NCBI RefSeq assembly: GCF_041320595.1
Contig: NZ_CP166625.1
Coordinates: 2,181,501-2,245,500 of the forward strand
Direction of reading: 5' to 3'
Length of the DNA stretch: 64,000 nucleotides
Source of the DNA: Pleomorphomonas sp. PLEO
Lineage (GTDB): Bacteria; Pseudomonadota; Alphaproteobacteria; Rhizobiales; Pleomorphomonadaceae
This document shows positions 1-64,000 of the stretch, one piece after another (positions within the stretch are counted from its first letter, which is position 1; each line of letters starts with the position of its first letter). Below the pieces are notes generated by a model. The model was given only the letters and a program-made list of their open reading frames with translations. It did no database searches and was not told where the DNA came from. The position numbers were made by a program, and so were the translations under genes.

Positions 1-126
1 CCGTCAGATTTTGCAGGGATAGTTTATCAAACCTTGGACGAAGGCGGCGGATGGCGCAATGCGCTCGCTCGTGAACTGGAGGAGGTTGGGTTCGAAATCG
101 ACTGGCGAAAGGTCGGGCGATCCTGA
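1..126 (+). CDS. C-terminal end of a TIR-like nucleotide-binding protein (partial)
   Basis: An open frame enters from the left edge and stops at TGA 124-126, giving 41 residues. The visible end reads SDFAGIVYQTLDEGGGW followed by ALARELEEVGFEID. This pattern is typical of the C-terminus of the TIR-like domain called CAP12/Pycsar effector TIR, found in predicted nucleotide-binding proteins and some anti-phage effectors that degrade NAD. The catalytic part lies outside the window, so activity cannot be judged. It sits next to a run of toxin-antitoxin genes, which fits an accessory island. The family call rests on pattern recall over a short stretch and is moderate. Confidence 0.6.
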   Translation, partial: PSDFAGIVYQTLDEGGGWRNALARELEEVGFEIDWRKVGRS

Positions 127-325
127 AACAGCTCTGTCCCCACCATTTCAATGGTGCCGAGAGTCATTACTTTCTCTGGCAATTGTGTCGCCTAATGTAT
201 TCTTGAGTTCTTCTCGATTTATACCCGGAACCAGAACACGCGGCGGGCCGTTGGCGACTTTACCGCTGGACGGAGGCCCCATGCCTCACCTCGATTGAAA
301 GCGTCTCCTCTGTCTATGTGGCGCC

Positions 326-763
326 TCAATCGGCTGGAAGCGTCTCGAACAGATCGAGGCATGCGACGCCCAATACACCGAAATGTCGGATGTTGCGTGT
401 CAGTATAGTCAGCTCGTGCGCCGCCGCCGTCGCAGCGATGGCTATGTCGGCGAAGCCTGGGGCGTGGCCGTTGCCACGTGCTCGGTCCGCAAGCTCTCCG
501 GCCATCCGGGCTTCGGTGAGGCCGAAGGGGAGGATGCGGTCGGCGTAGAGGTGTTCGAGTGTTGCCCACCAGTCCCGCAGTCGCGCTGCCTTGGCCGTCG
601 CGCCCTCCCGCCGCAGCTTGGCGATGCCGGATAGGATCTCGGACGCCGTGACGACCGAGAGCGCCAGTTCCGGGGAGTGCCTGTCCAGCCATTCCACCAC
701 GTCGAGGCGGGGCTGTGCCGCTGTGGCGCTCGACAGGATGTTGGTGTCGACAAGGTATTTCAC
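326..763 (-). CDS. vapC: VapC-type PIN-domain toxin ribonuclease
   Basis: This 145-residue protein has the PIN fold signature. An N-terminal YLVDTNIL carries the first catalytic Asp, TASEIL carries the Glu, GFADIAIAATA carries a later Asp, and TRNIRHF ends the site. VapC proteins are Mg-dependent RNases, often cutting tRNA, and are held inactive by a partner antitoxin. A longer frame upstream is ignored because the GTG at 763 overlaps the antitoxin stop as GTGA, the usual translational coupling in such pairs. All expected acidic residues are present, so the toxin looks intact. The downstream gene is convergent. Confidence 0.92.
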   Translation of the reverse strand: MKYLVDTNILSSATAAQPRLDVVEWLDRHSPELALSVVTASEILSGIAKLRREGATAKAARLRDWWATLEHLYADRILPFGLTEARMAGELADRARGNGHAPGFADIAIAATAAAHELTILTRNIRHFGVLGVACLDLFETLPAD

Positions 764-999
764 AGATCGATGTCCCGGAAGGACTGATCGCGTTCGGCGA
801 TGTCGCCCTGTTCCAGGTCGGACGACATGAGCAGGCGGCCGAAACTCGGCACCTGCGAAAGCCTCTGCCATTCCTCCCAGGAGAGGACGACCGCCGCCTT
901 GCGTCCGTGCCGGGTGATGACCGCCGGCGAGCCCGCGATAGCCTGATCGACCACGGCCGATAGCGACGCCTTGGCATCCCGAAGCTGGATTTCGCGCAT
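760..999 (-). CDS. Phd/YefM-family antitoxin
   Basis: This 79-residue protein starts MREIQLRDAKASLSAVVD, the standard start of the Phd/YefM DNA-binding fold, followed by VITRHGRKAAVVLSWEEW. The C-terminal acidic tail (EQGDIAERDQSFRDIDL) is the likely toxin-wrapping part. A GGAGG ribosome site about six bases before the ATG at 999 fixes the start and excludes the longer frame. It overlaps vapC by four bases. It probably binds the near-perfect palindrome at 1011-1029 just upstream to repress its own operon. Confidence 0.9.
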   Translation of the reverse strand: MREIQLRDAKASLSAVVDQAIAGSPAVITRHGRKAAVVLSWEEWQRLSQVPSFGRLLMSSDLEQGDIAERDQSFRDIDL

Positions 1000-1010
1000 T
1001 CGACCCTCCA

Positions 1011-1029
1011 TATGACCACTGTAGTCATA
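1011..1029. promoter_or_regulatory. Palindromic operator of the Phd/VapC operon
   Basis: The 19-bp sequence TATGACCACTGTAGTCATA is an inverted repeat with one mismatched pair (arms TATGAC and GTCATA). It lies between the Shine-Dalgarno sequence of the antitoxin gene and the upstream DUF1428 gene, exactly where Phd-family antitoxins autoregulate. Function is inferred from position and symmetry. Confidence 0.7.
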
Positions 1030-1075
1030 TATCATAGGTGCAGGTCTGAGACGCAAGTGGCATATCGGTGCCGCC

Positions 1076-1468
1076 TCAAACCTCCATCACCTTGAAGAAG
1101 CCGCCGGCGACCAGCCGCTTTCCTTCGAAGATGGCGTCCTCGCCGTCTTCCGGCTGGATGCGCGGGTCGGACAGGACGTGCGGCAGGCACTCGTCGCGGA
1201 CGGTTTTGCTCGGCCATTCGGTCCAGGAGAGAACCACCACTTCGCCGGGGCTGGTGGCGGCGGCGGCTCGGAAGTCGCGCAGCGCGGCGGCGTCAATCTC
1301 GGCCCGTGCCTCGTCGGCATGAAACTGCGCGTCGGGGTCGAGGACGCAGTCGATCACCCTGACGGCGCCGTAATCGCGATAGACGCTGGCGATCTTCTTG
1401 GAGAAGTGCCTGTAAGTCTCCAGTTTGGTTTCCGGTACCGGGATCAGGTAACAGTCAAAGTAAGACAT
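1076..1468 (-). CDS. DUF1428 family protein
   Basis: This 130-residue protein starts MSYFDCYLIPVPETKLETYR and contains LSWTEWPSKTVRDECLPHVL, SDPRIQPEDGEDAIFEGKR and a final GGFFKV. These match the conserved blocks of the DUF1428 family (dimeric alpha/beta-barrel type, often next to stress or antibiotic-response genes). No catalytic residue is known. No signal peptide or membrane segment is visible. It is on the same strand as the Phd/VapC pair but probably separate from it, because the operator lies between them. Confidence 0.88.
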   Translation of the reverse strand: MSYFDCYLIPVPETKLETYRHFSKKIASVYRDYGAVRVIDCVLDPDAQFHADEARAEIDAAALRDFRAAAATSPGEVVVLSWTEWPSKTVRDECLPHVLSDPRIQPEDGEDAIFEGKRLVAGGFFKVMEV

Positions 1469-1638
1469 TGTCTCTTGCTCCCTCCGCGACCTGTGAATCG
1501 TCTATAAGTTGCCGAAAAATCTACACTTTCTCGATTGATCGCCTGTCTTGGCATGGAATAATCGCGTTATTCGTTGCCGATGAGCAGATATATTAAATGC
1601 AAACGCTTCTTAATACCATTCCTGTCTCAGGGCAAACC

Positions 1639-1666
1639 TTGACAAAGTTCCCCTGGCTGCTACATG
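1639..1666 (+). promoter_or_regulatory. Candidate sigma-70 promoter for the mntP riboswitch transcript
   Basis: A perfect TTGACA at 1639-1644 is followed after 16 bases by TACATG at 1661-1666, a weak -10. The position, just ahead of the riboswitch fold, supports the call. Nothing else does. Confidence 0.45.
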
Positions 1667-1669
1667 CCT

Positions 1670-1775
1670 CGCCCATCGGGGAGTAGTCACCGCCCTTGGG
1701 CGGGATCGTGTCAACAGGCTTGCGTGGATGCGCATGGCACGATCAGCCGAGAAATCGGCCCGGCAAGACCGTGGC
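1670..1775 (+). ncRNA. yybP-ykoY manganese riboswitch
   Basis: The leader of mntP shows the conserved blocks of the Mn2+-sensing yybP-ykoY aptamer in the right order: GGGGAGTAG at 1678-1686, GTCAACAGGC at 1710-1719 and CGGCAAGACCG at 1761-1771, with hairpin-forming sequence between. The element ends about 65 bases before the mntP start. This class binds Mn2+ and usually turns on Mn exporters, and mntP is its most common target in proteobacteria. The remaining leader (1776-1840) would carry the expression switch. Confidence 0.85.
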
Positions 1776-1840
1776 GCCACCTGCTTTGTGCGGACAAGCG
1801 GGGCTGGAGCGCCCGGTCTGTTGTCCGTCGGAGCCTATCG

Positions 1841-2401
1841 ATGTCGCCCTTTTCCATTGCCGTTCTCGCCGTCAGCATGTCGGTCGATGCCTTCGCCGTT
1901 TCCGTCGGGCGGGGCGCCGCCATTGGCCGGCCACGCTTGCGCGAGGCGCTGCGCACCGGCCTGGTGTTCGGCACCGTCGAGGCGCTGACGCCGCTGATCG
2001 GCTGGGCCGCCGGCTTCGCGGCCGCCCGCTACGTGGAGGCGGTCGATCACTGGATCGCCTTCGTGCTCCTGGCCGGCGTCGGCCTGCACATGCTCTACGC
2101 CGCCTTCCGCAAGGAAGACGCGGCGGCGCCGACCGGCAAGTCGCTCGCCCTCCTGATTGCAACGGCCATCGGCACAAGCCTGGATGCCATGGCGGTGGGC
2201 GTGTCGCTGGCCTTCCTCGACGTCAACATCATGGTCGTTGCCATCGCCATCGGCCTTGCCACCTTCGTCATGTCCTCCGGCGGCCTGATGATCGGCCGCC
2301 TGATCGGCGAACGCTTCGGCAGGATCGCCGAGGTGGTCGCTGGCATCGCGCTATGCGGGCTCGGGATGTTCATCCTGTTCGAGCACCTGACGGCGGTGTG
2401 A
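1841..2401 (+). CDS. mntP: Manganese efflux pump MntP
   Basis: This 186-residue inner membrane protein starts [20 protein letters not shown], the MntP hallmark with the conserved Asp in the first helix. A second family motif, [19 protein letters not shown], lies in the second half. About six transmembrane helices are visible and the length is normal. It exports Mn2+ and protects against manganese toxicity. The ATG at 1841 is chosen over an upstream in-frame ATG because family homology starts here and the upstream stretch is the riboswitch. The leader aptamer implies induction by excess Mn2+. It converges on the GGDEF-EAL gene. Confidence 0.96.
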
Positions 2402-2427
2402 GGCCGATCGATCGCCTCCATCGACGA

Positions 2428-4419
2428 TCAGGAAACGTGACGCAGGTGATTTGCCCGTGTGGTCTCTTCGCGGGTTCGCGCCAGGACGTCGCGTGCCGGC
2501 ATCGGGCGGGAATAATGGAAGCCCTGGACCTGGGCGCAGCCCAGGCGCCGCAGCGTTTCGGCTTCCTGCGCCGTCTCGACGCCTTCGGCCAGTACCTGGA
2601 ATTTCAGTCGCTCGCCAAAGCTGATCAAGGTGCTGACCAGTTGGGCATTTCTCTCCCGGCTGTCGATGCCGGAGATCAGGGATCGGTCGATCTTCAGCTT
2701 GCCGAAGGAGAGCGACGCCAGCTTGACGAGGGAGGAGTGTCCGGCGCCGAAATCGTCGATGGCGATCTTGACGCCGAAGGACATCAGCCTGTTGAGCTCG
2801 GCATTGACGCCCTTCAGGTCCTGGATCGTGTCCTCGGTGATTTCCACCTCGAAGCGGTCGGGGCGGATGCCGAGCAGGTTGATGGTGTCGAGCAGAATAC
2901 CCACTGGGTTGCCGGTCAGGAACTCGACCGGCGAGATGTTGATGGCCACCGTGGAGGTGGCGTCTCCCACCTTGGTCAGCGCTCGCAGCAGCCGGCAGGC
3001 CTGACGGGCGACGAACTCCGTCAGCCGGTCGCCCATGTCGGCATTGCGCACCGCCGCCAGGATTTCCGCCGGGCTGATGGCGCCGAGTTCGGGATGCGTC
3101 CAGCGGATCAGGGTTTCATGGCCGATGACGGCGCCGGTGATCAGGTTGTGCTGCCCCTGGAAGACCACGTGGAGGCGGCCCTCAGCCAGGGCATCGCCAA
3201 TCTCCGCCTCGATGCGCTGGCTTCTTTCGAGCTTGACGCGGAGGTCGGCGTCGAACCTCGATACCCGGTGCTTGCCCTTTCCCTTGGCCGCATAGAGGGC
3301 GATGTCGGCGGCGGCGAACAGTTGGGACAGCTCGTCGGCATCCTGCGGGAAGAGGGCGAGGCCGATCGACGCGCCGATCTCGAATGGGGTGCCATCGGTG
3401 GCAAATGGTCTTTCCATCTCGGCCACCACCAGTTCGCAGAGGGCTTCGGCCCGCTGTTCGTAATCGGTGGAGCCGATGATGATGGCAAACTCGTCGCCCC
3501 CGAGCCGGGCGATGAACTCGGTCGGCTGGCAGGCGTGGGAGATGCGGGTGGCGGCCTCGATCAGCACCTTGTCGCCGACGAGGTGTCCGCGCGTATCGTT
3601 GACCAGCTTGAAGTTGTCGAGGTCGACGATGGCGAGCGCCAGCCCCGCGCCCTTTGCCGGACCATTGCCCGAGCGAGCGAATAGTTCCGCATTGAACGCC
3701 GCCCGATTATAGAGACCGGTGAGGCTGTCGTGATTGGCGAGATAGTCCAGCTTGCGGTTGGAATCGTTGATCGTTTTGGCAAGTGCAAGCGAACTCAGGC
3801 GAGCTTCTTCCCCGTTGCAGAACCGCGCCGAACCGCGCCGGGCCTGGAGAACCATCATGGTGAGCAGCAGCAGGGTGTTGGCCCCTATCACGCCACAGGC
3901 GAGGTTACCCTGGGCAAAGAAGGTGCCGGCTGTGGCCAGCAGGATGGGCGTGAAGAACAGGATGCCTTGATCGGCAAGGGTCATGCTCTGAATGAGCGCG
4001 CCGGCGGATATGCCCGCCATGAGGAACGCCGTGATCGCCCCCGACAGCGTTTCGATGTGGCCAATCTGCAGAAGCGGCATGCAGGCCCACGGCACGCCGG
4101 CCAGGAAGGCAAGAAGGCGCAGCTGGAGCAGGCATCTCTCGGTATTGCGGACTGTCACCGACTTGTGGCGAATCACGAGGAGCCAGATGCCTCGCAGCAC
4201 CGATGTGCCGATCACGGCGGCCAGCCACCAGGGGATCCATGAATAACCGGACTCGATATCGAGGACGATCGAACCCGACACGGATATCAAAATGGAGGCG
4301 ATCAGGGTCGTAGGGAGATTGTTGAGAGCAATGTTCAGCTGTTCGGCCCGTATCTCCTGGCGATACGGCCGTTCATTGGGGTTTCCGCCCTGTGAAACCT
4401 CTGAACCGCTTGCCCCCAT
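2428..4419 (-). CDS. Membrane-bound GGDEF-EAL cyclic-di-GMP enzyme
   Basis: The protein has about 663 residues. Several hydrophobic helices (roughly residues 30-190) form an N-terminal membrane region. A GGDEF domain follows with DSLTGLYNR, AIVDLDNFK and an intact GGDEF site. Next comes an EAL domain with NISP, EITEDTI, DDFGAGHSSL, LKIDRS and AEGVET. The usual EAL triplet reads ETL (HETLIRW), while the other metal and substrate residues look intact. The position of the RxxD product-inhibition site before GGDEF reads QPTE, so feedback inhibition is probably absent. It likely makes and/or breaks c-di-GMP in response to a membrane signal. Start 4419 follows a GGGGG ribosome site. An in-frame start at 4575 would add 52 atypical residues. 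Confidence 0.92.
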   Translation of the reverse strand: MGASGSEVSQGGNPNERPYRQEIRAEQLNIALNNLPTTLIASILISVSGSIVLDIESGYSWIPWWLAAVIGTSVLRGIWLLVIRHKSVTVRNTERCLLQLRLLAFLAGVPWACMPLLQIGHIETLSGAITAFLMAGISAGALIQSMTLADQGILFFTPILLATAGTFFAQGNLACGVIGANTLLLLTMMVLQARRGSARFCNGEEARLSSLALAKTINDSNRKLDYLANHDSLTGLYNRAAFNAELFARSGNGPAKGAGLALAIVDLDNFKLVNDTRGHLVGDKVLIEAATRISHACQPTEFIARLGGDEFAIIIGSTDYEQRAEALCELVVAEMERPFATDGTPFEIGASIGLALFPQDADELSQLFAAADIALYAAKGKGKHRVSRFDADLRVKLERSQRIEAEIGDALAEGRLHVVFQGQHNLITGAVIGHETLIRWTHPELGAISPAEILAAVRNADMGDRLTEFVARQACRLLRALTKVGDATSTVAINISPVEFLTGNPVGILLDTINLLGIRPDRFEVEITEDTIQDLKGVNAELNRLMSFGVKIAIDDFGAGHSSLVKLASLSFGKLKIDRSLISGIDSRERNAQLVSTLISFGERLKFQVLAEGVETAQEAETLRRLGCAQVQGFHYSRPMPARDVLARTREETTRANHLRHVS

Positions 4420-4723
4420 ATACGCCCCCAAGGCAAATTGGGTGTTAAGTGTATCAGTAGAAATTATACTCGTTTTCTGTAGTTCTTCTCTGGCATGCGT
4501 GTTGTAACATATATTGTTTGAACTTCCCTTAAACGACGCTTCTGATTTCATTGATCGCGTCGTTGTGCACAACATCTGCGTGTGTGATCCACTCAGGTGG
4601 TGGTAATTACTTGAATGTTTACTGATAAAAATGCCTAATACTCAAGGTGCCCTGCGCCGGCAGGTGCTCGGTGGATAGTCTCACGACCGTCCCACGCGAC
4701 GACCTCTCCAGAAAAAGAGGGGG
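4420..4723. other. Intergenic stretch upstream of the GGDEF-EAL gene
   Basis: About 300 bases, richer in A+T than the flanking genes, contain the probable minus-strand promoter of the GGDEF-EAL gene. I see no gene here. The minus frame is open to 4575 but reads as non-typical protein. Confidence 0.4.
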
Positions 4724-4879
4724 ATGCTGGTTCGCCCCGCCGTGCAGAGCGACAAGCCCGGCCGCGATAAAATCCGCGTGCTCACCGACCTCTCGGGCTT
4801 CCATGGTGGCGGCATATCGCGGGCCGACGTGGCGCGCTTCGTCCTCGATCAGGTGGAGGGCGATGCCTGGCTGCGTTAG
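4724..4879 (+). pseudogene. C-terminal remnant of an NAD(P)H-binding oxidoreductase
   Basis: A 51-codon frame reads MLVRPAVQSDKPGRDKIRVL, then TDLSGFHGGGISRADVARF and VLDQVEGDAWLR. It closely resembles the C-terminus of atypical short-chain NAD(P)H-binding proteins, where LRPAMLTDGP, RVLTDL and KISRADVAHF are typical. The Rossmann N-terminus with the GxxGxxG motif is missing upstream, and the sequence just before has a stop in this frame. This is therefore a decayed fragment, not a working enzyme. It lies in a toxin-antitoxin-rich region where insertions and deletions are likely. Confidence 0.65.
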
Positions 4880-4976
4880 TCGCCGCTGATTGCATGGTGA
4901 ACCGCAAGATCGGTGGAGCGCGACCTATCTCAAAGGGCGTTGCTGACGCGGCATGCGGCGGCCCACATGGCGAGCG

Positions 4977-5276
4977 TCACTTGTCCGGGAACAATATCCG
5001 CTCATAGTCCTGCGCGGCATGCAGAACATGCAGGATTTCAAGGGCGTCGCCTCTGACGCGGTAAAAAATCAAATAGTCGCGGAAGGGGCGGCGGCGTATG
5101 CCGCTGAGTTCATAGCGAGGCTCGAGCGGGAAGCCCAAGGGCACCTCGGCAAGGGCGAGGCACTTGTCCCGCAGGGTTTGCACAAAGGTGACGGCCCGAA
5201 GCGGGTTATCCTCGGCGATCCAATCGCCAATTTGTTCGAGGTTGGCTTCCGCCTCGCCGGTGATGACGACGATCAT
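4977..5276 (-). CDS. parE: RelE/ParE-family toxin
   Basis: This 99-residue protein has the ParE layout: ITGEAEANLEQIGDWIAEDN at the N-terminus, a central RYELSGIRRRPFRDYLIFYRV and a final LEILHVLHAAQDYERIL. The central Arg-rich strand and the LHVLH strand are typical. ParE toxins target DNA gyrase, whereas close RelE relatives cut mRNA on ribosomes, and the sequence alone does not separate these. The ATG at 5276 overlaps the antitoxin stop as ATGA, so translation is coupled. Confidence 0.92.
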   Translation of the reverse strand: MIVVITGEAEANLEQIGDWIAEDNPLRAVTFVQTLRDKCLALAEVPLGFPLEPRYELSGIRRRPFRDYLIFYRVRGDALEILHVLHAAQDYERILFPDK

Positions 5277-5539
5277 TGCCGCTTGGCGTCCGCCATGGCT
5301 CGGTATTTCGCTTCGAGGCGGTCGAAGACTTCATTGGCGGGCTTAACGCGCCCGGCCTCGGAATCGGCCAAGCCTCGCCGGATTGAGGTGTCGAGAGCGG
5401 CGAGTTTCATTTCGCGCTCCTGCACCATGCGAACGCCTTCCCGCAGGACTTCACTCTTGGAGTTGTAGCGCCCCGATTTCACCAGCTCGGTGACGACCCC
5501 TTCGAGATTTCCCAGATCGACACTTTGCGCCATGGCCAT
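5273..5539 (-). CDS. parD: ParD-family antitoxin
   Basis: This 88-residue ribbon-helix-helix type antitoxin contains GNLEGVVTELVKSGRYNSKS followed by EVLREGVRMVQERE, the ParD/CC2985 signature. Its C-terminal half (LAALDTSIRRGLADSEAGRV) would wrap ParE. The start at 5539 is chosen because GGAG lies five bases upstream. The longer frame to 5602 has no such site. It is the first gene of the pair and presumably autorepresses the operon. Confidence 0.9.
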   Translation of the reverse strand: MAMAQSVDLGNLEGVVTELVKSGRYNSKSEVLREGVRMVQEREMKLAALDTSIRRGLADSEAGRVKPANEVFDRLEAKYRAMADAKRQ

Positions 5540-5608
5540 GCTCTCCGTGCGCTCAATATGCATGGGCCAATAACTATTATCAAGTTGGCCACTATCCGAC
5601 ATCGGCAG

Positions 5609-7489
5609 CTAAATGCTGAACTGCTGGCCGATCTCGATCACCCGGTTGGAAGGCAGGCGGAAGAAGTCGGAGGCGTTGGTGGCCGACTTGGTCAGGGAGA
5701 TGTAGAGGCGGTTCTGCCAGCGCGGCATCGCCGAGTTGACCGCCGGTCGGAACCAGCGCCGATTGATGAAGAAGCTGGTCGACATGATGTCGATCTTGAT
5801 GCCGTACTTGCGCGCCTTCTCCAGCGCCATCGGCAGGTTGGAATCGTCCATGTAGCCGAAGGTGACGTGGATTCGCTTGAAGTCGCCGTCCAGTGGCAGC
5901 ACCTCGATCCGCTCGTCCTCGGGCACATGCGGGGTCATGGCGTAGTCGACGGTGACGATCAGGTTGTGCTCGTGCAGCACGTGATTGTGCTTGAGGTTAT
6001 GCATCAGCGCGCTGGGCGCGATGGTGGGGTCGGCGGTCAGGAACACGGCGGTGCCCTTGGCGCGGGCCGGCGAGGAGCGGGAGAGCATGCCGATGAGATC
6101 GCCGAGCGGGATGGCCTCGGCCCGCGCCTTGATGAGCGTCAGCCGCGTACCGCGCATCCACGACCAGATGGTCAAGCCGATGGCGCCGGCGACCAGCACC
6201 GGCACGTAGCCACCATCGAACAGCTTCATCAGGTTGCTGGCCAGGAACACCATTTCCACGGCCAGCATGGGCGCGATGATCGTCACGGCCCGCCACAGCG
6301 GCCATTTCCAGGCATAGTGGAACACGATGAAGGCCATCAGCGAGGTGCTGACCATGGTGCCGGTGACGGCGATGCCATAAGCGTTGCCGAGTTCGCTGGA
6401 GCTATGGAAGGTGAACACCAGGAACAAGACGCCGACCAGCAGCAGCCAGTTGACCTTGGGCATATAGATCTGCCCGACCTGCGCCGCCGAGGTGTGGCGG
6501 ATCTCAAGGCGCGGTAACAGGCCGAGCTGGATCGCCTGCTGGGTCAGCGAGAAGGCGCCGGAGATGACGGCCTGGCTAGCGATGATGGTCGCCATCGTGG
6601 CGAACACGGCCAGCGGCACCAGCGCCCATTGCGGCGCCATCAGGAAGAACGGGTTTTCGATGGTCTCAGGGTGCGCCAGCACCATGGCGCCTTGGCCCAT
6701 GTAGTTGAGGGCGAGCGAGGGGAACACCACGGCGATCCAGGCCCACTGGATCGGCTTGCGGCCGAAATGCCCCATGTCGGCGTAGAGCGCCTCGGCGCCG
6801 GTGACGGCAAGGAACACTGAGCCCATGACGGCGAAGGAGCCGAAGCCGTGATCGGCGAGAAAACCGATGGCCTGCAACGGGTTGATCGCCCAGAGTATAG
6901 AGGCGTCGTCGCCGATGTGCTCGATGCCGAGAACCGCGATCACCACGAACCAGACCAGCGTGATCGGGCCGAACCATCTGGACACGCTGCCGGTACCGCG
7001 CGCCTGGATGGCGAACAGGCCGATCAGGATGACGACGGTGAGCGGTAGCACGAAGCGGCTGAAGCCGGGTGAGGCGAGTTCCAGGCCTTCGACGGCTGAG
7101 AGCACCGAGATGGCCGGGGTGATGATGGCGTCGCCATAGAACAGCGCCGCGCCGACCACGCCCAGCACCGTCAGCGTCAGCGTGCGCCGGCCGATCGTCG
7201 CCTGGGCGAGCGCCAGCAGCGACAGCGTGCCGCCTTCGCCGCGGTTGTCGGCGCGTAGAATGAACAGCACGTATTTGACGGTGACGATCAGCGTCAGCGA
7301 CCACAGCAGCAGCGACACGATGCCGATCACCTCGGCGCGCGTCAGTCCGTCGGCGGCGGCATGGTTCAGCGACTCCCTCAGCGCATAGAGCGGGCTGGTG
7401 CCGATATCGCCGTAGACGACGCCGATCGACCCAAGCGCCAAGGCCCAAAAACTCTGAACCTGCTGGCCGTGTGCTGAAGAACCCGACAT
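5609..7489 (-). CDS. kup: Low-affinity potassium transporter Kup
   Basis: This 626-residue inner membrane protein has about twelve transmembrane helices followed by a C-terminal cytoplasmic domain. The N-terminal ALGSIGVVYGDIGTSPLYAL is the Kup/HAK signature. Kup imports K+ with H+ and works under acid or hyperosmotic conditions. The length matches the family. The upstream 250 bases hold an AT-rich 15-bp inverted repeat (7581-7595 and 7647-7661) that may be regulatory. No other K+ transporter gene is in the window, although a KdpD-like/KdpE pair lies 12 kb away. Confidence 0.97.
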   Translation of the reverse strand: MSGSSAHGQQVQSFWALALGSIGVVYGDIGTSPLYALRESLNHAAADGLTRAEVIGIVSLLLWSLTLIVTVKYVLFILRADNRGEGGTLSLLALAQATIGRRTLTLTVLGVVGAALFYGDAIITPAISVLSAVEGLELASPGFSRFVLPLTVVILIGLFAIQARGTGSVSRWFGPITLVWFVVIAVLGIEHIGDDASILWAINPLQAIGFLADHGFGSFAVMGSVFLAVTGAEALYADMGHFGRKPIQWAWIAVVFPSLALNYMGQGAMVLAHPETIENPFFLMAPQWALVPLAVFATMATIIASQAVISGAFSLTQQAIQLGLLPRLEIRHTSAAQVGQIYMPKVNWLLLVGVLFLVFTFHSSSELGNAYGIAVTGTMVSTSLMAFIVFHYAWKWPLWRAVTIIAPMLAVEMVFLASNLMKLFDGGYVPVLVAGAIGLTIWSWMRGTRLTLIKARAEAIPLGDLIGMLSRSSPARAKGTAVFLTADPTIAPSALMHNLKHNHVLHEHNLIVTVDYAMTPHVPEDERIEVLPLDGDFKRIHVTFGYMDDSNLPMALEKARKYGIKIDIMSTSFFINRRWFRPAVNSAMPRWQNRLYISLTKSATNASDFFRLPSNRVIEIGQQFSI

Positions 7490-7580
7490 GACAAGGCTAA
7501 CTCCGAACTGTCCTTGCCGTGGAGATATATATCCGCTGTGCTGGGCGCAAATAAAATTGGCTTTATGGCGGGGCTTATCT

Positions 7581-7661
7581 TCTTTATGTTTTCTTTATAC
7601 GGAGGATGGGTGGGTTTTGAAGCAGATTTGCTTTTAGTTGAGAAGTAAGAAAACATAAAGA
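7581..7661. repeat. 15-bp perfect AT-rich inverted repeat upstream of kup
   Basis: TCTTTATGTTTTCTT at 7581-7595 is repeated as its exact reverse complement at 7647-7661. The 51-base spacer itself contains a small hairpin (AAGCA/TGCTT). It lies about 90 bases upstream of the kup start and 80 bases before the orphan parD start. It could be a cruciform, a regulator site or a structured leader. Confidence 0.75.
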
Positions 7662-7760
7662 CGCTCCCTGGGCAGGCCGCACGGGGAGCCGCATTGCGTT
7701 GATCTGGAAGCCTATTAGGATGCAACCTGATCGCGTCCGATGCGACCAAGGGAGATCGCC

Positions 7761-8048
7761 TTGAACCTCAATGTCTCGCTGACCGAAGAATTGATGCGGT
7801 TCGTCAAAAGCAAAGTGGATTCCGGGCGCTATACCTCTGCCAGCGAAGTGGTGCGGGAAGCGCTGCGTCTCCTGGAGAGGCAGGATAGTCAAGAGGCGGA
7901 GAAGCTTCGTGGGCTTCAGCAGGCTTGGAAAGACGGCATCGAGAGCGGCGGTAGCCGTCTGGTGGCCGAGCTGCAGGCGTCTCCTCTCAAGGATCTTGCA
8001 GTCGAGCGGACGTCCTTCAAGGCGCCGGTACGGGATACTTCCTTGTGA
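7761..8048 (+). CDS. Orphan ParD-family antitoxin
   Basis: The protein starts LNLNVSLTEELMRFVKSKVD and continues SGRYTSASEVVREALRLLER, a clear ParD ribbon-helix-helix antitoxin, then a helical toxin-binding tail. A TTG start at 7761 is favoured because AAGGGAG lies five bases upstream. The ATG at 7740 has no such site and would add seven residues. No ParE frame follows. The next genes are a VbhA-like antitoxin and Fic protein 76 bases on. It may be a solitary antitoxin left after toxin loss, or may neutralise an unlinked ParE. Confidence 0.85.
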   Translation: MNLNVSLTEELMRFVKSKVDSGRYTSASEVVREALRLLERQDSQEAEKLRGLQQAWKDGIESGGSRLVAELQASPLKDLAVERTSFKAPVRDTSL

Positions 8049-8124
8049 GAGGTCGTCCAGGCCTCCGGCGCTGCTGAGGCCGAAAATGAATGGCAATAGG
8101 CCTATTCCGTGCTAGGATGCTTGC

Positions 8125-8331
8125 ATGAAACAGAGAGCATCCAAGAGTTCAGTGGCTTCCGTTAACAGCAATATCGTTCTGGGGCGAGCTGCATTCAGGA
8201 AAATCAGTGCCGTCGAAGGTATAAAGCTTTCACAAAAATCAGAAGCTATGTTTGATGAATTCGACAGAAACGGTCTTTCGGCTGAAGAGCGTCGTCGGAT
8301 TCTTCTGAAAAAGCACGCCAAGAAGGCCTGA
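8125..8331 (+). CDS. VbhA-like antitoxin of a Fic module
   Basis: This 68-residue protein is encoded just before a Fic gene with a five-base gap. The C-terminal half (MFDEFDRNGLSAEERRRIL) matches the antitoxin VbhA domain, which normally ends in a short helix of this type. The inhibitory helix motif of Fic antitoxins is (S/T)xxxE(G/N). Here the matching stretch is KISAVEG, with Ile where Ser or Thr is expected and Ser one position later. Inhibition may thus differ in detail. The region is less GC-rich than its flanks, consistent with transfer. Confidence 0.8.
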   Translation: MKQRASKSSVASVNSNIVLGRAAFRKISAVEGIKLSQKSEAMFDEFDRNGLSAEERRRILLKKHAKKA

Positions 8332-8336
8332 TCCAG

Positions 8337-8921
8337 GTGTTTTACGATGCTGTTCCCGATCCATACTGCTATTCGGGAACTACGGTACTCAAAAATCGCC
8401 TGGGGTTGAGAGATCAAGCGGAGCTGGATGCCTTTGAGCATGAGCTGACAGCTCAGCGCTTTAACGAGCCGCTTCCCATTGGTCGGTTGAGCGTCACTCA
8501 TTATCGGGCGATTCACTGGCATCTTTTCCAAGATGTGTACTCGTGGGCTGGACGGTTTCGGACGGTCCGGATATCCAAAGGCGGAAACATGTTCTGCTAT
8601 CCGGAGCACATCGCATCGGAAATGCGGAAGCTTTTCAGTGAGCTTAAGTCCGGGGCTTTCTTTCACGACCTGCCGTCAGCGGACTTCGCTGCACGCGCGG
8701 CACATTTCCTCGCCGATCTCAACGCCGTTCACCCTTTTCGCGAGGGCAACGGACGGACGCAACTGGTGTTCTTCACGGTTTTGGCGCTACAGGCCGGGCA
8801 TCCCCCCAACCTGGATGGGCTTGATCCCGATGTCTTCCTCGCGGCCATGGTGAAGAGCTTTCATGGCGAGGAAGCCGCCTTAGCTGGGACGATTACCAAG
8901 CTTATAAGCGGAAAGCTTTAG
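8337..8921 (+). CDS. Fic-domain toxin (adenylyltransferase family) with altered core motif
   Basis: This 194-residue protein with a GTG start has the layout of VbhT/FicT toxins: YCYSGTTVLKNRLGL at the start, HWHLFQDVYSWAGRFRTVRI in the middle, then the Fic core HPFREGNGRTQL. Fic enzymes transfer AMP to target proteins such as gyrase or topoisomerase IV. The consensus core is HxFx(D/E)GNGRxxR. His, Asn and the first Arg are present, but the last Arg is Leu here. That Arg helps bind ATP phosphates, so catalysis may be weakened or changed. It lies directly behind its antitoxin and is probably co-transcribed with it. Confidence 0.9.
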   Translation: MFYDAVPDPYCYSGTTVLKNRLGLRDQAELDAFEHELTAQRFNEPLPIGRLSVTHYRAIHWHLFQDVYSWAGRFRTVRISKGGNMFCYPEHIASEMRKLFSELKSGAFFHDLPSADFAARAAHFLADLNAVHPFREGNGRTQLVFFTVLALQAGHPPNLDGLDPDVFLAAMVKSFHGEEAALAGTITKLISGKL

Positions 8922-8978
8922 CTAAGTTTGGCCGAAGGCCCACGAGAGCAGTGTTTTCTGGACAGCTGAAGGCTCGGA

Positions 8979-9590
8979 TTATGTCGGATCTAAACGCGGA
9001 ACCGATGTTGTCTTTATCCCGGTTTGCCCCTCAAGCGTGTTGTGGAACTGCCGTAGCATTTCCAAAAGGTGTAGGCTTTTGATCATAAATTTTTCGAAAC
9101 GCCACGTCTCGAAATACTCGCCGATTATGCTGTCGGTGTCTTCGGCAAATTTGTGCCAGACTACCCAGGGCTTGTCGTCAGCCATTGTCCATGCGCCATG
9201 AACCACCAGGTTTCGATCGTCTGCAAGCTGCCGAACGGTATCTTTTAGAGCGTTGAGTTTTAGATCTGGCTGTGTTTTTTCAAAAGAATCTATGATTTCT
9301 GTGAAGTTTTCTTTCGTTGGGGCGCGTGCAATTTTAATGCGTTGCTTTAAGTCTGCGCCACTAATTATCCACGCAATTTCTATTAATTCTTGCTCTATAC
9401 GGCCAAAGGCGATCACAGCGTCGGCAATGGCGAGCTTTATTTCACTAGGGATGTCATGCGAGAGCCGGACGCCTTGGGACATGGGAATATGCATAATGAT
9501 CTCTGACAGCAATGACTCTGCACCGTATTGGCTGCCGATGGGATGTCTCGACTGGAACTCAATTTTCTGTCGAAGCTGGCCGGTACGCAA
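8979..9590 (-). CDS. Hypothetical protein with HEPN-like RNxxxH motif
   Basis: This protein has about 203 residues and is mostly helical by composition. One stretch reads DDRNLVVHGAW, which fits the R-x4-H catalytic motif of HEPN ribonucleases (RNxxxH form), preceded by a helix containing FGRIEQELIEIAWIISGADL. HEPN proteins are common toxins or immune effectors. No nucleotidyltransferase partner is visible next to it. Codon use is less GC-rich than neighbours, suggesting transfer. The start is uncertain: in-frame ATGs at 9590, 9494 and 9482 are possible. The family call is tentative. Confidence 0.55.
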   Translation of the reverse strand: MRTGQLRQKIEFQSRHPIGSQYGAESLLSEIIMHIPMSQGVRLSHDIPSEIKLAIADAVIAFGRIEQELIEIAWIISGADLKQRIKIARAPTKENFTEIIDSFEKTQPDLKLNALKDTVRQLADDRNLVVHGAWTMADDKPWVVWHKFAEDTDSIIGEYFETWRFEKFMIKSLHLLEMLRQFHNTLEGQTGIKTTSVPRLDPT

Positions 9591-9650
9591 TTCACTATTC
9601 GCGCAATAGATCTAGCCGTTCTTGGTTGATGATGCCGCCAGCCCGTTCGT

Positions 9651-10043
9651 TCATCCCCCTTTCGGCCTCCCGCACACCAAATAGACCCCCGCCATGATCA
9701 TCGCCATGGCCCCGGCTTTGCCGAGAGTGAAGGTGTCGGGGAAGGTGGGGAGGGCGATGGCGGCGAGCCAGACGATGACGTAGCTGAGGCTGAGCAGCGG
9801 GTAGGCGATGCTGAGGGGGAGCGATTTCAGGGCGAAATACCAACTCAGCATCGACGCGACATAGGTGACAAGCCCGGCGGCGACGGCCAGCGTTGCCGGC
9901 CAGACGTGCCAGAGCGCCGGAACGAAGGTCGCGAGGTCGGCCATCGGTGGCAGGGCGGCGATGCCTCCCTTCATCAGCAGCTGGGCGGTACTGGCCAGCA
10001 GCACGCTGAGCAGCGCCGGGCCGGAGCCTTTGGGCAGGCTCAT
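9651..10043 (-). CDS. arnF: L-Ara4N-phosphoundecaprenol flippase subunit ArnF
   Basis: This 130-residue protein has four predicted transmembrane helices, in the small EamA/SMR-like family. LLASTAQLLMKGGIAAL at the start and ALKSLPLSIAYPLLSLSYVI in the third helix are typical of ArnF. With ArnE it is thought to flip undecaprenyl-phosphate-L-Ara4N across the inner membrane. The start at 10043 overlaps the arnE stop as ATGA, which rejects the longer frame. It is the last gene of the operon. No clear terminator hairpin follows. Confidence 0.9.
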   Translation of the reverse strand: MSLPKGSGPALLSVLLASTAQLLMKGGIAALPPMADLATFVPALWHVWPATLAVAAGLVTYVASMLSWYFALKSLPLSIAYPLLSLSYVIVWLAAIALPTFPDTFTLGKAGAMAMIMAGVYLVCGRPKGG

Positions 10044-10372
10044 GCGCCGCGCCCCATGAAGATGACGCCGAGCACGATCAGCGCGATGCCAATCCATTGC
10101 CTCGGGGTGATCGTTTCCTGCCAGAACCAGCGGGCGGCCAGCGTCACCAGGATGAAGTTGAGGCTGAGCATGGGGTAGGCGACGCCCACCGGCACCCGCT
10201 GCAGAACGGCGAGCCAGAGCAGCATGGCCGACCCCAGGCAGATGAGGCTGACGCCGAGCCAGATCAGAACATGGCGGCGGCGGGAACCTCGCGTCGGCTC
10301 GCCGCTTGCCGCCTGCTTTTGCGCCAGTTGGCCGGCGCAGGTCAGGATGTTGACGGCGAGAATGTCGATCAT
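10040..10372 (-). CDS. arnE: L-Ara4N-phosphoundecaprenol flippase subunit ArnE
   Basis: This 110-residue protein has four hydrophobic helices. AVNILTCAGQLAQKQA at the N-terminus is the ArnE signature, and VGVAYPMLSLNFILVTLAA carries the conserved YPxLSLNF motif. It pairs with ArnF in the flippase. It overlaps arnT upstream and arnF downstream by four bases each, so the subunits are likely made in matched amounts. Confidence 0.92.
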   Translation of the reverse strand: MIDILAVNILTCAGQLAQKQAASGEPTRGSRRRHVLIWLGVSLICLGSAMLLWLAVLQRVPVGVAYPMLSLNFILVTLAARWFWQETITPRQWIGIALIVLGVIFMGRGA

Positions 10373-12039
10373 TGCTGCTTGTACCAGAGAAGCGCCATGC
10401 GTCCCTGCCGGATGACCCGGTCGGGAGGCGGTGTCATGGTCATCGGCTGGTCCGGCTTTGCCAGCGGCAGGACGAGCGCCACGCTTCCCTTGTGCCGATG
10501 GATGGCCAGCCAGTCTTCGAAGTCATCGGCGGAAACGAGACGGTCGGAGCTGTCGGGATAGCTCAGGCCGTCGGCTACTTCGCCCGGCCAGCTGTAGATC
10601 AGCACATCGTCGCGCCCCTCGGCGAAGGCGATGGCTGATGCCCAGGCGGGGCCGTAGGCGAGAATGGTGTTGCTATCCTGAAGTTCCGGCGACACCTGCG
10701 AGATGAACCATTGCGGGTTCTTGTCGGTGACGACCGATTGGGGAAGCACGCTGCCGACCACCAGCGCCACGCCGACCGGGCAGAGCGCCGCCCAGTGCCA
10801 GCGCCGCTCCGGCTTTCTCAGCGACAGCCAGCCGATGCCGCCCCAGACAAGCAGGGCGAGGGCGGCGAGCGCCACCTTGTTGGCTTCGCTTGGCGCGTAG
10901 AGAGACCTGATGCCGATGGCCCAGGGCGACAGGAGGACGAGCACCGTGAGGGCAAGACCCAGCCCGAGCGCGAGGTTGATCCAGCCGTTGACGACGAACA
11001 GCCTCATCGTGCCGGCCGTCGCGGCGCGGCGGGCCATCAGCATGGCCAGCGGCGCCATTGAGGGCAGGATGTAGGTCGGCAGCTTGCCTTCGGCGAGGCT
11101 GAAGAAGAGGAGCGGCATCACCACCCAGCCCAAGAGATAGATCAGCGCCGGGTCCTTGCGCCGGCCGGTCCAACCCAGGGTGAGCGAAGCGGGGAGAAGC
11201 GCCAGCCAGGGCAGCGTGCCGGCGACGAGCACCGGAAGGTAGAACCAGAAGGGTTGCTTGTGCTGGGCGTGGGCGCTGTCGGCGAAGCGCTGGATGTGTT
11301 CCACCCAGAAGAAATAATGCCAGAAGTCGGGCTGCTCGCGCCACACGGCGATCGCCCAGGGCGCCGACACCACGGCGGCGCTCAGGATGGCCAGCGGGCC
11401 GTAGGTCAGCACCTGCCGCCAGCGGCGCTCGACGGCGACGAAGGGCAACACGGCGACCACCGGTACGGCCAGCGCCAGGAAGCCCTTGGTCATGAAGCCG
11501 ACGCCGCAGGCAACGCCGAGCAGAAGGTAGCCACCGATCCGGCCGCTCCGCGTCTCCGCCTCGGTCGCCAGCCAGAAGGCGCACATGGCGGCCACCAGGC
11601 ACAGCGTCACGGCGGCATCGACCGACCCATAGGTGCCGACGGCGTAGACCAGGAAGGACGACAGATAGATGGCAACGGCGACAAACGCCGTCCGCCGGTC
11701 GCGCCAGAGGCGCATGGTCAGCCAGTAGACCAACCCGGCGGCCAGCAGCGTCGAGAACACAGCGCCGGCCCGGACGCCGAAATTGTTGTCGCCGAACAGC
11801 CCCATGCCCACGGCGTTGACCCAAAGGCCGCCGGCCGGCTTTTCGAAATAGCGAAGCCCCAGGAAATGCGGCGAGATCCAGCTGCCGCCGTCCAGCATTT
11901 CCTGGCTGATTTCGCCGTAGCGCAATTCGTCGGGCAGCCAGAGGCGGCGGCCGGGCAGCGGCAGGACGTAAGTGAGCGGGATCAGGGCGAACCACAGCCA
12001 CGCCTGCCAGCGCTTGATCATCGGCCCGCGCTTTATCAT
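10369..12039 (-). CDS. arnT: Lipid A L-Ara4N transferase ArnT
   Basis: This 556-residue inner membrane glycosyltransferase (GT83/PMT-like) has about 12 helices and a C-terminal periplasmic domain. The first periplasmic loop [15 protein letters not shown] holds the conserved acidic catalytic region, and [13 protein letters not shown] matches ArnT. It moves L-Ara4N from undecaprenyl phosphate onto lipid A phosphates, lowering binding of polymyxin and cationic peptides. The ATG at 12039 overlaps the arnD stop as ATGA. A longer frame to 12528 is a shadow of arnD. Confidence 0.95.
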
Positions 12040-12941
12040 CGGGGGGTCTCCGCCGGCAGCTGTACGCCCAGCCAGCCATCGCGGCCGGCGACGGCGCCGC
12101 GCGTCACGCACCCCTCCGGCAGGGTGGAGAGATCGTCCGGCAGCAAATCGCCGAGGGGGCAAAAGGTGATGTCGGCCCGCGAGGCTTGCTTCAGGAGGTC
12201 GCCGAACTGGTCGGCCATGGCGATGCCTTCCACCTCCGCGTGGATGACGTAGACCGGCGTGCCCGTATCGTCGGCGATCTTCTTGAGAATGAAGGCATTG
12301 TAGTCGGCGGCCGAGGTTTGCCGCCCGGCCACCTCGTCCCAGGTCGGGAGCGTCGTCGGAATCTGTGGCGTGCCGAGCGATCCATCGGCAAGGCGAGGGC
12401 GGAACGGGCCGGTGCCGCGACAGTCGCTGTTGTAGCGGAAGCCCAAAGCCTGCTTGGCCGCGATCGCCGTCTGATCGGCCCGCCAGCCGGCAACCGCCGA
12501 ACAGTCGATCTGGCGACCGACGATGCACTCCAGCGCCGTCAGGCCCTTGTGGATATCGCGCGCCATGCGGGTCTGATCCCAGAGTCCGGCCCAGGTCTGC
12601 CAGGCGAAATGATCCCAGGCGTGCAGGCCGATCTCGTGGCCTTCCGCCGCCGATCTGGCGATGATGTCGGCGTGCGCCCTACCGATGGAGCGGCCGGGCC
12701 AGGCGGTGCCGGCGAGCAGGATATCCCAGCCGTAGAGCGAGGCGGCGTTGGAGCGCAGCATCTTCTTGAGGAAGGTCGGGCGCATCAGGCGCCAGAGGTG
12801 GCGGCCCATGTTGTCCGGCCCGACCGAGAAGAAGAAGCTCGCCCTGACATCGTGCCGGTCGAGCAGGTCGAGCAGGCGGGGCACGCCGTCGCGCGTTCCC
12901 CGGAAGGTATCCACATCAATACGCAGGCCGACTTGCTTCAT
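12036..12941 (-). CDS. arnD: 4-deoxy-4-formamido-L-Ara-P-undecaprenol deformylase ArnD
   Basis: This 301-residue polysaccharide-deacetylase (NodB) family protein starts [20 protein letters not shown], in which the Asp of the metal site is visible. [15 protein letters not shown] carries the His-type metal ligands. It removes the formyl group from the lipid-linked sugar, making the flux towards L-Ara4N irreversible. The length is normal. It overlaps arnA and arnT by four bases each. Confidence 0.95.
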
Positions 12942-15004
12942 CTGACTGTTGCAAAAGCGACTTTTGAATGTGCCATCCGAACGGACGGCTTTGCTTCAAC
13001 GGCGTCAAGCGTCAAGTTCGTCCCGTTGGCGGTAGGGTCGCCGTCCACCGTCCTCAGGAAGAAATCCAGCGTTTCGCCGACCGTGTGCGTCATGTCAATG
13101 CTCGGGCGCCATTTCAGCAGGCGTTCGGCGTTGCGGATGCTCGGCTTGCGGTGCTCCACGTCCTGATAGCCCTTGCCGTAATAGCTGCTGCTTTCGACAT
13201 CGCGGAAGCCGGCGAACGGCGGGAATTGGTGGCGCAGCGGGTGCCTCTCGAAGCTGTCGAGCAGCATCTCGGCCAGCTCGCGGATGCTCGCCTCGTTGTC
13301 GGGGTTGCCGATGTTGATGATCTGACCGTCGCAGGCGCCGTCGCGGTTGTCGATGATGCGGAACAGCGCCTCGATGCCATCCTTGATGTCGGTGAAGCAG
13401 CGCTTCTGGGCGCCGCCGTCGATCAATTTGATCGGCGTGCCCTCGACGAGGTTGAGGATCAGCTGGGTGATGGCGCGCGACGAGCCGATGCGCGCCGCGT
13501 TGAGGGTGTCGAGGCGCGGGCCCATCCAGTTGAACGGCCGGAACAGGGTGAAGCGCAGGCCTTCCTTTTCGCCGTAGGCCCAGATGATGCGGTCGAGCAA
13601 CTGCTTGGACACCGAGTAGATCCAGCGCTGCTTGTTGATGGGGCCGACCACTAGATCGGAAGTGTCCTCGTCGAAGTTGGGGTCGGTGCACATGCCGTAG
13701 ACCTCGGAGGTCGACGGGAAGATGATCCGCTTCTTGTACTTGACGCAGTAGCGGACGATCTTGAGGTTTTCCTCAAAATCCAGCTCGAACACGCGCAGCG
13801 GATTGCGCGTATATTCGATCGGCGTGGCAATCGCCACCAGCGGCAGGATCACGTCGCATTTCTTGATGTGATACTCGATCCATTCGCTGTGAATGGAGAT
13901 ATCGCCCTCGACGAAATGGAAGCGCGGATTGTGAAGGAAGCGCGAGATGGCGTCCGAGCCGATGTCGAGGCCGTAGACCTCATAGCCATCCTCGGCGAGC
14001 AGCCGTTCGGTCAGGTGATTGCCGATGAAGCCGTTGACGCCGAGGATCAAGACGCGGGTCGGCCGCTTGGCCGAGACCGCCGGCGCATCGGCGAGGACGG
14101 CGCCGGCGACGAGGCCGAGGCTTTCGGCGAGCTGTGCGCCCTGAAGGTAGACGCCCTGGTCGCCCTGGCCGGTGGTGATCTCCAGCGCGCCGGTGCCGCA
14201 GGCCATCACGAAGGGGGCGGTGCTGAGCACCGTGCCCGGCCGCGCCGGAGCGAAATCGTCGCGCACCTTGGCCTGCCAGACGATGAACTTGGTGGCGCCG
14301 GCCTGGCCGAAGGCGCCGGGCCACGGCTGGGTGACGGCGCGGATGAGATTGTAGATGTCGCGCGCCGGTTTCCGCCAATCGATCCGCCCGTCATCAGGGG
14401 TACGGCGGCCGACGGTGGTCGCCTTGGCGTGGTCCTGTTCGACCTCGATGGCGGTGCCATCGGCAATGGCGGGCAGCACGTCGGTCAGCAGGCTTTTGGC
14501 CGCGCCCTTCAGCTTGTGGTGCAGGCTGAGCGCGGTGTCGTTGTCGTCGATGGCCACCTTCTTCTGGGCGAGGATGGCGCCGGCATCGGCTTTGGCCACC
14601 ATGCGGTGCAGCGTGACGCCGGTCTCCGCCTCGCCGTTGACCAGCACCCAGTTGAGCGGCGCCCGGCCGCGATAGCGCGGCAACAGCGAGCCGTGCAGGT
14701 TGAAGGCGCCCTTGGGCGCCAGGGCCAGCAACTCGGGCTTCAAGAGGTGGCGATAGTAGAAGGAGAAGATGACGTCCGGCGCCATCGCCCGGATGCGCTC
14801 GACCCATAGGGGATGATTGACATCCTCCGGCGCGTAGACGGGAATGCCGAGTTCGGCGGCGGCGCGGGCGACCGAGCCGAAGAACTGGCTTTCCTGCGGG
14901 TTGTCGGCGTGGGTGAACACCGCCTCGATGGCATAGCCGGCGGCGACCAGGGCTTTCAGGCCGACGCAGCCGAGATCGTGATAGGCGAATACGACAGCTT
15001 TCAT
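12938..15004 (-). CDS. arnA: Bifunctional ArnA: UDP-Ara4N formyltransferase and UDP-GlcA decarboxylase
   Basis: This 688-residue protein has two domains. Residues about 1-300 are the formyltransferase, with [19 protein letters not shown] and VAKADAGAI providing the Asn, His and Asp catalytic residues. Residues about 315-660 are the NAD-dependent UDP-glucuronic acid decarboxylase: a Rossmann start [23 protein letters not shown] with the Ser/Glu pair, and YSVSK as the YxxxK catalytic pair. It makes UDP-4-keto-pentose and later formylates UDP-L-Ara4N. Both halves look intact. No UDP-glucose dehydrogenase (ugd), which supplies its substrate, is in the window. Confidence 0.96.
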
Positions 15005-15987
15005 GGTTTGTTGCCCTGTGCGGTAAAACGCGGGTCTTGACCGACGATGGTGTGGACGAAGTAGCGGGGGCGGGCGCGGACGTCGTTGTAGATGCGGCCG
15101 ATGTATTCGCCGAGCAGCCCCATGGCGACGAACTGGGCGCCGATGAAGAAGAACAGGATGGCGAACAGCGTGAACACGCCCTCGGCCGCCCAGGTGGCGC
15201 CGAGGAACAGGCGCATCGCCAGCAGCAGGATGGTCAGCGCGAAGCCGCCGAGCGCGATGAACGAGCCGACGACGCTCAACAGGCGCAGTGGCGTGGTGGT
15301 GAGGCAGGTCACCAGGTCGTACATCAGGTTGATCAGCTTCATGAAGCTGTACTTGGATGTGCCATGCTCGCGCTCGGCGTGGCGCACCTCGATCTCGGTG
15401 GCGCGGCGGGCGAAGGTGTTGGCGAGGATGGGAATGAAGGTGCTGCGCTCGTGGCAGTTCAGCATGGCCTCGACGATCGGCCGGCGGTAGGCGCGCAGCA
15501 TGCAGCCGTAGTCGCTCATCGCCTTGCCGGTGGTGCGCTTGATCAACAGGTTGATCATGCGCGAGGCGGTCTTGCGGAACAGGCTGTCGCGCCGGTTGGC
15601 GCGGATGGTGCCGACCACGTCGTATTTGGCCGCCATGTCCACCAGATGGGGAATTTCCTCCGGTGGGTTCTGCAGGTCGGCGTCCAGCGTGATGATCAGA
15701 TCGCCGGAGACGTGGCCGAAGCCGGCCATGATGGCCGAATGCTGCCCGTAATTGCGGTTGAGGATGATGGCGACCACCCGGCTGTCCGGCGCCTCGGCGG
15801 CCTCGGTCATCAGGGCGGCGGAGCGGTCGGAGCTACCGTCGTCGACCAGCAGGATCTCGTAATCGCAGTCGAGCAGCTTGCAGGCGGCGGTGGTGCGGGC
15901 GATCAGCTCGGGCAGGCACTCTTGCTCGTTGAACACGGGAATGACGACCGAGACTTTGGTGATCGGGGGCATATCCGAGAGGTTCAT
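15001..15987 (-). CDS. arnC: Undecaprenyl-phosphate 4-deoxy-4-formamido-L-arabinose transferase ArnC
   Basis: This 328-residue GT2 glycosyltransferase has [18 protein letters not shown] at the N-terminus, VDDGSSDRS and [12 protein letters not shown] as nucleotide-sugar and metal motifs, [13 protein letters not shown] as the ArnC/DPM-type acceptor region, and two C-terminal transmembrane helices. It transfers the formylated sugar to undecaprenyl phosphate on the cytoplasmic face. The start at 15987 (ATGA overlap with arnB) replaces a much longer artefactual frame. Confidence 0.95.
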
Positions 15988-17123
15988 GGCTTGACGATCT
16001 CCCTCAGCGCGGAGACCACCCGGTCGACGTCGGCGTCCTGCATGTCGGGGAACAGCGGCAGCGAGCAGATGCGCGCCGAGTTCCACTCGGTGTTGGGTAG
16101 CCAGAGCGTCGGATAGCGCTCGCGGTAGTATTTCTGGGTGTGGGCGGCGCGGAAATGCAGGCCGGTGCCGATGCCGCGCTCTTTCAGCGCCGCCATCAGC
16201 CCGTCGCGATCGATGCCGCAGCGCGCTTCGTCGACGCGGATGATGTAGAGGTGCCAGGCGTGCTGTTGCGGCCAGGCGGGCAGGGCGAGCGGGGTGAGCG
16301 GCAGGCCGGCCCATTGCGAGACATAGCGGGTGGCAAGCTCGGCGCGGCGGGCGTTGTGGGCGGCGAGCGTCTTGAGCTGGACCAGGGCGATGGCGGCGTT
16401 GATGTCGGCGAGATTGTACTTGAAGCCGGGCTGGATCACCTCGGCCTGCGGCGCCCGCCCTTGCGTCAGCCGGTCGAAGGCATCGACGCCGAGGCCGTGG
16501 AACTTCAGGCTACGGACGCGGGCGGCGAGATCGGCGTCGTCGGTGACGATCATGCCGCCTTCGGCGCAGGTCATGTTCTTGATGGCGTGGAAGGAGAAGA
16601 TCGCCGTGCCCTGGGCGCCGATATGACGGCCCTTGTAATACGTGCCGCTGGCGTGCGCCGCGTCCTCGATCAGGGCGATGCCGTGGCGACGGGCGACGGC
16701 GCGGATCGGGTCGAGGTCAAGCGCCGCGCCGGCATAGTGCACGGGAACGATCGCCTTGGTGCGCGGCGTGATGGCGGCTTCGATGGCTTCTGCCGTGACC
16801 ATCAGCGTGTCGCGGTCGACATCGATCATCACCGGCGTTGCGCCCAAGAGCTCGATCATGTTGAGCGTCGAGACCCAGGTGAGCGATGGCGTGATCACCT
16901 CGTCGCCGGGCTTAACCCCGAGCGCCATCAGCGTCACGTGCATGCCGCCGGTGGCCGAGCTGACGGCCACCGTGTGCCGGGCGCCGGTCAGCGCTGCGAA
17001 GTCGAACTCCAGCTCGGCGGTCTTGGGGCCGGTGGTGATCCAGCCGGAGCGCAGCACGTCGGCGACGGCGATCAGTTCGTCCCCGCCCATGGACGGGCGG
17101 GAAAAGGGGAGGAAGTCAGCCAT
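15984..17123 (-). CDS. arnB: UDP-4-amino-4-deoxy-L-arabinose aminotransferase ArnB
   Basis: This 379-residue PLP-dependent DegT/DnrJ/EryC1-family aminotransferase starts [35 protein letters not shown] contains the PLP-binding Lys. It aminates UDP-L-Ara4O using glutamate. It is the first gene of the operon and so sits at the promoter. The 270 bases upstream contain a repeat-like segment also found near 19.6 kb and the terminator of the chemoreceptor gene. No obvious PmrA-type site was found by eye. Confidence 0.96.
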
Positions 17124-17145
17124 AAAGAACGCAGTTCACCTTGCT

Positions 17146-17235
17146 TGCCGAAGCCGGGGCCAACTTCGGCGTGTTTCCTGCGCCGAGGCATATGTCGGCA
17201 AACTGAAATGGAACTGAAGTTCGTCAGCGCGGCGG
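17146..17235. repeat. Intergenic repeat, copy A (upstream of arnB)
   Basis: About 90 bases beginning GCTTGCCGA and containing CGGCGTGTTTCCTGCGC, GGCAAACTG and a final AGCCTT. It aligns with a segment at 19631-19726 with small gaps. Both copies are in the same orientation, upstream of genes transcribed away or nearby. It could be a small dispersed element or the remnant of one. Confidence 0.6.
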
Positions 17236-17317
17236 AGAAGCCTTGTTAAGGCCCGCTTTTTGTCGCGTTTTCTCCCGCTTTCGCGGTGGCTTGGCGCCGG
17301 TTTGCGGACGGCAAAAT

Positions 17318-17353
17318 GAAAAATCGCCCCATCGTTGCCGAGGGGCGATTTCA
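17318..17353 (-). terminator. Rho-independent terminator of the chemoreceptor gene
   Basis: The 10-bp stem AAATCGCCCC/GGGGCGATTT (17321-17330 and 17342-17351) has an 11-base loop. Read on the minus strand it ends GGGGCGATTTTTCATTTT, a proper T-tract, 41 bases after the chemoreceptor stop. Confidence 0.85.
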
Positions 17354-17393
17354 GGCTGCTCGCTATCTCTGATTTCAGAGGCGGTTGTCGCGA

Positions 17394-19478
17394 TTAGGCG
17401 GCGCGAACCGTCTTCAGGAACCGGTCGACCTCATCGCGCATCTGATTGGCCTGGGCCGTGAGCTGGGACGATGCCGACAGAACCTGCTTGCCGGTCGCGC
17501 CGGAATGCAGCGCCGCCTGCGCGACGCCGGTGATGTTGTGCGTCACATCGCTCGCGCCGACGCTGGCCTGCGAGATGGAATGCACGATCTCTGAGGTTGC
17601 CGCGTTCTGCGCACCGATCGACTCCGACACCTGAAGCGTCAGGCGGTTCATGTTGCCGATCATCTCGGCGATGCCGCTGATGGCGGTGACGGCCCGGCCG
17701 GTCGAGTCCTGGATGGCGCCGATCTGCGAGGAGATGTCCGCCGTCGCCTTGGAGGTCTGGGTTGCCAGCTCCTTGACCTCGGACGCGACGACCGCGAATC
17801 CCCGCCCGGCTTCACCGGCGCGCGCCGCTTCGATGGTGGCGTTGAGGGCCAGCAGGTTGGTCTGGCCGGCAATGTTGGAGATCAGGCCGAGCACGTCGCT
17901 GATGTGCGTGGCGGCCTCGGACAGTTCGCTGACCAGTCCGGCGGTGGTCCGCGCCTCGTTCACGGCAGCCTGTGACATTTCGGCGGAACTGGTGATCTGC
18001 CGGCCGATCTCCTGCACCGACGCGCCAAGCTCCTCGGCGGCTCCGGCGACGTTGGCCACGTTGGCCGAGGCCTGCTCGGCGGCGGCGGCGACATTGTTGG
18101 AGCGCAGGCTGGTTTCGTCGGTGGCATCCTGCAAGGTGCTGGCCGCGGCTTCGAGTTCCTTGGCCGAGGTGGACACCGAGGAGACGATGCCACCGACCAC
18201 CGTTTCGAACCTGGAGGCCAGATCGGCCAGCATGGCCTTGCGATCGCGTTCCGAAGCCTCGCGTCCGTGGGCGCTTTCGATCTCCAGTTCCCGGTTGCGC
18301 CGGAGACTGTCGCGGAAGATCGCCAGCGTGCTGGCCATGGCGCCGATCTCATCGCGGCGACCGATGCCAACGATTTCCGTCTCCAATGCGCCGTCGGCAA
18401 TGGTCTGCATGGTCTTCGTCAAGTTCTGCAGCGGGTTGGTAACGCGGCGGCTGATCGCCAGGAACACCGCCAGGGTGAAGAGCAACGACGCCGCGAGCAG
18501 GCCAATGGAAATCTCAAGGCTGACCAGGGCCGAGCCGGCCTTGGCGTCGGCCGCCTGGCTGGCGGATTGGATCAGAGCCAGCGCAACGTTGGCCAGCGTC
18601 GCGACCCTCGGTATGACCTGCGAGTCCCACTGGTCGCGCGTCATGTCCAGCTTCTGGCCGGCCATCAACTGCTTGAGGAAGGCGATCTGCGTGGCGCGGA
18701 AGGCGGGGTCGAAATACTGGCTCTCGGCATCGCCCAGGGCCTTGGTCAGTTCCGGGGACTTGGGCAGGGCCTTGAGGCGGTCGTTGAGCGTCGCCCAGAT
18801 AAAGTCGATGCGGCCGTGCATGGACGCCTGGTCCGACAGCGCGGTGGCCGGGATATCGCCGATGGTGGTGACGTTGTTGGTGATGTTGGTCAGCGCCTCA
18901 CCGGAGGAAGAGCGCATGGTCCAGCCGAGATTGTGCAGGGACACGAACTGGTCGACCAGCGAATCCTGCAGCATGATCGATGCCTGCAGCTTGCCGCCGA
19001 CATCGGTCAGCATGGCGCGGGCCGCCGTCGTGAAATCGGTGTATTTCTGCTGCAGGTCGGCCGGGCGATCCGCCTTTGGCTTGGTGATCGCATCGGCCGT
19101 GGCCTTGTGCAGTGCCTTCAGCGCTTCCAGTTCATCCCGCAGCTGCTTGATGATCTTGTCGCTGTCGGCGAGGTCGGCGCCCTTGATCGCCTCGATGGCC
19201 TGGGTCATGCTCCTAACCTGGGCCTCGCGGGCCGGCGCCCAGTTGGGCAGCGGCGTTGCGGGGTCGGGGCGCCCCAGCATTCCCTGGGTCAACGATCCTT
19301 CCATGCGCAGGTTGGCCATGGCCTCAAACAGGCTGGAGGAGGCGCTGGTTGCTGCTTCGATGCGCCTTGCATCGCTGAGCTCGTTCCACGATCTCAGGGC
19401 TGATTGACTGAGCACCCCTATGGTAACTGTGAGCATCACACCAAACAGCAGTCTTAAGAAATTACTCACAGTCATCAT
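17394..19478 (-). CDS. Methyl-accepting chemotaxis protein
   Basis: This protein of about 694 residues has an N-terminal transmembrane helix ([17 protein letters not shown]), a helical periplasmic domain of about 300 residues, a second helix ([20 protein letters not shown]), a HAMP linker and the cytoplasmic signalling domain. Its hairpin core has the usual [20 protein letters not shown]. It signals to the CheA/CheW array. The ligand domain is not recognisable. Start 19478 is preferred because GGAG precedes it, although the frame is open five codons further to 19493. No che genes are adjacent. It ends at a strong terminator. Confidence 0.95.
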
Positions 19479-19630
19479 GTTGAGGATCTCCATTTGAACG
19501 CATTATTTGTATGATAAGATTGAAAAATCGCTTAACGTGCAGGTTTCAACTTTCGCCTTTCTCTTTCACCTCGGAATGATGCTTACTGCGATCCAATGAA
19601 TGCGGATCACCGCGCGCACAGTTGCGAAGG

Positions 19631-19726
19631 GCTTGCCGATGCCAGCAAAGGCTACGGCGTGTTCCCTGCGCGAGGCCTGCGTGGCAAACTGCAATGAACG
19701 GACGTTCGGCAGAGCGGTGGTCAGGC
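19631..19726. repeat. Intergenic repeat, copy B
   Basis: This segment aligns with the one at 17146-17235, sharing GCTTGCCGA, CGGCGTGTT, CCTGCGC, GGCAAACTG and further blocks. It lies in the 347-base gap between the chemoreceptor and kinase genes, which I see no gene in. Minus-strand frames here (to 19899) show no protein character. Confidence 0.6.
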
Positions 19727-19825
19727 TTTCGCGCGCCAAGTAAACATGAAGACCATCCTTCGTTGATGCGGCCAGCAAATCCAGCTACGACTTGAAAGTG
19801 ACTTCGGAGGCAGTCCGCCGCGCCC

Positions 19826-21421
19826 ATGGTTGTCGAGACCCCACCACGCTTCGTGCCCCCGGCGCCGGGGAGCGCCAACCAGTCGGCCGTCGACCTCAAT
19901 CTGGCGACGCGGGCCGAGTGGCTGCGGCCGGGGCCGCTGGTCGGCTATGTCGAGGCGCTGGTCAGCGTCTCCGTCGGGCTGATCCTGGCCGACAGCGCCC
20001 GTCGCTGGTTCGACCTGACCGACATCGCGCTGATCCTGCTGCTCTCGGTGCTGTTCCCGGCGATCCGCTATGGCATCTGGCCGGCCGTCCTCGGTTCGCT
20101 GGTCGCCTTCCTCGGCTACAATTTCTTCTTCCTCACGCCGCTCTACACGCTGTCGGTGTCGCAGCCGCGCGAACTCTTGGCGCTCGTCGCCTTCCTGGTG
20201 GTCGCGGTGCTAACGGCGGCGCTGGCCGGCCAATCGCGTGAGCGGGCGCGGGTGGCGATGGTGCGCGAGCGGGCCATCGAGCGGCTCTATGCCTTCACCC
20301 GCCGGCTGTCGTTTTCCGCCGACCGCGTCGAGGTGGCCGAGGTGGTGGCCAGCGAGGTGCGGGCGATCACCGCCAAGCGCTGCGCCGTGCTGGTTGGCGA
20401 GGGCGAACGGCTGGCGCTGAGGGCGGTGTCGCCGCCCGAGACGCAGCTCGATGAGACCGCGCAATCGGCGGCCGACTGGGCGTTCGGCTGCAAGGAAGTG
20501 GCCGGCGCCGGCAGCCCGTTCCACGGCGACAGCGCCTGGATGTTCCTGCCGCTCACCATCGGCCGGCGGCCGGTGGGTGTCCTTGGTGTGGAAGTCGACC
20601 ATGAGGGCGCACTCGACGATGACGAGGTGGCGCTGCTGCATGCGCTGGCCGAGCAGGCGGCTTCGGCCATCGACCGCGCCGCCCTGTCGCGCGAGGCCGA
20701 CCGGGCGCGGACCGAGGCGGAAACCGAGCGCGTCCGCAACACGCTGCTCGCCTCGATCAGCCACGACTTCCGCACGCCGCTCGCCTCCATCCTCGGCGCG
20801 TCGACCAGCCTGATCGACTTCGGCGACCGGCTGCGCCCCGACCAGCGGGCCGACCTTCTCTCCTCGATCCGCGAGGAGAGCGAACGGCTCGACGGCATGG
20901 TGCGCAACCTCCTTTCCATGACGCGCCTCGAGGCCGGCGCGCTCGATCTGCGCAAGGACTGGGTGGATATCGGCGAGATCTTGGAACGGCTGGTCGATCA
21001 GGGCAGACGGCGGGGGATGGGCGGCAAGATCAAGCTGGCGGTGGCCCAGGGCCTGCCGCTGGTCAGGGCCGACGCCAGCCTGATCGAGCAGGCGCTTGCC
21101 AACGTCGTCGCCAACGCGGCGCGCCATGGCGGCCGTGAGGTGTCGATCGTGCTCGGCGCGCGGCGGGACGACGGCTGGCTGCGGCTGGTGGTCGAGGACG
21201 ACGGCCCCGGCATCGCCGCCGATCTTCTGCCGCGCGTGTTCGACAAGTTCGTGCGCGGCGCGGCGCGCACCGGCGATGGCGGCGATGGCAGCGGCCTCGG
21301 CCTTGCCATCACCGAGGGCATCGTGAAGCTGCACGCCGGCACGGCCGAGGCGGAAAGCCCCATTGCCAACGGCCACGGCACGCGGATCACTCTGTCGTTG
21401 CCGATCGAGGACCTGACATGA
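19826..21421 (+). CDS. KdpD-like sensor histidine kinase lacking the N-terminal KdpD/Usp domains
   Basis: This 531-residue protein starts at what is normally the middle of KdpD. A DUF4118 membrane block with four closely spaced helices (about residues 40-145, including YNFFFLTPLYTL) is followed by a GAF-like domain, then HisKA with SISHDFRTPLASILG and an ATPase with ANVVANAARHGG, VEDDGPGI and GSGLGLAI. Full KdpD is about 900 residues and carries a KdpD sensor and a universal-stress domain before DUF4118. Both are absent here and no remnant is visible upstream. It is coupled to kdpE by an ATGA overlap. No kdpFABC genes are nearby, so the target may differ. Confidence 0.92.
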   Translation: MVVETPPRFVPPAPGSANQSAVDLNLATRAEWLRPGPLVGYVEALVSVSVGLILADSARRWFDLTDIALILLLSVLFPAIRYGIWPAVLGSLVAFLGYNFFFLTPLYTLSVSQPRELLALVAFLVVAVLTAALAGQSRERARVAMVRERAIERLYAFTRRLSFSADRVEVAEVVASEVRAITAKRCAVLVGEGERLALRAVSPPETQLDETAQSAADWAFGCKEVAGAGSPFHGDSAWMFLPLTIGRRPVGVLGVEVDHEGALDDDEVALLHALAEQAASAIDRAALSREADRARTEAETERVRNTLLASISHDFRTPLASILGASTSLIDFGDRLRPDQRADLLSSIREESERLDGMVRNLLSMTRLEAGALDLRKDWVDIGEILERLVDQGRRRGMGGKIKLAVAQGLPLVRADASLIEQALANVVANAARHGGREVSIVLGARRDDGWLRLVVEDDGPGIAADLLPRVFDKFVRGAARTGDGGDGSGLGLAITEGIVKLHAGTAEAESPIANGHGTRITLSLPIEDLT

Positions 21422-22116
21422 CCGACAAGACGGTGCCCGACAAGATGGTACTGGTCGTCGACGACGAGCCGGCCATCCATCGCTTCCTGGCGCCGGTGCT
21501 GGAACTGGAAGGTTACGCCGTGCGCCGCGCCGACACCGGCCGTCAGGCGCTCGACGCCATGGCCGAGGCGCCGGCCGACATCGTCGTTCTCGACCTCGGC
21601 CTGCCGGACATGGACGGCAAGGCGGTGCTCGCCGAAATCCGTCGCACCCGGACCACGCCGGTGGTCATCCTGTCGGCCCGCGACCGCGAGGCCGAGAAGA
21701 TCGAGGCGCTCGACCTCGGCGCCAACGACTTCGTCAACAAGCCGTTCGGCGTCGGCGAACTGCTCGCCCGCCTGCGCGCGGCGCTCCGCCAGAGAACCAG
21801 CGAGCCGGAAAGCCCGGTGATCACCACCGGCGACCTCGAAATCGACCTCGCCCGCCACCGAGTGCTGAAGGCCGGCAAGGATGTGCGCTTGGCACGCAAG
21901 GAATTCGACCTCCTGGCCCTGCTCGCCCGCAACGCCGGCACGGTGCTCACCCATAGGCAGTTGCTCTCGACCATCTGGGGCGACGAGCACCAGGGCGATA
22001 CGCAGTATCTGAGGGTTTATGTGGGGCAGATAAGGCAGAAGCTGGGGGACGATGGGGAGGTGCGGCTGATCGTGACCGAGCCGGGGGTGGGGTATCGGTT
22101 TCGGGATTTGGGGTAG
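21418..22116 (+). CDS. kdpE: KdpE-like response regulator
   Basis: This 232-residue OmpR/PhoB-type regulator has a receiver domain with VVDDEPAIHRFL, the phosphorylatable Asp in VVLDLGLPDMDG, the Ser switch in VVILSARDRE and the Lys in VNKPFG. A winged-helix domain with VRLARKEFDLLALLARN and GVGYRF follows. It is closest to KdpE, which controls potassium ATPase genes. The start overlaps the kinase stop by four bases. The final codons are followed by an inverted repeat at 22155-22186. Confidence 0.93.
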   Translation: MTDKTVPDKMVLVVDDEPAIHRFLAPVLELEGYAVRRADTGRQALDAMAEAPADIVVLDLGLPDMDGKAVLAEIRRTRTTPVVILSARDREAEKIEALDLGANDFVNKPFGVGELLARLRAALRQRTSEPESPVITTGDLEIDLARHRVLKAGKDVRLARKEFDLLALLARNAGTVLTHRQLLSTIWGDEHQGDTQYLRVYVGQIRQKLGDDGEVRLIVTEPGVGYRFRDLG

Positions 22117-22154
22117 GGGGAAGCGCATTTCAATCGCTAAGCTCTGCCTTGACG

Positions 22155-22186
22155 CTGAAGAGGGCTTGCTGGGCTCCCCTCTTCAG
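22155..22186. terminator. Inverted repeat between convergent genes, possible terminator
   Basis: CTGAAGAGGG at 22155-22164 pairs perfectly with CCCTCTTCAG at 22177-22186 around a 12-base loop. It lies between the stop of the kdpE-like gene and that of the convergent large gene. Neither side has a proper T-tract, so termination is uncertain. Confidence 0.5.
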
Positions 22187-22246
22187 CCCGTGCTTATTTA
22201 GCAGTCGTCTTGCTCACAACCGCCTAAACTCGCCACATGCATCCCT

Positions 22247-25200
22247 CTATGCGGGCTTCTGCGGCTTATCACTCTCGTTCTCAGCATCCTTCTCGATTGC
22301 TCGCATAATATCTCCCTTCCTAATTCTTACTGACAATGGCTTTATTGCTTCCTCAGCCATGTCGAGCAAGACGAGTCTGTCGTCCTTTTTCCAATGATTC
22401 CAATGGACGCGAGTTAGAAAATGCGATGCTAGATTGATGCGAAGAAACATTGACGCTGGCAACGCCCGGATGGCCTCATGCAAGGCTTCCTTTCCTCGGC
22501 CACTCTCGATGTCAGTTAACCAGGCGCTGTGGATCACCTTTTCCACTGGGTGTTCAAATTTCGGCTTTGACACGCTTTCCGCTAGAACCTTTTGCCGTGC
22601 CTGCTCGCAAAGGTGGCCAAGTGTTCGTCTTAACGGCTGAGAAAGCATGTAATACTCAATTAAGTCCACCATCATCTCAATTAATTTTTTAGCCTCGTTT
22701 AGATCTTCAATGTGTTTCCCATTTTCGTTGAAGAAAATACTGACATTCTCATCTGAAGTTAGTTTTCGCTTCATGTCTTTGAAATCTATCTGAAGACGAT
22801 TCTTGGTCCACCTGTGAACCAGCATTGATCCAAGGCGTACAATGTCATTTGTCAGTGTTTGCTTTGTCTCACCTGTCAGATGTTCCGCGCCTGATCCAAG
22901 AATTACGACGCCCAGCGCCCACACACCAAGCGCGTGCTGAAGGCTGTTTATGTTTTTTTGATCACCCGCCTCTTCAACGTTATCCTCTGGTGGCTCACCT
23001 TCCTCAATTTTACTTTCCTCTGCGATAGAAACTTTTACGTGGTCTACTATATCGAGGATGCGCTGTTTCGCCTTCACGTCACCCTTGCCGTCAGCGACAT
23101 CTTCTTGCGCCTTCCGGACCTTCTTTTGGAGCATTTGAAGTCTATCCTGAGATCCTAACATTACCGGATGAATTTTGTCGGATAGTAAAATATGCTCTTC
23201 ATCGGGGGGGATCTGAAACTGATCGAGCAAACTCTTCAAAGTGTCCATGTATTCGCGGATCAGCGCATCAGAAGGGGCGATCTCGCAGTAGAGATCGAAT
23301 GAATGAAAGTCAAATTCTTCCGATTTCAGGTCATAATATTGACTTGCCAATTTATCTTTTTGACTTAGTTCGCTTGCCAATAGATAGCTCTCCACGAAGG
23401 GGAGAGAAAATTTCATGAATCCACTGCTGTCGAAATGAATGATACCTTTGTCAATGAACCCTTGAATGAACCGTATCGGGGTAATGGCAAAATCGTATTT
23501 TTTTGAGAATTCACTTGTGTATTCGATTAGTTCCGACTCCGAGAAATTCCTTTTTTCAACATTAGTTTCAATGACAAGGTTCCGTAGGAACCGAGACCTT
23601 GTGGTTCGACTTAATGTCACGTCTGACTTATCGTCAGCAACAACAAACGTGAGAAACCCGTCAACGGCAAGCTGAATCAGCTCTGATCTTCGATTTGCCT
23701 GCAGTAGAGCTGATAGTGTTTCTCTCGGAATTCCCGCAAAGTAGCTTGGATGAGCTGCGAGCTCGAACTGATTAAAGGTTCGGCTCAATCTATAGGCAAC
23801 CACTTCCGCCTCGGGAGGAGACATGGAAAAGTTCTTTTGTAAGAATAAGGCAATATCACGAAATGAAACCGGGCATATTTGATAAATGTCTGCGGATTGC
23901 TCGTTTGAAAACTCAGTAAGCTCCACAATCTGCGTATCGGTTCGGCAAACAAAAATAAATTTCGCGCCAGGTTTCGATTTGATTTCCTCTTTAAGAAAAT
24001 TCATTTTAGATCTGGATGAATATTGTAATCCATCAATAATATAGACAACTTGTATTCCATCATCAGGCGCGATGTCATCGACATTGTTTGATGCTAGGTG
24101 GGAAATTGTGCTTTTTGGAGGGCTTATATTGTTTCCATGAATGACGGCTGGAAGAACTTGCTCTTTCCCGATGCCGTTCGCCAGAAGGTGATCGGCGATC
24201 ACCCACGAAAGACTATCGTCCGGATAGGTTGTAGGCAGAATTACAATCAATGAATCTTTAGATTGTAGTATTTCAACGATATCTTCTGGCTGATTTGTGT
24301 CGCTTTCCTCGATATGTTTATCCGTATCTAGTTTTCGCACTCTCGGAATTGGGAGTCTGTAGCCTTTCTGTTGTAGCTGATATTCGGGGCAGAGCTCCTT
24401 AAGCTTATTTCGGATAACCTGCTCCGCCTCCTCAAAGGCTTCATGGAGAGGGCGTTTGATAACCGTAGAAACTTTACTGGACGCGGCCGCAATACCAAGC
24501 CCTTCACGCAGCTTCGTGACGTAGCCAACGAATTCAGGGTTCGCCAATTGAAGTTTCAAAAAGTGCGCTGCGTTCGATGCTGCGATCTTTCTCACAGCAC
24601 CCTTCGAAACTGATTCAAGCTGGTTCTTGGAGGTGTCGGCGTGATCCGAGATGCCGCGTATGGCCAGGGCCCTAATTGAATGTTGAGAAGCTCTCTCGAA
24701 GACCGAACCACTTTCGGTCTCAACGGCCATTACTTTCCTATCAACATCTCTTAGTTTTTTGTTGTATTCTTCGCTTTTTGTAACAAACGCGCAAGCTATG
24801 ACACCTTCTACCGCCTTAGGCTCGGTCAGAGTCTCCTTTCGGCCGTTTCTTCCGGGTACGTCTCCGGGCACCAACTTTCCAGCAAATGTTCCTCGCCCAG
24901 CTTGCCACTCCTTATAGAGCGGCTTAAGATTTTTTTTCATCCTTATAAAATTTAGGGCGGCGATGAGTGGTCTGTCCGCTTTATAATGAGACGGTGAAAA
25001 CTCCAAATTTAAGTTACCGTTCTCTAGGTCGCTAGCCTTAACGTTATCCAAAACATCAAAAACATGAGTGCTGTAGCAAACGTCGCCTAAGCATAGATCA
25101 TCAGTCAATGACCCGGCAATTCCAAGGCATATGACCAGTCCGATGTCAAATTCTGTAAGCAGCGATGCAACTGCGTTGCCAGCGTGCGTTCGCCCCATGC

Positions 25201-25384
25201 CCTCTTGCTTTACAAATATCATGGATAGGTCATCGTTCGGCATGACGACCGATGATCTGAATAGTATATCTGTCGAAAAATCTTCGTCTAAATCAAAGGC
25301 TTCTGTAAATTGCTCGCATTCTTCTTCGAGTGGAATGACGACGGCAATATCGAAACGGCGACGAGTTTTGCTAGGCGATTCCAT
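22247..25384 (-). CDS. Nucleoside-phosphorylase/STAND-like NTPase fusion, putative defence protein
   Basis: This protein has about 1,045 residues in clearly AT-rich DNA unlike its flanks. Residues about 10-285 are a PNP/MTA-SAH nucleosidase-like domain: FDIAVVIPLEEEC, EGMGRTHAGNAVAS, CLGIAGSLTDDLCLGD, AVETESGSVF and GISDHAD with the catalytic Asp. Residues about 365-500 look like a STAND-type P-loop module. LIVILPTTYPDDS sits at the Walker A site but lacks GK(S/T). VVYIIDG fits Walker B and KFIFVCRTDTQ fits the sensor strand. A winged-helix-like region and a long helical C-terminus follow. Related phosphorylase effectors in Detocs, CBASS and Avs systems cleave ATP, and fungal NLR-like proteins also carry PNP domains. 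Defence is inferred. The codon before ATG 25384 is an in-frame TTG. No partner gene is visible. Confidence 0.82.
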   Translation of the reverse strand: MESPSKTRRRFDIAVVIPLEEECEQFTEAFDLDEDFSTDILFRSSVVMPNDDLSMIFVKQEGMGRTHAGNAVASLLTEFDIGLVICLGIAGSLTDDLCLGDVCYSTHVFDVLDNVKASDLENGNLNLEFSPSHYKADRPLIAALNFIRMKKNLKPLYKEWQAGRGTFAGKLVPGDVPGRNGRKETLTEPKAVEGVIACAFVTKSEEYNKKLRDVDRKVMAVETESGSVFERASQHSIRALAIRGISDHADTSKNQLESVSKGAVRKIAASNAAHFLKLQLANPEFVGYVTKLREGLGIAAASSKVSTVIKRPLHEAFEEAEQVIRNKLKELCPEYQLQQKGYRLPIPRVRKLDTDKHIEESDTNQPEDIVEILQSKDSLIVILPTTYPDDSLSWVIADHLLANGIGKEQVLPAVIHGNNISPPKSTISHLASNNVDDIAPDDGIQVVYIIDGLQYSSRSKMNFLKEEIKSKPGAKFIFVCRTDTQIVELTEFSNEQSADIYQICPVSFRDIALFLQKNFSMSPPEAEVVAYRLSRTFNQFELAAHPSYFAGIPRETLSALLQANRRSELIQLAVDGFLTFVVADDKSDVTLSRTTRSRFLRNLVIETNVEKRNFSESELIEYTSEFSKKYDFAITPIRFIQGFIDKGIIHFDSSGFMKFSLPFVESYLLASELSQKDKLASQYYDLKSEEFDFHSFDLYCEIAPSDALIREYMDTLKSLLDQFQIPPDEEHILLSDKIHPVMLGSQDRLQMLQKKVRKAQEDVADGKGDVKAKQRILDIVDHVKVSIAEESKIEEGEPPEDNVEEAGDQKNINSLQHALGVWALGVVILGSGAEHLTGETKQTLTNDIVRLGSMLVHRWTKNRLQIDFKDMKRKLTSDENVSIFFNENGKHIEDLNEAKKLIEMMVDLIEYYMLSQPLRRTLGHLCEQARQKVLAESVSKPKFEHPVEKVIHSAWLTDIESGRGKEALHEAIRALPASMFLRINLASHFLTRVHWNHWKKDDRLVLLDMAEEAIKPLSVRIRKGDIMRAIEKDAENESDKPQKPA

Positions 25385-25688
25385 CAACTTGAGCCATCCC
25401 CAGGAAAGAGCTTTCGCCCTTTGCTTTAACGGCGAACCCGGCGGATATGCAACTTTTATAATAACTTATAGAGATAATACGTTCGGTGACGCGATGGAAA
25501 ATTGCACGCGTGGGCCGACTAGTTTGGGCAACTCATACCAGATTTGACGCCCACGCTAGACGATACGGACTCTTCCAAACAAGTGTTTGGCACATTGAGC
25601 AAAGTGCCTGTTGGTTCGCGATGGATTACGTCGATTATGCCCTGAGATTGTGGTTCTTAGGCAGAAAAGCCTCTCAACGCGCCTCCCC
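25385..25688. other. Intergenic region upstream of the phosphorylase-STAND gene
   Basis: About 300 bases hold the start region of the large minus-strand gene and the end of the permease gene. The part near 25440-25480 is AT-rich (ACTTTTATAATAACTTAT) and probably contains the promoter. I see no gene. Confidence 0.4.
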
Positions 25689-26909
25689 CTAGCCACCCAT
25701 CCACCCCAACCACACCACCCCGAACGCAATCGACAGCACCGTCAGCGGCGCGCCGACCCGGAAATACGGCCAGAAGCCGATGATGATGCCGCGTTGGCGG
25801 GCGCGTTGGGCGACGATGAGGTTGGCGACGGAGCCGATCAGGGTGAAGTTGCCGGCCAGCGTCGAGGCCATGGCGATGGCGAGCCAGGCGCGCTCTGGGT
25901 CCGCGAGGCCGGCGACGAAGGGTTTCAGCACCAGCACGGCCGGCACGTTGCTGACGATGTTGGAGAGCACCGCCGTCACGGTGGCCAGGATCGGCAGGCT
26001 GGCGAGGTTGAGCTTGCCGACCTCAGCCACGGCGTCGGGCGTCAGCACCGTTTTTTCCAGGCCGGCGACCACGATGAACAGGCCGATGAACATCACCAGG
26101 AGCGGCCAATCGATGTCGAAATAGACCTTCTCCGGCTTCACCCGCCGGGTGACCAGCATCAGCGCGCCGGCCAGGATCGCCACCTGGGCGATCGGCAGGC
26201 CGACGAAGAACAGCACGATCATCGCCACCACCGTCAGCACCGTGCGCCACACCAGGGCGCGGTGGTAGCGGCTCGGCTGCGGGGCGGCGGCGGCCAGCTT
26301 CTGCTTGGTCAGGAACTCGGAGCGATAGATCAGCGCGATGAGGATGATGGTCAAGAGCAGGCCGACGACGGCGACCGGCGCCAGCGTGCTGACGAAGGTG
26401 CCGTAGGGGATGTGGGCCAGCGAGCCGATGATCATGTTCTGCGGGTTGCCGGTGATGGTCGCCACGCTGCCGGCGTTGGACGCCAGGGCGACGGCGAGCA
26501 GGTAGGGCACCGGGTTGCGCTCGAGGCGCTGGACGACGTCGACCACCAGCGGCGTCATCACCAGGCAGATGGTGTCGTTGACCAGGAAGGCCGAGAGGAT
26601 GCCGGTGGTGAGCACGATGGCGGTGAGCAGCACGATTGGGTAGTGGGCGCGGGGGACGACGAAGCCGTTCACCAGGCGGAAGAAGCCTGATAGCCGCAGG
26701 TTGGCGACGACGATCATCATGCCGAGCAGCAGGGTGATCGTTTCCATGTCGATGGCCCGATAGGCCTCGTCGAGGGTGAGAACGCCGCAGCCGACCATCA
26801 GGCTGCCGCCGAGCAGGGCGGCGCCGGCCCGGTCGAGCCGCCAGCCGGGCAGCTTGCCGACGGCCATGACGAGATAGGTCATTGCAAAGATGAGGATGGC
26901 TGCGATCAT
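25689..26909 (-). CDS. SLC13/ArsB-family anion permease
   Basis: This protein of about 406 residues has 10-12 hydrophobic helices in two halves. FLVNDTICLVMTPLVVDVV and ASNAGSVATITGNPQNMIIG in the first half, and LSNIVSNVPAVLVLKPFV and ASTLAGNFTLIGSVANLIV in the second, are the paired re-entrant hairpin motifs of the ion transporter superfamily (CitM, ArsB, SLC13). The substrate cannot be told: dicarboxylate, arsenite and others are possible. No arsR or arsC is adjacent. Start 26909 follows GAGGACCCCCG, while the frame is open to 26936. The LysR gene is divergent and could regulate it. Confidence 0.9.
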   Translation of the reverse strand: MIAAILIFAMTYLVMAVGKLPGWRLDRAGAALLGGSLMVGCGVLTLDEAYRAIDMETITLLLGMMIVVANLRLSGFFRLVNGFVVPRAHYPIVLLTAIVLTTGILSAFLVNDTICLVMTPLVVDVVQRLERNPVPYLLAVALASNAGSVATITGNPQNMIIGSLAHIPYGTFVSTLAPVAVVGLLLTIILIALIYRSEFLTKQKLAAAAPQPSRYHRALVWRTVLTVVAMIVLFFVGLPIAQVAILAGALMLVTRRVKPEKVYFDIDWPLLVMFIGLFIVVAGLEKTVLTPDAVAEVGKLNLASLPILATVTAVLSNIVSNVPAVLVLKPFVAGLADPERAWLAIAMASTLAGNFTLIGSVANLIVAQRARQRGIIIGFWPYFRVGAPLTVLSIAFGVVWLGWMGG

Positions 26910-27106
26910 CGGGGGTCCTCGTGGATTCCCGTACATCTGCCAGAAATCCGGACCAAAGGTTAGAGGATTTCGCGCGCGTCGGGGCCGCGGTCCGCGAAGG
27001 CGGGCCGTCGGCGCGGCGCTTGTGCCGAGCCTTTGCGGCGAAAACGGGTCTGCCGGACGGGCAATCGGATGATGTACTGTGGTTCAGGCCACTGGCGTTC
27101 AAGAGG

Positions 27107-28069
27107 ATGGGGTCCACGGTGAACCATTTGCTGGCCGAATTCGATGTCGGGTTGCTCTTGACCTTCGATGCCCTGCTCAAGGACAAGAACGTCACCCATG
27201 CGGCGGCCCGGCTGAACATCACGCAATCGGCGCTGTCGGCCCGTTTGACGCGGCTCAGGCAGTTGCTGGGCGATCCGCTGTTCATTCCCTCGACCTCGGG
27301 GCGCGGCATGGTCGCCTCGCCGCATGCCCTGGCGCTTCAGCCCGAGCTGACGCGGCTCTTGGAGCAGTTGAGCGACTTCATCGGCACGGCCAAGGTGTTC
27401 GATCCGGCCACCAGCAAGCGCGTCTTCCGGATCGCCGCCACCGACAATCCGGTGTCGATCCTGGCGCCCGACCTGATCCCGCTGATCAAGTCTAGGGCGC
27501 CCGAGGTCAGGATTGCTTTCACCAGCCCCGACAAAGCCCGCATCGCCGAAGCGCTCGAACAGGGCGAGATCGACGTGTTCATCGGCGTCGCCGAGGATGG
27601 CGCGCCGGGGCTGATGGCGCGCAAGCTGTTTCAGGAGCGTTTCGTCACCGCCCAGCGGCGCGGCCATCCCAGGGGCAACGGGCCGCTCTCCCTCGACGAA
27701 TTCTGCGCCCTCGATCATCTGTTGATTTCGACCAGCGGCGGCCACTTTGCCGGCATGGTCGATCAGGCGCTGGCGGAAATCGGGCGGGAACGCCGCGTCA
27801 GCGTCTCTGTGCAGAGCTACGCGCTGGCGCCGCTGATCCTCGGCAGCACCGACCTGATCTGTACGCTGCCGCGCCGCTTTCTTCAGCGGTTCGATCAGCT
27901 GCTCGATCTCGTCGACGCCCCGATCGAGCTGGCGCCGTTCGAGATGAACCTGTTCTGGCATTCCCGCATGAGCGCCGACGCGGCGCACGCCTGGCTGCGC
28001 CAGCAAGTGCTCCGCAGCGCCGGGCAGGCTGGAAGGCCGGACAAGCTGCCCGGCCCCCCGTCTGATTAG
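27107..28069 (+). CDS. LysR-family transcriptional regulator
   Basis: This protein of about 320 residues has an N-terminal winged helix-turn-helix (LLTFDALLKDKNVTHAAARL, then NITQSALSARLTRLRQLLGD) and a periplasmic-binding-type effector domain. The wording resembles the NodD/NahR/LinR branch, which senses small aromatic or aliphatic acids. It is divergent from the anion permease with about 200 bases between. Start 27107 has AAGAGG directly before it. GTG 27119, with GGGG at better spacing, is an alternative. Its stop overlaps the stop of the convergent secreted protein gene by three bases. Confidence 0.92.
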   Translation: MGSTVNHLLAEFDVGLLLTFDALLKDKNVTHAAARLNITQSALSARLTRLRQLLGDPLFIPSTSGRGMVASPHALALQPELTRLLEQLSDFIGTAKVFDPATSKRVFRIAATDNPVSILAPDLIPLIKSRAPEVRIAFTSPDKARIAEALEQGEIDVFIGVAEDGAPGLMARKLFQERFVTAQRRGHPRGNGPLSLDEFCALDHLLISTSGGHFAGMVDQALAEIGRERRVSVSVQSYALAPLILGSTDLICTLPRRFLQRFDQLLDLVDAPIELAPFEMNLFWHSRMSADAAHAWLRQQVLRSAGQAGRPDKLPGPPSD

Positions 28070-29013
28070 AACTGCTGCAGCAGGTAGTCGCCGACCTTGG
28101 CCGCCTTGGGGTCGAACAGCGTGTCGAGGCGGGAATTAAGGACGTAGACGTCTTTGCCCACGGTGACAGTGGCCGTCGGCATGGAGAGCTTGCTGGCCTC
28201 CGTGCGTGTGATGGTCGCCGACTGCCAGCCATCGCTGGAGGTCAGTTCGACCGTCCGGTTGGCGGCCAGGTTCTGCGCCACCAAGAGGTGCTCGCCGTCG
28301 ATCAGGTGGATGCCGTCGGCGCCGGTCAGCGCCTCGGGTAGTTTTACCTTGCGGATGTCGGTCGGGTCGGCCGTGCTGATGCGGAACAGCTCGCCGCTGT
28401 TGTACTTGCCGACCAACAGATAGCCGTCCTTGTGCCAGGCGATGCCGTTGAGGTTGAAGCCCTCGCCGGAGAGAAACAGCGGACTCTCGGCGAAGATCGA
28501 CGCTTTGCCGTGGCTGTCGATCTTGTAGATCAGCGGCGCGAAGCTGTCGGTGACATAGGCATTGCCGGCGGCGTCGAGCGCGATGTCATTGGCAAAATGG
28601 GCGCCCGGGCTAAGGCTGCCGAGATCGTAGTAGGCCTTGGGCGCGCCGGTGGTGGCGTCATAGGTGGCGATGGCCGCCAGCTTGCCTTGGGTGGCGGCGG
28701 CGGTGCGGGCGCCGGCGCCGGGATCGGAATTGGTCACCCAAAGCGTGTTGCTGGCGTCGTCGACCAGCAGACCCACCGTCGAAACCAGACGATCATCCGT
28801 GATGAACGGGGCGTAGGCGCCGGCTTTGTCGAGCTTGGCGACGAGGCCCTCTGTCACCGAACCCAGCAGAAACACGCCCTGGTGCGGTGAGTAGGTGACG
28901 CTCTCGGGATAGGACTTGTCCGAGGTGAAGGCGATGTCCTGCGCCAGGGCCGGCGAGGCGACGGCGAGCAGGGTGGCCATCGCTATGGAGGCCAGGAGAG
29001 TGCGGCGGATCAT
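28066..29013 (-). CDS. Secreted SMP-30/gluconolactonase-like beta-propeller protein
   Basis: This protein of about 315 residues has a signal peptide (MIRRTLLASIAMATLLAVAS, cleavage after ALAQ). Repeated strands such as LLVDDASNTLWVTNSDPG, ANDIALDAAGNAYVTDSFAP and LNGIAWHKDGYLLVGKYNSG fit a six-bladed propeller of the SMP-30/NHL type. The location is probably periplasmic. The reaction is unknown: lactonase activity is possible but metal ligands were not confirmed. Start 29013 has GGAA seven bases upstream and begins the signal peptide. The GST gene is divergent. Confidence 0.85.
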   Translation of the reverse strand: MIRRTLLASIAMATLLAVASPALAQDIAFTSDKSYPESVTYSPHQGVFLLGSVTEGLVAKLDKAGAYAPFITDDRLVSTVGLLVDDASNTLWVTNSDPGAGARTAAATQGKLAAIATYDATTGAPKAYYDLGSLSPGAHFANDIALDAAGNAYVTDSFAPLIYKIDSHGKASIFAESPLFLSGEGFNLNGIAWHKDGYLLVGKYNSGELFRISTADPTDIRKVKLPEALTGADGIHLIDGEHLLVAQNLAANRTVELTSSDGWQSATITRTEASKLSMPTATVTVGKDVYVLNSRLDTLFDPKAAKVGDYLLQQF

Positions 29014-29259
29014 GTGGTGTTCCTTTCGATCATCGAGGACCATGATCTAGGGCACCGGGAAACGCGGCTGAAATTCCGATCCTCGATACGACCCATCGAC
29101 GGGCTTAATGGCTTGGGGGATTGGGCAGCCATTCTTTGGGTCGATGGCACCAACGCCCAGCATCAATTTGTTTGGGCCACTCGCGGCAAGGCAAGGTTGG
29201 GCCAAGCCGCGATCGCCGCCCAACCGGTCGGCGGAGGGCCAAACCGAGGATCAGATACG

Positions 29260-29943
29260 ATGATCGATTTCTATTTTCACGCGACGCCCAATTCGATGAA
29301 GGTGGCGGTGCTCTTGCAGGAGCTTGGCCTGCCGTTCACGGTCAAGCCGGTCGATATTTTCAAGGGCGAGCAGCACGCTTCGACCTTCAAGGCGATCAAT
29401 CCCAACGCCAAGGTGCCGGCGATCGTCGACGATGGCGTAACCGTCTTCGACTCGCACGCCATCCTCATCTATCTGGCCGGCAAGCACCGGGCCTTCGTGC
29501 CGGAGGACCGCGCCGCGTACGCCTGCACGTTGTCGTGGCTGCAACTGGTGGCGACGGGATTGTCGCCGTTTTCCGGCCAGGCCGTTCACTTCCTGCACTA
29601 CGCACCCGAGCAGCTTCCCTACGCGATCAATCGCTATGTGAAAGAGGTGGCTCGCCACTATTCCGTGCTAGACGAGCGCTTGGGGCAGGCCCGGTATCTG
29701 GCCGGCGACAGCTACACCATTGCCGACATGGCGCTGTGGGGCTGGGCGGCATCGGCCGGATACATCTTTGGGGCGGAAGGTTTGGCCGCTTACCCCCATG
29801 TCCAGCGCTTCATGGACGACATGGCCGCTCGCCCCGCCATCCAGCGGGCGCTCGACATGAAGGCGGCCCACACCTTCAAGGCCGACCTCGATGCGCAGTC
29901 CCGCAAGGCGATGTTCCCGCAGAACGAGCGAGAGGACGCCTGA
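29260..29943 (+). CDS. Glutathione S-transferase
   Basis: This 227-residue protein has an N-terminal thioredoxin-like domain with PNSMKVAVLLQELGLPF, INPNAKVPAIVDDGVTVFDS (cis-Pro and the GSH-binding Ser), then an all-helical C-terminal domain with AGDSYTIADMALWGW, the N-capping-box motif. It conjugates or reduces with glutathione and resembles the YghU/YfcG-like group. The ATG at 29260 is preferred because family homology starts there, and the upstream frame has no protein character. It ends at a hairpin at 29961-29984. Confidence 0.93.
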   Translation: MIDFYFHATPNSMKVAVLLQELGLPFTVKPVDIFKGEQHASTFKAINPNAKVPAIVDDGVTVFDSHAILIYLAGKHRAFVPEDRAAYACTLSWLQLVATGLSPFSGQAVHFLHYAPEQLPYAINRYVKEVARHYSVLDERLGQARYLAGDSYTIADMALWGWAASAGYIFGAEGLAAYPHVQRFMDDMAARPAIQRALDMKAAHTFKADLDAQSRKAMFPQNEREDA

Positions 29944-29960
29944 GGGGAGAGAGCCGGTAG

Positions 29961-29984
29961 GGCGGGTGGCTGTATCCACCCGCC
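29961..29984 (+). terminator. Hairpin terminator after the GST gene
   Basis: GGCGGGTGG and CCACCCGCC form a perfect 9-bp stem with a six-base loop, 18 bases after the stop. The following TCTAG is only a weak T-tract. Confidence 0.6.
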
Positions 29985-30434
29985 TCTAGCCGTAAGCCGA
30001 TCGCCTGACATTGCATTGCAATACCAATAAGAAGTCCGTTATCCAGCAAGACTGTGGCCTGCCGCCATGCATGGGCGGGCCGCGGACAAGAGGTCGGGCG
30101 AGCGCTTCGCGGCGGTGTGGTTCGAAGGGGGCACGTCGTAAAACGGAGGGCCGGATTTCCGAGCTGACCCGTTTCATTGACGGTATCTGGCGGCTATCAG
30201 ATAGTCTCGCCTAGTCGATGCGGGCTGCTTTGACGTGGCCCTCGGGGATATATTTAACATTTATAAATAAAATATCCATTCCCCGTAACATTGATGTAAC
30301 TTAGCCACATCTCAGATTGTTTCTAGTCTGCATCAACTTTAATGATTGCGGAGCAGCGCGTTGTCAGTGCAATTCTAGATGGAAAATATTCGCTGGTTTG
30401 CGATTCATCGGGCGTTTTCTTCGGGGGCATTGGC
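29985..30434. other. Upstream region of the Calx-beta autotransporter gene
   Basis: About 450 bases without a convincing gene. The stretch 30240-30330 is strikingly AT-rich (ATATTTAACATTTATAAATA and nearby), a likely promoter region. In-frame codons from 30342 are open but do not read as a signal peptide. Confidence 0.45.
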
Positions 30435-33400
30435 GTGGTTTTTCAACCTGTTCGGCGGGTCTCCGGGACCGTTCGCCGCATTCAGCTCGCCATCGCCACG
30501 GCGCTTTTGTATCTGCTGATGCCGGTGATCGGCGCTTATGCCGCGCCTTCGGTCTATTGTACGACCCAGACCGCGACCGTGAACCAGGGCGGTTCGGTCG
30601 TCTTCGACGTCACCAACTGCGATGGGCCGTCCAATGTGGGACTCGGTTCGGATAGCAGTCATCCGGCGCACGGCACAAGTTCGCTCAGTGGCCAATTAGA
30701 TGGGGCAGGGACGGAGAGAGTCACCTATACCCACAATGGTGATACCGCGACGTCCGACAGCTTCTACTTCTTCGACGAAGATGGCGACACCATCACCTTC
30801 AACATCACGATCAACCCGGCGACGTCGGCCAGCATCGCGGTGAGCCCGGCCAGCCGCAACGAAGACAGCGGCGCCGCGTTTACCTATACGGTGACCCTCA
30901 GCCAGACCAACGCCTCGTCGACCACGGTGAACCTCACGCGCAGCGGCACCGCCACCAGTGGCACGGATTACACCGGCGCGGTGAGCAGCGTGGTGGTGGC
31001 CGCCAATACCAGCACGGCCACCTTTGCCGTCACCCCGGTCGCCGACGCCACGGTGGAAGCCGACGAAACGGTGACCATGAGCGTCGCCAGTGGCAGCGGC
31101 TATTCCATTGGCAGCCCCAGCAGTGCCACCGCCACCATCCTCAACGACGACGTGCCTACCGCCACGATTGCCGTGTCGCCCTCCTCCGTGGCCGAGGACG
31201 GCGCCACGAACCTGGTTTATACCGTCACGCTGGACCAGACGCCGACGAGCGCGACATCGGTCGGCTTCAGCGTCGGCGGCGGCGCCACCTCGGGCGTCGA
31301 CTACGCGGCCGTCAGCTCGCCGCTGGTGATCGCCGCCGGCCAGACCAGCGGTACGATCACCATCAATCCGACCGCCGACGGCACCGTCGAGGCGGACGAA
31401 ACCGTGGCGCTGACGCTGGCGGCCGGCTCCGGCTATAGCGTCGGTTCGCCTTCAAGCGCGACCGGCACCATCCTCAACGACGACCAGCCGTCATTGTCGA
31501 TCAACGACGTCTCGCTCAGCGAAGGCGACGCCGGCACCAGTTCCGCCACCTTCACCGTATCGCTGAGCCAGCCGGCCGGCGCCGGCGGCGTCAGCTTCGA
31601 TATCGCCACCGCCGATGGCACCGCCACGGGCGGCGTGGACTACGTGGCTTCGAGCCTGACCGGCCAGACCATCGCCGCCGGCAGCAGCAGCGCCACCTTC
31701 ACCGTCCAGGTCAATGGCGACACGCTCAACGAGCCGAACGAAACCTTCTTCGTCAACGTTTCCAACGTCTCCGGCGCAAGCGTGGCCGATGCGCAGGGTC
31801 AGGGCACCATCGTCAACGACGACGGGCAGCCAACGCTGTCCATCGACGACGTCAGCGTCAACGAAGGCAACAGCGGCACCACCACGGCCACCTTCACGGT
31901 GAGCCTGAGCGCGGCCAGCGGCCAGACCGTTTCGGTCAACTACGCCTCCGCCGATGGCACCGCCACCGCCGGCAGCGACTATGTCGCGCGCTCCGGCACG
32001 CTGACGTTTGCGCCCGGCACCACCGCGCAGGGCGTGGCGGTGACGATCAATGGCGACACGGCGATCGAGCCCAGCGAAACCTTCAGCGTCAACCTATCCG
32101 GCGCCAGCAACGCGACCATCGCCCAGGCCACCGGCACCGGCACCATCCTCAACGACGACGGGCAGCCGTCGTTGTCGATCAACGATGTCTCGCTCAGCGA
32201 AGGCAACGCCGGCACCAGCGCCTTCACCTTCACCGTATCGCTGAGCCAGCCGGCCGGCGCTGGCGGGGTCAGCTTCGATATCGCCACCGCCGACGGCACC
32301 GCCACGGCCGGCGTCGACTACGTGGCCGCGAGCCAGGCCGGCCAGACCATCGCCGCCGGGGCCAGCAGCGCCACCTTCACCGTTCAGGTCAGCGGCGACA
32401 CGCTCAACGAGCCGAACGAGACCTTTTTCGCCAACGTCACCAACGTCTCCGGCGCCAGCGTGGCCGATGCGCAGGGTCAGGGCACCATCGTCAACGACGA
32501 CGGATCGCCGACGCTGTCCATCGACGACGTCAGCGTCAACGAAGGCAACAGCGGCACCACCACGGCCACCTTTACGGTGAGCCTGAGCTCGGCCAGCGGC
32601 CAGACCGTCTCGGTCGGTTACGCCTCCGCCGATGGCACCGCCGTCGCCGGCAGCGACTATGTTGCCGTCTCCGGTACGCTGACGTTTGCGCCCGGCACCA
32701 CCACGAAGACCTTCACGGTGGCGATCGTCGGCGACACCACGGTGGAGCCCGACGAAGCCTTCAGCGTCAACCTATCCGGTGCCAGCAACGCGACCATCGC
32801 CCGGGCCACCGGCACCGGTACCGTCAGCAACGACGACGCCGCCGTCACGGTCACGGTCACGGTCGCGCCGGCGACGCTGCCGTCGGCGACGGTGGGCAGC
32901 GCCTATAGCCAGACGCTGAGTGCCAGCGGCGGCACCGCGCCCTATAGCTTCGCGATCACGTCCGGCACGCTGCCATCCGGGCTGAGCCTGAGCGGCGCCG
33001 GCGTGTTGTCCGGCACACCCACCGCCAGTGGCAACTCCAGCTTTACCGTGACCGCCACCGACAGCGCCGGCAGCCCCGTCAGCGGCGGCCGTGCCTACAC
33101 GCTGACGATCAGCGCGGCGCCGGCCAGCTTCGTGTTCACGCCATCGGGTGGTGCGTTGCCCGAGGCCATGGTGGGCGAGGACTACAGCCAGGCGATCTCG
33201 GCCAGCGGTGGCAGCGGCTCGCTGCTCTACAGCCTTGCTTCCGGCACGCTGCCCGATGGCCTGGTGCTGAACGTCTCCACCGGCGCGCTGACCGGCCCGC
33301 TCGCTGCCAGCGCCACGGTGGGCGACTACAGCTTCACCCTTCAGGTGACCGACGGCAACAGTGCCACGGCCACGGCTTCCTTCACGCTCAAGGTCAAGGC

Positions 33401-34697
33401 CCGCGCCGTCGCGGTGACCGACAAGGTGGTCAACGTGCCGGCCGGCGACGCGCCGCTCAACGTCGACCTGACCCAGGGCGCGACGGGCGGGCCGTTCATC
33501 ACCAGCGACCTCGTCAGCGTGTCGCCGCCCAATGCCGGCACAGTCTCCATCGTCAACGGCGAGTTCGCGCAGGTGGGGCCGGTAGGCACACTCGGCTGGT
33601 ATCTGAAGTTCATCCCCAACCCGACCTACAAGGGCCAGGTCACCGTCAGCTACCGCCTGACCAGCGCGCTTGGCGTCTCCAACCTCGGCGTCGTCGTCTA
33701 CAACGTCGCCTATGAACCCGGCGAGGTGGCGGAGGACATCGACACGCTGGTGCACGGCTTCGTGCAGACGCGGCAGAACCTGATCGCCACCACCGTGGCG
33801 GTGCCGGGGCTTCTCGATCGGCGACAGATGGCCGAGGCGCGCTCGCCGATCACTGGCCGGATGTCGCCCGGCGACACCGGCCTCACCACCACATTTGCCA
33901 CCAGCCTGACGCAGCTTCAGGCGGCCAAGGCCCATGCCGATGGCGTCGAGGCGGGATCGTCGGACTTCAATGCTTGGGTCAATGGCACCTTCATGTTGCA
34001 CGACCGCGACGAGAACGGCGGCAACTGGGGCAGCTTCGGCATGCTGTCGGCCGGTGCCGACTATCTGCTCACCGAGCACGCGCTGATCGGCCTATCCCTG
34101 CATTACGACCGGATGGTCGATCCCACCGAGGAGGACGGCGAACTGACCGGCAACGGCTGGCTGGCCGGCCCCTATGGCTCGTTCGAGATGGCCGACGGCA
34201 TCTACTGGGATACCAGCCTGCTCTATGGCGGCTCGTCGAACACCATCGACGCCAGCTTCTGGGACGGCGAGTTCGAGACCAGCCGCTACATGCTGGACAC
34301 GGCGCTGAAGGGCGAACTGGCATTCGCCGAGGGCAAGCTGTCGCCTAAGCTGAGGGTCGTCTACTTCTCCGAACAGGTGAAGGACTATTCGGTCGACAAT
34401 GCCGACGGCGACGTGATGGAGCTCAAGGGCTTCACCACCGACCAGCTGCGTATCAGCGTCGGCGCCGACTACAGCCGCCAGATCAAGCTCGACGACGGCG
34501 GCATATTGACGCCACGGGTCGGCGCCACCGCCGGCTTCTCCGGCCTCGATGGCTCCGGCGCCTTCGGCACCATCACCGCCGGCATCGCCTACAGCCCCAC
34601 CGACGCCTGGGACCTCGACCTTGGTCTTCTCGTTGGCGTGGAGGGCGACGGCCAGACCTCGACCGGCGCGAAAGTCGGGGTGACGGGGAAGTTCTAG
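30435..34697 (+). CDS. Large Calx-beta repeat autotransporter (surface adhesin-like)
   Basis: The protein has about 1,420 residues. It begins with a signal sequence (RIQLAIATALLYLLMPVIGA, cleavage near AYA). Six Calx-beta domains follow between about 30.82 and 32.84 kb, each ending in a variant of ILNDD, IVNDD or VSNDD. Next come two Ig-like putative-Ig (He_PIG) domains (32.86-33.4 kb; SGTLPSGLSLS and SGTLPDGLVLN). A linker leads to a C-terminal autotransporter beta-barrel (about 33.97 kb to the end) whose last residue is Phe, as required for barrel assembly. Calx-beta domains bind Ca2+ and often mediate adhesion. GTG 30435 follows GGGGG and starts just before the signal helix. ATG 30342 would add 31 residues. 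The role in adhesion or biofilm is inferred. Confidence 0.92.
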   Translation: MVFQPVRRVSGTVRRIQLAIATALLYLLMPVIGAYAAPSVYCTTQTATVNQGGSVVFDVTNCDGPSNVGLGSDSSHPAHGTSSLSGQLDGAGTERVTYTHNGDTATSDSFYFFDEDGDTITFNITINPATSASIAVSPASRNEDSGAAFTYTVTLSQTNASSTTVNLTRSGTATSGTDYTGAVSSVVVAANTSTATFAVTPVADATVEADETVTMSVASGSGYSIGSPSSATATILNDDVPTATIAVSPSSVAEDGATNLVYTVTLDQTPTSATSVGFSVGGGATSGVDYAAVSSPLVIAAGQTSGTITINPTADGTVEADETVALTLAAGSGYSVGSPSSATGTILNDDQPSLSINDVSLSEGDAGTSSATFTVSLSQPAGAGGVSFDIATADGTATGGVDYVASSLTGQTIAAGSSSATFTVQVNGDTLNEPNETFFVNVSNVSGASVADAQGQGTIVNDDGQPTLSIDDVSVNEGNSGTTTATFTVSLSAASGQTVSVNYASADGTATAGSDYVARSGTLTFAPGTTAQGVAVTINGDTAIEPSETFSVNLSGASNATIAQATGTGTILNDDGQPSLSINDVSLSEGNAGTSAFTFTVSLSQPAGAGGVSFDIATADGTATAGVDYVAASQAGQTIAAGASSATFTVQVSGDTLNEPNETFFANVTNVSGASVADAQGQGTIVNDDGSPTLSIDDVSVNEGNSGTTTATFTVSLSSASGQTVSVGYASADGTAVAGSDYVAVSGTLTFAPGTTTKTFTVAIVGDTTVEPDEAFSVNLSGASNATIARATGTGTVSNDDAAVTVTVTVAPATLPSATVGSAYSQTLSASGGTAPYSFAITSGTLPSGLSLSGAGVLSGTPTASGNSSFTVTATDSAGSPVSGGRAYTLTISAAPASFVFTPSGGALPEAMVGEDYSQAISASGGSGSLLYSLASGTLPDGLVLNVSTGALTGPLAASATVGDYSFTLQVTDGNSATATASFTLKVKARAVAVTDKVVNVPAGDAPLNVDLTQGATGGPFITSDLVSVSPPNAGTVSIVNGEFAQVGPVGTLGWYLKFIPNPTYKGQVTVSYRLTSALGVSNLGVVVYNVAYEPGEVAEDIDTLVHGFVQTRQNLIATTVAVPGLLDRRQMAEARSPITGRMSPGDTGLTTTFATSLTQLQAAKAHADGVEAGSSDFNAWVNGTFMLHDRDENGGNWGSFGMLSAGADYLLTEHALIGLSLHYDRMVDPTEEDGELTGNGWLAGPYGSFEMADGIYWDTSLLYGGSSNTIDASFWDGEFETSRYMLDTALKGELAFAEGKLSPKLRVVYFSEQVKDYSVDNADGDVMELKGFTTDQLRISVGADYSRQIKLDDGGILTPRVGATAGFSGLDGSGAFGTITAGIAYSPTDAWDLDLGLLVGVEGDGQTSTGAKVGVTGKF
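31480..32838 (+). repeat. Tandem duplication of a two-Calx-beta unit
   Basis: Calx-beta domains 3+4 (31480-32158) and 5+6 (32159-32838) are near-identical at DNA level. The unit is about 680 bases. Examples are the repeated CAGCGTCAACGAAGGCAACA and TGTCGATCAACGA. Within each unit the two domains differ, so the duplicated module is the pair. It may allow copy-number change by recombination. Confidence 0.85.
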
Positions 34698-34803
34698 AAC
34701 CGCCCCGGTGAATGTCCGCTTTGGGAAAGAAGCGGTCACTCGACAACCTCATCTGCTTGCGCATAACGTTCGATCCGCCCTTGAAATGAAGGATGCTGGA
34801 ACG

Positions 34804-35325
34804 ATGCCGCGGGGGATCAGCATCAAGTGCCTCAATGAGACGGCATCGCCCGTCATGAAGCTCTGGGATGAGGCAAGCTCATTTGAGTCTGTCGCGTCGA
34901 TGAGGCAACTTAATTACCCGCCGCACATCACGCTGGCTGTTCTCACCGAAAATCTTGCCGGGGTCGATGCGGTGCTCGACGACGTTTTCGGCTCGCAACC
35001 CAGCCTTTGCATCCCCTTTGTCGAGATCCGATATTTCGAAAACGATTTTCTGGTGCTCTGGGCGAGGCCGAGGGACGATCATGATCTTCTAAAGCTTCAC
35101 GCGAGACTCCATCGGCACATCGACCCGGCCATATGCGAACAACACTACCGTGTCGGCGGGTGGACTCCGCACTGTAGCTTGGCGACAAGGGTGCCGGCTG
35201 CTAGCGCAGGCGAAGCCAAACAGTGGGCCCAGCAGAAGCGGACTGAGTTTACCGTGGTGTTTGATGCCGCCGACATCGTGCATTTCCCGCCAGTGGTGGT
35301 GGAGAGAGAACATCGCCTCAGGTGA
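34804..35325 (+). CDS. 2H phosphoesterase / 2'-5' RNA ligase-like protein
   Basis: This 173-residue protein has two HxT/S motifs, PPHITLAVL and TPHCSLAT, at the spacing of the 2H superfamily (LigT, cyclic phosphodiesterases). These enzymes open or ligate 2'-5' or cyclic phosphate bonds in RNA or small molecules. No signal peptide is visible. The start ATG 34804 is preferred, while in-frame ATGs at 34786 and 34708 are less likely. Its TGA overlaps the next frame's GTG as GTGA. Confidence 0.85.
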   Translation: MPRGISIKCLNETASPVMKLWDEASSFESVASMRQLNYPPHITLAVLTENLAGVDAVLDDVFGSQPSLCIPFVEIRYFENDFLVLWARPRDDHDLLKLHARLHRHIDPAICEQHYRVGGWTPHCSLATRVPAASAGEAKQWAQQKRTEFTVVFDAADIVHFPPVVVEREHRLR

Positions 35326-35711
35326 GACGTCTCTTTCTGGCGAAGAACCGTCGCGAAGTTGTTGCAAAAGCCAGTCGCCGAACAGCGATTTTCTCGATGA
35401 TATTTTGCGGCGTCATTGCCGCCTTCACCGTCGACCTGTCGCCGGAGGCTTTAGGCTATACGCTGCAAGCCATCGTTCGCATTCGAACGTTGCCGGGCAA
35501 GCTGCACATCGTGCAGCAGCTGATCACCGAAATCCCTGAAATCGTCGAATGCGATAAGGTCACCGGCGATGACTGTTTCATCGCTCGTCTCCATGTCCGA
35601 TCCATCGGGCAGTTGGACAGCATATTGGACAGAATAGCCGACAAGGCCGAAACCAACACATCGATTGTCAAATCGCAGCCGGTCAAACGCCGCAATCCGC
35701 CGCTGGGATGA
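35322..35711 (+). pseudogene. Truncated Lrp/AsnC-family regulator (effector domain only)
   Basis: The last 95 of 129 codons read as the Lrp/AsnC ligand-binding (RAM) domain: LSPEALGYTLQAIVRIRTLP, ITEIPEIVECDKVTGDDCFI and ARLHVRSIGQLDSILDRIAD. The usual N-terminal helix-turn-helix is absent. The first 33 codons (MRRLFLAKNRREVVAKASRR) show no such fold. This suggests a deletion or frameshift that removed the DNA-binding half. A stand-alone RAM protein is possible since such proteins exist, and the GTGA overlap with the preceding gene could allow expression. Confidence 0.65.
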
Positions 35712-35838
35712 GCTGGCAAGCGGCACCGAACGCCGGAGCGAGCCGGCGCGCCGCGGCCGTTCGATTTCGAGGCGTTCCTGGCTCGGAAATGCGTGGAGGG
35801 CGAGGGGCGATGAAGCCTCTCACCGTCTGGCCGGCCGC

Positions 35839-36204
35839 CTAGAACGAGAGTGTCCCGGCGCCCCGGATGATGGCTGCGTGCATTCGGCTTGCCCCGACGA
35901 TTTCGACGCCTTCGATCAAGTCCGCCTGCTCATAGCCACGCGCCTTCACGCAGGGAGGGCACGCCCATATCTCGCCGCCACGGCCCAGGAAGTCGGCCAT
36001 CATGGTCATGAGCGGTTCCAAAGGTGGCACATGCGTCATCGCGGCGCCGCGTTTGCGGACGAGATCGATGGCGCTCGAGGTGAGAAAGAGCGACACCTTC
36101 ATGCCGGCGGTGATGCCGCCGCAGGCGACCACCAGAGCCACGGAAGATAGTTCACTGTCGATGCCCTTGGTGATGAGGACGACGAGTTCCTTTTTGTCTG
36201 TCAT
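35839..36204 (-). CDS. DsrE-family protein
   Basis: This 121-residue protein starts MTDKKELVVLITKGIDSELS and has SVALVVACGGITAGMKVSLF, LTSSAIDLVRKRG and a central WACPPCVKARGY with two cysteines. This is the DsrE/DsrF-like fold, in which such cysteines may carry sulfur. Members take part in sulfur relay or are stress proteins of unknown role. Start 36204 begins the fold. The frame is open to 36321 without support. It is divergent from the AraC-type regulator. Confidence 0.85.
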   Translation of the reverse strand: MTDKKELVVLITKGIDSELSSVALVVACGGITAGMKVSLFLTSSAIDLVRKRGAAMTHVPPLEPLMTMMADFLGRGGEIWACPPCVKARGYEQADLIEGVEIVGASRMHAAIIRGAGTLSF

Positions 36205-36398
36205 TTTGTTGTATTCCGTTGTTAAGTTATCGGATGGGATGGAAATAACCTCTTCGCCGCGCGGCGTATTTGGCCGCGCTTCGGAATTGCTTGACCGGAA
36301 GTCCGGGACTGGTCCTGGCATCCTCGTCGGGGTCGTATTTCGATTTGGACGTCAGGTTCCGGCCGAACGCACGGCTGTTTGGGGCGGGATGCCGAAAG

Positions 36399-37352
36399 GT
36401 GGAGCAATCGAATTTTCAATCGCTTCTGGGGGAGGTGCTGCGGCGCGTTCGGATCACCGAGGCCATGCAGTATTGCTACATGCCGTCGGGGGATTGGGAG
36501 ACCGACGCGACACCGGTCGCGTCCAGGCCGAAGGACGGCATCGGGTTTCACATTCTGGCCACCGGCACCTGCTGGCTTGAGTTCGGCGGCCGGCGAACGA
36601 CACTGCGCGAGGGCGACATCGCGGCCTTCCCCTTCGGCACGCCGCATACCCTCGGCGCGGGCAGCGGCGGGCAGGTGTTCGATCCCGGTGGCGCGCTGCC
36701 ACCGATGCCGTGGCCCGAAACCCCCATGCTGCGCTTTGGAAATGCCGATCGCCTGGTTCGCATCCTCTGCGGCTACGTCCGTTGCGAAGCGGTGCACTTT
36801 CTGCCCTTCCGCCAGGCGCTGCCGGAATTCATCCACGTTTCCACAGCCGCGAACGAAGATTGGCTGTCGGGCGTCGTTTTACAGATCGTGCGCGAAGTGG
36901 ACATGCCCAGGGGCGGGGGAACGGCGATCCTGGAACGCTTGACCGAAATCGCCTTGCTCGAAGTTCTGCGCCGGCAGCTCAGCGCGGAGTCAACCCGTGA
37001 GATCGGCTGGCTCGCGGCGATCCGGGATCCGATCCTGGGAAGATGCCTGAAACTCATCCATGACGATCCCGGAAAGCCCTGGAGCCTCGGGGCTCTGATC
37101 GACGGGGCAGGCGCTTCGCGGAGTGTGATTTCGGAACGCTTTACGACGATGCTGGGGACCGGACCGATCTCCTATATTCGCGACTGGCGTCTGTTTCTCG
37201 CCCGGGAACGGCTGAAGCAGGGCAGTCCGTCGATCGGCTCTGTCGCCGAGGCGGCGGGATATTCATCCGAGGCAGCCTTCAACCGGGCCTTCGCCCGCGC
37301 CTATGGCGTGCCGCCGGCGGCCTTCCGGGAAAGCCAGCGGAATTCGTCCTGA
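36399..37352 (+). CDS. AraC-family transcriptional regulator with N-terminal cupin
   Basis: This protein of about 317 residues has a cupin-type sensor (IGFHILATGTCWLEFGGRRT, GDIAAFPFGTPHTLGAG) and a C-terminal pair of helix-turn-helices (WSLGALIDGAGASRSVISER; SIGSVAEAAGYSSEAAFNRA) ending AYGVPPAAFRES. This cupin_6/AraC type often controls oxidoreductase genes. The GTG at 36399 matches the usual family start. ATG 36270 would add 43 atypical residues. The divergent DsrE gene is a possible target. Confidence 0.92.
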   Translation: MEQSNFQSLLGEVLRRVRITEAMQYCYMPSGDWETDATPVASRPKDGIGFHILATGTCWLEFGGRRTTLREGDIAAFPFGTPHTLGAGSGGQVFDPGGALPPMPWPETPMLRFGNADRLVRILCGYVRCEAVHFLPFRQALPEFIHVSTAANEDWLSGVVLQIVREVDMPRGGGTAILERLTEIALLEVLRRQLSAESTREIGWLAAIRDPILGRCLKLIHDDPGKPWSLGALIDGAGASRSVISERFTTMLGTGPISYIRDWRLFLARERLKQGSPSIGSVAEAAGYSSEAAFNRAFARAYGVPPAAFRESQRNSS

Positions 37353-37385
37353 AAGACCAGAGAAGCGCGGCAATCCGCCGCTGGA

Positions 37386-38267
37386 CTAACCTTGTGCTGC
37401 GCCGGCTTCCTCAACCAGCCAATCGCGAAAGTGCGCCACGGCGGGCCGCTGCAAGGCCTCCGGCCGGCTCACGGCGTAATAGGCGAAGGCGGTCGGCCAC
37501 TGGATCGACAGCGCCCGGATGAGACGCCCGGCGCGCAGGTCGTCGTCGGCATAGGTGTCGCGCACCAGGGCCAGCCCTTGCCCGGCCACGGCCGCCCGCA
37601 CCATCAGATGATCTTCGGAGAAGGCCGAGCCGGGGAGCTGCGCCGGGATCGTCACGCCATGCGCCGCGAACCACAGCCGCCAGTCCGCCCGCTCAAGGTC
37701 GTGCAGCAGCGGGAAGGCCAGGCAATCGGCGGGTGTCTTAATAGTCGCGCGGTCGTTCAGAAGGCGCGGGCTGGCGACGACGATCAGCTCGGGCGCAATC
37801 AGCGGCACCGAGACGAGGCCGGGATAGTCGCCTAGGCCGTGGCGGATCGCCACGTCCACCGGCTCGCGCTTCAGGTCGATGACGCGGCTATCGGTTTCCA
37901 GTTCGATATCGATATGGGGATGAAGCGCCGAAAAGCGCGGCAGGCGCGGCACCAGCCAGCTGACGGCAAACGACGCCATGGCGCTGACCCGGACACGATG
38001 CGCCGACGGCTGGCTCAACCCGCGCCGCGCTTCGTCGATGCGGCGGAAGGGCTCGTCGAGCGCGGTGAACAGCGCTTGCCCCGCCTCGGTCAGGCTCACG
38101 CCCTTGGCCGTTCTGACGAACAGCCGCTGCCCCGTCATGTCCTCCAGTTCCCGCACCCGTTGGCTGATCGCCCCCGGCGTCAGCGACAGGGATTGGGCGG
38201 CATCGCGCATGCGGCCCGATCGGGCCACGGCGACGAAAGTTTCGAGGAGGAACAGCGGGATCGTCAT
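37386..38267 (-). CDS. LysR-family transcriptional regulator (GcvA-like)
   Basis: This 293-residue protein has a helix-turn-helix in MRDAAQSLSLTPGAISQRVR and the effector-domain motif SAMASFAVSWLVPRLPRF, which is typical of the GcvA/AmpR branch. It is divergent from the MFS transporter with 100 bases between them, so it likely regulates that transporter and itself. The intergenic stretch 38268-38300 (TTTAGCACAGGTAAACTTG) could hold its binding site. Start and length are normal. Confidence 0.93.
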   Translation of the reverse strand: MTIPLFLLETFVAVARSGRMRDAAQSLSLTPGAISQRVRELEDMTGQRLFVRTAKGVSLTEAGQALFTALDEPFRRIDEARRGLSQPSAHRVRVSAMASFAVSWLVPRLPRFSALHPHIDIELETDSRVIDLKREPVDVAIRHGLGDYPGLVSVPLIAPELIVVASPRLLNDRATIKTPADCLAFPLLHDLERADWRLWFAAHGVTIPAQLPGSAFSEDHLMVRAAVAGQGLALVRDTYADDDLRAGRLIRALSIQWPTAFAYYAVSRPEALQRPAVAHFRDWLVEEAGAAQG

Positions 38268-38367
38268 CGAGCATGTTTAGCACAGGTAAACTTGCTCGAT
38301 GAAACCATCGTTTGTCGAAGGCGGCCCGTTGGCGGAAGTGTCTCATGACCACAGTCGGAGACACGTC

Positions 38368-39588
38368 ATGGACACGCGGCCATCATCTACATCCCCCAGG
38401 CAATGGGCGGTTGTCGCCTTCGGCTTCCTGGCGCTGGCGCTCGCCTTCTCGGCGCGGGCAACGCTTGGCCTGATCATGCCGATCTGGTCGCAGGAGCTTG
38501 GCTGGTCGCGCAGCTTCGTCTCGGGGGCGGCGGCGGTGGCGCTGCTGGTGATGGCGGCGGTGGCGCCGTTCGCCGGCCGGCTGGTCGACCGGCACGGCGT
38601 GCGGTCGACGCTGACGCTCGGCCTTGCGCTGGTCGGGTCCGGCTGCCTGGTCGTCTCGGCCACCAGTCATGCCGCCATCTTCGTTCTGGCCTTCAGCGGA
38701 GTGTCGGCGCTCGGCTTCGGCATCGTGGCGACGCATGTAGTGTCGACGGCCATCGCCCGGCAGTTCCAGGCGAACCGGGGGCTGGCAACCGGCATCGCCA
38801 CCTCCGGCTCAACGGGCGGGCAATTCCTCATCGTGCCGCTGATCGCGGCGGTGCTGACGGCCTTCAGCTGGCGGTGGAGCTTTCTTGCCATCGGGCTTGC
38901 CTGCCTCATGCTCATCCCGCTCCTGTGGTGGGCGCTCTCGACGAAGGAGCCGCCCCGGCAACAGGCATCCGCCGATCTGCCGGTCCCCTCGCTTAGAGAC
39001 GATCTCCTGGCGATCCTCAGGACGCCGGCGTTCCACGTGCTGTTCTGGAGCTTCCTTTTGTGCGGCTACACGACGGCCGGCGTGATCGAGACGCATTTCC
39101 TGCCCTACGCCGCCTTCTGCGGCTTCGGGCCGGTGCCGAGCGCGGCGGCCTATGGCGTGCTGTCGGCGGTCAACCTCCTGGGCATGATCGGCGCCGGCTG
39201 GCTGACCGACCGCATGAACCGGGTGGTGCTGCTCGGCTCGATCTACATCCTGCGCGGGCTGACCTTCCTCGTTCTGATGAAGGTCGGCGCCAGCTACGAC
39301 ATGCTGGTGGTGTTCGCGATGCTGTTCGGCGCCGTCGACTATGCCACCGTTCCGGTGACCGCCAGCCTCGTCGCCAGCCACATCGGCCTGCGCACCATGG
39401 GCCTTGCCATGGGCCTGATCTCGGCCGGCCACTCGCTGGGCGCGGCGGCGGGCGCCTATTCCGGCGGCTACATCTTCGACCTGACCGTGCGATACGAGGG
39501 CGTGTGGCTGATCTCGCTCGGCCTCGCCGTCGGCGCCGGCCTCATGGTCTTCCTGCTGCGCGAGGCTAAGCCGGCGACGGTGGGATGA
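38368..39588 (+). CDS. MFS transporter
   Basis: This protein of about 406 residues has 12 hydrophobic helices. The loop 2-3 motif reads GRLVDRHGVRSTLTLGLALV, a standard MFS motif A. The sequence resembles oxalate/formate antiporter-like and monocarboxylate-type members (SAGHSLGAAAGAYSGGYIFD). The substrate is unknown. The start ATG 38368 has GGAG eight bases upstream. The LysR gene is divergent. Confidence 0.92.
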   Translation: MDTRPSSTSPRQWAVVAFGFLALALAFSARATLGLIMPIWSQELGWSRSFVSGAAAVALLVMAAVAPFAGRLVDRHGVRSTLTLGLALVGSGCLVVSATSHAAIFVLAFSGVSALGFGIVATHVVSTAIARQFQANRGLATGIATSGSTGGQFLIVPLIAAVLTAFSWRWSFLAIGLACLMLIPLLWWALSTKEPPRQQASADLPVPSLRDDLLAILRTPAFHVLFWSFLLCGYTTAGVIETHFLPYAAFCGFGPVPSAAAYGVLSAVNLLGMIGAGWLTDRMNRVVLLGSIYILRGLTFLVLMKVGASYDMLVVFAMLFGAVDYATVPVTASLVASHIGLRTMGLAMGLISAGHSLGAAAGAYSGGYIFDLTVRYEGVWLISLGLAVGAGLMVFLLREAKPATVG

Positions 39589-40352
39589 GGAAGCGGGGTT
39601 GGAAGAGGGGGGTGGATTACGTCAGCTTTGCGCCGCGTTTTGGTCGTAGAGCTCAATCTTGCGCTTGCCCGAAAGCAGACTTCTCCAACGACTGCGTTAG
39701 AGGTCGAGGCTGCGCCATGGGGTGGGCGGCTTCCGTGGGCAACAGACCTTCTCGCTGTGCTGCTTTGTTCGGTGCGTCCAACCGACCTATATCGCGGAGA
39801 CTGAATCCCAACGTGTTCTTTGGCTGAAGCTTCAAGTCGTGCCCGCCCGCATTCTTGCCTAGTGGCCAATCCGCAAGACTTGATGGACGTCATACTGGGT
39901 GCCTTTTCACGTTTTGATAAGTCCCTTGCCCTCACCGGCTGACGGACAACGTGCTTCACGACATTCACGCTACCAACGGGTGCACCACGTCGCGGGCTGC
40001 GGCAATGGGTTGAGCCGCCTGCCAATAGCGACACTCGGGTCGGGGCTTATCGCAGCGTGTAGAGTTTGCCGTCGACCCCAGTGAAAAACCTTTTGAAACG
40101 ATCCAGTCATTTTCTCTTCTGCTTGACCGTCTTCAATGATGCCTAAGGCCTGCGTCTCCAAGCGAAGTTCTTTCCGAACTCACAGCGCTCAGATTTGAGA
40201 AGAAATTTAAAATAACGTGCTTTCCTACTGTTGACTCGCCCACGAGTTGAAGTGCACACTGTCGGTGAAATAGTGCCTTGAGCCAGAATTCTTTTTAATG
40301 CGGACTACCAAATAAGCAGCGACGGCTAGTCGAGCGCACGGGGGTTTTCGTC
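39589..40352. other. 764-base stretch without a recognisable gene
   Basis: GC content and codon use fall compared with the MFS gene. Short frames on both strands (for example 39653-39835 minus and 39970-40161 minus) show no family features. The last 150 bases are AT-rich and may hold the lipoprotein promoter. It adjoins a region of broken genes and may be decayed sequence. Confidence 0.5.
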
Positions 40353-41033
40353 ATGAGGAAATTTGCTGTACTGCTTCAGTGTGCTTTGCTGCTTGCAGCT
40401 TGCACAAACAACTCCAAGCAAGAATCGGCAGCAAGCCTCAACGATACAATCAACTCCCTTGGTTACGATTCACTGGCACTTCCTTCCACTGCCTATGGGC
40501 CGGGCTCCCTGGTAACGTCAGCGAAAGGCAATGGCCTGACGCCGCCGCTGAAGCTGACTTATCTATGCAGGCCGGATTTTACCCATGCCCCACCAGCCAT
40601 CATCGACCATGCCGCCACATCGGAGGCTTCGGGCAAGCTAACCGGCTCGTTCCAACTGGACGTCTCGACCCTGGCTAAGCTGGGGCTCGGTGCCAAGCTC
40701 ACCTACATCCGTTCGATCACGGTAAAACTGAGCAACGTTACGGTTGAGCAACTGGCGTTGGACGACCTTGAAGCCGTTCGATCGCAGCTCGGCCCGGCAT
40801 GCCAAAACATCGTTCGAGAATATTCCCGTCGGTCGCTGGCTTATCAAACACAGCAAGCCATCAGGGCCGACGTGACCTATTCCGTGCAGCTTAACAAGGG
40901 TGCTTCGGCGGACGTCAAGGGCCTGGTCTTCAAAGCGTTGACGGCGGCCTTCGGCGGCTCGATTGAAAGTGACTCCGGTCTGACCGCCACCGGAAAGGGC
41001 CTTTTCTATGGTCTTTTGCTGACTAAGGTCTGA
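40353..41033 (+). CDS. Hypothetical lipoprotein
   Basis: This 226-residue protein has a lipoprotein signal peptide, MRKFAVLLQCALLLAAC, whose Cys in LLAAC is the acylation site. The mature part has no motif I recognise. It contains a stretch with THAPPAIIDHAATSEASGKL and alternating strands (LTYIRSITVKLSNVTVEQLA). It is probably anchored in a membrane facing the periplasm. The gene sits before a pseudogene zone, is intact, and has lower GC than the operons to the left. Confidence 0.8.
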   Translation: MRKFAVLLQCALLLAACTNNSKQESAASLNDTINSLGYDSLALPSTAYGPGSLVTSAKGNGLTPPLKLTYLCRPDFTHAPPAIIDHAATSEASGKLTGSFQLDVSTLAKLGLGAKLTYIRSITVKLSNVTVEQLALDDLEAVRSQLGPACQNIVREYSRRSLAYQTQQAIRADVTYSVQLNKGASADVKGLVFKALTAAFGGSIESDSGLTATGKGLFYGLLLTKV

Positions 41034-41214
41034 CGTCGCGCGAATGGCTGAGATAGGCGGCAAGCTTAGAACGCTATTCGATCTGATTGAATCAGATCGG
41101 CGCTCTAAGTTCTTGGTTTGGAAGCATCATCTTATCGATCCTCGTTTCACTCCGGTCGGACGATGCTCTAATGGGGCCGTTCAACAAACGAAAGGTATTT
41201 GGAGAAGGTTCTTC

Positions 41215-41485
41215 GTGAGAAAATTCCTCTTAGCCGCTCTCGTTTGGACTGGAGCTCTAATACCCGGGCTCGCTTTTGCGGAATGGGTATTGCAAATCGA
41301 CTGGTCAGCACAAGGCCGTTGACCTTTCAAACCCGCTAACGGATCGATTTATGAGCAGGATGAAGTCCATAGGCGTCGACACGGTCATCCTTTATTATGA
41401 CTACCCCGATGAGACCATCAAGGGTAAGACGCTGCGGCCGAGCGAGCATCTTAAGATTGCGGCAACAATCCAACAGTTAGTGACG
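41215..41485 (+). pseudogene. Broken DUF1906 (glycoside hydrolase-like) secreted protein
   Basis: A GTG at 41215 behind GGAGAAGG starts a good signal peptide (VRKFLLAALVWTGALIPGLA, then FAE) but the frame stops at 41322. Another frame from about 41312 continues with KAVDLSNPLTDRFMSRMKSI and GVDTVILYYDYPDETIKGKT. This resembles the start of DUF1906 proteins (GVxTVIRYYDYPNET). Thus a frameshift splits signal peptide and domain. The domain itself breaks off near 41480 with unrelated sequence after it. It is a doubly disrupted remnant. Confidence 0.7.
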
Positions 41486-41663
41486 GCTGCTTTTGACGAA
41501 ATGGGCCCGATCCCACGGGTCCGTTATCTGGCCCGTCGTCCTGAAACCAGACTGTCCGCTTACGGCCCATTGTTGCCGCGAAGCGCGCAGGGCAGGGCTC
41601 TGTACGCTTTCTCCCTGACCCCCTGCCTGAACCATTCCCGCGTTCACACGGCCCCCCGTCGCC

Positions 41664-41849
41664 TCACTCCCACAGTATCGGTACAAGCGAGACGACGAGC
41701 AGGCCGGCCATGGCGTGATTGAATATGCGAACGGCGCGGGGCGAGCCCATGAGCCTGCCGACGGATGCGCCCAGGGCGGTCCAGGCCATGACGCTGGTGA
41801 AGGTCATCGCCCTCTCGCCTGCGGCGACTTCCTTCGGAAAATCTTGCAC
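41664..41849 (-). pseudogene. C-terminal remnant of a LysE-family exporter
   Basis: The fragment reads TSVMAWTALGASVGRLMGSP, RAVRIFNHAMAGLLVVSLVP and ILWE before the stop, which fits the last helices of LysE/RhtB amino-acid exporters (typically LGRLLRSPRALRLFNRAMA). The N-terminal two thirds are missing. Its upstream end abuts the truncated end of the ankyrin gene, suggesting a deletion that joined two genes. Confidence 0.7.
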
Positions 41850-41857
41850 CTGAGCGA

Positions 41858-42196
41858 TTATCTACCTGCACTCAAGGAGGGTGTCTTGCCGAACTCATTG
41901 CATGCGTCAGCCGACGCCCCGTGGCTTAGCAGGATGCGGGCAACATATTCCGTTTGTGCGTAGTGCAAGGCGGTATTGCCCATGTCGCCCGCTTTATTCG
42001 CGTCGACACCGGCTTCCAACAGAAGCTCTAGCGTTCGAATATCTCCTCTCTGAGCTGCGATGTGGAGCAACGTGTCACCGTTGGAATCCACATAGGTGAG
42101 AGGGTTGATTGGAGCGTCTGCTTCTTCGGCCTCATAGTTTGTCAGATAGGCGTATTTGCCTTGGAGTTCCTGGGTCTCAGCTTTCGTAAGCGTCAT
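41858..42196 (-). CDS. Ankyrin-repeat protein, C-terminally truncated
   Basis: This protein of about 112 residues has ankyrin repeats: NGDTLLHIAAQRGDIRTLEL, LLEAGVDANKAGDMGNTALH and YVARILLSHGASADACNEFG. The third repeat should continue KTPL then a helix. Instead it reads KTPSLSAGR and stops, right at the join with the LysE remnant. The protein is therefore probably truncated. Start 42196 is favoured over 42247. Ankyrin repeats bind proteins and the partner is unknown. Confidence 0.75.
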   Translation of the reverse strand: MTLTKAETQELQGKYAYLTNYEAEEADAPINPLTYVDSNGDTLLHIAAQRGDIRTLELLLEAGVDANKAGDMGNTALHYAQTEYVARILLSHGASADACNEFGKTPSLSAGR

Positions 42197-42263
42197 GGGT
42201 AACCACGCATTTGGCAGAGTTCGAAACCCAGAAGCACCCGTCCTCAAGGATTGTGACGCTCCC

Positions 42264-43931
42264 TCACGCCGCGCTCAGTTCCTTCACGAAGTCCTGCACC
42301 TGATGCCGGAGGTCGCGCGACTGGGTGTCGAGCTGCTCGGAGAGGGTCATCAGCTGGGTGGCGGCGGTGCCGGTGAGTTCGGCGGCGGCGCCGACGCCGG
42401 TGATGGTGTTGGTCACGTCGGAGGTGCCGGAGGCGGCACGCTGGGTGTTCTGGGCGATTTCGTCGGTGGCGGCGCCCTGTTCCTCGACGGCGCCGGCGAT
42501 CGCCTCGGAGGTGTGCTGGATGGTGTCGATGGTCTGGACGATGCGTGAGATGGACTCGACGGCGAGGTTGGTCGCCGACTGAACCTCGGCGATCTTGCGG
42601 CCGATCTCGCCGGTGGCCTTGGCGGTCTGCTCGGCGAGCTGCTTGACCTCGGCGGCGACGACGGCAAAGCCCTTGCCCATCTCGCCGGCGCGGGCCGCCT
42701 CGATGGTGGCGTTCAGCGCCAGCAGGTTGGTCTGCGCGGCGATATTGTTGATCAGCGTCACCACCTCGCCGATCTCCTGGGCGGAGACCGACAGGGCCTC
42801 GACGTTCTTGGCCGAGGTCTCGGCTTCGGCGGCGGCGTCACGGGCGATCTGCGAGGAATGCGACACCTGCTTGGAGATTTCCTGGATGGAGGCCGACAGC
42901 TCCTCGGCGCCGGCTGCCACGGTCTGCACGTTGGTCGAGGCTTCCTCGGCGGCGCCGGCCACCTGCTGGGCTTGCATGGCGGTTTCCTCGGCGGTGGCCG
43001 ACAAGTCGCGGGCGCTGTTGGCCATCTCGCCGGATGATTTGCCGAAGCCGTCGGATAGCGCCTCGATGCGGGCGGCGAAATCGCGGGTGAGGGCGGCGGT
43101 CCGCTCCAGGCGTTCGCGCTCCACCGCCTGCCGGTTGGACATGTCGTTGCGCAGCTGATCGGCTTCCAGAAGGTTGCGCCGGACGACACTGAGCTCGGTG
43201 GCCATCTGGCCGAATTCGTCGCGCCGGGTGGCGCTGTCGCCGGATGTGGTAAGTTCGCCGCGCGCGATGGCCTGAAGCGAGCCAGAGATGGTCCGGACGC
43301 CGCTGGAAACGCTCCGTTCAATCTTGAAGCTGAAGATCAAGATGGCAACGAAGGCCACCAGCAGGAGGGAGATCGTCACCGTCTGGAAAGTGGCGGTGAT
43401 GGCGTCGAAGGATTGATCGACCAGTTTCGCCTGCTTCTCGGCCAGCGTTCTGAGGGTGGCAAAATTCGTGGCGATTTCGGTGACCACGTCATCGATCTTG
43501 CCGTCGAGATCGCGAACGTCCTGGGTCATCTCCGCGGACTTGTCGAGCTTGGGCAGCATCTCGGTTTCGAATATGGAGGCCAACTGGTCGAGGGCCTTCT
43601 CGCCGGCGGTCAGCGCCGCCGCCTGATCGGGATCTGCGATCCAGGTTTTGAGGTTCTTGATAACGCCGCGTTCGGACTCGATGGCCTTGGCCCAGTCGCG
43701 CCGGCTGACATCGAGATCGCGGTTGATCTCGGTATCGGCGATGATGCGGTAGAGACGGGCACCGACGGCGCTGGCGTCGGCTGCTTCGTTGGCGTGGAGG
43801 GAGAGGGTCGCGCCCTCGTCCTGAAGCGTCCTGATCCACGTCAGGCTATACCAGGTTCCCAGCGATAGAACGAGCAGAAGGGTGGTGAAGACTACGAGCA
43901 GAGATCTCAACTGGAACTTGATCGACAGCAT
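42264..43931 (-). CDS. Methyl-accepting chemotaxis protein
   Basis: This protein of about 555 residues has a first transmembrane helix ([20 protein letters not shown]), a four-helix-bundle-like periplasmic domain, a second helix ([19 protein letters not shown]), HAMP and a signalling domain with [20 protein letters not shown]. The tip is [20 protein letters not shown] downstream of the usual hairpin. Start 43931 begins the membrane helix region, with the frame open to 43991. It is divergent from another chemoreceptor gene. No che genes are adjacent. Confidence 0.94.
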
Positions 43932-44398
43932 GTCTGAAACCCCGGCTTGATCGCGGTGATCTACCCGCCTTGAAAATAGCGCTGTTTCCAAGCGTATCGT
44001 GTTGAAGGGGTACTATTGCCGAAGGCATATAATTTTCGGTTACGCCGGCCATACTTGCCGATATCGGGCGGTGACGGATCCGCTGTTCTGCCTTTTGGAT
44101 TTCAAGGTGTGGGGAGGGGCATCATGCGGTGGTTGCTTGGGGTTGCACATATAGCCACTTTTGCATGTGCTCTAGATGTAGTTGCGCTCAGTAAATATAC
44201 CACCAAAGATTGCTGATGTTAATAGTGCGTAGCGTTAATTTTGCATCAATTGTTTATTGTTAACCCTAACTGGCCAAGCTTGGGACTTGTACCGATTAAG
44301 GTGCACAAAACCGATCTGTTGGCGGGGCAGGTGCCAACGGACATCGCCGTTGACGCCGAAGGGGTGCGAACCTGATCTGGTTCGCTCAGGAGGGGCTT
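43932..44398. other. Divergent intergenic region between two chemoreceptor genes
   Basis: About 470 bases without a gene. The stretch 44180-44270 is AT-rich (GTTAATTTTGCATCAATTG) and likely contains a promoter of the rightward gene. A strong AGGAGGGG ribosome site precedes 44399. A 12-codon-scale frame on the plus strand near 44120 shows no homology. Confidence 0.45.
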
Positions 44399-46078
44399 AT
44401 GGCGTTTCGTCTTCAGATTCGTGGCCAGTTGATGCTAGCATTTGGCGTCGTCATCGCTGGCGGTCTCGGCAGCGGTTTATTTGTCCAATTGGCCAACCAG
44501 ACCCTGAAGCAGAATGTGGACTGGACGGTCCATACCTACGAGGTCATGCAAACCGCTGACAGTACCCTTGCCACGCTGGTCAATCAGGAGACCGGCATGC
44601 GCGGCTACCTAGTGACGGGCAACGAGGGGAACCTGGAGCCGCTCAAGGCCGGCGAGGCGGATTTCAAAGCCTCGTTCGATTTGGCCAAGAAGCTCACCAG
44701 CGACAATGCGAGCCAGCAGAAGCGCCTTTCCGACCTTTCCGATGAGGTTCAGGCGTGGCAGACCGACGTGTCGCACAAGGCCATCGCGCTGATGGCCAAG
44801 CCCGAAACGCAGGAGGCGGCGCGCGACATCGAGCGCCAAGGTCTGGGCAAGAAGAACTTCGACAAGATCCGTAGCATCATTTCCGAATTCAAGTCCGCCG
44901 AGGCCTCGTTGCTCGACAGCCGCGCCGCCGCCATGAGCACGGCCCAGAGCACCATCACGTTCGCGACCTTTACCTCGATCTTCCTCAGCCTTCTGATCGG
45001 TCTTGCCTCGGCATTCCTGCTCAACCGGCGCGTCGCCGCGCCGATCCGCGAGAGCATCGATGTCATGCGCGACATGCAGGCGGGCAATTACACCGTCAAG
45101 ATCGCCTATGCCGATCGCGCCGACGAGATCGGCGCCATGAGCGCGGCGCTGAGCGCCTTCCGCGACGAACTGGCCCGTGCCGCCGAGATGCGCACGCAGC
45201 AGGAAGCCGCCCGGGAAAAGGCCGAAGCTTCGATCCGCGCTCGCGCCACCCTCGCCGAGCGCTTTGTCGGCCGCATGGAGGCCCTCGCCACGACGTTCGG
45301 CCGTTCGTCGAACACCATCGCCGACGCGGCGCGCAACCTGTCGGCGACCGCCGAGGAGACCTCGCGTCAGGCGCAGGCGGTTGCCGGCGCGGCCGAGGAA
45401 GCGGCGTCCAACGTGCAGACCGTCGCCGCCGGCACCGAGGAATTGTCGGCCTCCATCCGGGAAATTTCCGGCCAGGTCAGCAACTCCAACCGCATCTCGC
45501 AGGAGGCGGCCACCGCGGCGGGCCAGAGCGCGGACAACATCCAGAGCCTGGCGACCGCTGCCAACCAGATCGGCGAGGTGGTCGACCTGATTTCCAACAT
45601 CGCCGCCCAGACCAACCTGCTGGCGCTCAATGCCACCATCGAGGCGGCCCGCGCCGGGGAGGCGGGCAAGGGCTTCGCTGTTGTTGCCGCCGAGGTGAAG
45701 CAACTGGCCGACCAGACCGCCAAGGCCACCGAGGAGATCGGCCGCAAGGTCGGCGAGATTCAGGTGGCCACGCATACCACGGTGGAATCGATGTCGCAGA
45801 TCACCAAGACCATCGTGGCGATCCAGCAGGCCTCGCAAGCCATCGCGTCGGCGGTCGAGCAGCAGGGCGTTGCCACATCGGAAATCGCCCAGAACACCCA
45901 GCGCGCCGCGACCGGCACCACCGATGTCACGGCCAACATCTCTGGCGTCAGCAGCGCCGCCGAGGTGACCGGTGCCTCATCGGTCGAGCTGATGCGGCTG
46001 TCGGACGAGCTGACGACACAGGCCTCCAGCCTGCAGACGGAAGTCCAGCAGTTCGTGGAATCGCTGCGCGCCGCCTGA
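44399..46078 (+). CDS. Methyl-accepting chemotaxis protein with CHASE3-type sensor
   Basis: This 559-residue protein has a first helix ([20 protein letters not shown]), a CHASE3 domain at about 40-170 with [15 protein letters not shown], the diagnostic motif, a second helix ([19 protein letters not shown]), HAMP and a signalling domain with [25 protein letters not shown]3 ligands are unknown. The signalling half is close to that of the divergent chemoreceptor at 42264-43931, so the two share an array. It ends in a strong terminator. Confidence 0.95.
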
Positions 46079-46107
46079 TCGACGCCGAAACGCCTAAGAT
46101 CATCATT

Positions 46108-46134
46108 TGGCCCGGCCATGCGCCGGGCCATTTT
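46108..46134 (+). terminator. Rho-independent terminator
   Basis: TGGCCCGGC and GCCGGGCCA form a perfect 9-bp stem with a five-base loop, followed by TTTTC, 30 bases after the chemoreceptor stop. Confidence 0.9.
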
Positions 46135-46168
46135 CATATCTGGGTCAATGCTCGTACTCGTGTGCCGA

Positions 46169-46486
46169 TCAGATCAGCGGCGAGCATGGCTCGGGAGCGA
46201 GCAACGTCGTTTCGACCGACACGAAGTTGGAAAAATCAAAACCCACCATGTCGGCCTTGAACAGGTCGCTGGTCATGTAACGGTCGCTTTCGATCGCTGG
46301 GTCGGAACCCTGCGGGTAGTTGACGAGCGCGATGACTTTCGTGGGGGCGTCGGGAACGGTAAAGACGCCGTGGGTGGTGATGCCGAATGCCTTGAGGCTT
46401 TCGATGTGCTTGATCCAGATGGCGCGATAGGCCTCGGCGGCCTGGGCCGATTTCAGGGTGTAGATGCGGAGCTGAAATGTCTTCAT
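46169..46486 (-). CDS. NIPSNAP-family protein
   Basis: This 105-residue protein starts MKTFQLRIYTLKSAQAAEAY and has HIESLKAFGITTHGVFTVPD, typical of the NIPSNAP alpha/beta dimeric barrel. It follows the nitronate monooxygenase gene by 37 bases on the same strand and is probably co-transcribed with it. Such small barrels may act as monooxygenases or partners, and the function is unknown. Confidence 0.85.
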   Translation of the reverse strand: MKTFQLRIYTLKSAQAAEAYRAIWIKHIESLKAFGITTHGVFTVPDAPTKVIALVNYPQGSDPAIESDRYMTSDLFKADMVGFDFSNFVSVETTLLAPEPCSPLI

Positions 46487-46523
46487 GATGGTGTTCCTGT
46501 GAGAGGTTTCGGGGAAAATACCG

Positions 46524-47477
46524 TCAGGTCAGGGCGGCGATCTTCAGGTAGCCGGCGATCAGATCGCCCATGATGGTGCCGGCCGGCACGATGGTCCTCA
46601 GCAGTCCGAGATTCTGGCCGACGACGAGGCTGCCGTTCACGGTGTCGCCGTCGATGGCCGCCTTGCGAAGAGAACCGCTGCCCATCTGGCGAATGCGCGC
46701 CGACGCCTCGGCCTCCGGCAGCTCGCGCTCGATGCGCAGCATCGTATCGGTCAGGCCGTTGCGGATGCCGCGCACGCCGTCGCCAGCGGCAACGCCGGTG
46801 AGGACGGTGTCGCCCTCCGAGGCGGCGACGATGGCGATCTTGTAGTTGGCATGAATGGGGCATTCCTCGGCCACCAGGAAGGCGCTGCCGACCTCGACGC
46901 CGAGCGCGCCGAGCATGAAGGAGGCGGCGACGCCGCGCCCATCGGCGACGCCGCTGGAATTGATCACCGGGACGGACACCGCGTCGACCACCTGCGGGAT
47001 CAGCGAGAAGGTGCCGGTGAAGCCGAAGATATGCCCACCGCCGTCGCAGCCTTTGACCGACAGGAAGTCGACGCCGGCTTCTTGATAGATTTTCGCTTCC
47101 GACACCGTCGCCACCTTGCCGATGGTGGTAACGCCGTGGCGCTTCAGCGCTTCGACATACAGGGGCAGCGTGTGGAAGAAATCGGGGAAGGTTTCGATCT
47201 CGATCACCTTGACCTGCTCGCGCAGCGCGATGTCCATCAGCTTGTCGGCGTCGGGCAGGCAGGTGATGATGTTCATGCCGAAAGGCGCGGCGGTGAGCGC
47301 CCTCACGGCGCGGATTTCGGCCTCCACGACGGCGGGCGGGCAAAAGCCCAGGCCCATGATGCCGAGGCCGCCGGCGTTCGAGACGGCGGCGGCCAGCCGG
47401 CTGTCGGAGGCCCAGGCCATCGGCCCTTGCAGGATCGGATAGCGGATGCCGAGCGTGTCGCAGATAATGTTGCCCAT
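46524..47477 (-). CDS. Nitronate monooxygenase family flavoprotein
   Basis: This 317-residue FMN-dependent TIM-barrel protein has LGIRYPILQGPMAWASDSRL at the start, AVSNAGGLGIMGLG, GVDFLSVKGCDGGGHIFG with the phosphate/FMN loop and catalytic-type His region, and INSSGVADGRGVAASFMLGA. Members oxidise nitroalkanes/nitronates, and some are enoyl reductases of the FabK type. The start follows GGAGAG. A TetR gene is divergent and two palindromic sites lie between, so it is probably induced by a substrate. Confidence 0.92.
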   Translation of the reverse strand: MGNIICDTLGIRYPILQGPMAWASDSRLAAAVSNAGGLGIMGLGFCPPAVVEAEIRAVRALTAAPFGMNIITCLPDADKLMDIALREQVKVIEIETFPDFFHTLPLYVEALKRHGVTTIGKVATVSEAKIYQEAGVDFLSVKGCDGGGHIFGFTGTFSLIPQVVDAVSVPVINSSGVADGRGVAASFMLGALGVEVGSAFLVAEECPIHANYKIAIVAASEGDTVLTGVAAGDGVRGIRNGLTDTMLRIERELPEAEASARIRQMGSGSLRKAAIDGDTVNGSLVVGQNLGLLRTIVPAGTIMGDLIAGYLKIAALT

Positions 47478-47547
47478 GATGCTCTCCTGCCCGCGCCGCC
47501 GGTGGCGCCGACAATGCCCCTTGCCGGGTCCGTATCGAATTTAATAC

Positions 47548-47627
47548 CGAACGGGATCGTTTTGTTTTGTCTGCGAGGAAGCTAGGAGTATAGCTATGGA
47601 AGGTCAACAACTGAACGATCACGTTCA
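47548..47627. promoter_or_regulatory. Two candidate TetR operators between the nitronate monooxygenase and tetR genes
   Basis: TGAACGATCACGTTCA at 47612-47627 is a perfect 16-bp palindrome (6-bp arms, 4-base spacer). CGAACGGGATCGTTTT at 47548-47563 has the same GAACG-N4-CGTT geometry. Their shared layout and location in the divergent promoter point to the TetR protein as the binder. Confidence 0.7.
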
Positions 47628-47652
47628 ATAACGAACGCGAGATGAGGTGGGC

Positions 47653-48279
47653 ATGGCGGGCGTGGACAGGGTGCGGACGAGGGGCGCGCGCACGGTGGAG
47701 CGCATCTTCGAGGCGGCGCGCCGGCTTTTTCTCAGCCACGGCGTTTCCGAAACGTCGATGGAGGCGATCGCCCAGGAGGCGGGCGTCAGCAAGGCGACGC
47801 TCTATTCCCACTATGGCAGCCGCGATGAGCTGTTCGCGGCGGTGATCTGGGCACTGGCCGCCGATCGCTTCTCGTCGATCGTACTATCGGGGAGCGTCGG
47901 CGCCGAGGATTTGCGCAAGAAGCTCGAGCATTTGGGCTTTGCCGTGCTCGATCTGCTGCTGTCGCCCGACACGGTGGCGTCCAACCGGATGGTCAGCGCC
48001 GAGGCCCGGCGGTTTCCCGATCTTGGCAAGCTGTTCTACGACAATGGGCCCGATCGGCTGAACGGCCGGCTGGCGGCGCTGTTCGAGACGGCCATGTCGG
48101 CCGGCCTCCTGCGCAGTTGCGACAGTCGCGACGCCGCCAAGCACTTCATCGGTCTGGTGCGCGGCGATTTGCAGCTGAGGGCGATGCTGGGCGACGAGGC
48201 GGCCCTGTCGGACGCCGAACGCCGGCACGCTGTGACCACCGGCGTCGACGTCTTTCTCGCCGCCTACGCGGTAGAGTAG
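47653..48279 (+). CDS. TetR-family transcriptional regulator
   Basis: This protein of about 208 residues has an N-terminal helix-turn-helix: TVERIFEAARRLFLSHGVSE, TSMEAIAQEAGVSKATLYSH, then YGSRDELF. The C-terminal ligand domain (TetR_C_7-like; NRMVSAEARRFPDLGKLFYD) follows. ATG 47653 lies five bases after GAGGT. GTG 47647 is also open. Divergent from the nitronate monooxygenase gene, it probably represses that operon. Confidence 0.93.
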   Translation: MAGVDRVRTRGARTVERIFEAARRLFLSHGVSETSMEAIAQEAGVSKATLYSHYGSRDELFAAVIWALAADRFSSIVLSGSVGAEDLRKKLEHLGFAVLDLLLSPDTVASNRMVSAEARRFPDLGKLFYDNGPDRLNGRLAALFETAMSAGLLRSCDSRDAAKHFIGLVRGDLQLRAMLGDEAALSDAERRHAVTTGVDVFLAAYAVE

Positions 48280-48358
48280 CCCGTGCCGGCGCCGACGGAC
48301 GAACCCACTGCCATCGGCCGCCCCTCAGCGCGTCGGGCTCCGAGGGGCGCGGCAAATC

Positions 48359-48997
48359 TCATTTGCCGTTTCCCGACGATGAGGCTTGCCGTTGGCGGGC
48401 TTCGGCGATCGCCGCGCGGAAGCCGTCGTAATCCAGCGTCGAGGTGATCAGCGGCCCGATCAGGTAAGTCGGCGTGCCCTGAAGGCCGAGCGCATCGGCC
48501 TGATCCATGTTGCGGGCCAAGAGAGCGGTGATGTCACTCTTCTTGGCTTCCAGATCGGCGTTTAGGCGCGGCATGTCGACGCCGGCCGCCGCGATGGCTT
48601 GCTGCATATCGTCGTGCGACACGGCGCGGCCAGGCATGGTCATCAACGCGTGGTGGGCGCGCTCGTAGGCGCCCTGGTAATGGGCCGCCAACGCCAGGCG
48701 GGCGCCGTAGACCGACGCCTGCGTCAGGATCGGCCAATCCTTGTAGACGAGGCGGATGTTGCCATCCTCGCGGACGGCGCGATCAAGGTCCGGCTCGGCC
48801 TTCTTGCAGAACGGGCAGTTGTAGTCGGCGAAGGCGACGATGGTGAGGTCCCCCTTGGGATTGCCGCCTTCGGGGGTGGCGGGATCGTGGAGAACGTCGT
48901 CAAGGCTCACTTTCGCGGCGAGGGCCGGACTAGATCCGATGCCGAGGACGGCGGCCAGTGTCGCCGTGGCGCCGGCAAGGAATGTGCGTCGTTGCAT
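48359..48997 (-). CDS. DsbA-family thiol oxidoreductase (ScsC-like)
   Basis: This 212-residue exported thioredoxin-fold protein has FADYNCPFCKKAEPDLD with the CPFC active site and GTPTYLIG as the cis-Pro loop. The signal sequence MQRRTFLAGATATLAAVLG has twin arginines, so Tat or Sec export is possible. It is the second gene after dsbD with a 21-base gap. Co-transcription with a DsbD-type reductase suggests that it is kept reduced and works as a disulfide reductase/isomerase, not as an oxidant. This is inferred. Confidence 0.9.
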   Translation of the reverse strand: MQRRTFLAGATATLAAVLGIGSSPALAAKVSLDDVLHDPATPEGGNPKGDLTIVAFADYNCPFCKKAEPDLDRAVREDGNIRLVYKDWPILTQASVYGARLALAAHYQGAYERAHHALMTMPGRAVSHDDMQQAIAAAGVDMPRLNADLEAKKSDITALLARNMDQADALGLQGTPTYLIGPLITSTLDYDGFRAAIAEARQRQASSSGNGK

Positions 48998-49018
48998 GGG
49001 AATCCCTTCGTGGAATTG

Positions 49019-50800
49019 TCAGGCGCCGGCGGCGGTGAGCCGCGCGGCCAGATCGGAGGCGCTGATGGCGCCGACCAGCCGCGAACCGGGGATTTCCCGC
49101 TTGTTGGCATCGAGCAGGAACAGGGCCGGCGGACCGACGACGCGGAAGCGTGCCATGAGTTCCTTGGCGTTGGCGGTTTGCGCCGTGATGTCGACGGCGA
49201 TGCGGGGTGTTTTGGCGAGGCGGTCGCTGAACTCGGGCTGGGCGAGGATCTTTTCGTTGGACTTGCAGACGGTGCACCAGTCGGCGGTGAAGACGACGAG
49301 CACCGGCCGGCCGTCGGCGGCCTCGGCTATGAAGGCTCGATCGAAATCGCCCGGCCGCGTCAGGTGCAAGGCGGCGGTGTCGGTGGCCTGCCGGCCGGCC
49401 AGGAAGGCGAGCGGGCGTAAGGGATCGCTGCTGCCACCGGCCGCGCCGACGATCAGCACCGCGCCATAGAGCGCCACTGAGAGACCGGCCGCCTTGGCGA
49501 GGCGGGGGCGCCAAGAGCTCGTCCGCTCGATCCGGTCGAAGGCGCCCAGGAAGGCGGCGAAGGTGACGGCCCATACGCCCCAGAGCGCAAGTCCGGCTGG
49601 GGGAGGGGTGAGCCGCGTGCCCAGCATGATGGCGATGGCCAGGAACATGAAGCCGAAAATTCGCCGGAAACCGGCCAGCCAGGGGCCGGCCTTTGGCAGG
49701 AGGCGCGCCCCGAACGTGCCGGCCGCCAACAGCGGCAGGCCCATGCCAAGGCCGAGGGCGAACAGCGCCACGCCGCCGCGCGCGGCGTCGCCGGTGTCGA
49801 TCGCATAGAGCATGGCGGCGGCCAGCGGCGGCGTGACGCAGGGTCCGACCACCAGCGCCGAGCCAAAGCCGAGCAGGGCGGCGCCGCCAATCGAGCCGCC
49901 GCGCACCGGCAGGCTGGCGATGCGGGTGGCGATGAAGGCCGGCAGCGACAGCTCGATCAGCCCGAACATGGCGAGCGCCAGCGCGACGAAGACGGCGGCC
50001 GACAGGCTCAGCACGAGCGGGGTTTGCAGGACGGCCTGGAGATTGGCGCCGCTCCAGCCGGCGATTAGGCCGGCAAGGCCATAGGCCGAGGCCATGGCCA
50101 CCACATAGGCGGCCGACAGGCGAAAACCGCGCCATGCCGAGGGACGCCCCGCCGCGCCGACCAGCAGCCCTGACAGGATGGGGATCATCGGGAAGACGCA
50201 AGGGGTGAAGGCGAGCAGCAGGCCAAAGCCGACGAAGGCGGGCACGATGGTGAGCAGGCTGCCGGACAGCGCCGCCTCGGCCCCGGCATCCGCCGATGTC
50301 GCGTCCACGGCTTGGCCTTGGCTGTCCGGCGCGGGCGGTTCCTCGATCAACAGCGAGGCGCGCGGTCGCGGCGTCACCGCCAGCGCGGCGAGATCGACCT
50401 GGCTACGGATCGGCGGATAGCAGATGCCGGACTCGGCGCACCCCTGGTAGGTAACGTCGAGCGCGCCGCTTGGCGGCAGGCCGGCCACCGTCAGCGCGAC
50501 ATCGTCGTGGTAGACCTCAACCGGGCCGAAGTTGGGATCATCCTTGGTCTCGCCGGCTGGCGTGGCGAGGGCAACATCCCGCCCGGCGATCGTCGCCTTC
50601 AGGCTGTTCCGATAGAGGTAGGTGCTGGGCGCCACGGTCCAGGCGAGGCGGAGCGATCCGTCGTCTTCCCGGCTGGCGGTGAGCACGAACACCTTCTCCG
50701 CCGGAGGCGGCATCGTCGTCTCGGCCTGGGCGGCAAGGGCCGAAAACAGCAGCGGCAGAAGGAAAAGGAGGGCGAGCCTCGCCTTGATCGAATGGAACAT
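49019..50800 (-). CDS. dsbD: Thiol:disulfide interchange protein DsbD
   Basis: This protein of about 593 residues has all three DsbD parts. A signal peptide (ARLALLFLLPLLFSALAAQA) and an N-terminal domain with CAESGICYPPIRSQ hold two redox cysteines. A membrane domain of eight helices has FTPCVFPMIPILSG and VVGPCVTPPLAA for the paired cysteines. A C-terminal thioredoxin domain has FTADWCTVCKSNEK. It carries electrons from cytoplasmic thioredoxin to periplasmic proteins, here probably the DsbA-like protein downstream. Start 50800 follows GGAG and begins the signal peptide. Confidence 0.95.
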   Translation of the reverse strand: MFHSIKARLALLFLLPLLFSALAAQAETTMPPPAEKVFVLTASREDDGSLRLAWTVAPSTYLYRNSLKATIAGRDVALATPAGETKDDPNFGPVEVYHDDVALTVAGLPPSGALDVTYQGCAESGICYPPIRSQVDLAALAVTPRPRASLLIEEPPAPDSQGQAVDATSADAGAEAALSGSLLTIVPAFVGFGLLLAFTPCVFPMIPILSGLLVGAAGRPSAWRGFRLSAAYVVAMASAYGLAGLIAGWSGANLQAVLQTPLVLSLSAAVFVALALAMFGLIELSLPAFIATRIASLPVRGGSIGGAALLGFGSALVVGPCVTPPLAAAMLYAIDTGDAARGGVALFALGLGMGLPLLAAGTFGARLLPKAGPWLAGFRRIFGFMFLAIAIMLGTRLTPPPAGLALWGVWAVTFAAFLGAFDRIERTSSWRPRLAKAAGLSVALYGAVLIVGAAGGSSDPLRPLAFLAGRQATDTAALHLTRPGDFDRAFIAEAADGRPVLVVFTADWCTVCKSNEKILAQPEFSDRLAKTPRIAVDITAQTANAKELMARFRVVGPPALFLLDANKREIPGSRLVGAISASDLAARLTAAGA

Positions 50801-51007
50801 ACCGCCAGCTCCCACGCTTGTTTCCACCTGTTTCGTGGGGGAAAGTGTACATTTCCACCCCACTTTGAGGCGGTCGTAAGGCAAGCGAGGACCATCCGTG
50901 ATCCGGCATGGAGGCGAGGCTGGGTGTGATCGAGCTGTCATCAAGGCCTCTTATCGGAGGCCTTGAATCTTGGTGGTATCGCAGCCGAAGCTATAGGCTA
51001 GATCGCC

Positions 51008-51382
51008 TTATTTCTTGGGAGCCGGACCGTACCCGAAAGTGAAGCTCGATCCAAATTTGCGGTATATGAATACTTTCCGCCCGGAATCCTGCAGCCCTTT
51101 AAATATGAAGCCATCAACAGATCCAGACGCCAACCGATTGACCTTGAAGCCCTGATATTCGCCGGGGCAGTCGGTCTTTGTGCCGATCATGACCACTTTA
51201 GGCGGGGCGCGTTTGCTGGTTTCAAACACCGGCTTTTCGTATTTTGCATCGGCCAATACTTGGCACTGTCCGGTGCCGATCGGCACATAACCGAACCCGC
51301 CGCTTGAGTTCGATGTTCCCGCGGCGAAAAGGGCGCCTGTGGTGCTCAAAAAAAGGATATTCGCGACAATAAGAACCTTCAT
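51008..51382 (-). CDS. Small secreted hypothetical protein
   Basis: This 124-residue protein has a signal peptide (MKVLIVANILFLSTTGALFA, cleavage near AAG). The mature part has two cysteines (GQCQVLADAKYEKP and GTKTDCPGEYQGF), which could form a disulfide, and is rich in Gly, Phe and Tyr towards the end. I recognise no family. GC content is lower than in the dsbD gene. It stands alone with its own promoter region. Confidence 0.7.
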   Translation of the reverse strand: MKVLIVANILFLSTTGALFAAGTSNSSGGFGYVPIGTGQCQVLADAKYEKPVFETSKRAPPKVVMIGTKTDCPGEYQGFKVNRLASGSVDGFIFKGLQDSGRKVFIYRKFGSSFTFGYGPAPKK

Positions 51383-52155
51383 TACATGCTCCTAGTGGTT
51401 AGTATATTTCACATATCGCATTGGTGTGACGACGCAAAAATCAAATATGTTTGAATTGGGCCTGTGTCTTAGGGAGTAGTCCTGTCCTTCAGCTTGGCTC
51501 TGGTAGGGTCCAGAAATCTATCACTCCGTCACATACCATTTCCTGTGGTTGGTCTGTTGCATAGGAGATGCGCTCCAGACCGCCACTCCTGGAACCGATT
51601 GCAATAGCCACCGCGCTATTATGCGTAAAATCCCAGAGATCCTCAATCCCTGAATGCGATCGTGCTGGCTATGTGCGGATGGCCTTCCCAATTCGCAGCG
51701 CGGAGCGTTCCGGCTGCGCTTGGATTAAACGCGCCAAGAATGACAGCGTCGCGCCGCCGCAAATATCGGAAATTGCTTCAGAGATTGGCCACTCCTCTTC
51801 GTCAGCCTCCGCGCGCCGCTCCTGCCTTGCCGGCTTCTGCTCATTAACGTTTTCTAAATAACGCCATCGAGTGGCATCGGTCTATTTCGCCTGGGGCGAA
51901 GCGTTGTGGACGTTAATGCCACAGTAAGGCGTGCTCTTGCGCGTTTCGTGTTGAGTGTTGGCAGATTACTATGCGTAAATCAGTGTCCATTTTTGGTTCG
52001 TGTTTCTGATTTTATTTCATATAAGCTGTTAATATTTCTTATGTTTTCTGATTTGTATGATTTTAGATTGAAGTCTGAATTTTCATATTTCGATGTGGTG
52101 GGATTGGTTTGGACGCGGGACCTCAGTGGCATACGAGAGCTAGGACAGATACAAA
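51383..52155. other. 773-base stretch without a recognisable gene
   Basis: A plus-strand frame at 51568-51861 and minus-strand frames show no family features. A minus-strand stretch near 51500-51650 reads GIEDLWDFTHNSAVAIAIGS in one frame but lacks a start. The part 51960-52100 is AT-rich and probably contains the fliD promoter. Confidence 0.5.
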
Positions 52156-53838
52156 ATGTCGACTTCTTCCAGCGTCATCAGCTCCGTTTCGTCGGCATCG
52201 AGTTACGCTTCATCCGATGTAAGCTCGATCGATTGGAGCGGGCTGATCGATGACCTTTACTCCGCCAAGCTCTCCGCCACTTCCGGCTACGACGACAAGA
52301 TCTCGGTCAACGACCTCAAGATCTCCGCCTACAACGAGGCGATCGATTTGCTGGGGACGCTGCGGGGCGCTGCGTCCACCTTGCGCGCGGTCACCGATTC
52401 GACGGCCAGCAACGCCGACGTTTTTCTGGGCCGCAGTGCCTACCTGACCGGCACGGGAGGAGCAGACCCCAGTTCGGTTGTCACGGTGAGCGCCGAGCCG
52501 GGCGCGGCGCTGGCCACCTATGAACTGGCGGTCAATCAGCTGGCGACCAGCCACAAGGTCGCCAGCGGCGATTTCAGCTCATCGGCGTCGGCGCTTGGTC
52601 TGTCGGGCAGTTTTGCCATTGGCGTCGAAGGCGGGGAGGCCGCCACGATCGCCATCAACGAAGATATGTCGCTGGCCCAGATCGCCGCCACGATCAACCA
52701 GACCAGCGCGGCAAGCGGTGTGCGGGCAAGCGTGCTCAAGGTATCGGATGCGAGCTATCAGCTGATCGTCTCGACGTTGGAAACCGGGCAGACGCTATCG
52801 GTTTCCGACGGCGACGGCGTCCTCGCCGATCTCGGCATCGTTGACGATCGTGGCGCCTTCAGCGAGGAGCTGCAGGCCGGCAAGCCGGCCATCTTCACCA
52901 TCGACGGGGTGACCGTTTCCCGATCGTCCAACGAAGTCGACGACGTGATCGATGGGCTGACCCTCTATCTCGTCGGGACGACCGGGACGGGGCAGGCGGT
53001 CAACCTGGAGATTGACCAGGATCTTTCCGAAGTCAAAAACGCGGTGGAGGCCTTCGCCGATGCCTACAATGCCTATCGCGCCTGGGCGCTGTCGCAGCAG
53101 GAGACGGCCTCAAGTGGCGGCGCTTCCGGCAAAGCGGTTTTGTTTGGCGACAGTACCATTCGCGCCATCAACCAGCAGCTCGGCTCGGCGCTGGCCTTCT
53201 CTTTCGACGATGTTTCCATGTCGTCGATCGGTCTCAGCTTCGACGGCAGCAACTATCTGGAATATGACGAAGCGACACTCAACAAAGCACTGAACGAGAA
53301 TGTCGATATCGTCCAGCAGCTGTTCTCCTATAAATTTGAAAGTTCGTCGAGCGATCTTGGCATTCTCTATCGGGGCAGCAAGGCGCCCAGTACCTTCACC
53401 CTCGGCATCACGGTTGGCGACGACGGCAAGATCAGCGACGTCACCGTCGATGGAGAGCGGGGGCTGTTCACGGTCACCGGCACGGGGCACGGCCTCAAAG
53501 GCGCGGCGGGGACGGCCTATGAGGGCTATACCTTGGTGTTCAGCGGCAGCACCAGCCAGACCGTCACGGTCAAGCAGACCGCCGGCATTGCCGAGCAAAT
53601 CTTCAACGCCGCCAAGGGAGCGACCGACGCCAGCTCCGGCTCCATCTACACGGTCTTGTCAAACCTGACCGACAAGAATGGCGACTATCAGAATCAGATC
53701 GAGCGCATCACCGACAGAGCCGACAGCTACAAGACGAACATGACGGCCCGCTACGCCCGTATCCGGGCAAACATCATCAAGGCGCAGGCCATGCTCGCCT
53801 ACCTGAACGCGCTGATGGATGCCCAGGCCAAGAACTGA
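52156..53838 (+). CDS. fliD: Flagellar filament capping protein FliD
   Basis: This 560-residue protein has no signal peptide. The N-terminal region (IDWSGLIDDLYSAKLSATSG) matches FliD_N. A Ser/Thr/Gly-rich middle domain carries the strand-rich insert. The C-terminal region, with NAVEAFADAYNAYRAWALSQ, GLSFDGSNYLEYDEATLNKA and LNALMDAQAKN, matches FliD_C. FliD caps the growing filament and folds flagellin. It is exported through the flagellar type III path. The gene stands alone: no flagellin, fliS or fliT is beside it, which is unusual. Confidence 0.9.
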   Translation: MSTSSSVISSVSSASSYASSDVSSIDWSGLIDDLYSAKLSATSGYDDKISVNDLKISAYNEAIDLLGTLRGAASTLRAVTDSTASNADVFLGRSAYLTGTGGADPSSVVTVSAEPGAALATYELAVNQLATSHKVASGDFSSSASALGLSGSFAIGVEGGEAATIAINEDMSLAQIAATINQTSAASGVRASVLKVSDASYQLIVSTLETGQTLSVSDGDGVLADLGIVDDRGAFSEELQAGKPAIFTIDGVTVSRSSNEVDDVIDGLTLYLVGTTGTGQAVNLEIDQDLSEVKNAVEAFADAYNAYRAWALSQQETASSGGASGKAVLFGDSTIRAINQQLGSALAFSFDDVSMSSIGLSFDGSNYLEYDEATLNKALNENVDIVQQLFSYKFESSSSDLGILYRGSKAPSTFTLGITVGDDGKISDVTVDGERGLFTVTGTGHGLKGAAGTAYEGYTLVFSGSTSQTVTVKQTAGIAEQIFNAAKGATDASSGSIYTVLSNLTDKNGDYQNQIERITDRADSYKTNMTARYARIRANIIKAQAMLAYLNALMDAQAKN

Positions 53839-53899
53839 ATCCGGCTGCCGGCCTGGAGTACCGCGCGGAAAACCGGCTCCCGCTTTTCCAGGAAATTCT

Positions 53900-55759
53900 C
53901 TAGACGATCGCCTTGGCGGTGAAGACGAACTGGCAGCGTACGCCGTCGGGGGCGGCGATCCAGTCGGCGCGGCCGGCCGGATCGTGGGCGAGGCTGTTGC
54001 GGATCAGCATCGAGCCGAAGCCCTTGCCGCCGGCATCCTTGACCGGCGGTCCGCCGGTTTCGCGCCAGTCGAGCGTGACCCGCGCGCCACCCTGATCGGG
54101 GCAGGGGGTGATGTCCCAACCGATGAACACCCGGCCTTCGGGCACCGATAGCGCGCCGTATTTCAGGGCGTTGGTGATCAGCTCGTGCAGGGCGAGGGCG
54201 ACGCCGAGGCCGGTGCGCGGCGCCAGCTCGGCGTCGCCGTCCGCTTCGATGACGATCCGATCGTCCAATTGGTAGGTGATGGTGAAGGTGTCGCGGACAA
54301 TCGTCTGAAGGCGGCTGTCCTGTGGGCCGGCCAGGATGCGCATCTGCGCCTGGTTGAGCGCGGAAATGCGTTCGACCAAGCTCTTGCGGGCCATTTCCAG
54401 CGATGTGGCGCGACGCAGCGTGTTCTCGGAGATGATCTGCATGATCGTCAGGATGTTCTTGACGCGATGGGCGCTCTCGCGCGCCACCATATCGAGCCGC
54501 TCCTCGATCTGCTTTCTCTGCGTCAGGTCGTGCACGGCGCCGAGAACGCGCTCGGGCTGGCCATAGGCATCGCGTACGATGGTGCCGCGCGCGCCGATCC
54601 AGGTGACCCGATCGCCTACCAGCAGCTTGAATTCGTGGGGTATCTCGATATCTGGGCTGACGCCGTTGGCCAGGCCGGTCATGCGAACGGCGTCATCGGG
54701 GTGGATGCGGCTCAACACGTCGTCCATCGACACGCCCTCGGGCGTATCCGGCAGTTGGAACAGTTCGCGGAACAGCTGTGTGCCGCGCACCCGGTTGCTC
54801 CGGAGGTCCCAATCGTAGGTGCCGAAGCCGCCGCCTTGCTGGGCGAGCTGTAGCAAGTCGGTTTGTCGCTGGAGATCGCGCTGGGCGCGCCAGCGTTCCG
54901 TCACGTCGTAGCCCTGCACGAAAATGCCCGTCACCTCGCCGCCGCCATCGCGGATCGGCTGGTAGACGAAGTCGACGTGCCTGAGTTCGGGCTGTGTCTT
55001 GCCCTCGCCTTGCAGCAGCACCGGCACGGCCTGTCCCGAATAGGGTTTGCCGGTCAGCCTGACGCGATCGAGGACGTCGATGAAGCCCTGCTCGACGATC
55101 TCCGGCAGCGCTTCGGCTATCCCCCGGCCGATCAGGTTGTCGCGGCCGACCAGCCGCCGATAGGCTTCGTTGGCCAGTTGGAAGGTGTGGGTCGGCCCCA
55201 TCAGCGCGGCGATGAAGCCGGGGGCCTGCTCGAACAGATCGCGAAACAGGGCGATTTCGCCGAACAGCTTCTCGCTTGCCGCCTGCACGGCTTGCGCCCG
55301 CGCCAGCAGGCCGGATTCGGCCATGTTGGCGCGCGCATCGCGCTGGCGCAGGGTCTGAAGTTCCGTGACATCCTGGGTGTGCTGCAGAATATAGGCGAGC
55401 TCGCCCTGCTTGTTTCTGAGCGGCGTATGGGTGGCGCTCCAGAACCGGACCACCGGTGGCTCGCCGGGCCGGGAGGTGTTGTAGGGGATTAGCGCGATGT
55501 GGTCGGGCTGGTTTGTCGACAGCACCCGGTCGAACGATGTCGTCAGAATCCGATATTCGTCCGAAGCGGGATCGGCGGGGAAGGCCTCGAACAGCGGGCG
55601 GCCGATGATCTCGTCCCGGTCCTGGCGGCCAACAGTCTTCAAATAAGCATCATTGCAGCCGGCGATCACCAGCTCACGGGTAAAAATGACATAGGCGTTG
55701 GCCGACGCATTGAACAGATCCCTCAGATCGAGATCTTCCGCCGCCACATTGCTGAACAT
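53900..55759 (-). CDS. PAS-domain sensor histidine kinase of the HWE family
   Basis: This protein of about 619 residues has three PAS-like sensor domains: a first near residues 10-140 with HTPLRNKQGELAYILQHTQD, a second with ALMGPTHTFQLANEAYRRLV and a third with LLQLAQQGGGFGTYDWDLRS. The kinase core has ESAHRVKNILTIMQIISENT with the phospho-acceptor His, ALHELITNALKYGAL with the N-box and LDWRETGGPPV with the WxE motif that names the HWE family. No membrane helix is seen, so it is soluble. No response regulator is adjacent. Start 55759 is preferred, with the frame open to 55798. Confidence 0.93.
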   Translation of the reverse strand: MFSNVAAEDLDLRDLFNASANAYVIFTRELVIAGCNDAYLKTVGRQDRDEIIGRPLFEAFPADPASDEYRILTTSFDRVLSTNQPDHIALIPYNTSRPGEPPVVRFWSATHTPLRNKQGELAYILQHTQDVTELQTLRQRDARANMAESGLLARAQAVQAASEKLFGEIALFRDLFEQAPGFIAALMGPTHTFQLANEAYRRLVGRDNLIGRGIAEALPEIVEQGFIDVLDRVRLTGKPYSGQAVPVLLQGEGKTQPELRHVDFVYQPIRDGGGEVTGIFVQGYDVTERWRAQRDLQRQTDLLQLAQQGGGFGTYDWDLRSNRVRGTQLFRELFQLPDTPEGVSMDDVLSRIHPDDAVRMTGLANGVSPDIEIPHEFKLLVGDRVTWIGARGTIVRDAYGQPERVLGAVHDLTQRKQIEERLDMVARESAHRVKNILTIMQIISENTLRRATSLEMARKSLVERISALNQAQMRILAGPQDSRLQTIVRDTFTITYQLDDRIVIEADGDAELAPRTGLGVALALHELITNALKYGALSVPEGRVFIGWDITPCPDQGGARVTLDWRETGGPPVKDAGGKGFGSMLIRNSLAHDPAGRADWIAAPDGVRCQFVFTAKAIV

Positions 55760-55927
55760 CAGGATCCCATTGAGTTGGAGGCATTCTAAGAATGACAAAA
55801 ATATTTATATATTTCAATATGGAATGTTTATCCTAGCCCGGTCGCTGACGCTAGGAGATTCATGGGCGTAAGGGCGCGTGATAAACTGGCGCGGGGTCGC
55901 GAAGACTTATTGCGACAAGACGAAAAT

Positions 55928-55951
55928 ACCGGTCCGCTTGCGCGAACCGGT
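55928..55951 (-). terminator. Hairpin terminator after the alpha/beta hydrolase gene
   Basis: ACCGGTCCGC and GCGAACCGGT pair with one mismatch around TTGC. On the minus strand the stem is followed by ATTTTCG, about 50 bases beyond the hydrolase stop. Confidence 0.6.
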
Positions 55952-56003
55952 CTATCGGTGTCGATCGGCGATGTTCGCCGCCTGAAGCCCGGCAGCGCCG
56001 GGA

Positions 56004-56825
56004 TCAGCCCTGGATGAAGGCGAGGACGTCGGCGTTGAAGCGGTCGGCTTCCGTCTCGGCGAGGCCGTGTGGCGCGCCGGGGTAGACCTTCAACGTGGCA
56101 CCGGCGACCAGCTTGGCGGACAATTCGGCCGAGGCCTTGATCGGTACGATCTGGTCGTCGTCGCCGTGGATGATCAGCGTCGGCTTGTCGATGGCCTTGA
56201 GGTCGTTGGTGTAGTCGACTTCCGAGAACTCGTGCACGCAGTCGAACTGGCCCTTGATGCCGCCTTGAAGGCCGATGCGGCGGAAGTTCTCCCTGAGGCC
56301 CTCGTTGACCTTCGCGCCATCGCGGTTGAAGCCGTAGAAGGGGATTGTCAGGTCGAAATAGAACTGCGAGCGGTTCTTGGCCGTGCCCTCGCGGATGCCG
56401 TCGAACGCGGCGAGCGGCGTGCCGTTCGGGTTGGCCTCGGTTTTGAGCATCAACGGCGGCACCGCGCCGACCAGGACGACCTTGGCGACCCGGTCCGTGC
56501 CGTGGCGACCGATATAATGAGCGACTTCGCCGCCGCCGGTGGAGTGGCCGATCAGCACGACGTCCTTGAGATCGAGCGCCTCGATCAATTCGGCGAGGTC
56601 GTCGGCGTACCGGTCCATGTCGTTGCCGGTCCATGTCTGGTCGGACTGGCCGTGACCGCGGCGGTCATGGGCAATGACGCGGAAACCGTGCTGGCCGAAG
56701 AACAGCATCTGCTGGTCCCAGGCGTCGGAAGACAGCGGCCAACCATGCGAGAAGACGATGGGCTGGCCGGCGCCCCAATCCTTGTAGAACAGGCGGGTGC
56801 CATCGGCGGTGGTGAAATGGCTCAT
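56004..56825 (-). CDS. Alpha/beta hydrolase of the cofactor-free haloperoxidase/arylesterase type
   Basis: This 273-residue protein has the oxyanion motif [13 protein letters not shown], the nucleophile Ser in [12 protein letters not shown], the Asp region HGDDDQIVP and the His in [15 protein letters not shown]. This is the non-haem chloroperoxidase/arylesterase branch, which makes peracids or hydrolyses esters. No signal peptide is visible. It is divergent from an OhrR-type regulator, with inverted and direct repeats between, so it is probably induced by organic peroxide or related stress. A long opposite-frame at 55828-56634 is a shadow. Confidence 0.94.
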
Positions 56826-56848
56826 GATATCTCCCTTTGGTTAAATGC

Positions 56849-56934
56849 ATCGTGTGCTATTAATTTGCACACGATTTATATGCCGGAATGAAAGGGCACT
56901 GTCAATCGCTTGCGAATTGATCGCGTGCGAATTA
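56849..56934. promoter_or_regulatory. Operator cluster between the hydrolase and MarR-type regulator genes
   Basis: ATCGTGTGC (56849-56857) and GCACACGAT (56867-56875) form a perfect 9-bp inverted repeat around TATTAATTT. A tandem direct repeat follows: ATCGCTTGCGAATTG (56905-56919) and ATCGCGTGCGAATTA (56920-56934), alike at 13 of 15 positions. The second resembles the reverse complement of the right inverted arm. All share an ATCGnnTGC core, fitting a MarR/OhrR dimer site. Confidence 0.7.
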
Positions 56935-57014
56935 TTGATGACGGCACGTGACGAAGCCATGACCAGCCGCGGTTTCGCGTCAGGAATAGCACTCTTGTTT
57001 ACCTGCGTTTCCTG

Positions 57015-57055
57015 ATGCAAAACGGCGCAAGTTTTGCTGGAATTGCCAAAAATAC
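57015..57055. repeat. Short rhizobial-type intergenic repeat, copy 1
   Basis: ATGCAAAACGGCGCAAGTTT followed by TGCTGGAATTGCC resembles the segment at 61872-61910 (ACGCAAAACCG, CTTTTGCTGGAGTTGCTC). This wording is frequent between genes in rhizobial genomes, from memory. Confidence 0.5.
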
Positions 57056-57102
57056 GAAGATCGAGCGGGTCGGCGAAGCCGGCCGGCTCTGGAGAGATGC
57101 CG

Positions 57103-57561
57103 ATGCCCGCCGAGATCGCCACGGTCGATGCCGATCTGCCCCAGATTGGGGATCTCCTGTGCTTTTCAATCTATTCGGCCGGTCTCGCCTTCAATCAGCT
57201 CTATCGGCCCATGCTCGAGGAGATCGGGCTCACCTATCCGCAGTTCCTGGTGATGGTGGCTCTGTGGAGCCGCGAGGGGCGCACGGTGAAAGAACTTGGC
57301 GAGGCGCTGTTCCTCGATTCGAGCACGCTGACGCCTCTGCTCAAGCGCCTGGAAGCGGCGGGCCTGATCTCGCGGTGCCGCAATCCGAAAGACGAACGGC
57401 AGGTGCTGCTGGCGGTGACGGACGAGGGCAACAGCCTGAGAGCAAGGGCGGCTTCGATCTCCCGCGCCGTCGGCGAGGCCATTGGCCTCGACACGGAGGC
57501 GACCCTGGTCATGCGGGCTCGGCTCAATGCCCTCCGCGACGGCATTCATCAGCGGACCTGA
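57103..57561 (+). CDS. OhrR-type MarR-family regulator
   Basis: This protein of about 152 residues has [20 protein letters not shown] near the N-terminus, in which the Cys (about residue 20) matches the peroxide-sensing Cys of OhrR, and a winged helix with [20 protein letters not shown] and [17 protein letters not shown]. OhrR represses organic hydroperoxide resistance genes and lets go when the Cys is oxidised. Here the divergent gene is an alpha/beta hydrolase instead of ohr. ATG 57103 lies six bases after GGAGAG. ATG 57097 is also possible. Confidence 0.9.
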
Positions 57562-57624
57562 CGTCGAACGGACGCCGGTCACGCAAGCCGTCAAGTCACC
57601 TCGTTATACGCCGCCCCAAAAGCT

Positions 57625-57650
57625 AAAGGCCGCCCGGTTGGGCGGCCTTT
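57625..57650. terminator. Bidirectional terminator between the MarR gene and the secreted-protein array
   Basis: AAAGGCCGCCC (57625-57635) and GGGCGGCCTTT (57640-57650) form a perfect 11-bp stem with a four-base loop. It serves the rightward regulator gene and the leftward first array gene. Confidence 0.85.
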
Positions 57651-57694
57651 TCGATGATCGTCATCTGTTGGCGATCGATGAATTGGGCTGAGGA

Positions 57695-58060
57695 TCAGTT
57701 GCCGATCACGTCGCTGTTGGCAGCGTAGGGGACGAACGACTGCTGAGCGACCTGCGCGCTGGCGCCCGACAGGATCACCTTGGTCACGAAGGCCGACTGG
57801 CCATCGGCCGAACCCGGATCATATTCGACGACCGTCAGAGGCGAGACGCCGTGGGTGCCGATCACCGCGCCGTCAGCGACGGTGGCATAACGCTGGGCGT
57901 CGGCGGCCGCGGCGGCGGCATTGGCCGAATTGACGTTGGTGGGCTGAGCGATGAACGGCGAGGAGCCACTGTCGACCGACGGGTCGAAGGTGGACGCGGC
58001 GTTGGCAAAGGCGGGAACCAGGGCAACGGCGAAAGCGGCGACGGCGAGGAACTTGTTCAT
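57695..58060 (-). CDS. Small secreted array protein, copy 1
   Basis: This 121-residue protein has a signal peptide (MNKFLAVAAFAVALVPAFAN). The mature part starts ASTFDPSVDSGSSPF and carries the array family core: ANAAAAAADAQRYATVA, VIGTHGVSPLTVVEYDPG and a C-terminal PYAANSDVIGN. There are no cysteines or membrane segments after the signal. GGAGTTACATC precedes the ATG. It differs from copy 3 at only three positions. I recognise no known family. It is predicted to be periplasmic or released. Confidence 0.88.
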   Translation of the reverse strand: MNKFLAVAAFAVALVPAFANAASTFDPSVDSGSSPFIAQPTNVNSANAAAAAADAQRYATVADGAVIGTHGVSPLTVVEYDPGSADGQSAFVTKVILSGASAQVAQQSFVPYAANSDVIGN

Positions 58061-58185
58061 GGTGTAACTCCGGTCTTGAATTGGGGGTCTTGAATTGGGG
58101 GTGGTTTTTGTCGGGGTGGTCTTTGTCGGGGGGCAGCGGGGAGGAGGTCTTGTTCGCTGCCGATGACCTCAATGTGCCCCTTGAT

Positions 58186-58367
58186 CGATCACGGCGAAAC
58201 CGGCCCCCGCTGACGAGTGCGAGTGAGGAAGTTGAACGGCGGATCGCGAAATCGTGCGCGGCGTGTTGGCCTGTCGCAGCGAGTCTAGGGAAAACCCCGG
58301 TATGCTAGGGGAAACCGTCGGTCGAGCGATCACGGAGGAGGGGGCTAAACCCAGCGAGCGATCACGG
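58186..58367 (-). promoter_or_regulatory. Conserved upstream region of array copy 1 with three CGATCACGG motifs
   Basis: CGATCACGG occurs exactly at 58186-58194, 58327-58335 and 58359-58367. The two distal copies are 32 bases apart, about three helical turns. The pair is preserved (with CGGTCACGG or CGATCACGA variants) ahead of copies 2-5, so it is probably a regulator site or promoter part. Confidence 0.55.
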
Positions 58368-58501
58368 AACGCCGTCGCGCCAGGGCTGAGTTTTTTCGAT
58401 AAACGCCGGAAAATGTGCGTTAGCCGCCTTTGAGGGCTGGCCGGGCATTCATTTGGCGCGACAGGCAATTGACGCCCTTTGTCAGCAACGGCCCGGGCAA
58501 C

Positions 58502-58532
58502 AAAAAAGCCGCCCGGGTTGGGGGCGGCCTTT
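58502..58532 (-). terminator. Terminator of array copy 2
   Basis: GCCGCCC and GGGCGGC form the stem (outer GGCC pairing). On the minus strand it is followed by TTTTTTG, a strong T-tract, 45 bases after the stop of copy 2. Confidence 0.85.
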
Positions 58533-58576
58533 CCGATGATCGTCATCTCTTGGCGATCGATGGGTCTATCTGAGGA

Positions 58577-58945
58577 TCAGTTGCCGATCACTTCGCTGTT
58601 GGCAGCGTAGGGGACGAACGACTGATGAGCTGTTGACGCCGAGGCGCCGGACAGGACCACCTTGGTCACGAAGGCCGACTGGCCATCGGCGGAACCCGGA
58701 TCATATTCGACGACCGTCAGCGGCGAGACGCCGTGGGTACCGACTACTGCGCTGTCGGCGACGGTGGCATAACGCTGGGCATCGGCGGCAGCGGCGGCGG
58801 CATTGGCCGGATTGACTTCAGCGGGAGCGGTGACGAAGGTCGGGGAGGCGTTGTTGGCGCCCGGATCGAAGCTGGTCGAAGCGGCATTGGCGACGGCGGG
58901 AACGAGGGCGAGGGCGAAAGCGGCGGCGGTGAGGAACTTGTTCAT
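58577..58945 (-). CDS. Small secreted array protein, copy 2
   Basis: This 122-residue protein has signal peptide MNKFLTAAAFALALVPAVAN. The mature part begins ASTSFDPGANNASPTF, then the core ANAAAAAADAQRYATVA, VVGTHGVSPLTVVEYDPGSA and SFVPYAANSEVIGN. The C-terminal half is of the copy 1/3 type (SFVPYA), but the N-terminal part (NNASPTFVTAP) is of the copy 4-6 type. It may therefore be a recombinant between the two subgroups. It has the same GGAGTTACATC ribosome site as the other copies and its own terminator. Confidence 0.88.
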   Translation of the reverse strand: MNKFLTAAAFALALVPAVANAASTSFDPGANNASPTFVTAPAEVNPANAAAAAADAQRYATVADSAVVGTHGVSPLTVVEYDPGSADGQSAFVTKVVLSGASASTAHQSFVPYAANSEVIGN

Positions 58946-59353
58946 GATGTAACTCCGGTCTTCAATTTGTGTTGTCGGTTTTTGTCGGGAGGCAGCGGTG
59001 AGGTGTTGTTCGCTGCCGATGACCGTAATGTGCCCCTTGATCGATCACGGCGAAACCGGCCCTCGCTGACGAGTGCGAGCGCGGAAGTTGAACGGCGGAT
59101 CGCGAAATCGTGTGCGGTCGTTGAGTTGTCGCGGCGAGGCCTAGGGAAAACCCCGGTATGCTGTGGGAAACCGTTCGGCGAGCGGTCACGGCCGCACGGC
59201 CTTGATCGGACGCGCGATCACGAAACGTCGTCGCGTGCAGGCCGAATTTTTCCGATAAAGCCTGGAAAATGCGCGTTAGCCGCCTTTGGATGGCCGGCAT
59301 TCATTTGGCGCGGCAAGTGATTGACGACCTTTGCCGGTAACGGGCCCGGCAAC

Positions 59354-59384
59354 AAAAAAGCCGCCCGGTTGGGGGCGGCCTTTT
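59354..59384 (-). terminator. Terminator of array copy 3
   Basis: AAAAAAGCCGCCC and GGGCGGCCTTTT form a hairpin around GGTTGG, with a run of T on the minus strand, 41 bases past the stop of copy 3. Confidence 0.85.
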
Positions 59385-59424
59385 CGATGATCGTCATATC
59401 GCGACGATCGATGAACGTGGCGTA

Positions 59425-59790
59425 TCAGTTGCCGATCACTTCGCTGTTGGCAGCGTAGGGGACGAACGACTGCTGAGCGGCCTGCGCGCTGGCGCCGGAC
59501 AGGATCACCTTGGTCACGAAGGCCGACTGGCCATCGGCCGAACCCGGATCATACTCGACGACCGTCAGCGGCGAGACGCCGTGGGTTCCGATCACCGCGC
59601 CGTCAGCGACGGTGGCGTAACGCTGGGCATCGGCGGCAGCGGCGGCGGCATTGGCCGGATTGACGTTGGTGGGCTGGGCGATGAACGGCGAGGAGCCGCT
59701 GTCGACCGACGGGTCGAAGGTGGACGCGGCGTTGGCGAAAGCGGGAACCAGGGCAACGGCGAAAGCGGCGACGGCGAGGAACTTGTTCAT
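59425..59790 (-). CDS. Small secreted array protein, copy 3
   Basis: This 121-residue protein is nearly the same as copy 1, with three substitutions only (in the NPAN, AQAAQ and NSEV segments). It has the same signal peptide, the same SSPFIAQPTNVN segment and the same leader. This points to a recent duplication or gene conversion. It is the last copy before the array is interrupted by the outer membrane protein gene. Confidence 0.88.
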   Translation of the reverse strand: MNKFLAVAAFAVALVPAFANAASTFDPSVDSGSSPFIAQPTNVNPANAAAAAADAQRYATVADGAVIGTHGVSPLTVVEYDPGSADGQSAFVTKVILSGASAQAAQQSFVPYAANSEVIGN

Positions 59791-60353
59791 GATGTAACTC
59801 CGGTCTTGAATTGGGGGTCTTGAATTGGGGGTGGTTTTTGTCGGGGTGGAATTTGTCGGGGGGCAGCGGTGAGGAGGAGGAGGTCTTGTTCGCTGCCGAT
59901 GACCTCAATGTGCCCCTTGATCGATCACGGCGAAACCGGCCCCCGCTGACGAGTGCGAGTGAGGAAGGTGAACGGTGGATCGCGAAATCGTGCGCGGCGT
60001 GTTGAACGGTCTTGCTGGGGGTCGGGAAAATCCCGGTATGCTGCGGGGAACCGTCCGACGAGCGGTCACGGGCGGATGGCCGTGATCGGACGTATGATCA
60101 CGAAACGCCGTCGCGTGCAGGCCGACTTTTTCCGATAAACGCGGCAAAAAGCGTGTTAGCCGCCCTTTGAAGGGCGCCCTGAGCGGGTTTTGCCTCTGCG
60201 GGAGTGCTCTCACCCGACCATGCGGTCGGGTCGGCGGCTGTGGAGCGGGGCTTTCAACCGGCGGCGCGCACCGGCCGCAACATAACTTCATAACAAAGAA
60301 CGAAACGCAACGACGCCATCTGACACGATTGGGTCTCTAGCCGACAAGGTGAC

Positions 60354-60366
60354 TGAGGTTACCTCA
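60354..60366. promoter_or_regulatory. Palindrome upstream of the outer membrane protein gene
   Basis: TGAGGTTACCTCA is a perfect inverted repeat (6-bp arms, one central base), 24 bases before the ATG at 60391. The location near the promoter or leader suggests an operator. No regulator is assigned. Confidence 0.4.
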
Positions 60367-60390
60367 TCAACAAAACAATAGAGGCCGACA

Positions 60391-61002
60391 ATGCGCATCC
60401 GAGTACTGGTACTTTCAATCATGAATTTCGCTATGATTTCGCCCGTTGCCGCGGCGGACTTGCCCACACCTGATGCTCCGGAATACCCGGCGAGCCTGCC
60501 TTCGACCGCCTTCGACTGGTCCGGCCTCTATGTCGGTGCCCAGGCAGGCTATGTAATCAATCAGATCGGCTTGACAGATAGCGAGGACCTGAAAAGCGGT
60601 TCCTTCGGGATGTTTGGCGGCTACAACTTTGTCTACTCGGGTGTCGTTGTCGGTGTGGAGAACGACGTCAACTATAATTGGAGCGATGGCGAGACCGTCG
60701 GGCTGGATTGGGATGGTTCGGTGCGCGGGCGTGTCGGCTATGCCTGGGATCGCGTCCTGTTCTACGGAACGGCCGGATTGGCTGCCGCCTCGGGAAGCGT
60801 CGATCTGGGGCGCACCAAGAAAGAGGATATTCTTGTTGGCTGGACGGCCGGCGTCGGCGCCGAGTATGCCATCACGGACAACATCCTGGCCCGCGCCGAA
60901 TATCGCTATTCCGATTTCGGCAGCGTCGACTTCGGCGGCAGTATCGGTGAATTCAAGGCCGACCAGAACAAGGTGTCGTTGGGCGTCGCCTATAAATTCT
61001 AA
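60391..61002 (+). CDS. Omp25/Omp31-family outer membrane beta-barrel protein
   Basis: This 203-residue protein has a signal peptide ending PVAAAD. Next comes FDWSGLYVGAQAGYVINQIG, the typical first strand of rhizobial Omp25/Omp31-like proteins, then alternating strands (MFGGYNFVYSGVVVGVENDV, VRGRVGYAWDRVLFYGTAG, ILARAEYRYSDFG) and a final LGVAYKF with C-terminal Phe. It is an eight-stranded barrel in the outer membrane. It lies inside the secreted-protein array, on the opposite strand, between copies 3 and 4. Confidence 0.93.
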   Translation: MRIRVLVLSIMNFAMISPVAAADLPTPDAPEYPASLPSTAFDWSGLYVGAQAGYVINQIGLTDSEDLKSGSFGMFGGYNFVYSGVVVGVENDVNYNWSDGETVGLDWDGSVRGRVGYAWDRVLFYGTAGLAAASGSVDLGRTKKEDILVGWTAGVGAEYAITDNILARAEYRYSDFGSVDFGGSIGEFKADQNKVSLGVAYKF

Positions 61003-61045
61003 AGCAGATTGACCGGGCAAGCTTCCGACAGGCCACCAATAACGG

Positions 61046-61073
61046 AAAAGGCCGCCCCCGACAGGGCGGCCTT
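61046..61073. terminator. Terminator between the outer membrane protein gene and array copy 4
   Basis: AAAAGGCCGCCC and GGGCGGCCTT form a stem around CCGACA. On the minus strand it is followed by TTTTCCGTT. It could serve both convergent genes. Confidence 0.8.
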
Positions 61074-61120
61074 CCCGACAAACGTCAGCTTTCGCCGACC
61101 GGTTGAGCTTGAGCTGACGA

Positions 61121-61486
61121 TCAGTTGCCGATCACATCGCTGTTGTCGGCATAGGGGATGTAGTGCTGCTGGGCACTCGGAGCGGCGGCGCCGGGAAGGA
61201 CCAGCTTGGCCACGAAGGACGAGTCGCCCGAGGCCGCGCCCGGATCATATTCGACGACGCCCTGCGGGGAGACGCCGTGGGTGCCGATCACCACATTGCT
61301 GGCAACGGTGGCGTAACGCTGGGCATCGGCGGCGGCCGCGGCGGCATTGGCCGGATTGACCTGGGCTGGGACGGTGACGAACGTCGGGGAAGCGTTATCG
61401 GCGCCCGGATCGAAGGAAGCGGCGGCATTGGCGAGGACGGGGGCCAGGACGAGGGAGAAAGCGGCGGCGATCAGGAACTTGTTCAT
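61121..61486 (-). CDS. Small secreted array protein, copy 4
   Basis: This 121-residue protein has signal peptide MNKFLIAAAFSLVLAPVLAN. The mature part has AASFDPGADNASPTFVTVP, the core ANAAAAAADAQRYATVA and VIGTHGVSPQGVVEYDPGAA, and ends HYIPYADNSDVIGN. It belongs to the copy 4-6 subgroup (HYIPYA instead of SFVPYA) and is the most divergent member. The ribosome site is GGAGTTATCACC, one of the few changes in the leader. Start 61486 begins the signal peptide. The frame to 61507 is not used. Confidence 0.88.
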   Translation of the reverse strand: MNKFLIAAAFSLVLAPVLANAAASFDPGADNASPTFVTVPAQVNPANAAAAAADAQRYATVASNVVIGTHGVSPQGVVEYDPGAASGDSSFVAKLVLPGAAAPSAQQHYIPYADNSDVIGN

Positions 61487-61871
61487 GGTGATAACTCCGG
61501 TCTTCAATCTTATTGGGGTGGTCTTTGTCGGGGGGGCAGCGGTGAGGAGGAGGTCTTGTTCGCTGCCGATGACCCTTATTTGCCCCTTGATCGATCACGG
61601 TGAAACCGGCCCTCGCTGACGAGTGCGAGGGGGAAAGTTGAACGGTGGATCGCAACTCCGTGTTCGGGGAGTTGAACGGTTTTGGCGCCTGCCGGAAAAA
61701 GCCCGGTATGCTCCGGGAAACTGTCCGGCGCGCGGTCACGGATTATCGGCTCTGAACCCCAGGAGCGATCACGAAAGGCCGCTGGCAGGTGCTAAATTTT
61801 CTCGACGAATGCTGGAAAATGCGCGTTAGCCGGCTTTGAAGGCACGCTTTGGCGCTGCGCGGCGCAACTCC

Positions 61872-61910
61872 GGACGCAAAACCGCCGGGCACTTTTGCTG
61901 GAGTTGCTCA
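61872..61910. repeat. Short rhizobial-type intergenic repeat, copy 2
   Basis: ACGCAAAACCGCCGGGCACT followed by TTTGCTGGAGTTGCTC, similar to 57015-57055. It sits inside the spacer between array copies 4 and 5 and makes this spacer longer than the others. Confidence 0.5.
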
Positions 61911-62020
61911 AAGTTCGCTCCGCTCCGGTTCTCGAATTCATCGCTATCTGCCTCACCCCAGCGAGTTTCGAGGCAGGCTTTTAGCGGCTGCCATCTGACC
62001 GCGCAGACCGCCAATAACGG

Positions 62021-62048
62021 AAAAGGCCGCCCCCGACAGGGCGACCTT
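62021..62048 (-). terminator. Terminator of array copy 5
   Basis: AAAAGGCCGCCC and GGGCGACCTT pair with one mismatch around CCGACA, followed on the minus strand by TTTTCCGTT. Confidence 0.75.
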
Positions 62049-62095
62049 CCCGACAAACGTCAGCTTGCGCTGACCGGTTGAGCTTGGGCTGACGA

Positions 62096-62461
62096 TCAGT
62101 TGCCGATCACATCGCTGTTGGCGGCATAGGGGATGTAGTGCTGCTGGGCACTCGCGGTGCTGGCACCCGGCAGAATGGTCTTGGTCACGAAGTCGGTGCC
62201 GCTGGCCAGGCCCGGATCGTATTCGATGACGGTACTCGGCGAGACGCCGTGGGTACCGACAACAGCGCTGTCAGCGACGGTGGCGTAACGCTGGGCATCG
62301 GCGGCGGCAGCGGCGGCGTTGGCCGAATTGACCTGGGCAGGCGCGGTGACGAACGTCGGGGAAGCGTTGTCGGCACCCGGGTCAAAGCTGGTGGAGGCAG
62401 CGTTGGCAACGGCGGGAACGAGGACGAGCGCGAAAGCGGCGGCGGTGAGGAACTTGTTCAT
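62096..62461 (-). CDS. Small secreted array protein, copy 5
   Basis: This 121-residue protein has signal peptide MNKFLTAAAFALVLVPAVAN. The mature part is STSFDPGADNASPTFVTAP, then ANAAAAAADAQRYATVA, VVGTHGVSPSTVIEYDPG, a shortened linker LASGTDFVTK and the end HYIPYAANSDVIGN. It shares the LASGTD linker with copy 6, so copies 5 and 6 are the closest pair in this subgroup. The leader contains a perfect CCCTCGC/GCGAGGG hairpin. Confidence 0.88.
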   Translation of the reverse strand: MNKFLTAAAFALVLVPAVANAASTSFDPGADNASPTFVTAPAQVNSANAAAAAADAQRYATVADSAVVGTHGVSPSTVIEYDPGLASGTDFVTKTILPGASTASAQQHYIPYAANSDVIGN

Positions 62462-62936
62462 GATGTAACTCCGGTCTTCAATCTTGTTGTGTTGTCGGTT
62501 TCTGTCGGGGGGCAGCGGGGAGGAGGTCTTGTTCGCTGCCGATGACCCTTATGTGCCCCTTGCTCGATCACGGCGAAACCGGCCCTCGCTGACGAGTGCG
62601 AGGGCGAAAGTTGAACGGTGGATCGCAAATCCGTGTTCGGAGAGTTGAACGGTTTTTGCACCCGCCGAAAAAACCCCGGCCTGCTCCGGGAAACTGTTCG
62701 GCGAGCGATCACGGATTGTCGGTTCTGAACCCCAGGGGCGATCACGAAAGGCCGTCGCCTCGGGGTGAGATTTTCCCGACGAATGCCGGAGAATGCGCGT
62801 TAGTCGGCTTTGAAAATACGCCGAAGGGGAGGCGTTTGCGCCGGGCAATGCCTTCAGCTCTGTCTTCGAGCGCGCGCGGCTATAAGTGCTTCGTCATCGT
62901 TGCTTTGGCCGTCGATCATGCAGGCCGCAATAACGG

Positions 62937-62972
62937 AAAAGGCCGCTCCCGGTGGAGCGGCCTTCCCGACAA
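62937..62972 (-). terminator. Terminator of array copy 6
   Basis: AAAAGGCCGCTCC and GGAGCGGCCTT form a stem. Compared with the other units, the inner GCCC/GGGC is replaced by GCTCC/GGAGC, a compensating change that supports a real RNA hairpin. Confidence 0.85.
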
Positions 62973-63011
62973 ACGTCAGCTTTCGCTGACCAGTTGAGCT
63001 TGGTCTGGCGA

Positions 63012-63374
63012 TCAGTTGCCGATCACATCGCTGTTGGCGGCATAGGGGATGTAGTGCGGCTGAGCGATCGGCGCGCTGGCACCCGGCAGGATGGTCGTGG
63101 TCACCAGATCGGTGCCGCTGGCCAGGCCCGGATCATATTCAGTGACGGTGCTCGGCGAAACGCCGTGGGTACCGACCACTGCGCTGTCAGCGACGGTGGC
63201 ATAACGCTGAGCATCGGCGGCCGCGGCGGCGGCATTGGCCGGATTGACCTGGGCCGGTGCGGTGACGAACGTCGGGGAAGCGTTGTCAGCACCCGGATCG
63301 AACGAAGTGGCAGCGCTGGCAACGGCGGGAACCAGGGCAAGGGCGAAAGCGGCGGCGGTGAGGAACTTGTTCAT
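63012..63374 (-). CDS. Small secreted array protein, copy 6
   Basis: This 120-residue protein has signal peptide MNKFLTAAAFALALVPAVAS. The mature part is ATSFDPGADNASPTFVTAP, the core ANAAAAAADAQRYATVA, VVGTHGVSPSTVTEYDPG and the end HYIPYAANSDVIGN. The minus frame is open upstream to 63641, but the ribosome site and signal peptide fix the start at 63374. Its leader lacks the distal one of the paired CGATCACG motifs. It is the first copy of the array in the direction of transcription. Confidence 0.88.
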   Translation of the reverse strand: MNKFLTAAAFALALVPAVASAATSFDPGADNASPTFVTAPAQVNPANAAAAAADAQRYATVADSAVVGTHGVSPSTVTEYDPGLASGTDLVTTTILPGASAPIAQPHYIPYAANSDVIGN

Positions 63375-63789
63375 GATGTAACTCCGGTCTTGAATTGGGA
63401 TGTCGGTTTCTGTCGGGGTGGTCTTTGTCGGGGGGCAGCGGTGAAGAGGAGGAGTTCTTGTTCGCTGCCGATGACCTTTATTTGCCCCTTGCTCGATCAC
63501 GGCGAAACCGGCCCTCGCTGACGAGTGCGAGTGCGGAAGTTGAACGGCGGATCGCGAAATCGTGTGCGGCGAGTTGAACGGTCGCGAGGAGGCTAAGGAA
63601 AATCCCGGTATGCCGCCGGAAACCGGCGCAAAATTGCTCACGCAAGGCTGCGACGCGCGTGAACGGAGCCTTGCCCGCGATCACGAAATGCGCGGTGCCC
63701 CTGGCTCAATTTTCCCGAAATTTCTCGATCAACGCTGGAAAAAGCGCGTTAGCCGCCTTTGAAAGGCCGATCGGCGCGCTTGCCCTGGC

Positions 63790-64000
63790 TCAATAGAAGC
63801 GCGGAATCGGTCCGTCGTGGGGCGTCTGGTCCTCCAGCTCGACCTCGACGTCATCCACATAGCACCATCCCCAGCCCTCCGGCGGATCGTAGCCTTCAAT
63901 GATCGGGTGGGCCGTTTGGCGGAAATGGGCGCGGGCGTGGCGGTGCGGGGATTGGTCGCAGCAGCCGACGTGCCCGCACTGGCGGCAAATCCGGAGGTGC
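63790..64000 (-). CDS. UBP-type zinc-finger protein (partial)
   Basis: The frame enters from the right edge. Its 69 residues read LRICRQCGHVGCCDQSPHRH, ARAHFRQTAHPIIEGYDPPE and GWGWCYVDDVEVELEDQTPH. The CxxCGHVGCC, the His residues and HP fit the ZnF-UBP domain, which in bacteria occurs as small stand-alone proteins of unknown role. The N-terminus lies outside the window. The stop is TGA at 63792-63790. Confidence 0.88.
   Translation of the reverse strand, partial: HLRICRQCGHVGCCDQSPHRHARAHFRQTAHPIIEGYDPPEGWGWCYVDDVEVELEDQTPHDGPIPRFY

What the first reader, a model, noticed from the sequence alone, without database searches (positions are those of the whole stretch)
57625..63770. Six tandem copies of an unrecognised small secreted protein, each with its own leader and terminator
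Six genes of 120-122 codons with signal peptides share a strict core (ANAAAAAADAQRYATVA, GTHGVSP, VIGN at the end). They form two subgroups (SFVPYA versus HYIPYA). Units have separate leaders and terminators, so each is transcribed alone, which favours dosage or independent control over an operon. Copies 1 and 3 are almost the same, while copy 2 looks like a mosaic. The mature proteins have no cysteines and a conserved C-terminus. A role as abundant periplasmic or surface protein, or as secreted signal, is possible but not shown.
Basis: seen in the sequence. Interest (0 to 1): 0.8.

Follow-up and report, generated by a model that had tools for sequence, protein, structure and literature searches.

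The report
Genus-specific secreted repeat-protein gene family
Six near-copies of a small exported protein turn out to be half of a larger set of genes, so far seen in only one genus of soil bacteria, that share one promoter and look strongly and jointly expressed, but whose job is still unknown.

Summary
The six genes are real, and the array is only part of the system. The genome has 12 full copies plus one short copy in three clusters: six in the window, two about 3 kb past its end, four plus the short one 550 kb away. No Pfam or NCBIfam model reaches its cut-off. Relatives occur in 14 of 14 genomes of the genus (Pleomorphomonas), 0 of 6 from sister genera, and no others in a 397-genome sample of the order. 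Proteins repeat a ~55-60-residue unit. They share a promoter with repeated TGAWCG sites and a 5'-UTR hairpin with a CCUCC loop. In 20 genomes, 51 of 56 strong promoter hits precede a family gene, four lie at contig ends, one is a relic. So the copies look co-regulated, against 'independent control'. Codon use resembles ribosomal proteins; copies are mosaics, one across 550 kb. Best reading: an abundant Sec-exported, probably disordered envelope or extracellular protein made by one regulon. Location and function are inferred; AlphaFold gave no usable fold.

The parts
57695..58060 (-). copy 1 (W1), 121 aa secreted protein
58577..58945 (-). copy 2 (W2), 122 aa, mosaic
59425..59790 (-). copy 3 (W3), 121 aa, 96% DNA identity to copy 1
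61121..61486 (-). copy 4 (W4), 121 aa; 3' half identical to copy C1 550 kb away
62096..62461 (-). copy 5 (W5), 121 aa
63012..63374 (-). copy 6 (W6), 120 aa
58140..58273 (-). shared promoter block of copy 1
   Evidence: model R1 hit, E 1.1e-29; in the training set
58996..59125 (-). shared promoter block of copy 2
   Evidence: model R1 hit, E 6.8e-29; in the training set
59876..60011 (-). shared promoter block of copy 3
   Evidence: model R1 hit, E 7.6e-31; in the training set
61546..61681 (-). shared promoter block of copy 4
   Evidence: model R1 hit, E 1.6e-31; in the training set
62519..62654 (-). shared promoter block of copy 5
   Evidence: model R1 hit, E 2.7e-31; in the training set
63448..63584 (-). 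shared promoter block of copy 6
   Evidence: model R1 hit, E 2.1e-32; in the training set
58130..58163 (-). 5'-UTR hairpin GGCAGCG/CGCTGCC of copy 1, loop contains CCTCCTCCC
58989..59019 (-). 5'-UTR hairpin of copy 2
59860..59899 (-). 5'-UTR hairpin of copy 3
61533..61569 (-). 5'-UTR hairpin of copy 4
62509..62542 (-). 5'-UTR hairpin of copy 5, loop contains CCTCCTCCC
63432..63471 (-). 5'-UTR hairpin of copy 6
57628..57647 (-). terminator-like hairpin GGCCGCCC..GGGCGGCC after copy 1
   Evidence: read directly; not listed by the scan
58508..58529 (-). terminator-like hairpin after copy 2
   Evidence: read directly; not listed by the scan
59357..59385 (-). terminator-like hairpin after copy 3
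   Evidence: one search lists it on the + strand only
61045..61076 (-). terminator-like hairpin after copy 4
62020..62048 (-). terminator-like hairpin after copy 5
   Evidence: a small stem inside it is listed
62936..62964 (-). terminator-like hairpin after copy 6
   Evidence: not listed by the scan

Best explanation
A genus-restricted family of Sec-exported, acidic, alanine-rich, cysteine-free, probably disordered repeat proteins, made in bulk by one dedicated regulon. Shown by sequence: repeat unit, occurrence in every searched genome of the genus and in none searched outside it, one shared promoter with repeated TGAWCG sites, a conserved 5'-UTR hairpin, codon use like that of ribosomal proteins, and mosaic copies that fit gene conversion. 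Inferred: one regulator switches the copies on together; the 5' hairpin protects the mRNA; many copies raise dosage while cassette exchange keeps a pool of related but different C-terminal halves; the mature ~100-residue chains act as bulk material in the periplasm, on the cell surface or in the extracellular matrix rather than as an enzyme or transporter.
For: Signal-peptide motif with ANA/ASA cleavage site; mature pI 4.05-4.23, 20-23% Ala, no Cys or Trp. 14 of 14 genus genomes, 0 of 6 sister-genus genomes (the same 14 in the order sample). 45 promoters aligned over 156 columns with 26 invariant columns, although relatives are as little as 43% identical to the first row of A5. Of 56 promoter hits at E<=1e-4, 51 lie within 200 nt of a family gene, 4 at contig ends, 1 is a relic; 45 of the 56 trained the model, and of the other 11 six precede a family gene, among them one in G018 that the protein search had missed (hhalign probability 96%). 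TGAWCG 3.96 per 280 bp against 0.44 in shuffles, n = 46. Hairpin in 41 of 46 leaders by a fixed-arm test against a mean of 1.0, maximum 5, with shuffled downstream sequence; paired changes GGCAACG/CGTTGCC and AGCAGCG/CGCTGCT at the same place, and GGCGGCG/CGCCGCC three bases further on in L078. CAI 0.69-0.80 for the 12 full copies against a leave-one-out mean of 0.711 for 18 ribosomal proteins. dN/dS below 1 in all 66 pairs.
Against: No expression, localisation or phenotype data. AlphaFold models are poor (mean pLDDT 44 and 40), which is weak evidence of disorder because the alignments are shallow (20 and 13 rows). A compact soluble periplasmic protein would look the same. A consensus sigma-70 scan found no promoter in the stretch (0 found, 1.3 expected), so the promoter core and start site are inferred from conservation. 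Folding energies of the six whole leaders do not beat shuffles (z 0.01 to -1.22). CAI separates only partly: 1 to 9 of 39 mechanically chosen background ORFs score as high as a given full copy. One TGAWCG site per promoter is part of the anchor used to align them. The promoter is weaker in G018 (8e-14, 5e-11) and G011 (2.9e-8; two more at 6e-4 and 8e-4), and one search scored only the best 150 first-look candidates per genome.
Confidence: 0.45

Rival explanations
1. Periplasmic stress-protection or ligand-buffering protein (working like HdeA or a metal/metabolite buffer): each unit is a small folded beta-helix-beta piece with a conserved GTHG/GTHD and FDP motif that binds something; the regulon answers an envelope stress.
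For: Thr-His of the GTHG motif is invariant in 15 aligned units; AF2 draws a beta-helix-beta pattern in the 2.5-unit protein (low confidence); one of five window proteins, P0002, has HdeA as its weak NCBIfam match, E 0.14.
Against: HdeA score 12.3 bits against a cut-off of 85; short members (82-96 aa) lack the central part of the unit; no binding pocket seen.
Confidence: 0.25
2. The leader RNA matters as much as the protein: each mRNA starts with a hairpin whose loop shows an anti-Shine-Dalgarno CCUCC(UCC)n stretch, so it may pair with its own GGAG ribosome-binding site or with other mRNAs, as alpha-r14 sRNAs do.
For: CCTCC within 40 nt after the 5' arm in 39 of 45 leaders against 12.4 in shuffles; the exact CCTCCTCCC in the loops of copies 1 and 5; the same nonamer is the anti-SD motif of alpha-r14 sRNAs in the passage read in PMC10746234.
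Against: One hairpin, not three; Rfam gives no match in the array at gathering level, and the 12 matches at E<=5 are all far below their cut-offs; 6 of 45 leaders lack CCTCC, two of them in the window's own genome.
Confidence: 0.15
3. Neutral or passive amplification: a chance secreted protein with a good promoter spread by duplication and conversion, with no selected role.
For: Found in one genus only; copy number varies (one strong promoter hit in G009, ten in G000); short and truncated copies exist.
Against: Present in 14 of 14 genomes of the genus; promoter and hairpin kept over wide divergence; dN/dS below 1; ribosomal-like codon use of full copies.
Confidence: 0.08
4. Secreted peptide signal or precursor whose C-terminus (YADNSDVIGN type) is the active part.
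For: Conserved C-terminus in the 120-122 aa form; export signal. A sugar-type ABC transporter (label recalled) flanks one family site in three genomes, G010, G016 and G007 (L051, L058, L061).
Against: Relatives with 2-2.5 units end in other sequences such as FKNTVVFAN or HNLRG; that transporter is not beside the other family loci compared.
Confidence: 0.07

Closest known systems
Streptomyces chaplins and rodlins (recalled, not from a call)
   Same: Several small exported paralogues without catalytic motifs that are made in bulk and act together at the cell surface; a likeness of plan only.
   Different: No Pfam match of any kind for 5 window proteins and none above cut-off for 7 relatives; different phylum; repeat unit and promoter unrelated as far as recalled.
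alpha-r14 / NfeR1 anti-SD small RNAs of rhizobia (passage in PMC10746234)
   Same: Hairpin loops showing CCUCC, with the exact CCUCCUCCC in copies 1 and 5.
   Different: Here one hairpin in the leader of an mRNA with an open reading frame; no Rfam match.
5'-UTR stabilising stem-loops of bacterial mRNAs (recA, vacA in passages of PMC7509114)
   Same: A stem-loop close to the presumed mRNA 5' end.
   Different: Here shared by a multigene family and with a conserved loop motif; no stability measured.
HdeA periplasmic chaperone (NF007576)
   Same: Small exported protein.
   Different: E 0.14, 12.3 bits against cut-off 85, for P0002 only.

Membership tests
Any Pfam-A family | score above the curated cut-off | tested here: not met
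   0 families at E<=1 for five window proteins; best for seven divergent relatives DUF7908 E 0.016, 15.9 bits against 27
Any NCBIfam family | score above the curated cut-off | tested here: not met
   best in five window proteins E 0.045; best in seven relatives CTB family bacteriocin E 0.0016, 18.6 bits against 32
HdeA | NF007576 cut-off 85 bits | tested here: not met
   12.3 bits, P0002 only
alpha-r14 sRNA | three hairpins each with CCUCCUCCC (as described in the passage of PMC10746234) | tested here: not met
   one such hairpin in each of the six leaders folded; exact nonamer in copies 1 and 5 only
alpha-r14 sRNA | Rfam covariance match | tested here: not met
   no such family listed
Chaplin/rodlin-type coat proteins | Pfam match | tested here: not met
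Chaplin/rodlin-type coat proteins | self-assembly at the cell surface | not testable with these tools
   no laboratory data
Sec-exported protein | N-terminal signal peptide | tested here: inconclusive
   charged start, hydrophobic core and AxA motif by eye and simple motif search; no signal-peptide predictor on hand

The most novel reading that the evidence does not exclude
A self-contained, genus-defining surface regulon: one unknown regulator reading TGAWCG sites drives a whole family of disordered coat proteins whose C-terminal halves are reshuffled by ectopic gene conversion, while the same transcripts carry 5' anti-Shine-Dalgarno hairpins that act as built-in regulatory RNA. It may even be linked to the odd cell shapes after which the genus is named (that link is pure speculation).
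Probability: 0.15. Interest if true: 0.8.

Novelty: new variant of a known kind. Interest (0 to 1): 0.55.

Why it matters
It is a protein family without a Pfam or NCBIfam model, present in all 14 searched genomes of one genus and not found in those searched outside it, with a promoter that stays recognisable where the protein has diverged. That makes the regulator and the function directly testable: one genome (G009) gave a single strong promoter hit, so one deletion might remove the whole system. It would also be a clear case of how a lineage-specific gene, its promoter and its RNA leader spread together and diversify by gene conversion. That the genus is plant-associated and fixes nitrogen is recalled, not tested.

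Tried and rejected
Known family: Pfam, NCBIfam, Rfam and PDB sequences gave nothing usable. Phage or plasmid cargo: tblastn of P0002 found no match at E<=1e-3 in 50,697 phage and 72,556 plasmid records.

Neighbouring regulator: an ArsR-like gene (label recalled) beside the rpsD-grxD copy in several genomes is found in 8 of 20 genomes at E<=1e-20 and not in the window's own, so it cannot be the common regulator. The MarR/hydrolase/kinase neighbours of the window cluster recur at L050, L054 and L057 only, in whole or part, among the loci compared.

A role tied to the beta-barrel gene between copies 3 and 4: among the loci compared a related barrel lies by the family only in G007 (L059), seen by similarity of the overlapping frame and by reading the upstream sequence; so it is not a constant partner.

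Origin at the rpsD-grxD interval: 11 of 14 genus genomes have a family gene beside grxD (by frames of 110 aa or more, some of them antisense to the real gene): eight with rpsD on the other side within the fetched stretch, two (G008, G013) with the ArsR-like neighbour there, one (G012) at a contig end. The interval holds no family gene or promoter in G011, G018 or the six sister-genus genomes; so it is an old but not the first site.

Structure: two AlphaFold models, mean pLDDT 44 and 40; I ran no fold search on them because matches would mean nothing.

Stem counting on alignment A6 was dropped, because MAFFT misaligned the 3' arms; the fixed-arm test replaced it. Five of its 46 rows missed: four were anchored wrongly and carry a hairpin, the fifth (L076) has a different stem. 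A sixth row, also wrongly anchored, counted as a hit by chance. Rows dropped: L055:1133, L055:1744, L056:3847 and L050:3983 (46 of 50 left); those and L076 from A4 (45 of 50 left). Seven of 57 family ORFs gave no promoter anchor. The weak hits G231 (E 0.005) and G514 (E 6e-4) were judged chance; G231 did not recur with A3.
Full report
What is there. Six open frames of 120-122 aa on the minus strand share 68 invariant columns, signal-peptide motifs and a strict core. The mature parts have 99-101 residues, pI 4.05-4.23, 20-23% alanine, 1-2 basic and 8 acidic residues, no cysteine and no tryptophan.

The array is part of something larger. The genome (5.48 Mb, one contig; the window is 2181501-2245500) holds 12 full copies: six in the window, two at 2248256-2249086 just beyond it, and four at 2792609-2795756; an 82-aa short version lies among the last four. 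The genus is Pleomorphomonas by inference: a pattern-based scan found relatives only in P. oryzae DSM 16300 and the MAG CTSoil_107, and contigs of handles G010 and G012, in the window's genus, have the same lengths.

Distribution. With a 20-row profile 14 of 20 genomes of the family match at E<=0.01, all 14 of the window's genus and 0 of 6 from five other genera. With a 15-row profile of the repeat unit 14 of 397 sampled genomes of the order match at E<=0.001, the same 14; in 385 sampled genomes of the class only the window's own and one weak hit at E 6e-4 match. The order and class figures are samples, and at most 16 first-look candidates per genome were scored. The 20-row profile on the order sample added one weak hit outside the genus, G231 at E 0.005. 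No plasmid or phage record matches P0002.

Repeat anatomy. A script found 57 family ORFs, partial ones included, in 34 stretches. The unit (about FDPAARDNDPQF..NPANAAAAKADAARYA..SGAVIGTHGS..VVTT, 54-67 aa in 15 aligned examples) occurs once, one and a half times, twice or two and a half times. Window proteins are one unit plus the start of a second and a C-terminal tail. No Pfam or NCBIfam model reaches its cut-off in 5 window and 7 divergent proteins; the PDB sequence search gave three matches at E 0.51-0.92.

One promoter for the family. The upstream 140 bp are conserved: GTTCAACT..CACACG.TTTCGCGAYC..GTTCAACT..GCRCA.TCGTCA..GGTTTCGCCGTGATCG..CCAAAT..GGTCATCGGCAGCG, with 26 invariant columns in 45 sequences. 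A sequence-only model of it was searched in 20 genomes, with the best 150 first-look candidates of each scored. It gives 56 hits at E<=1e-4, all in the genus and in all 14 of its genomes; the best hit is below 1e-26 in 12 of them and weaker in G018 (8e-14) and G011 (2.9e-8). The best hit in the six sister-genus genomes is E 0.0045, before a gene unlike the family (G003). Of the 56, 51 have a family gene within 200 nt, four lie at contig ends (G016:C12, G013:C168, C125, C237) and one (G013:C255) has no family ORF after it and looks like a relic. 45 of the 56 were in the training set. Of the other 11, six precede a family gene, four are the contig-end hits and one is the relic; one of the six, in G018, had escaped the protein search (hhalign probability 96%). 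In the window's genome there are ten strong promoter hits for 12 full genes: two pairs (B2-B1, C4-C3) lie head to tail, 81 and 99 nt apart, with one promoter. The short copy has no strong hit. TGAWCG hexamers occur 3.96 times per 280 bp against 0.44 in shuffles (46 promoters), often near -79, -45 and +2 from the CGTGATCG anchor in the rows printed; the anchor itself holds one. The sigma factor and regulator are not known; a consensus sigma-70 scan found nothing.

Leader hairpin. In most leaders a 6-8 bp stem, GGCAGCG/CGCTGCC, directly follows the conserved GGTCATC, with loops of 7-28 nt. A fixed-arm test finds it in 41 of 46 leaders against a mean of 1.0 with shuffled downstream sequence (the misses and one chance hit are told under Tried and rejected). 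Paired changes occur: GGCAACG/CGTTGCC and AGCAGCG/CGCTGCT in place, and GGCGGCG/CGCCGCC shifted by three bases in L078; L076 has another stem. The stem is in the predicted fold of all six window leaders, but the folding energy of whole leaders is not better than shuffles (z 0.01 to -1.22). CCTCC follows the 5' arm within 40 nt in 39 of 45 leaders against 12.4 expected, and copies 1 and 5 have the exact CCUCCUCCC that the passage read in PMC10746234 calls the anti-Shine-Dalgarno motif of alpha-r14 sRNAs. Passages of PMC7509114 describe 5'-UTR stem-loops that stabilise mRNAs.

Expression signs. With weights from 18 ribosomal protein genes (leave-one-out mean 0.711) the 12 full copies score CAI 0.69-0.80, the short copy 0.446, the barrel gene 0.531; 39 mechanically chosen ORFs, rpsD among them, average 0.589 (sd 0.127), and 1 to 9 of them reach the score of a given full copy. 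This suggests, but does not show, high expression.

Evolution. Copy C1, 550 kb away, is 97-100% identical to its neighbour C2 over about the first 120 nt and 100% identical to window copy 4 from about nt 181 on; copy 2 is a similar mosaic of copies 5/6 and 3. Pairs across clusters (W4/C1, W6/C2, B1/C3, B2/C4) are 92-96% identical. The 66 pairwise dN/dS values lie between 0.02 and 0.67. A family gene lies beside grxD in 11 of 14 genus genomes, with rpsD on the other side in eight of them, but the rpsD-grxD interval has none in G011, G018 and six sister-genus genomes.

How it most likely works. One regulator acting at the shared promoter makes the copies together; the hairpin protects or tunes the mRNA; the proteins leave the cytoplasm through Sec and serve as bulk material of the envelope or matrix. 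The first half of this chain rests on sequence evidence, the second is inference. AlphaFold gave no confident model.

Literature. I searched the held library for Pleomorphomonas with 'secreted', 'genome', 'hypothetical protein' plus 'proteome', 'signal peptide' and 'paralog' and saw only listings: 15 of 23, 15 of 84, 1 of 1, 3 of 3 and 1 of 1 papers. No title or abstract start shown there describes this family. Preprints and most subscription papers are not held, so it may be described elsewhere.

Noticed in passing
window 1666-1839 (+): yybP-ykoY manganese riboswitch (RF00080, 51.3 bits) at the far end of the window, unrelated to the finding.
   Followed up: no
window 60391-61002 (+): Outer-membrane beta-barrel gene (PF13505, E 1.2e-19) sits between copies 3 and 4; a related barrel lies beside a short family member in G007 (L059).
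   Followed up: partly
window 61717-61702, 62691-62674, 63621-63603 (-): An inverted repeat around GCATACCGGG or GCAGGCCGGG followed by a T run lies just upstream of the promoter blocks of copies 4, 5 and 6, with similar sequence before copies 1-3; it may be an insulating terminator or an operator.
   Followed up: partly
L014 5554-5802 (-), L050 4150-4440 (+), L056 3878-4168 (+), L059 4060-4332 (+): Short family members (82-96 aa as listed) keep the signal peptide and a YADNP.LIG tail but lack most of the central unit; the one in the window's genome has low CAI (0.446) and no strong promoter hit.
   Followed up: partly
window about 31200-33150 (+): Repeated stretches, seen in passing, that look like Calx-beta-type repeats (label recalled, not tested).
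   Followed up: no
L152 1541-1639 (+), G013:C255: Family promoter relic without a family gene, next to what looks by eye like a tRNA gene.
   Followed up: partly
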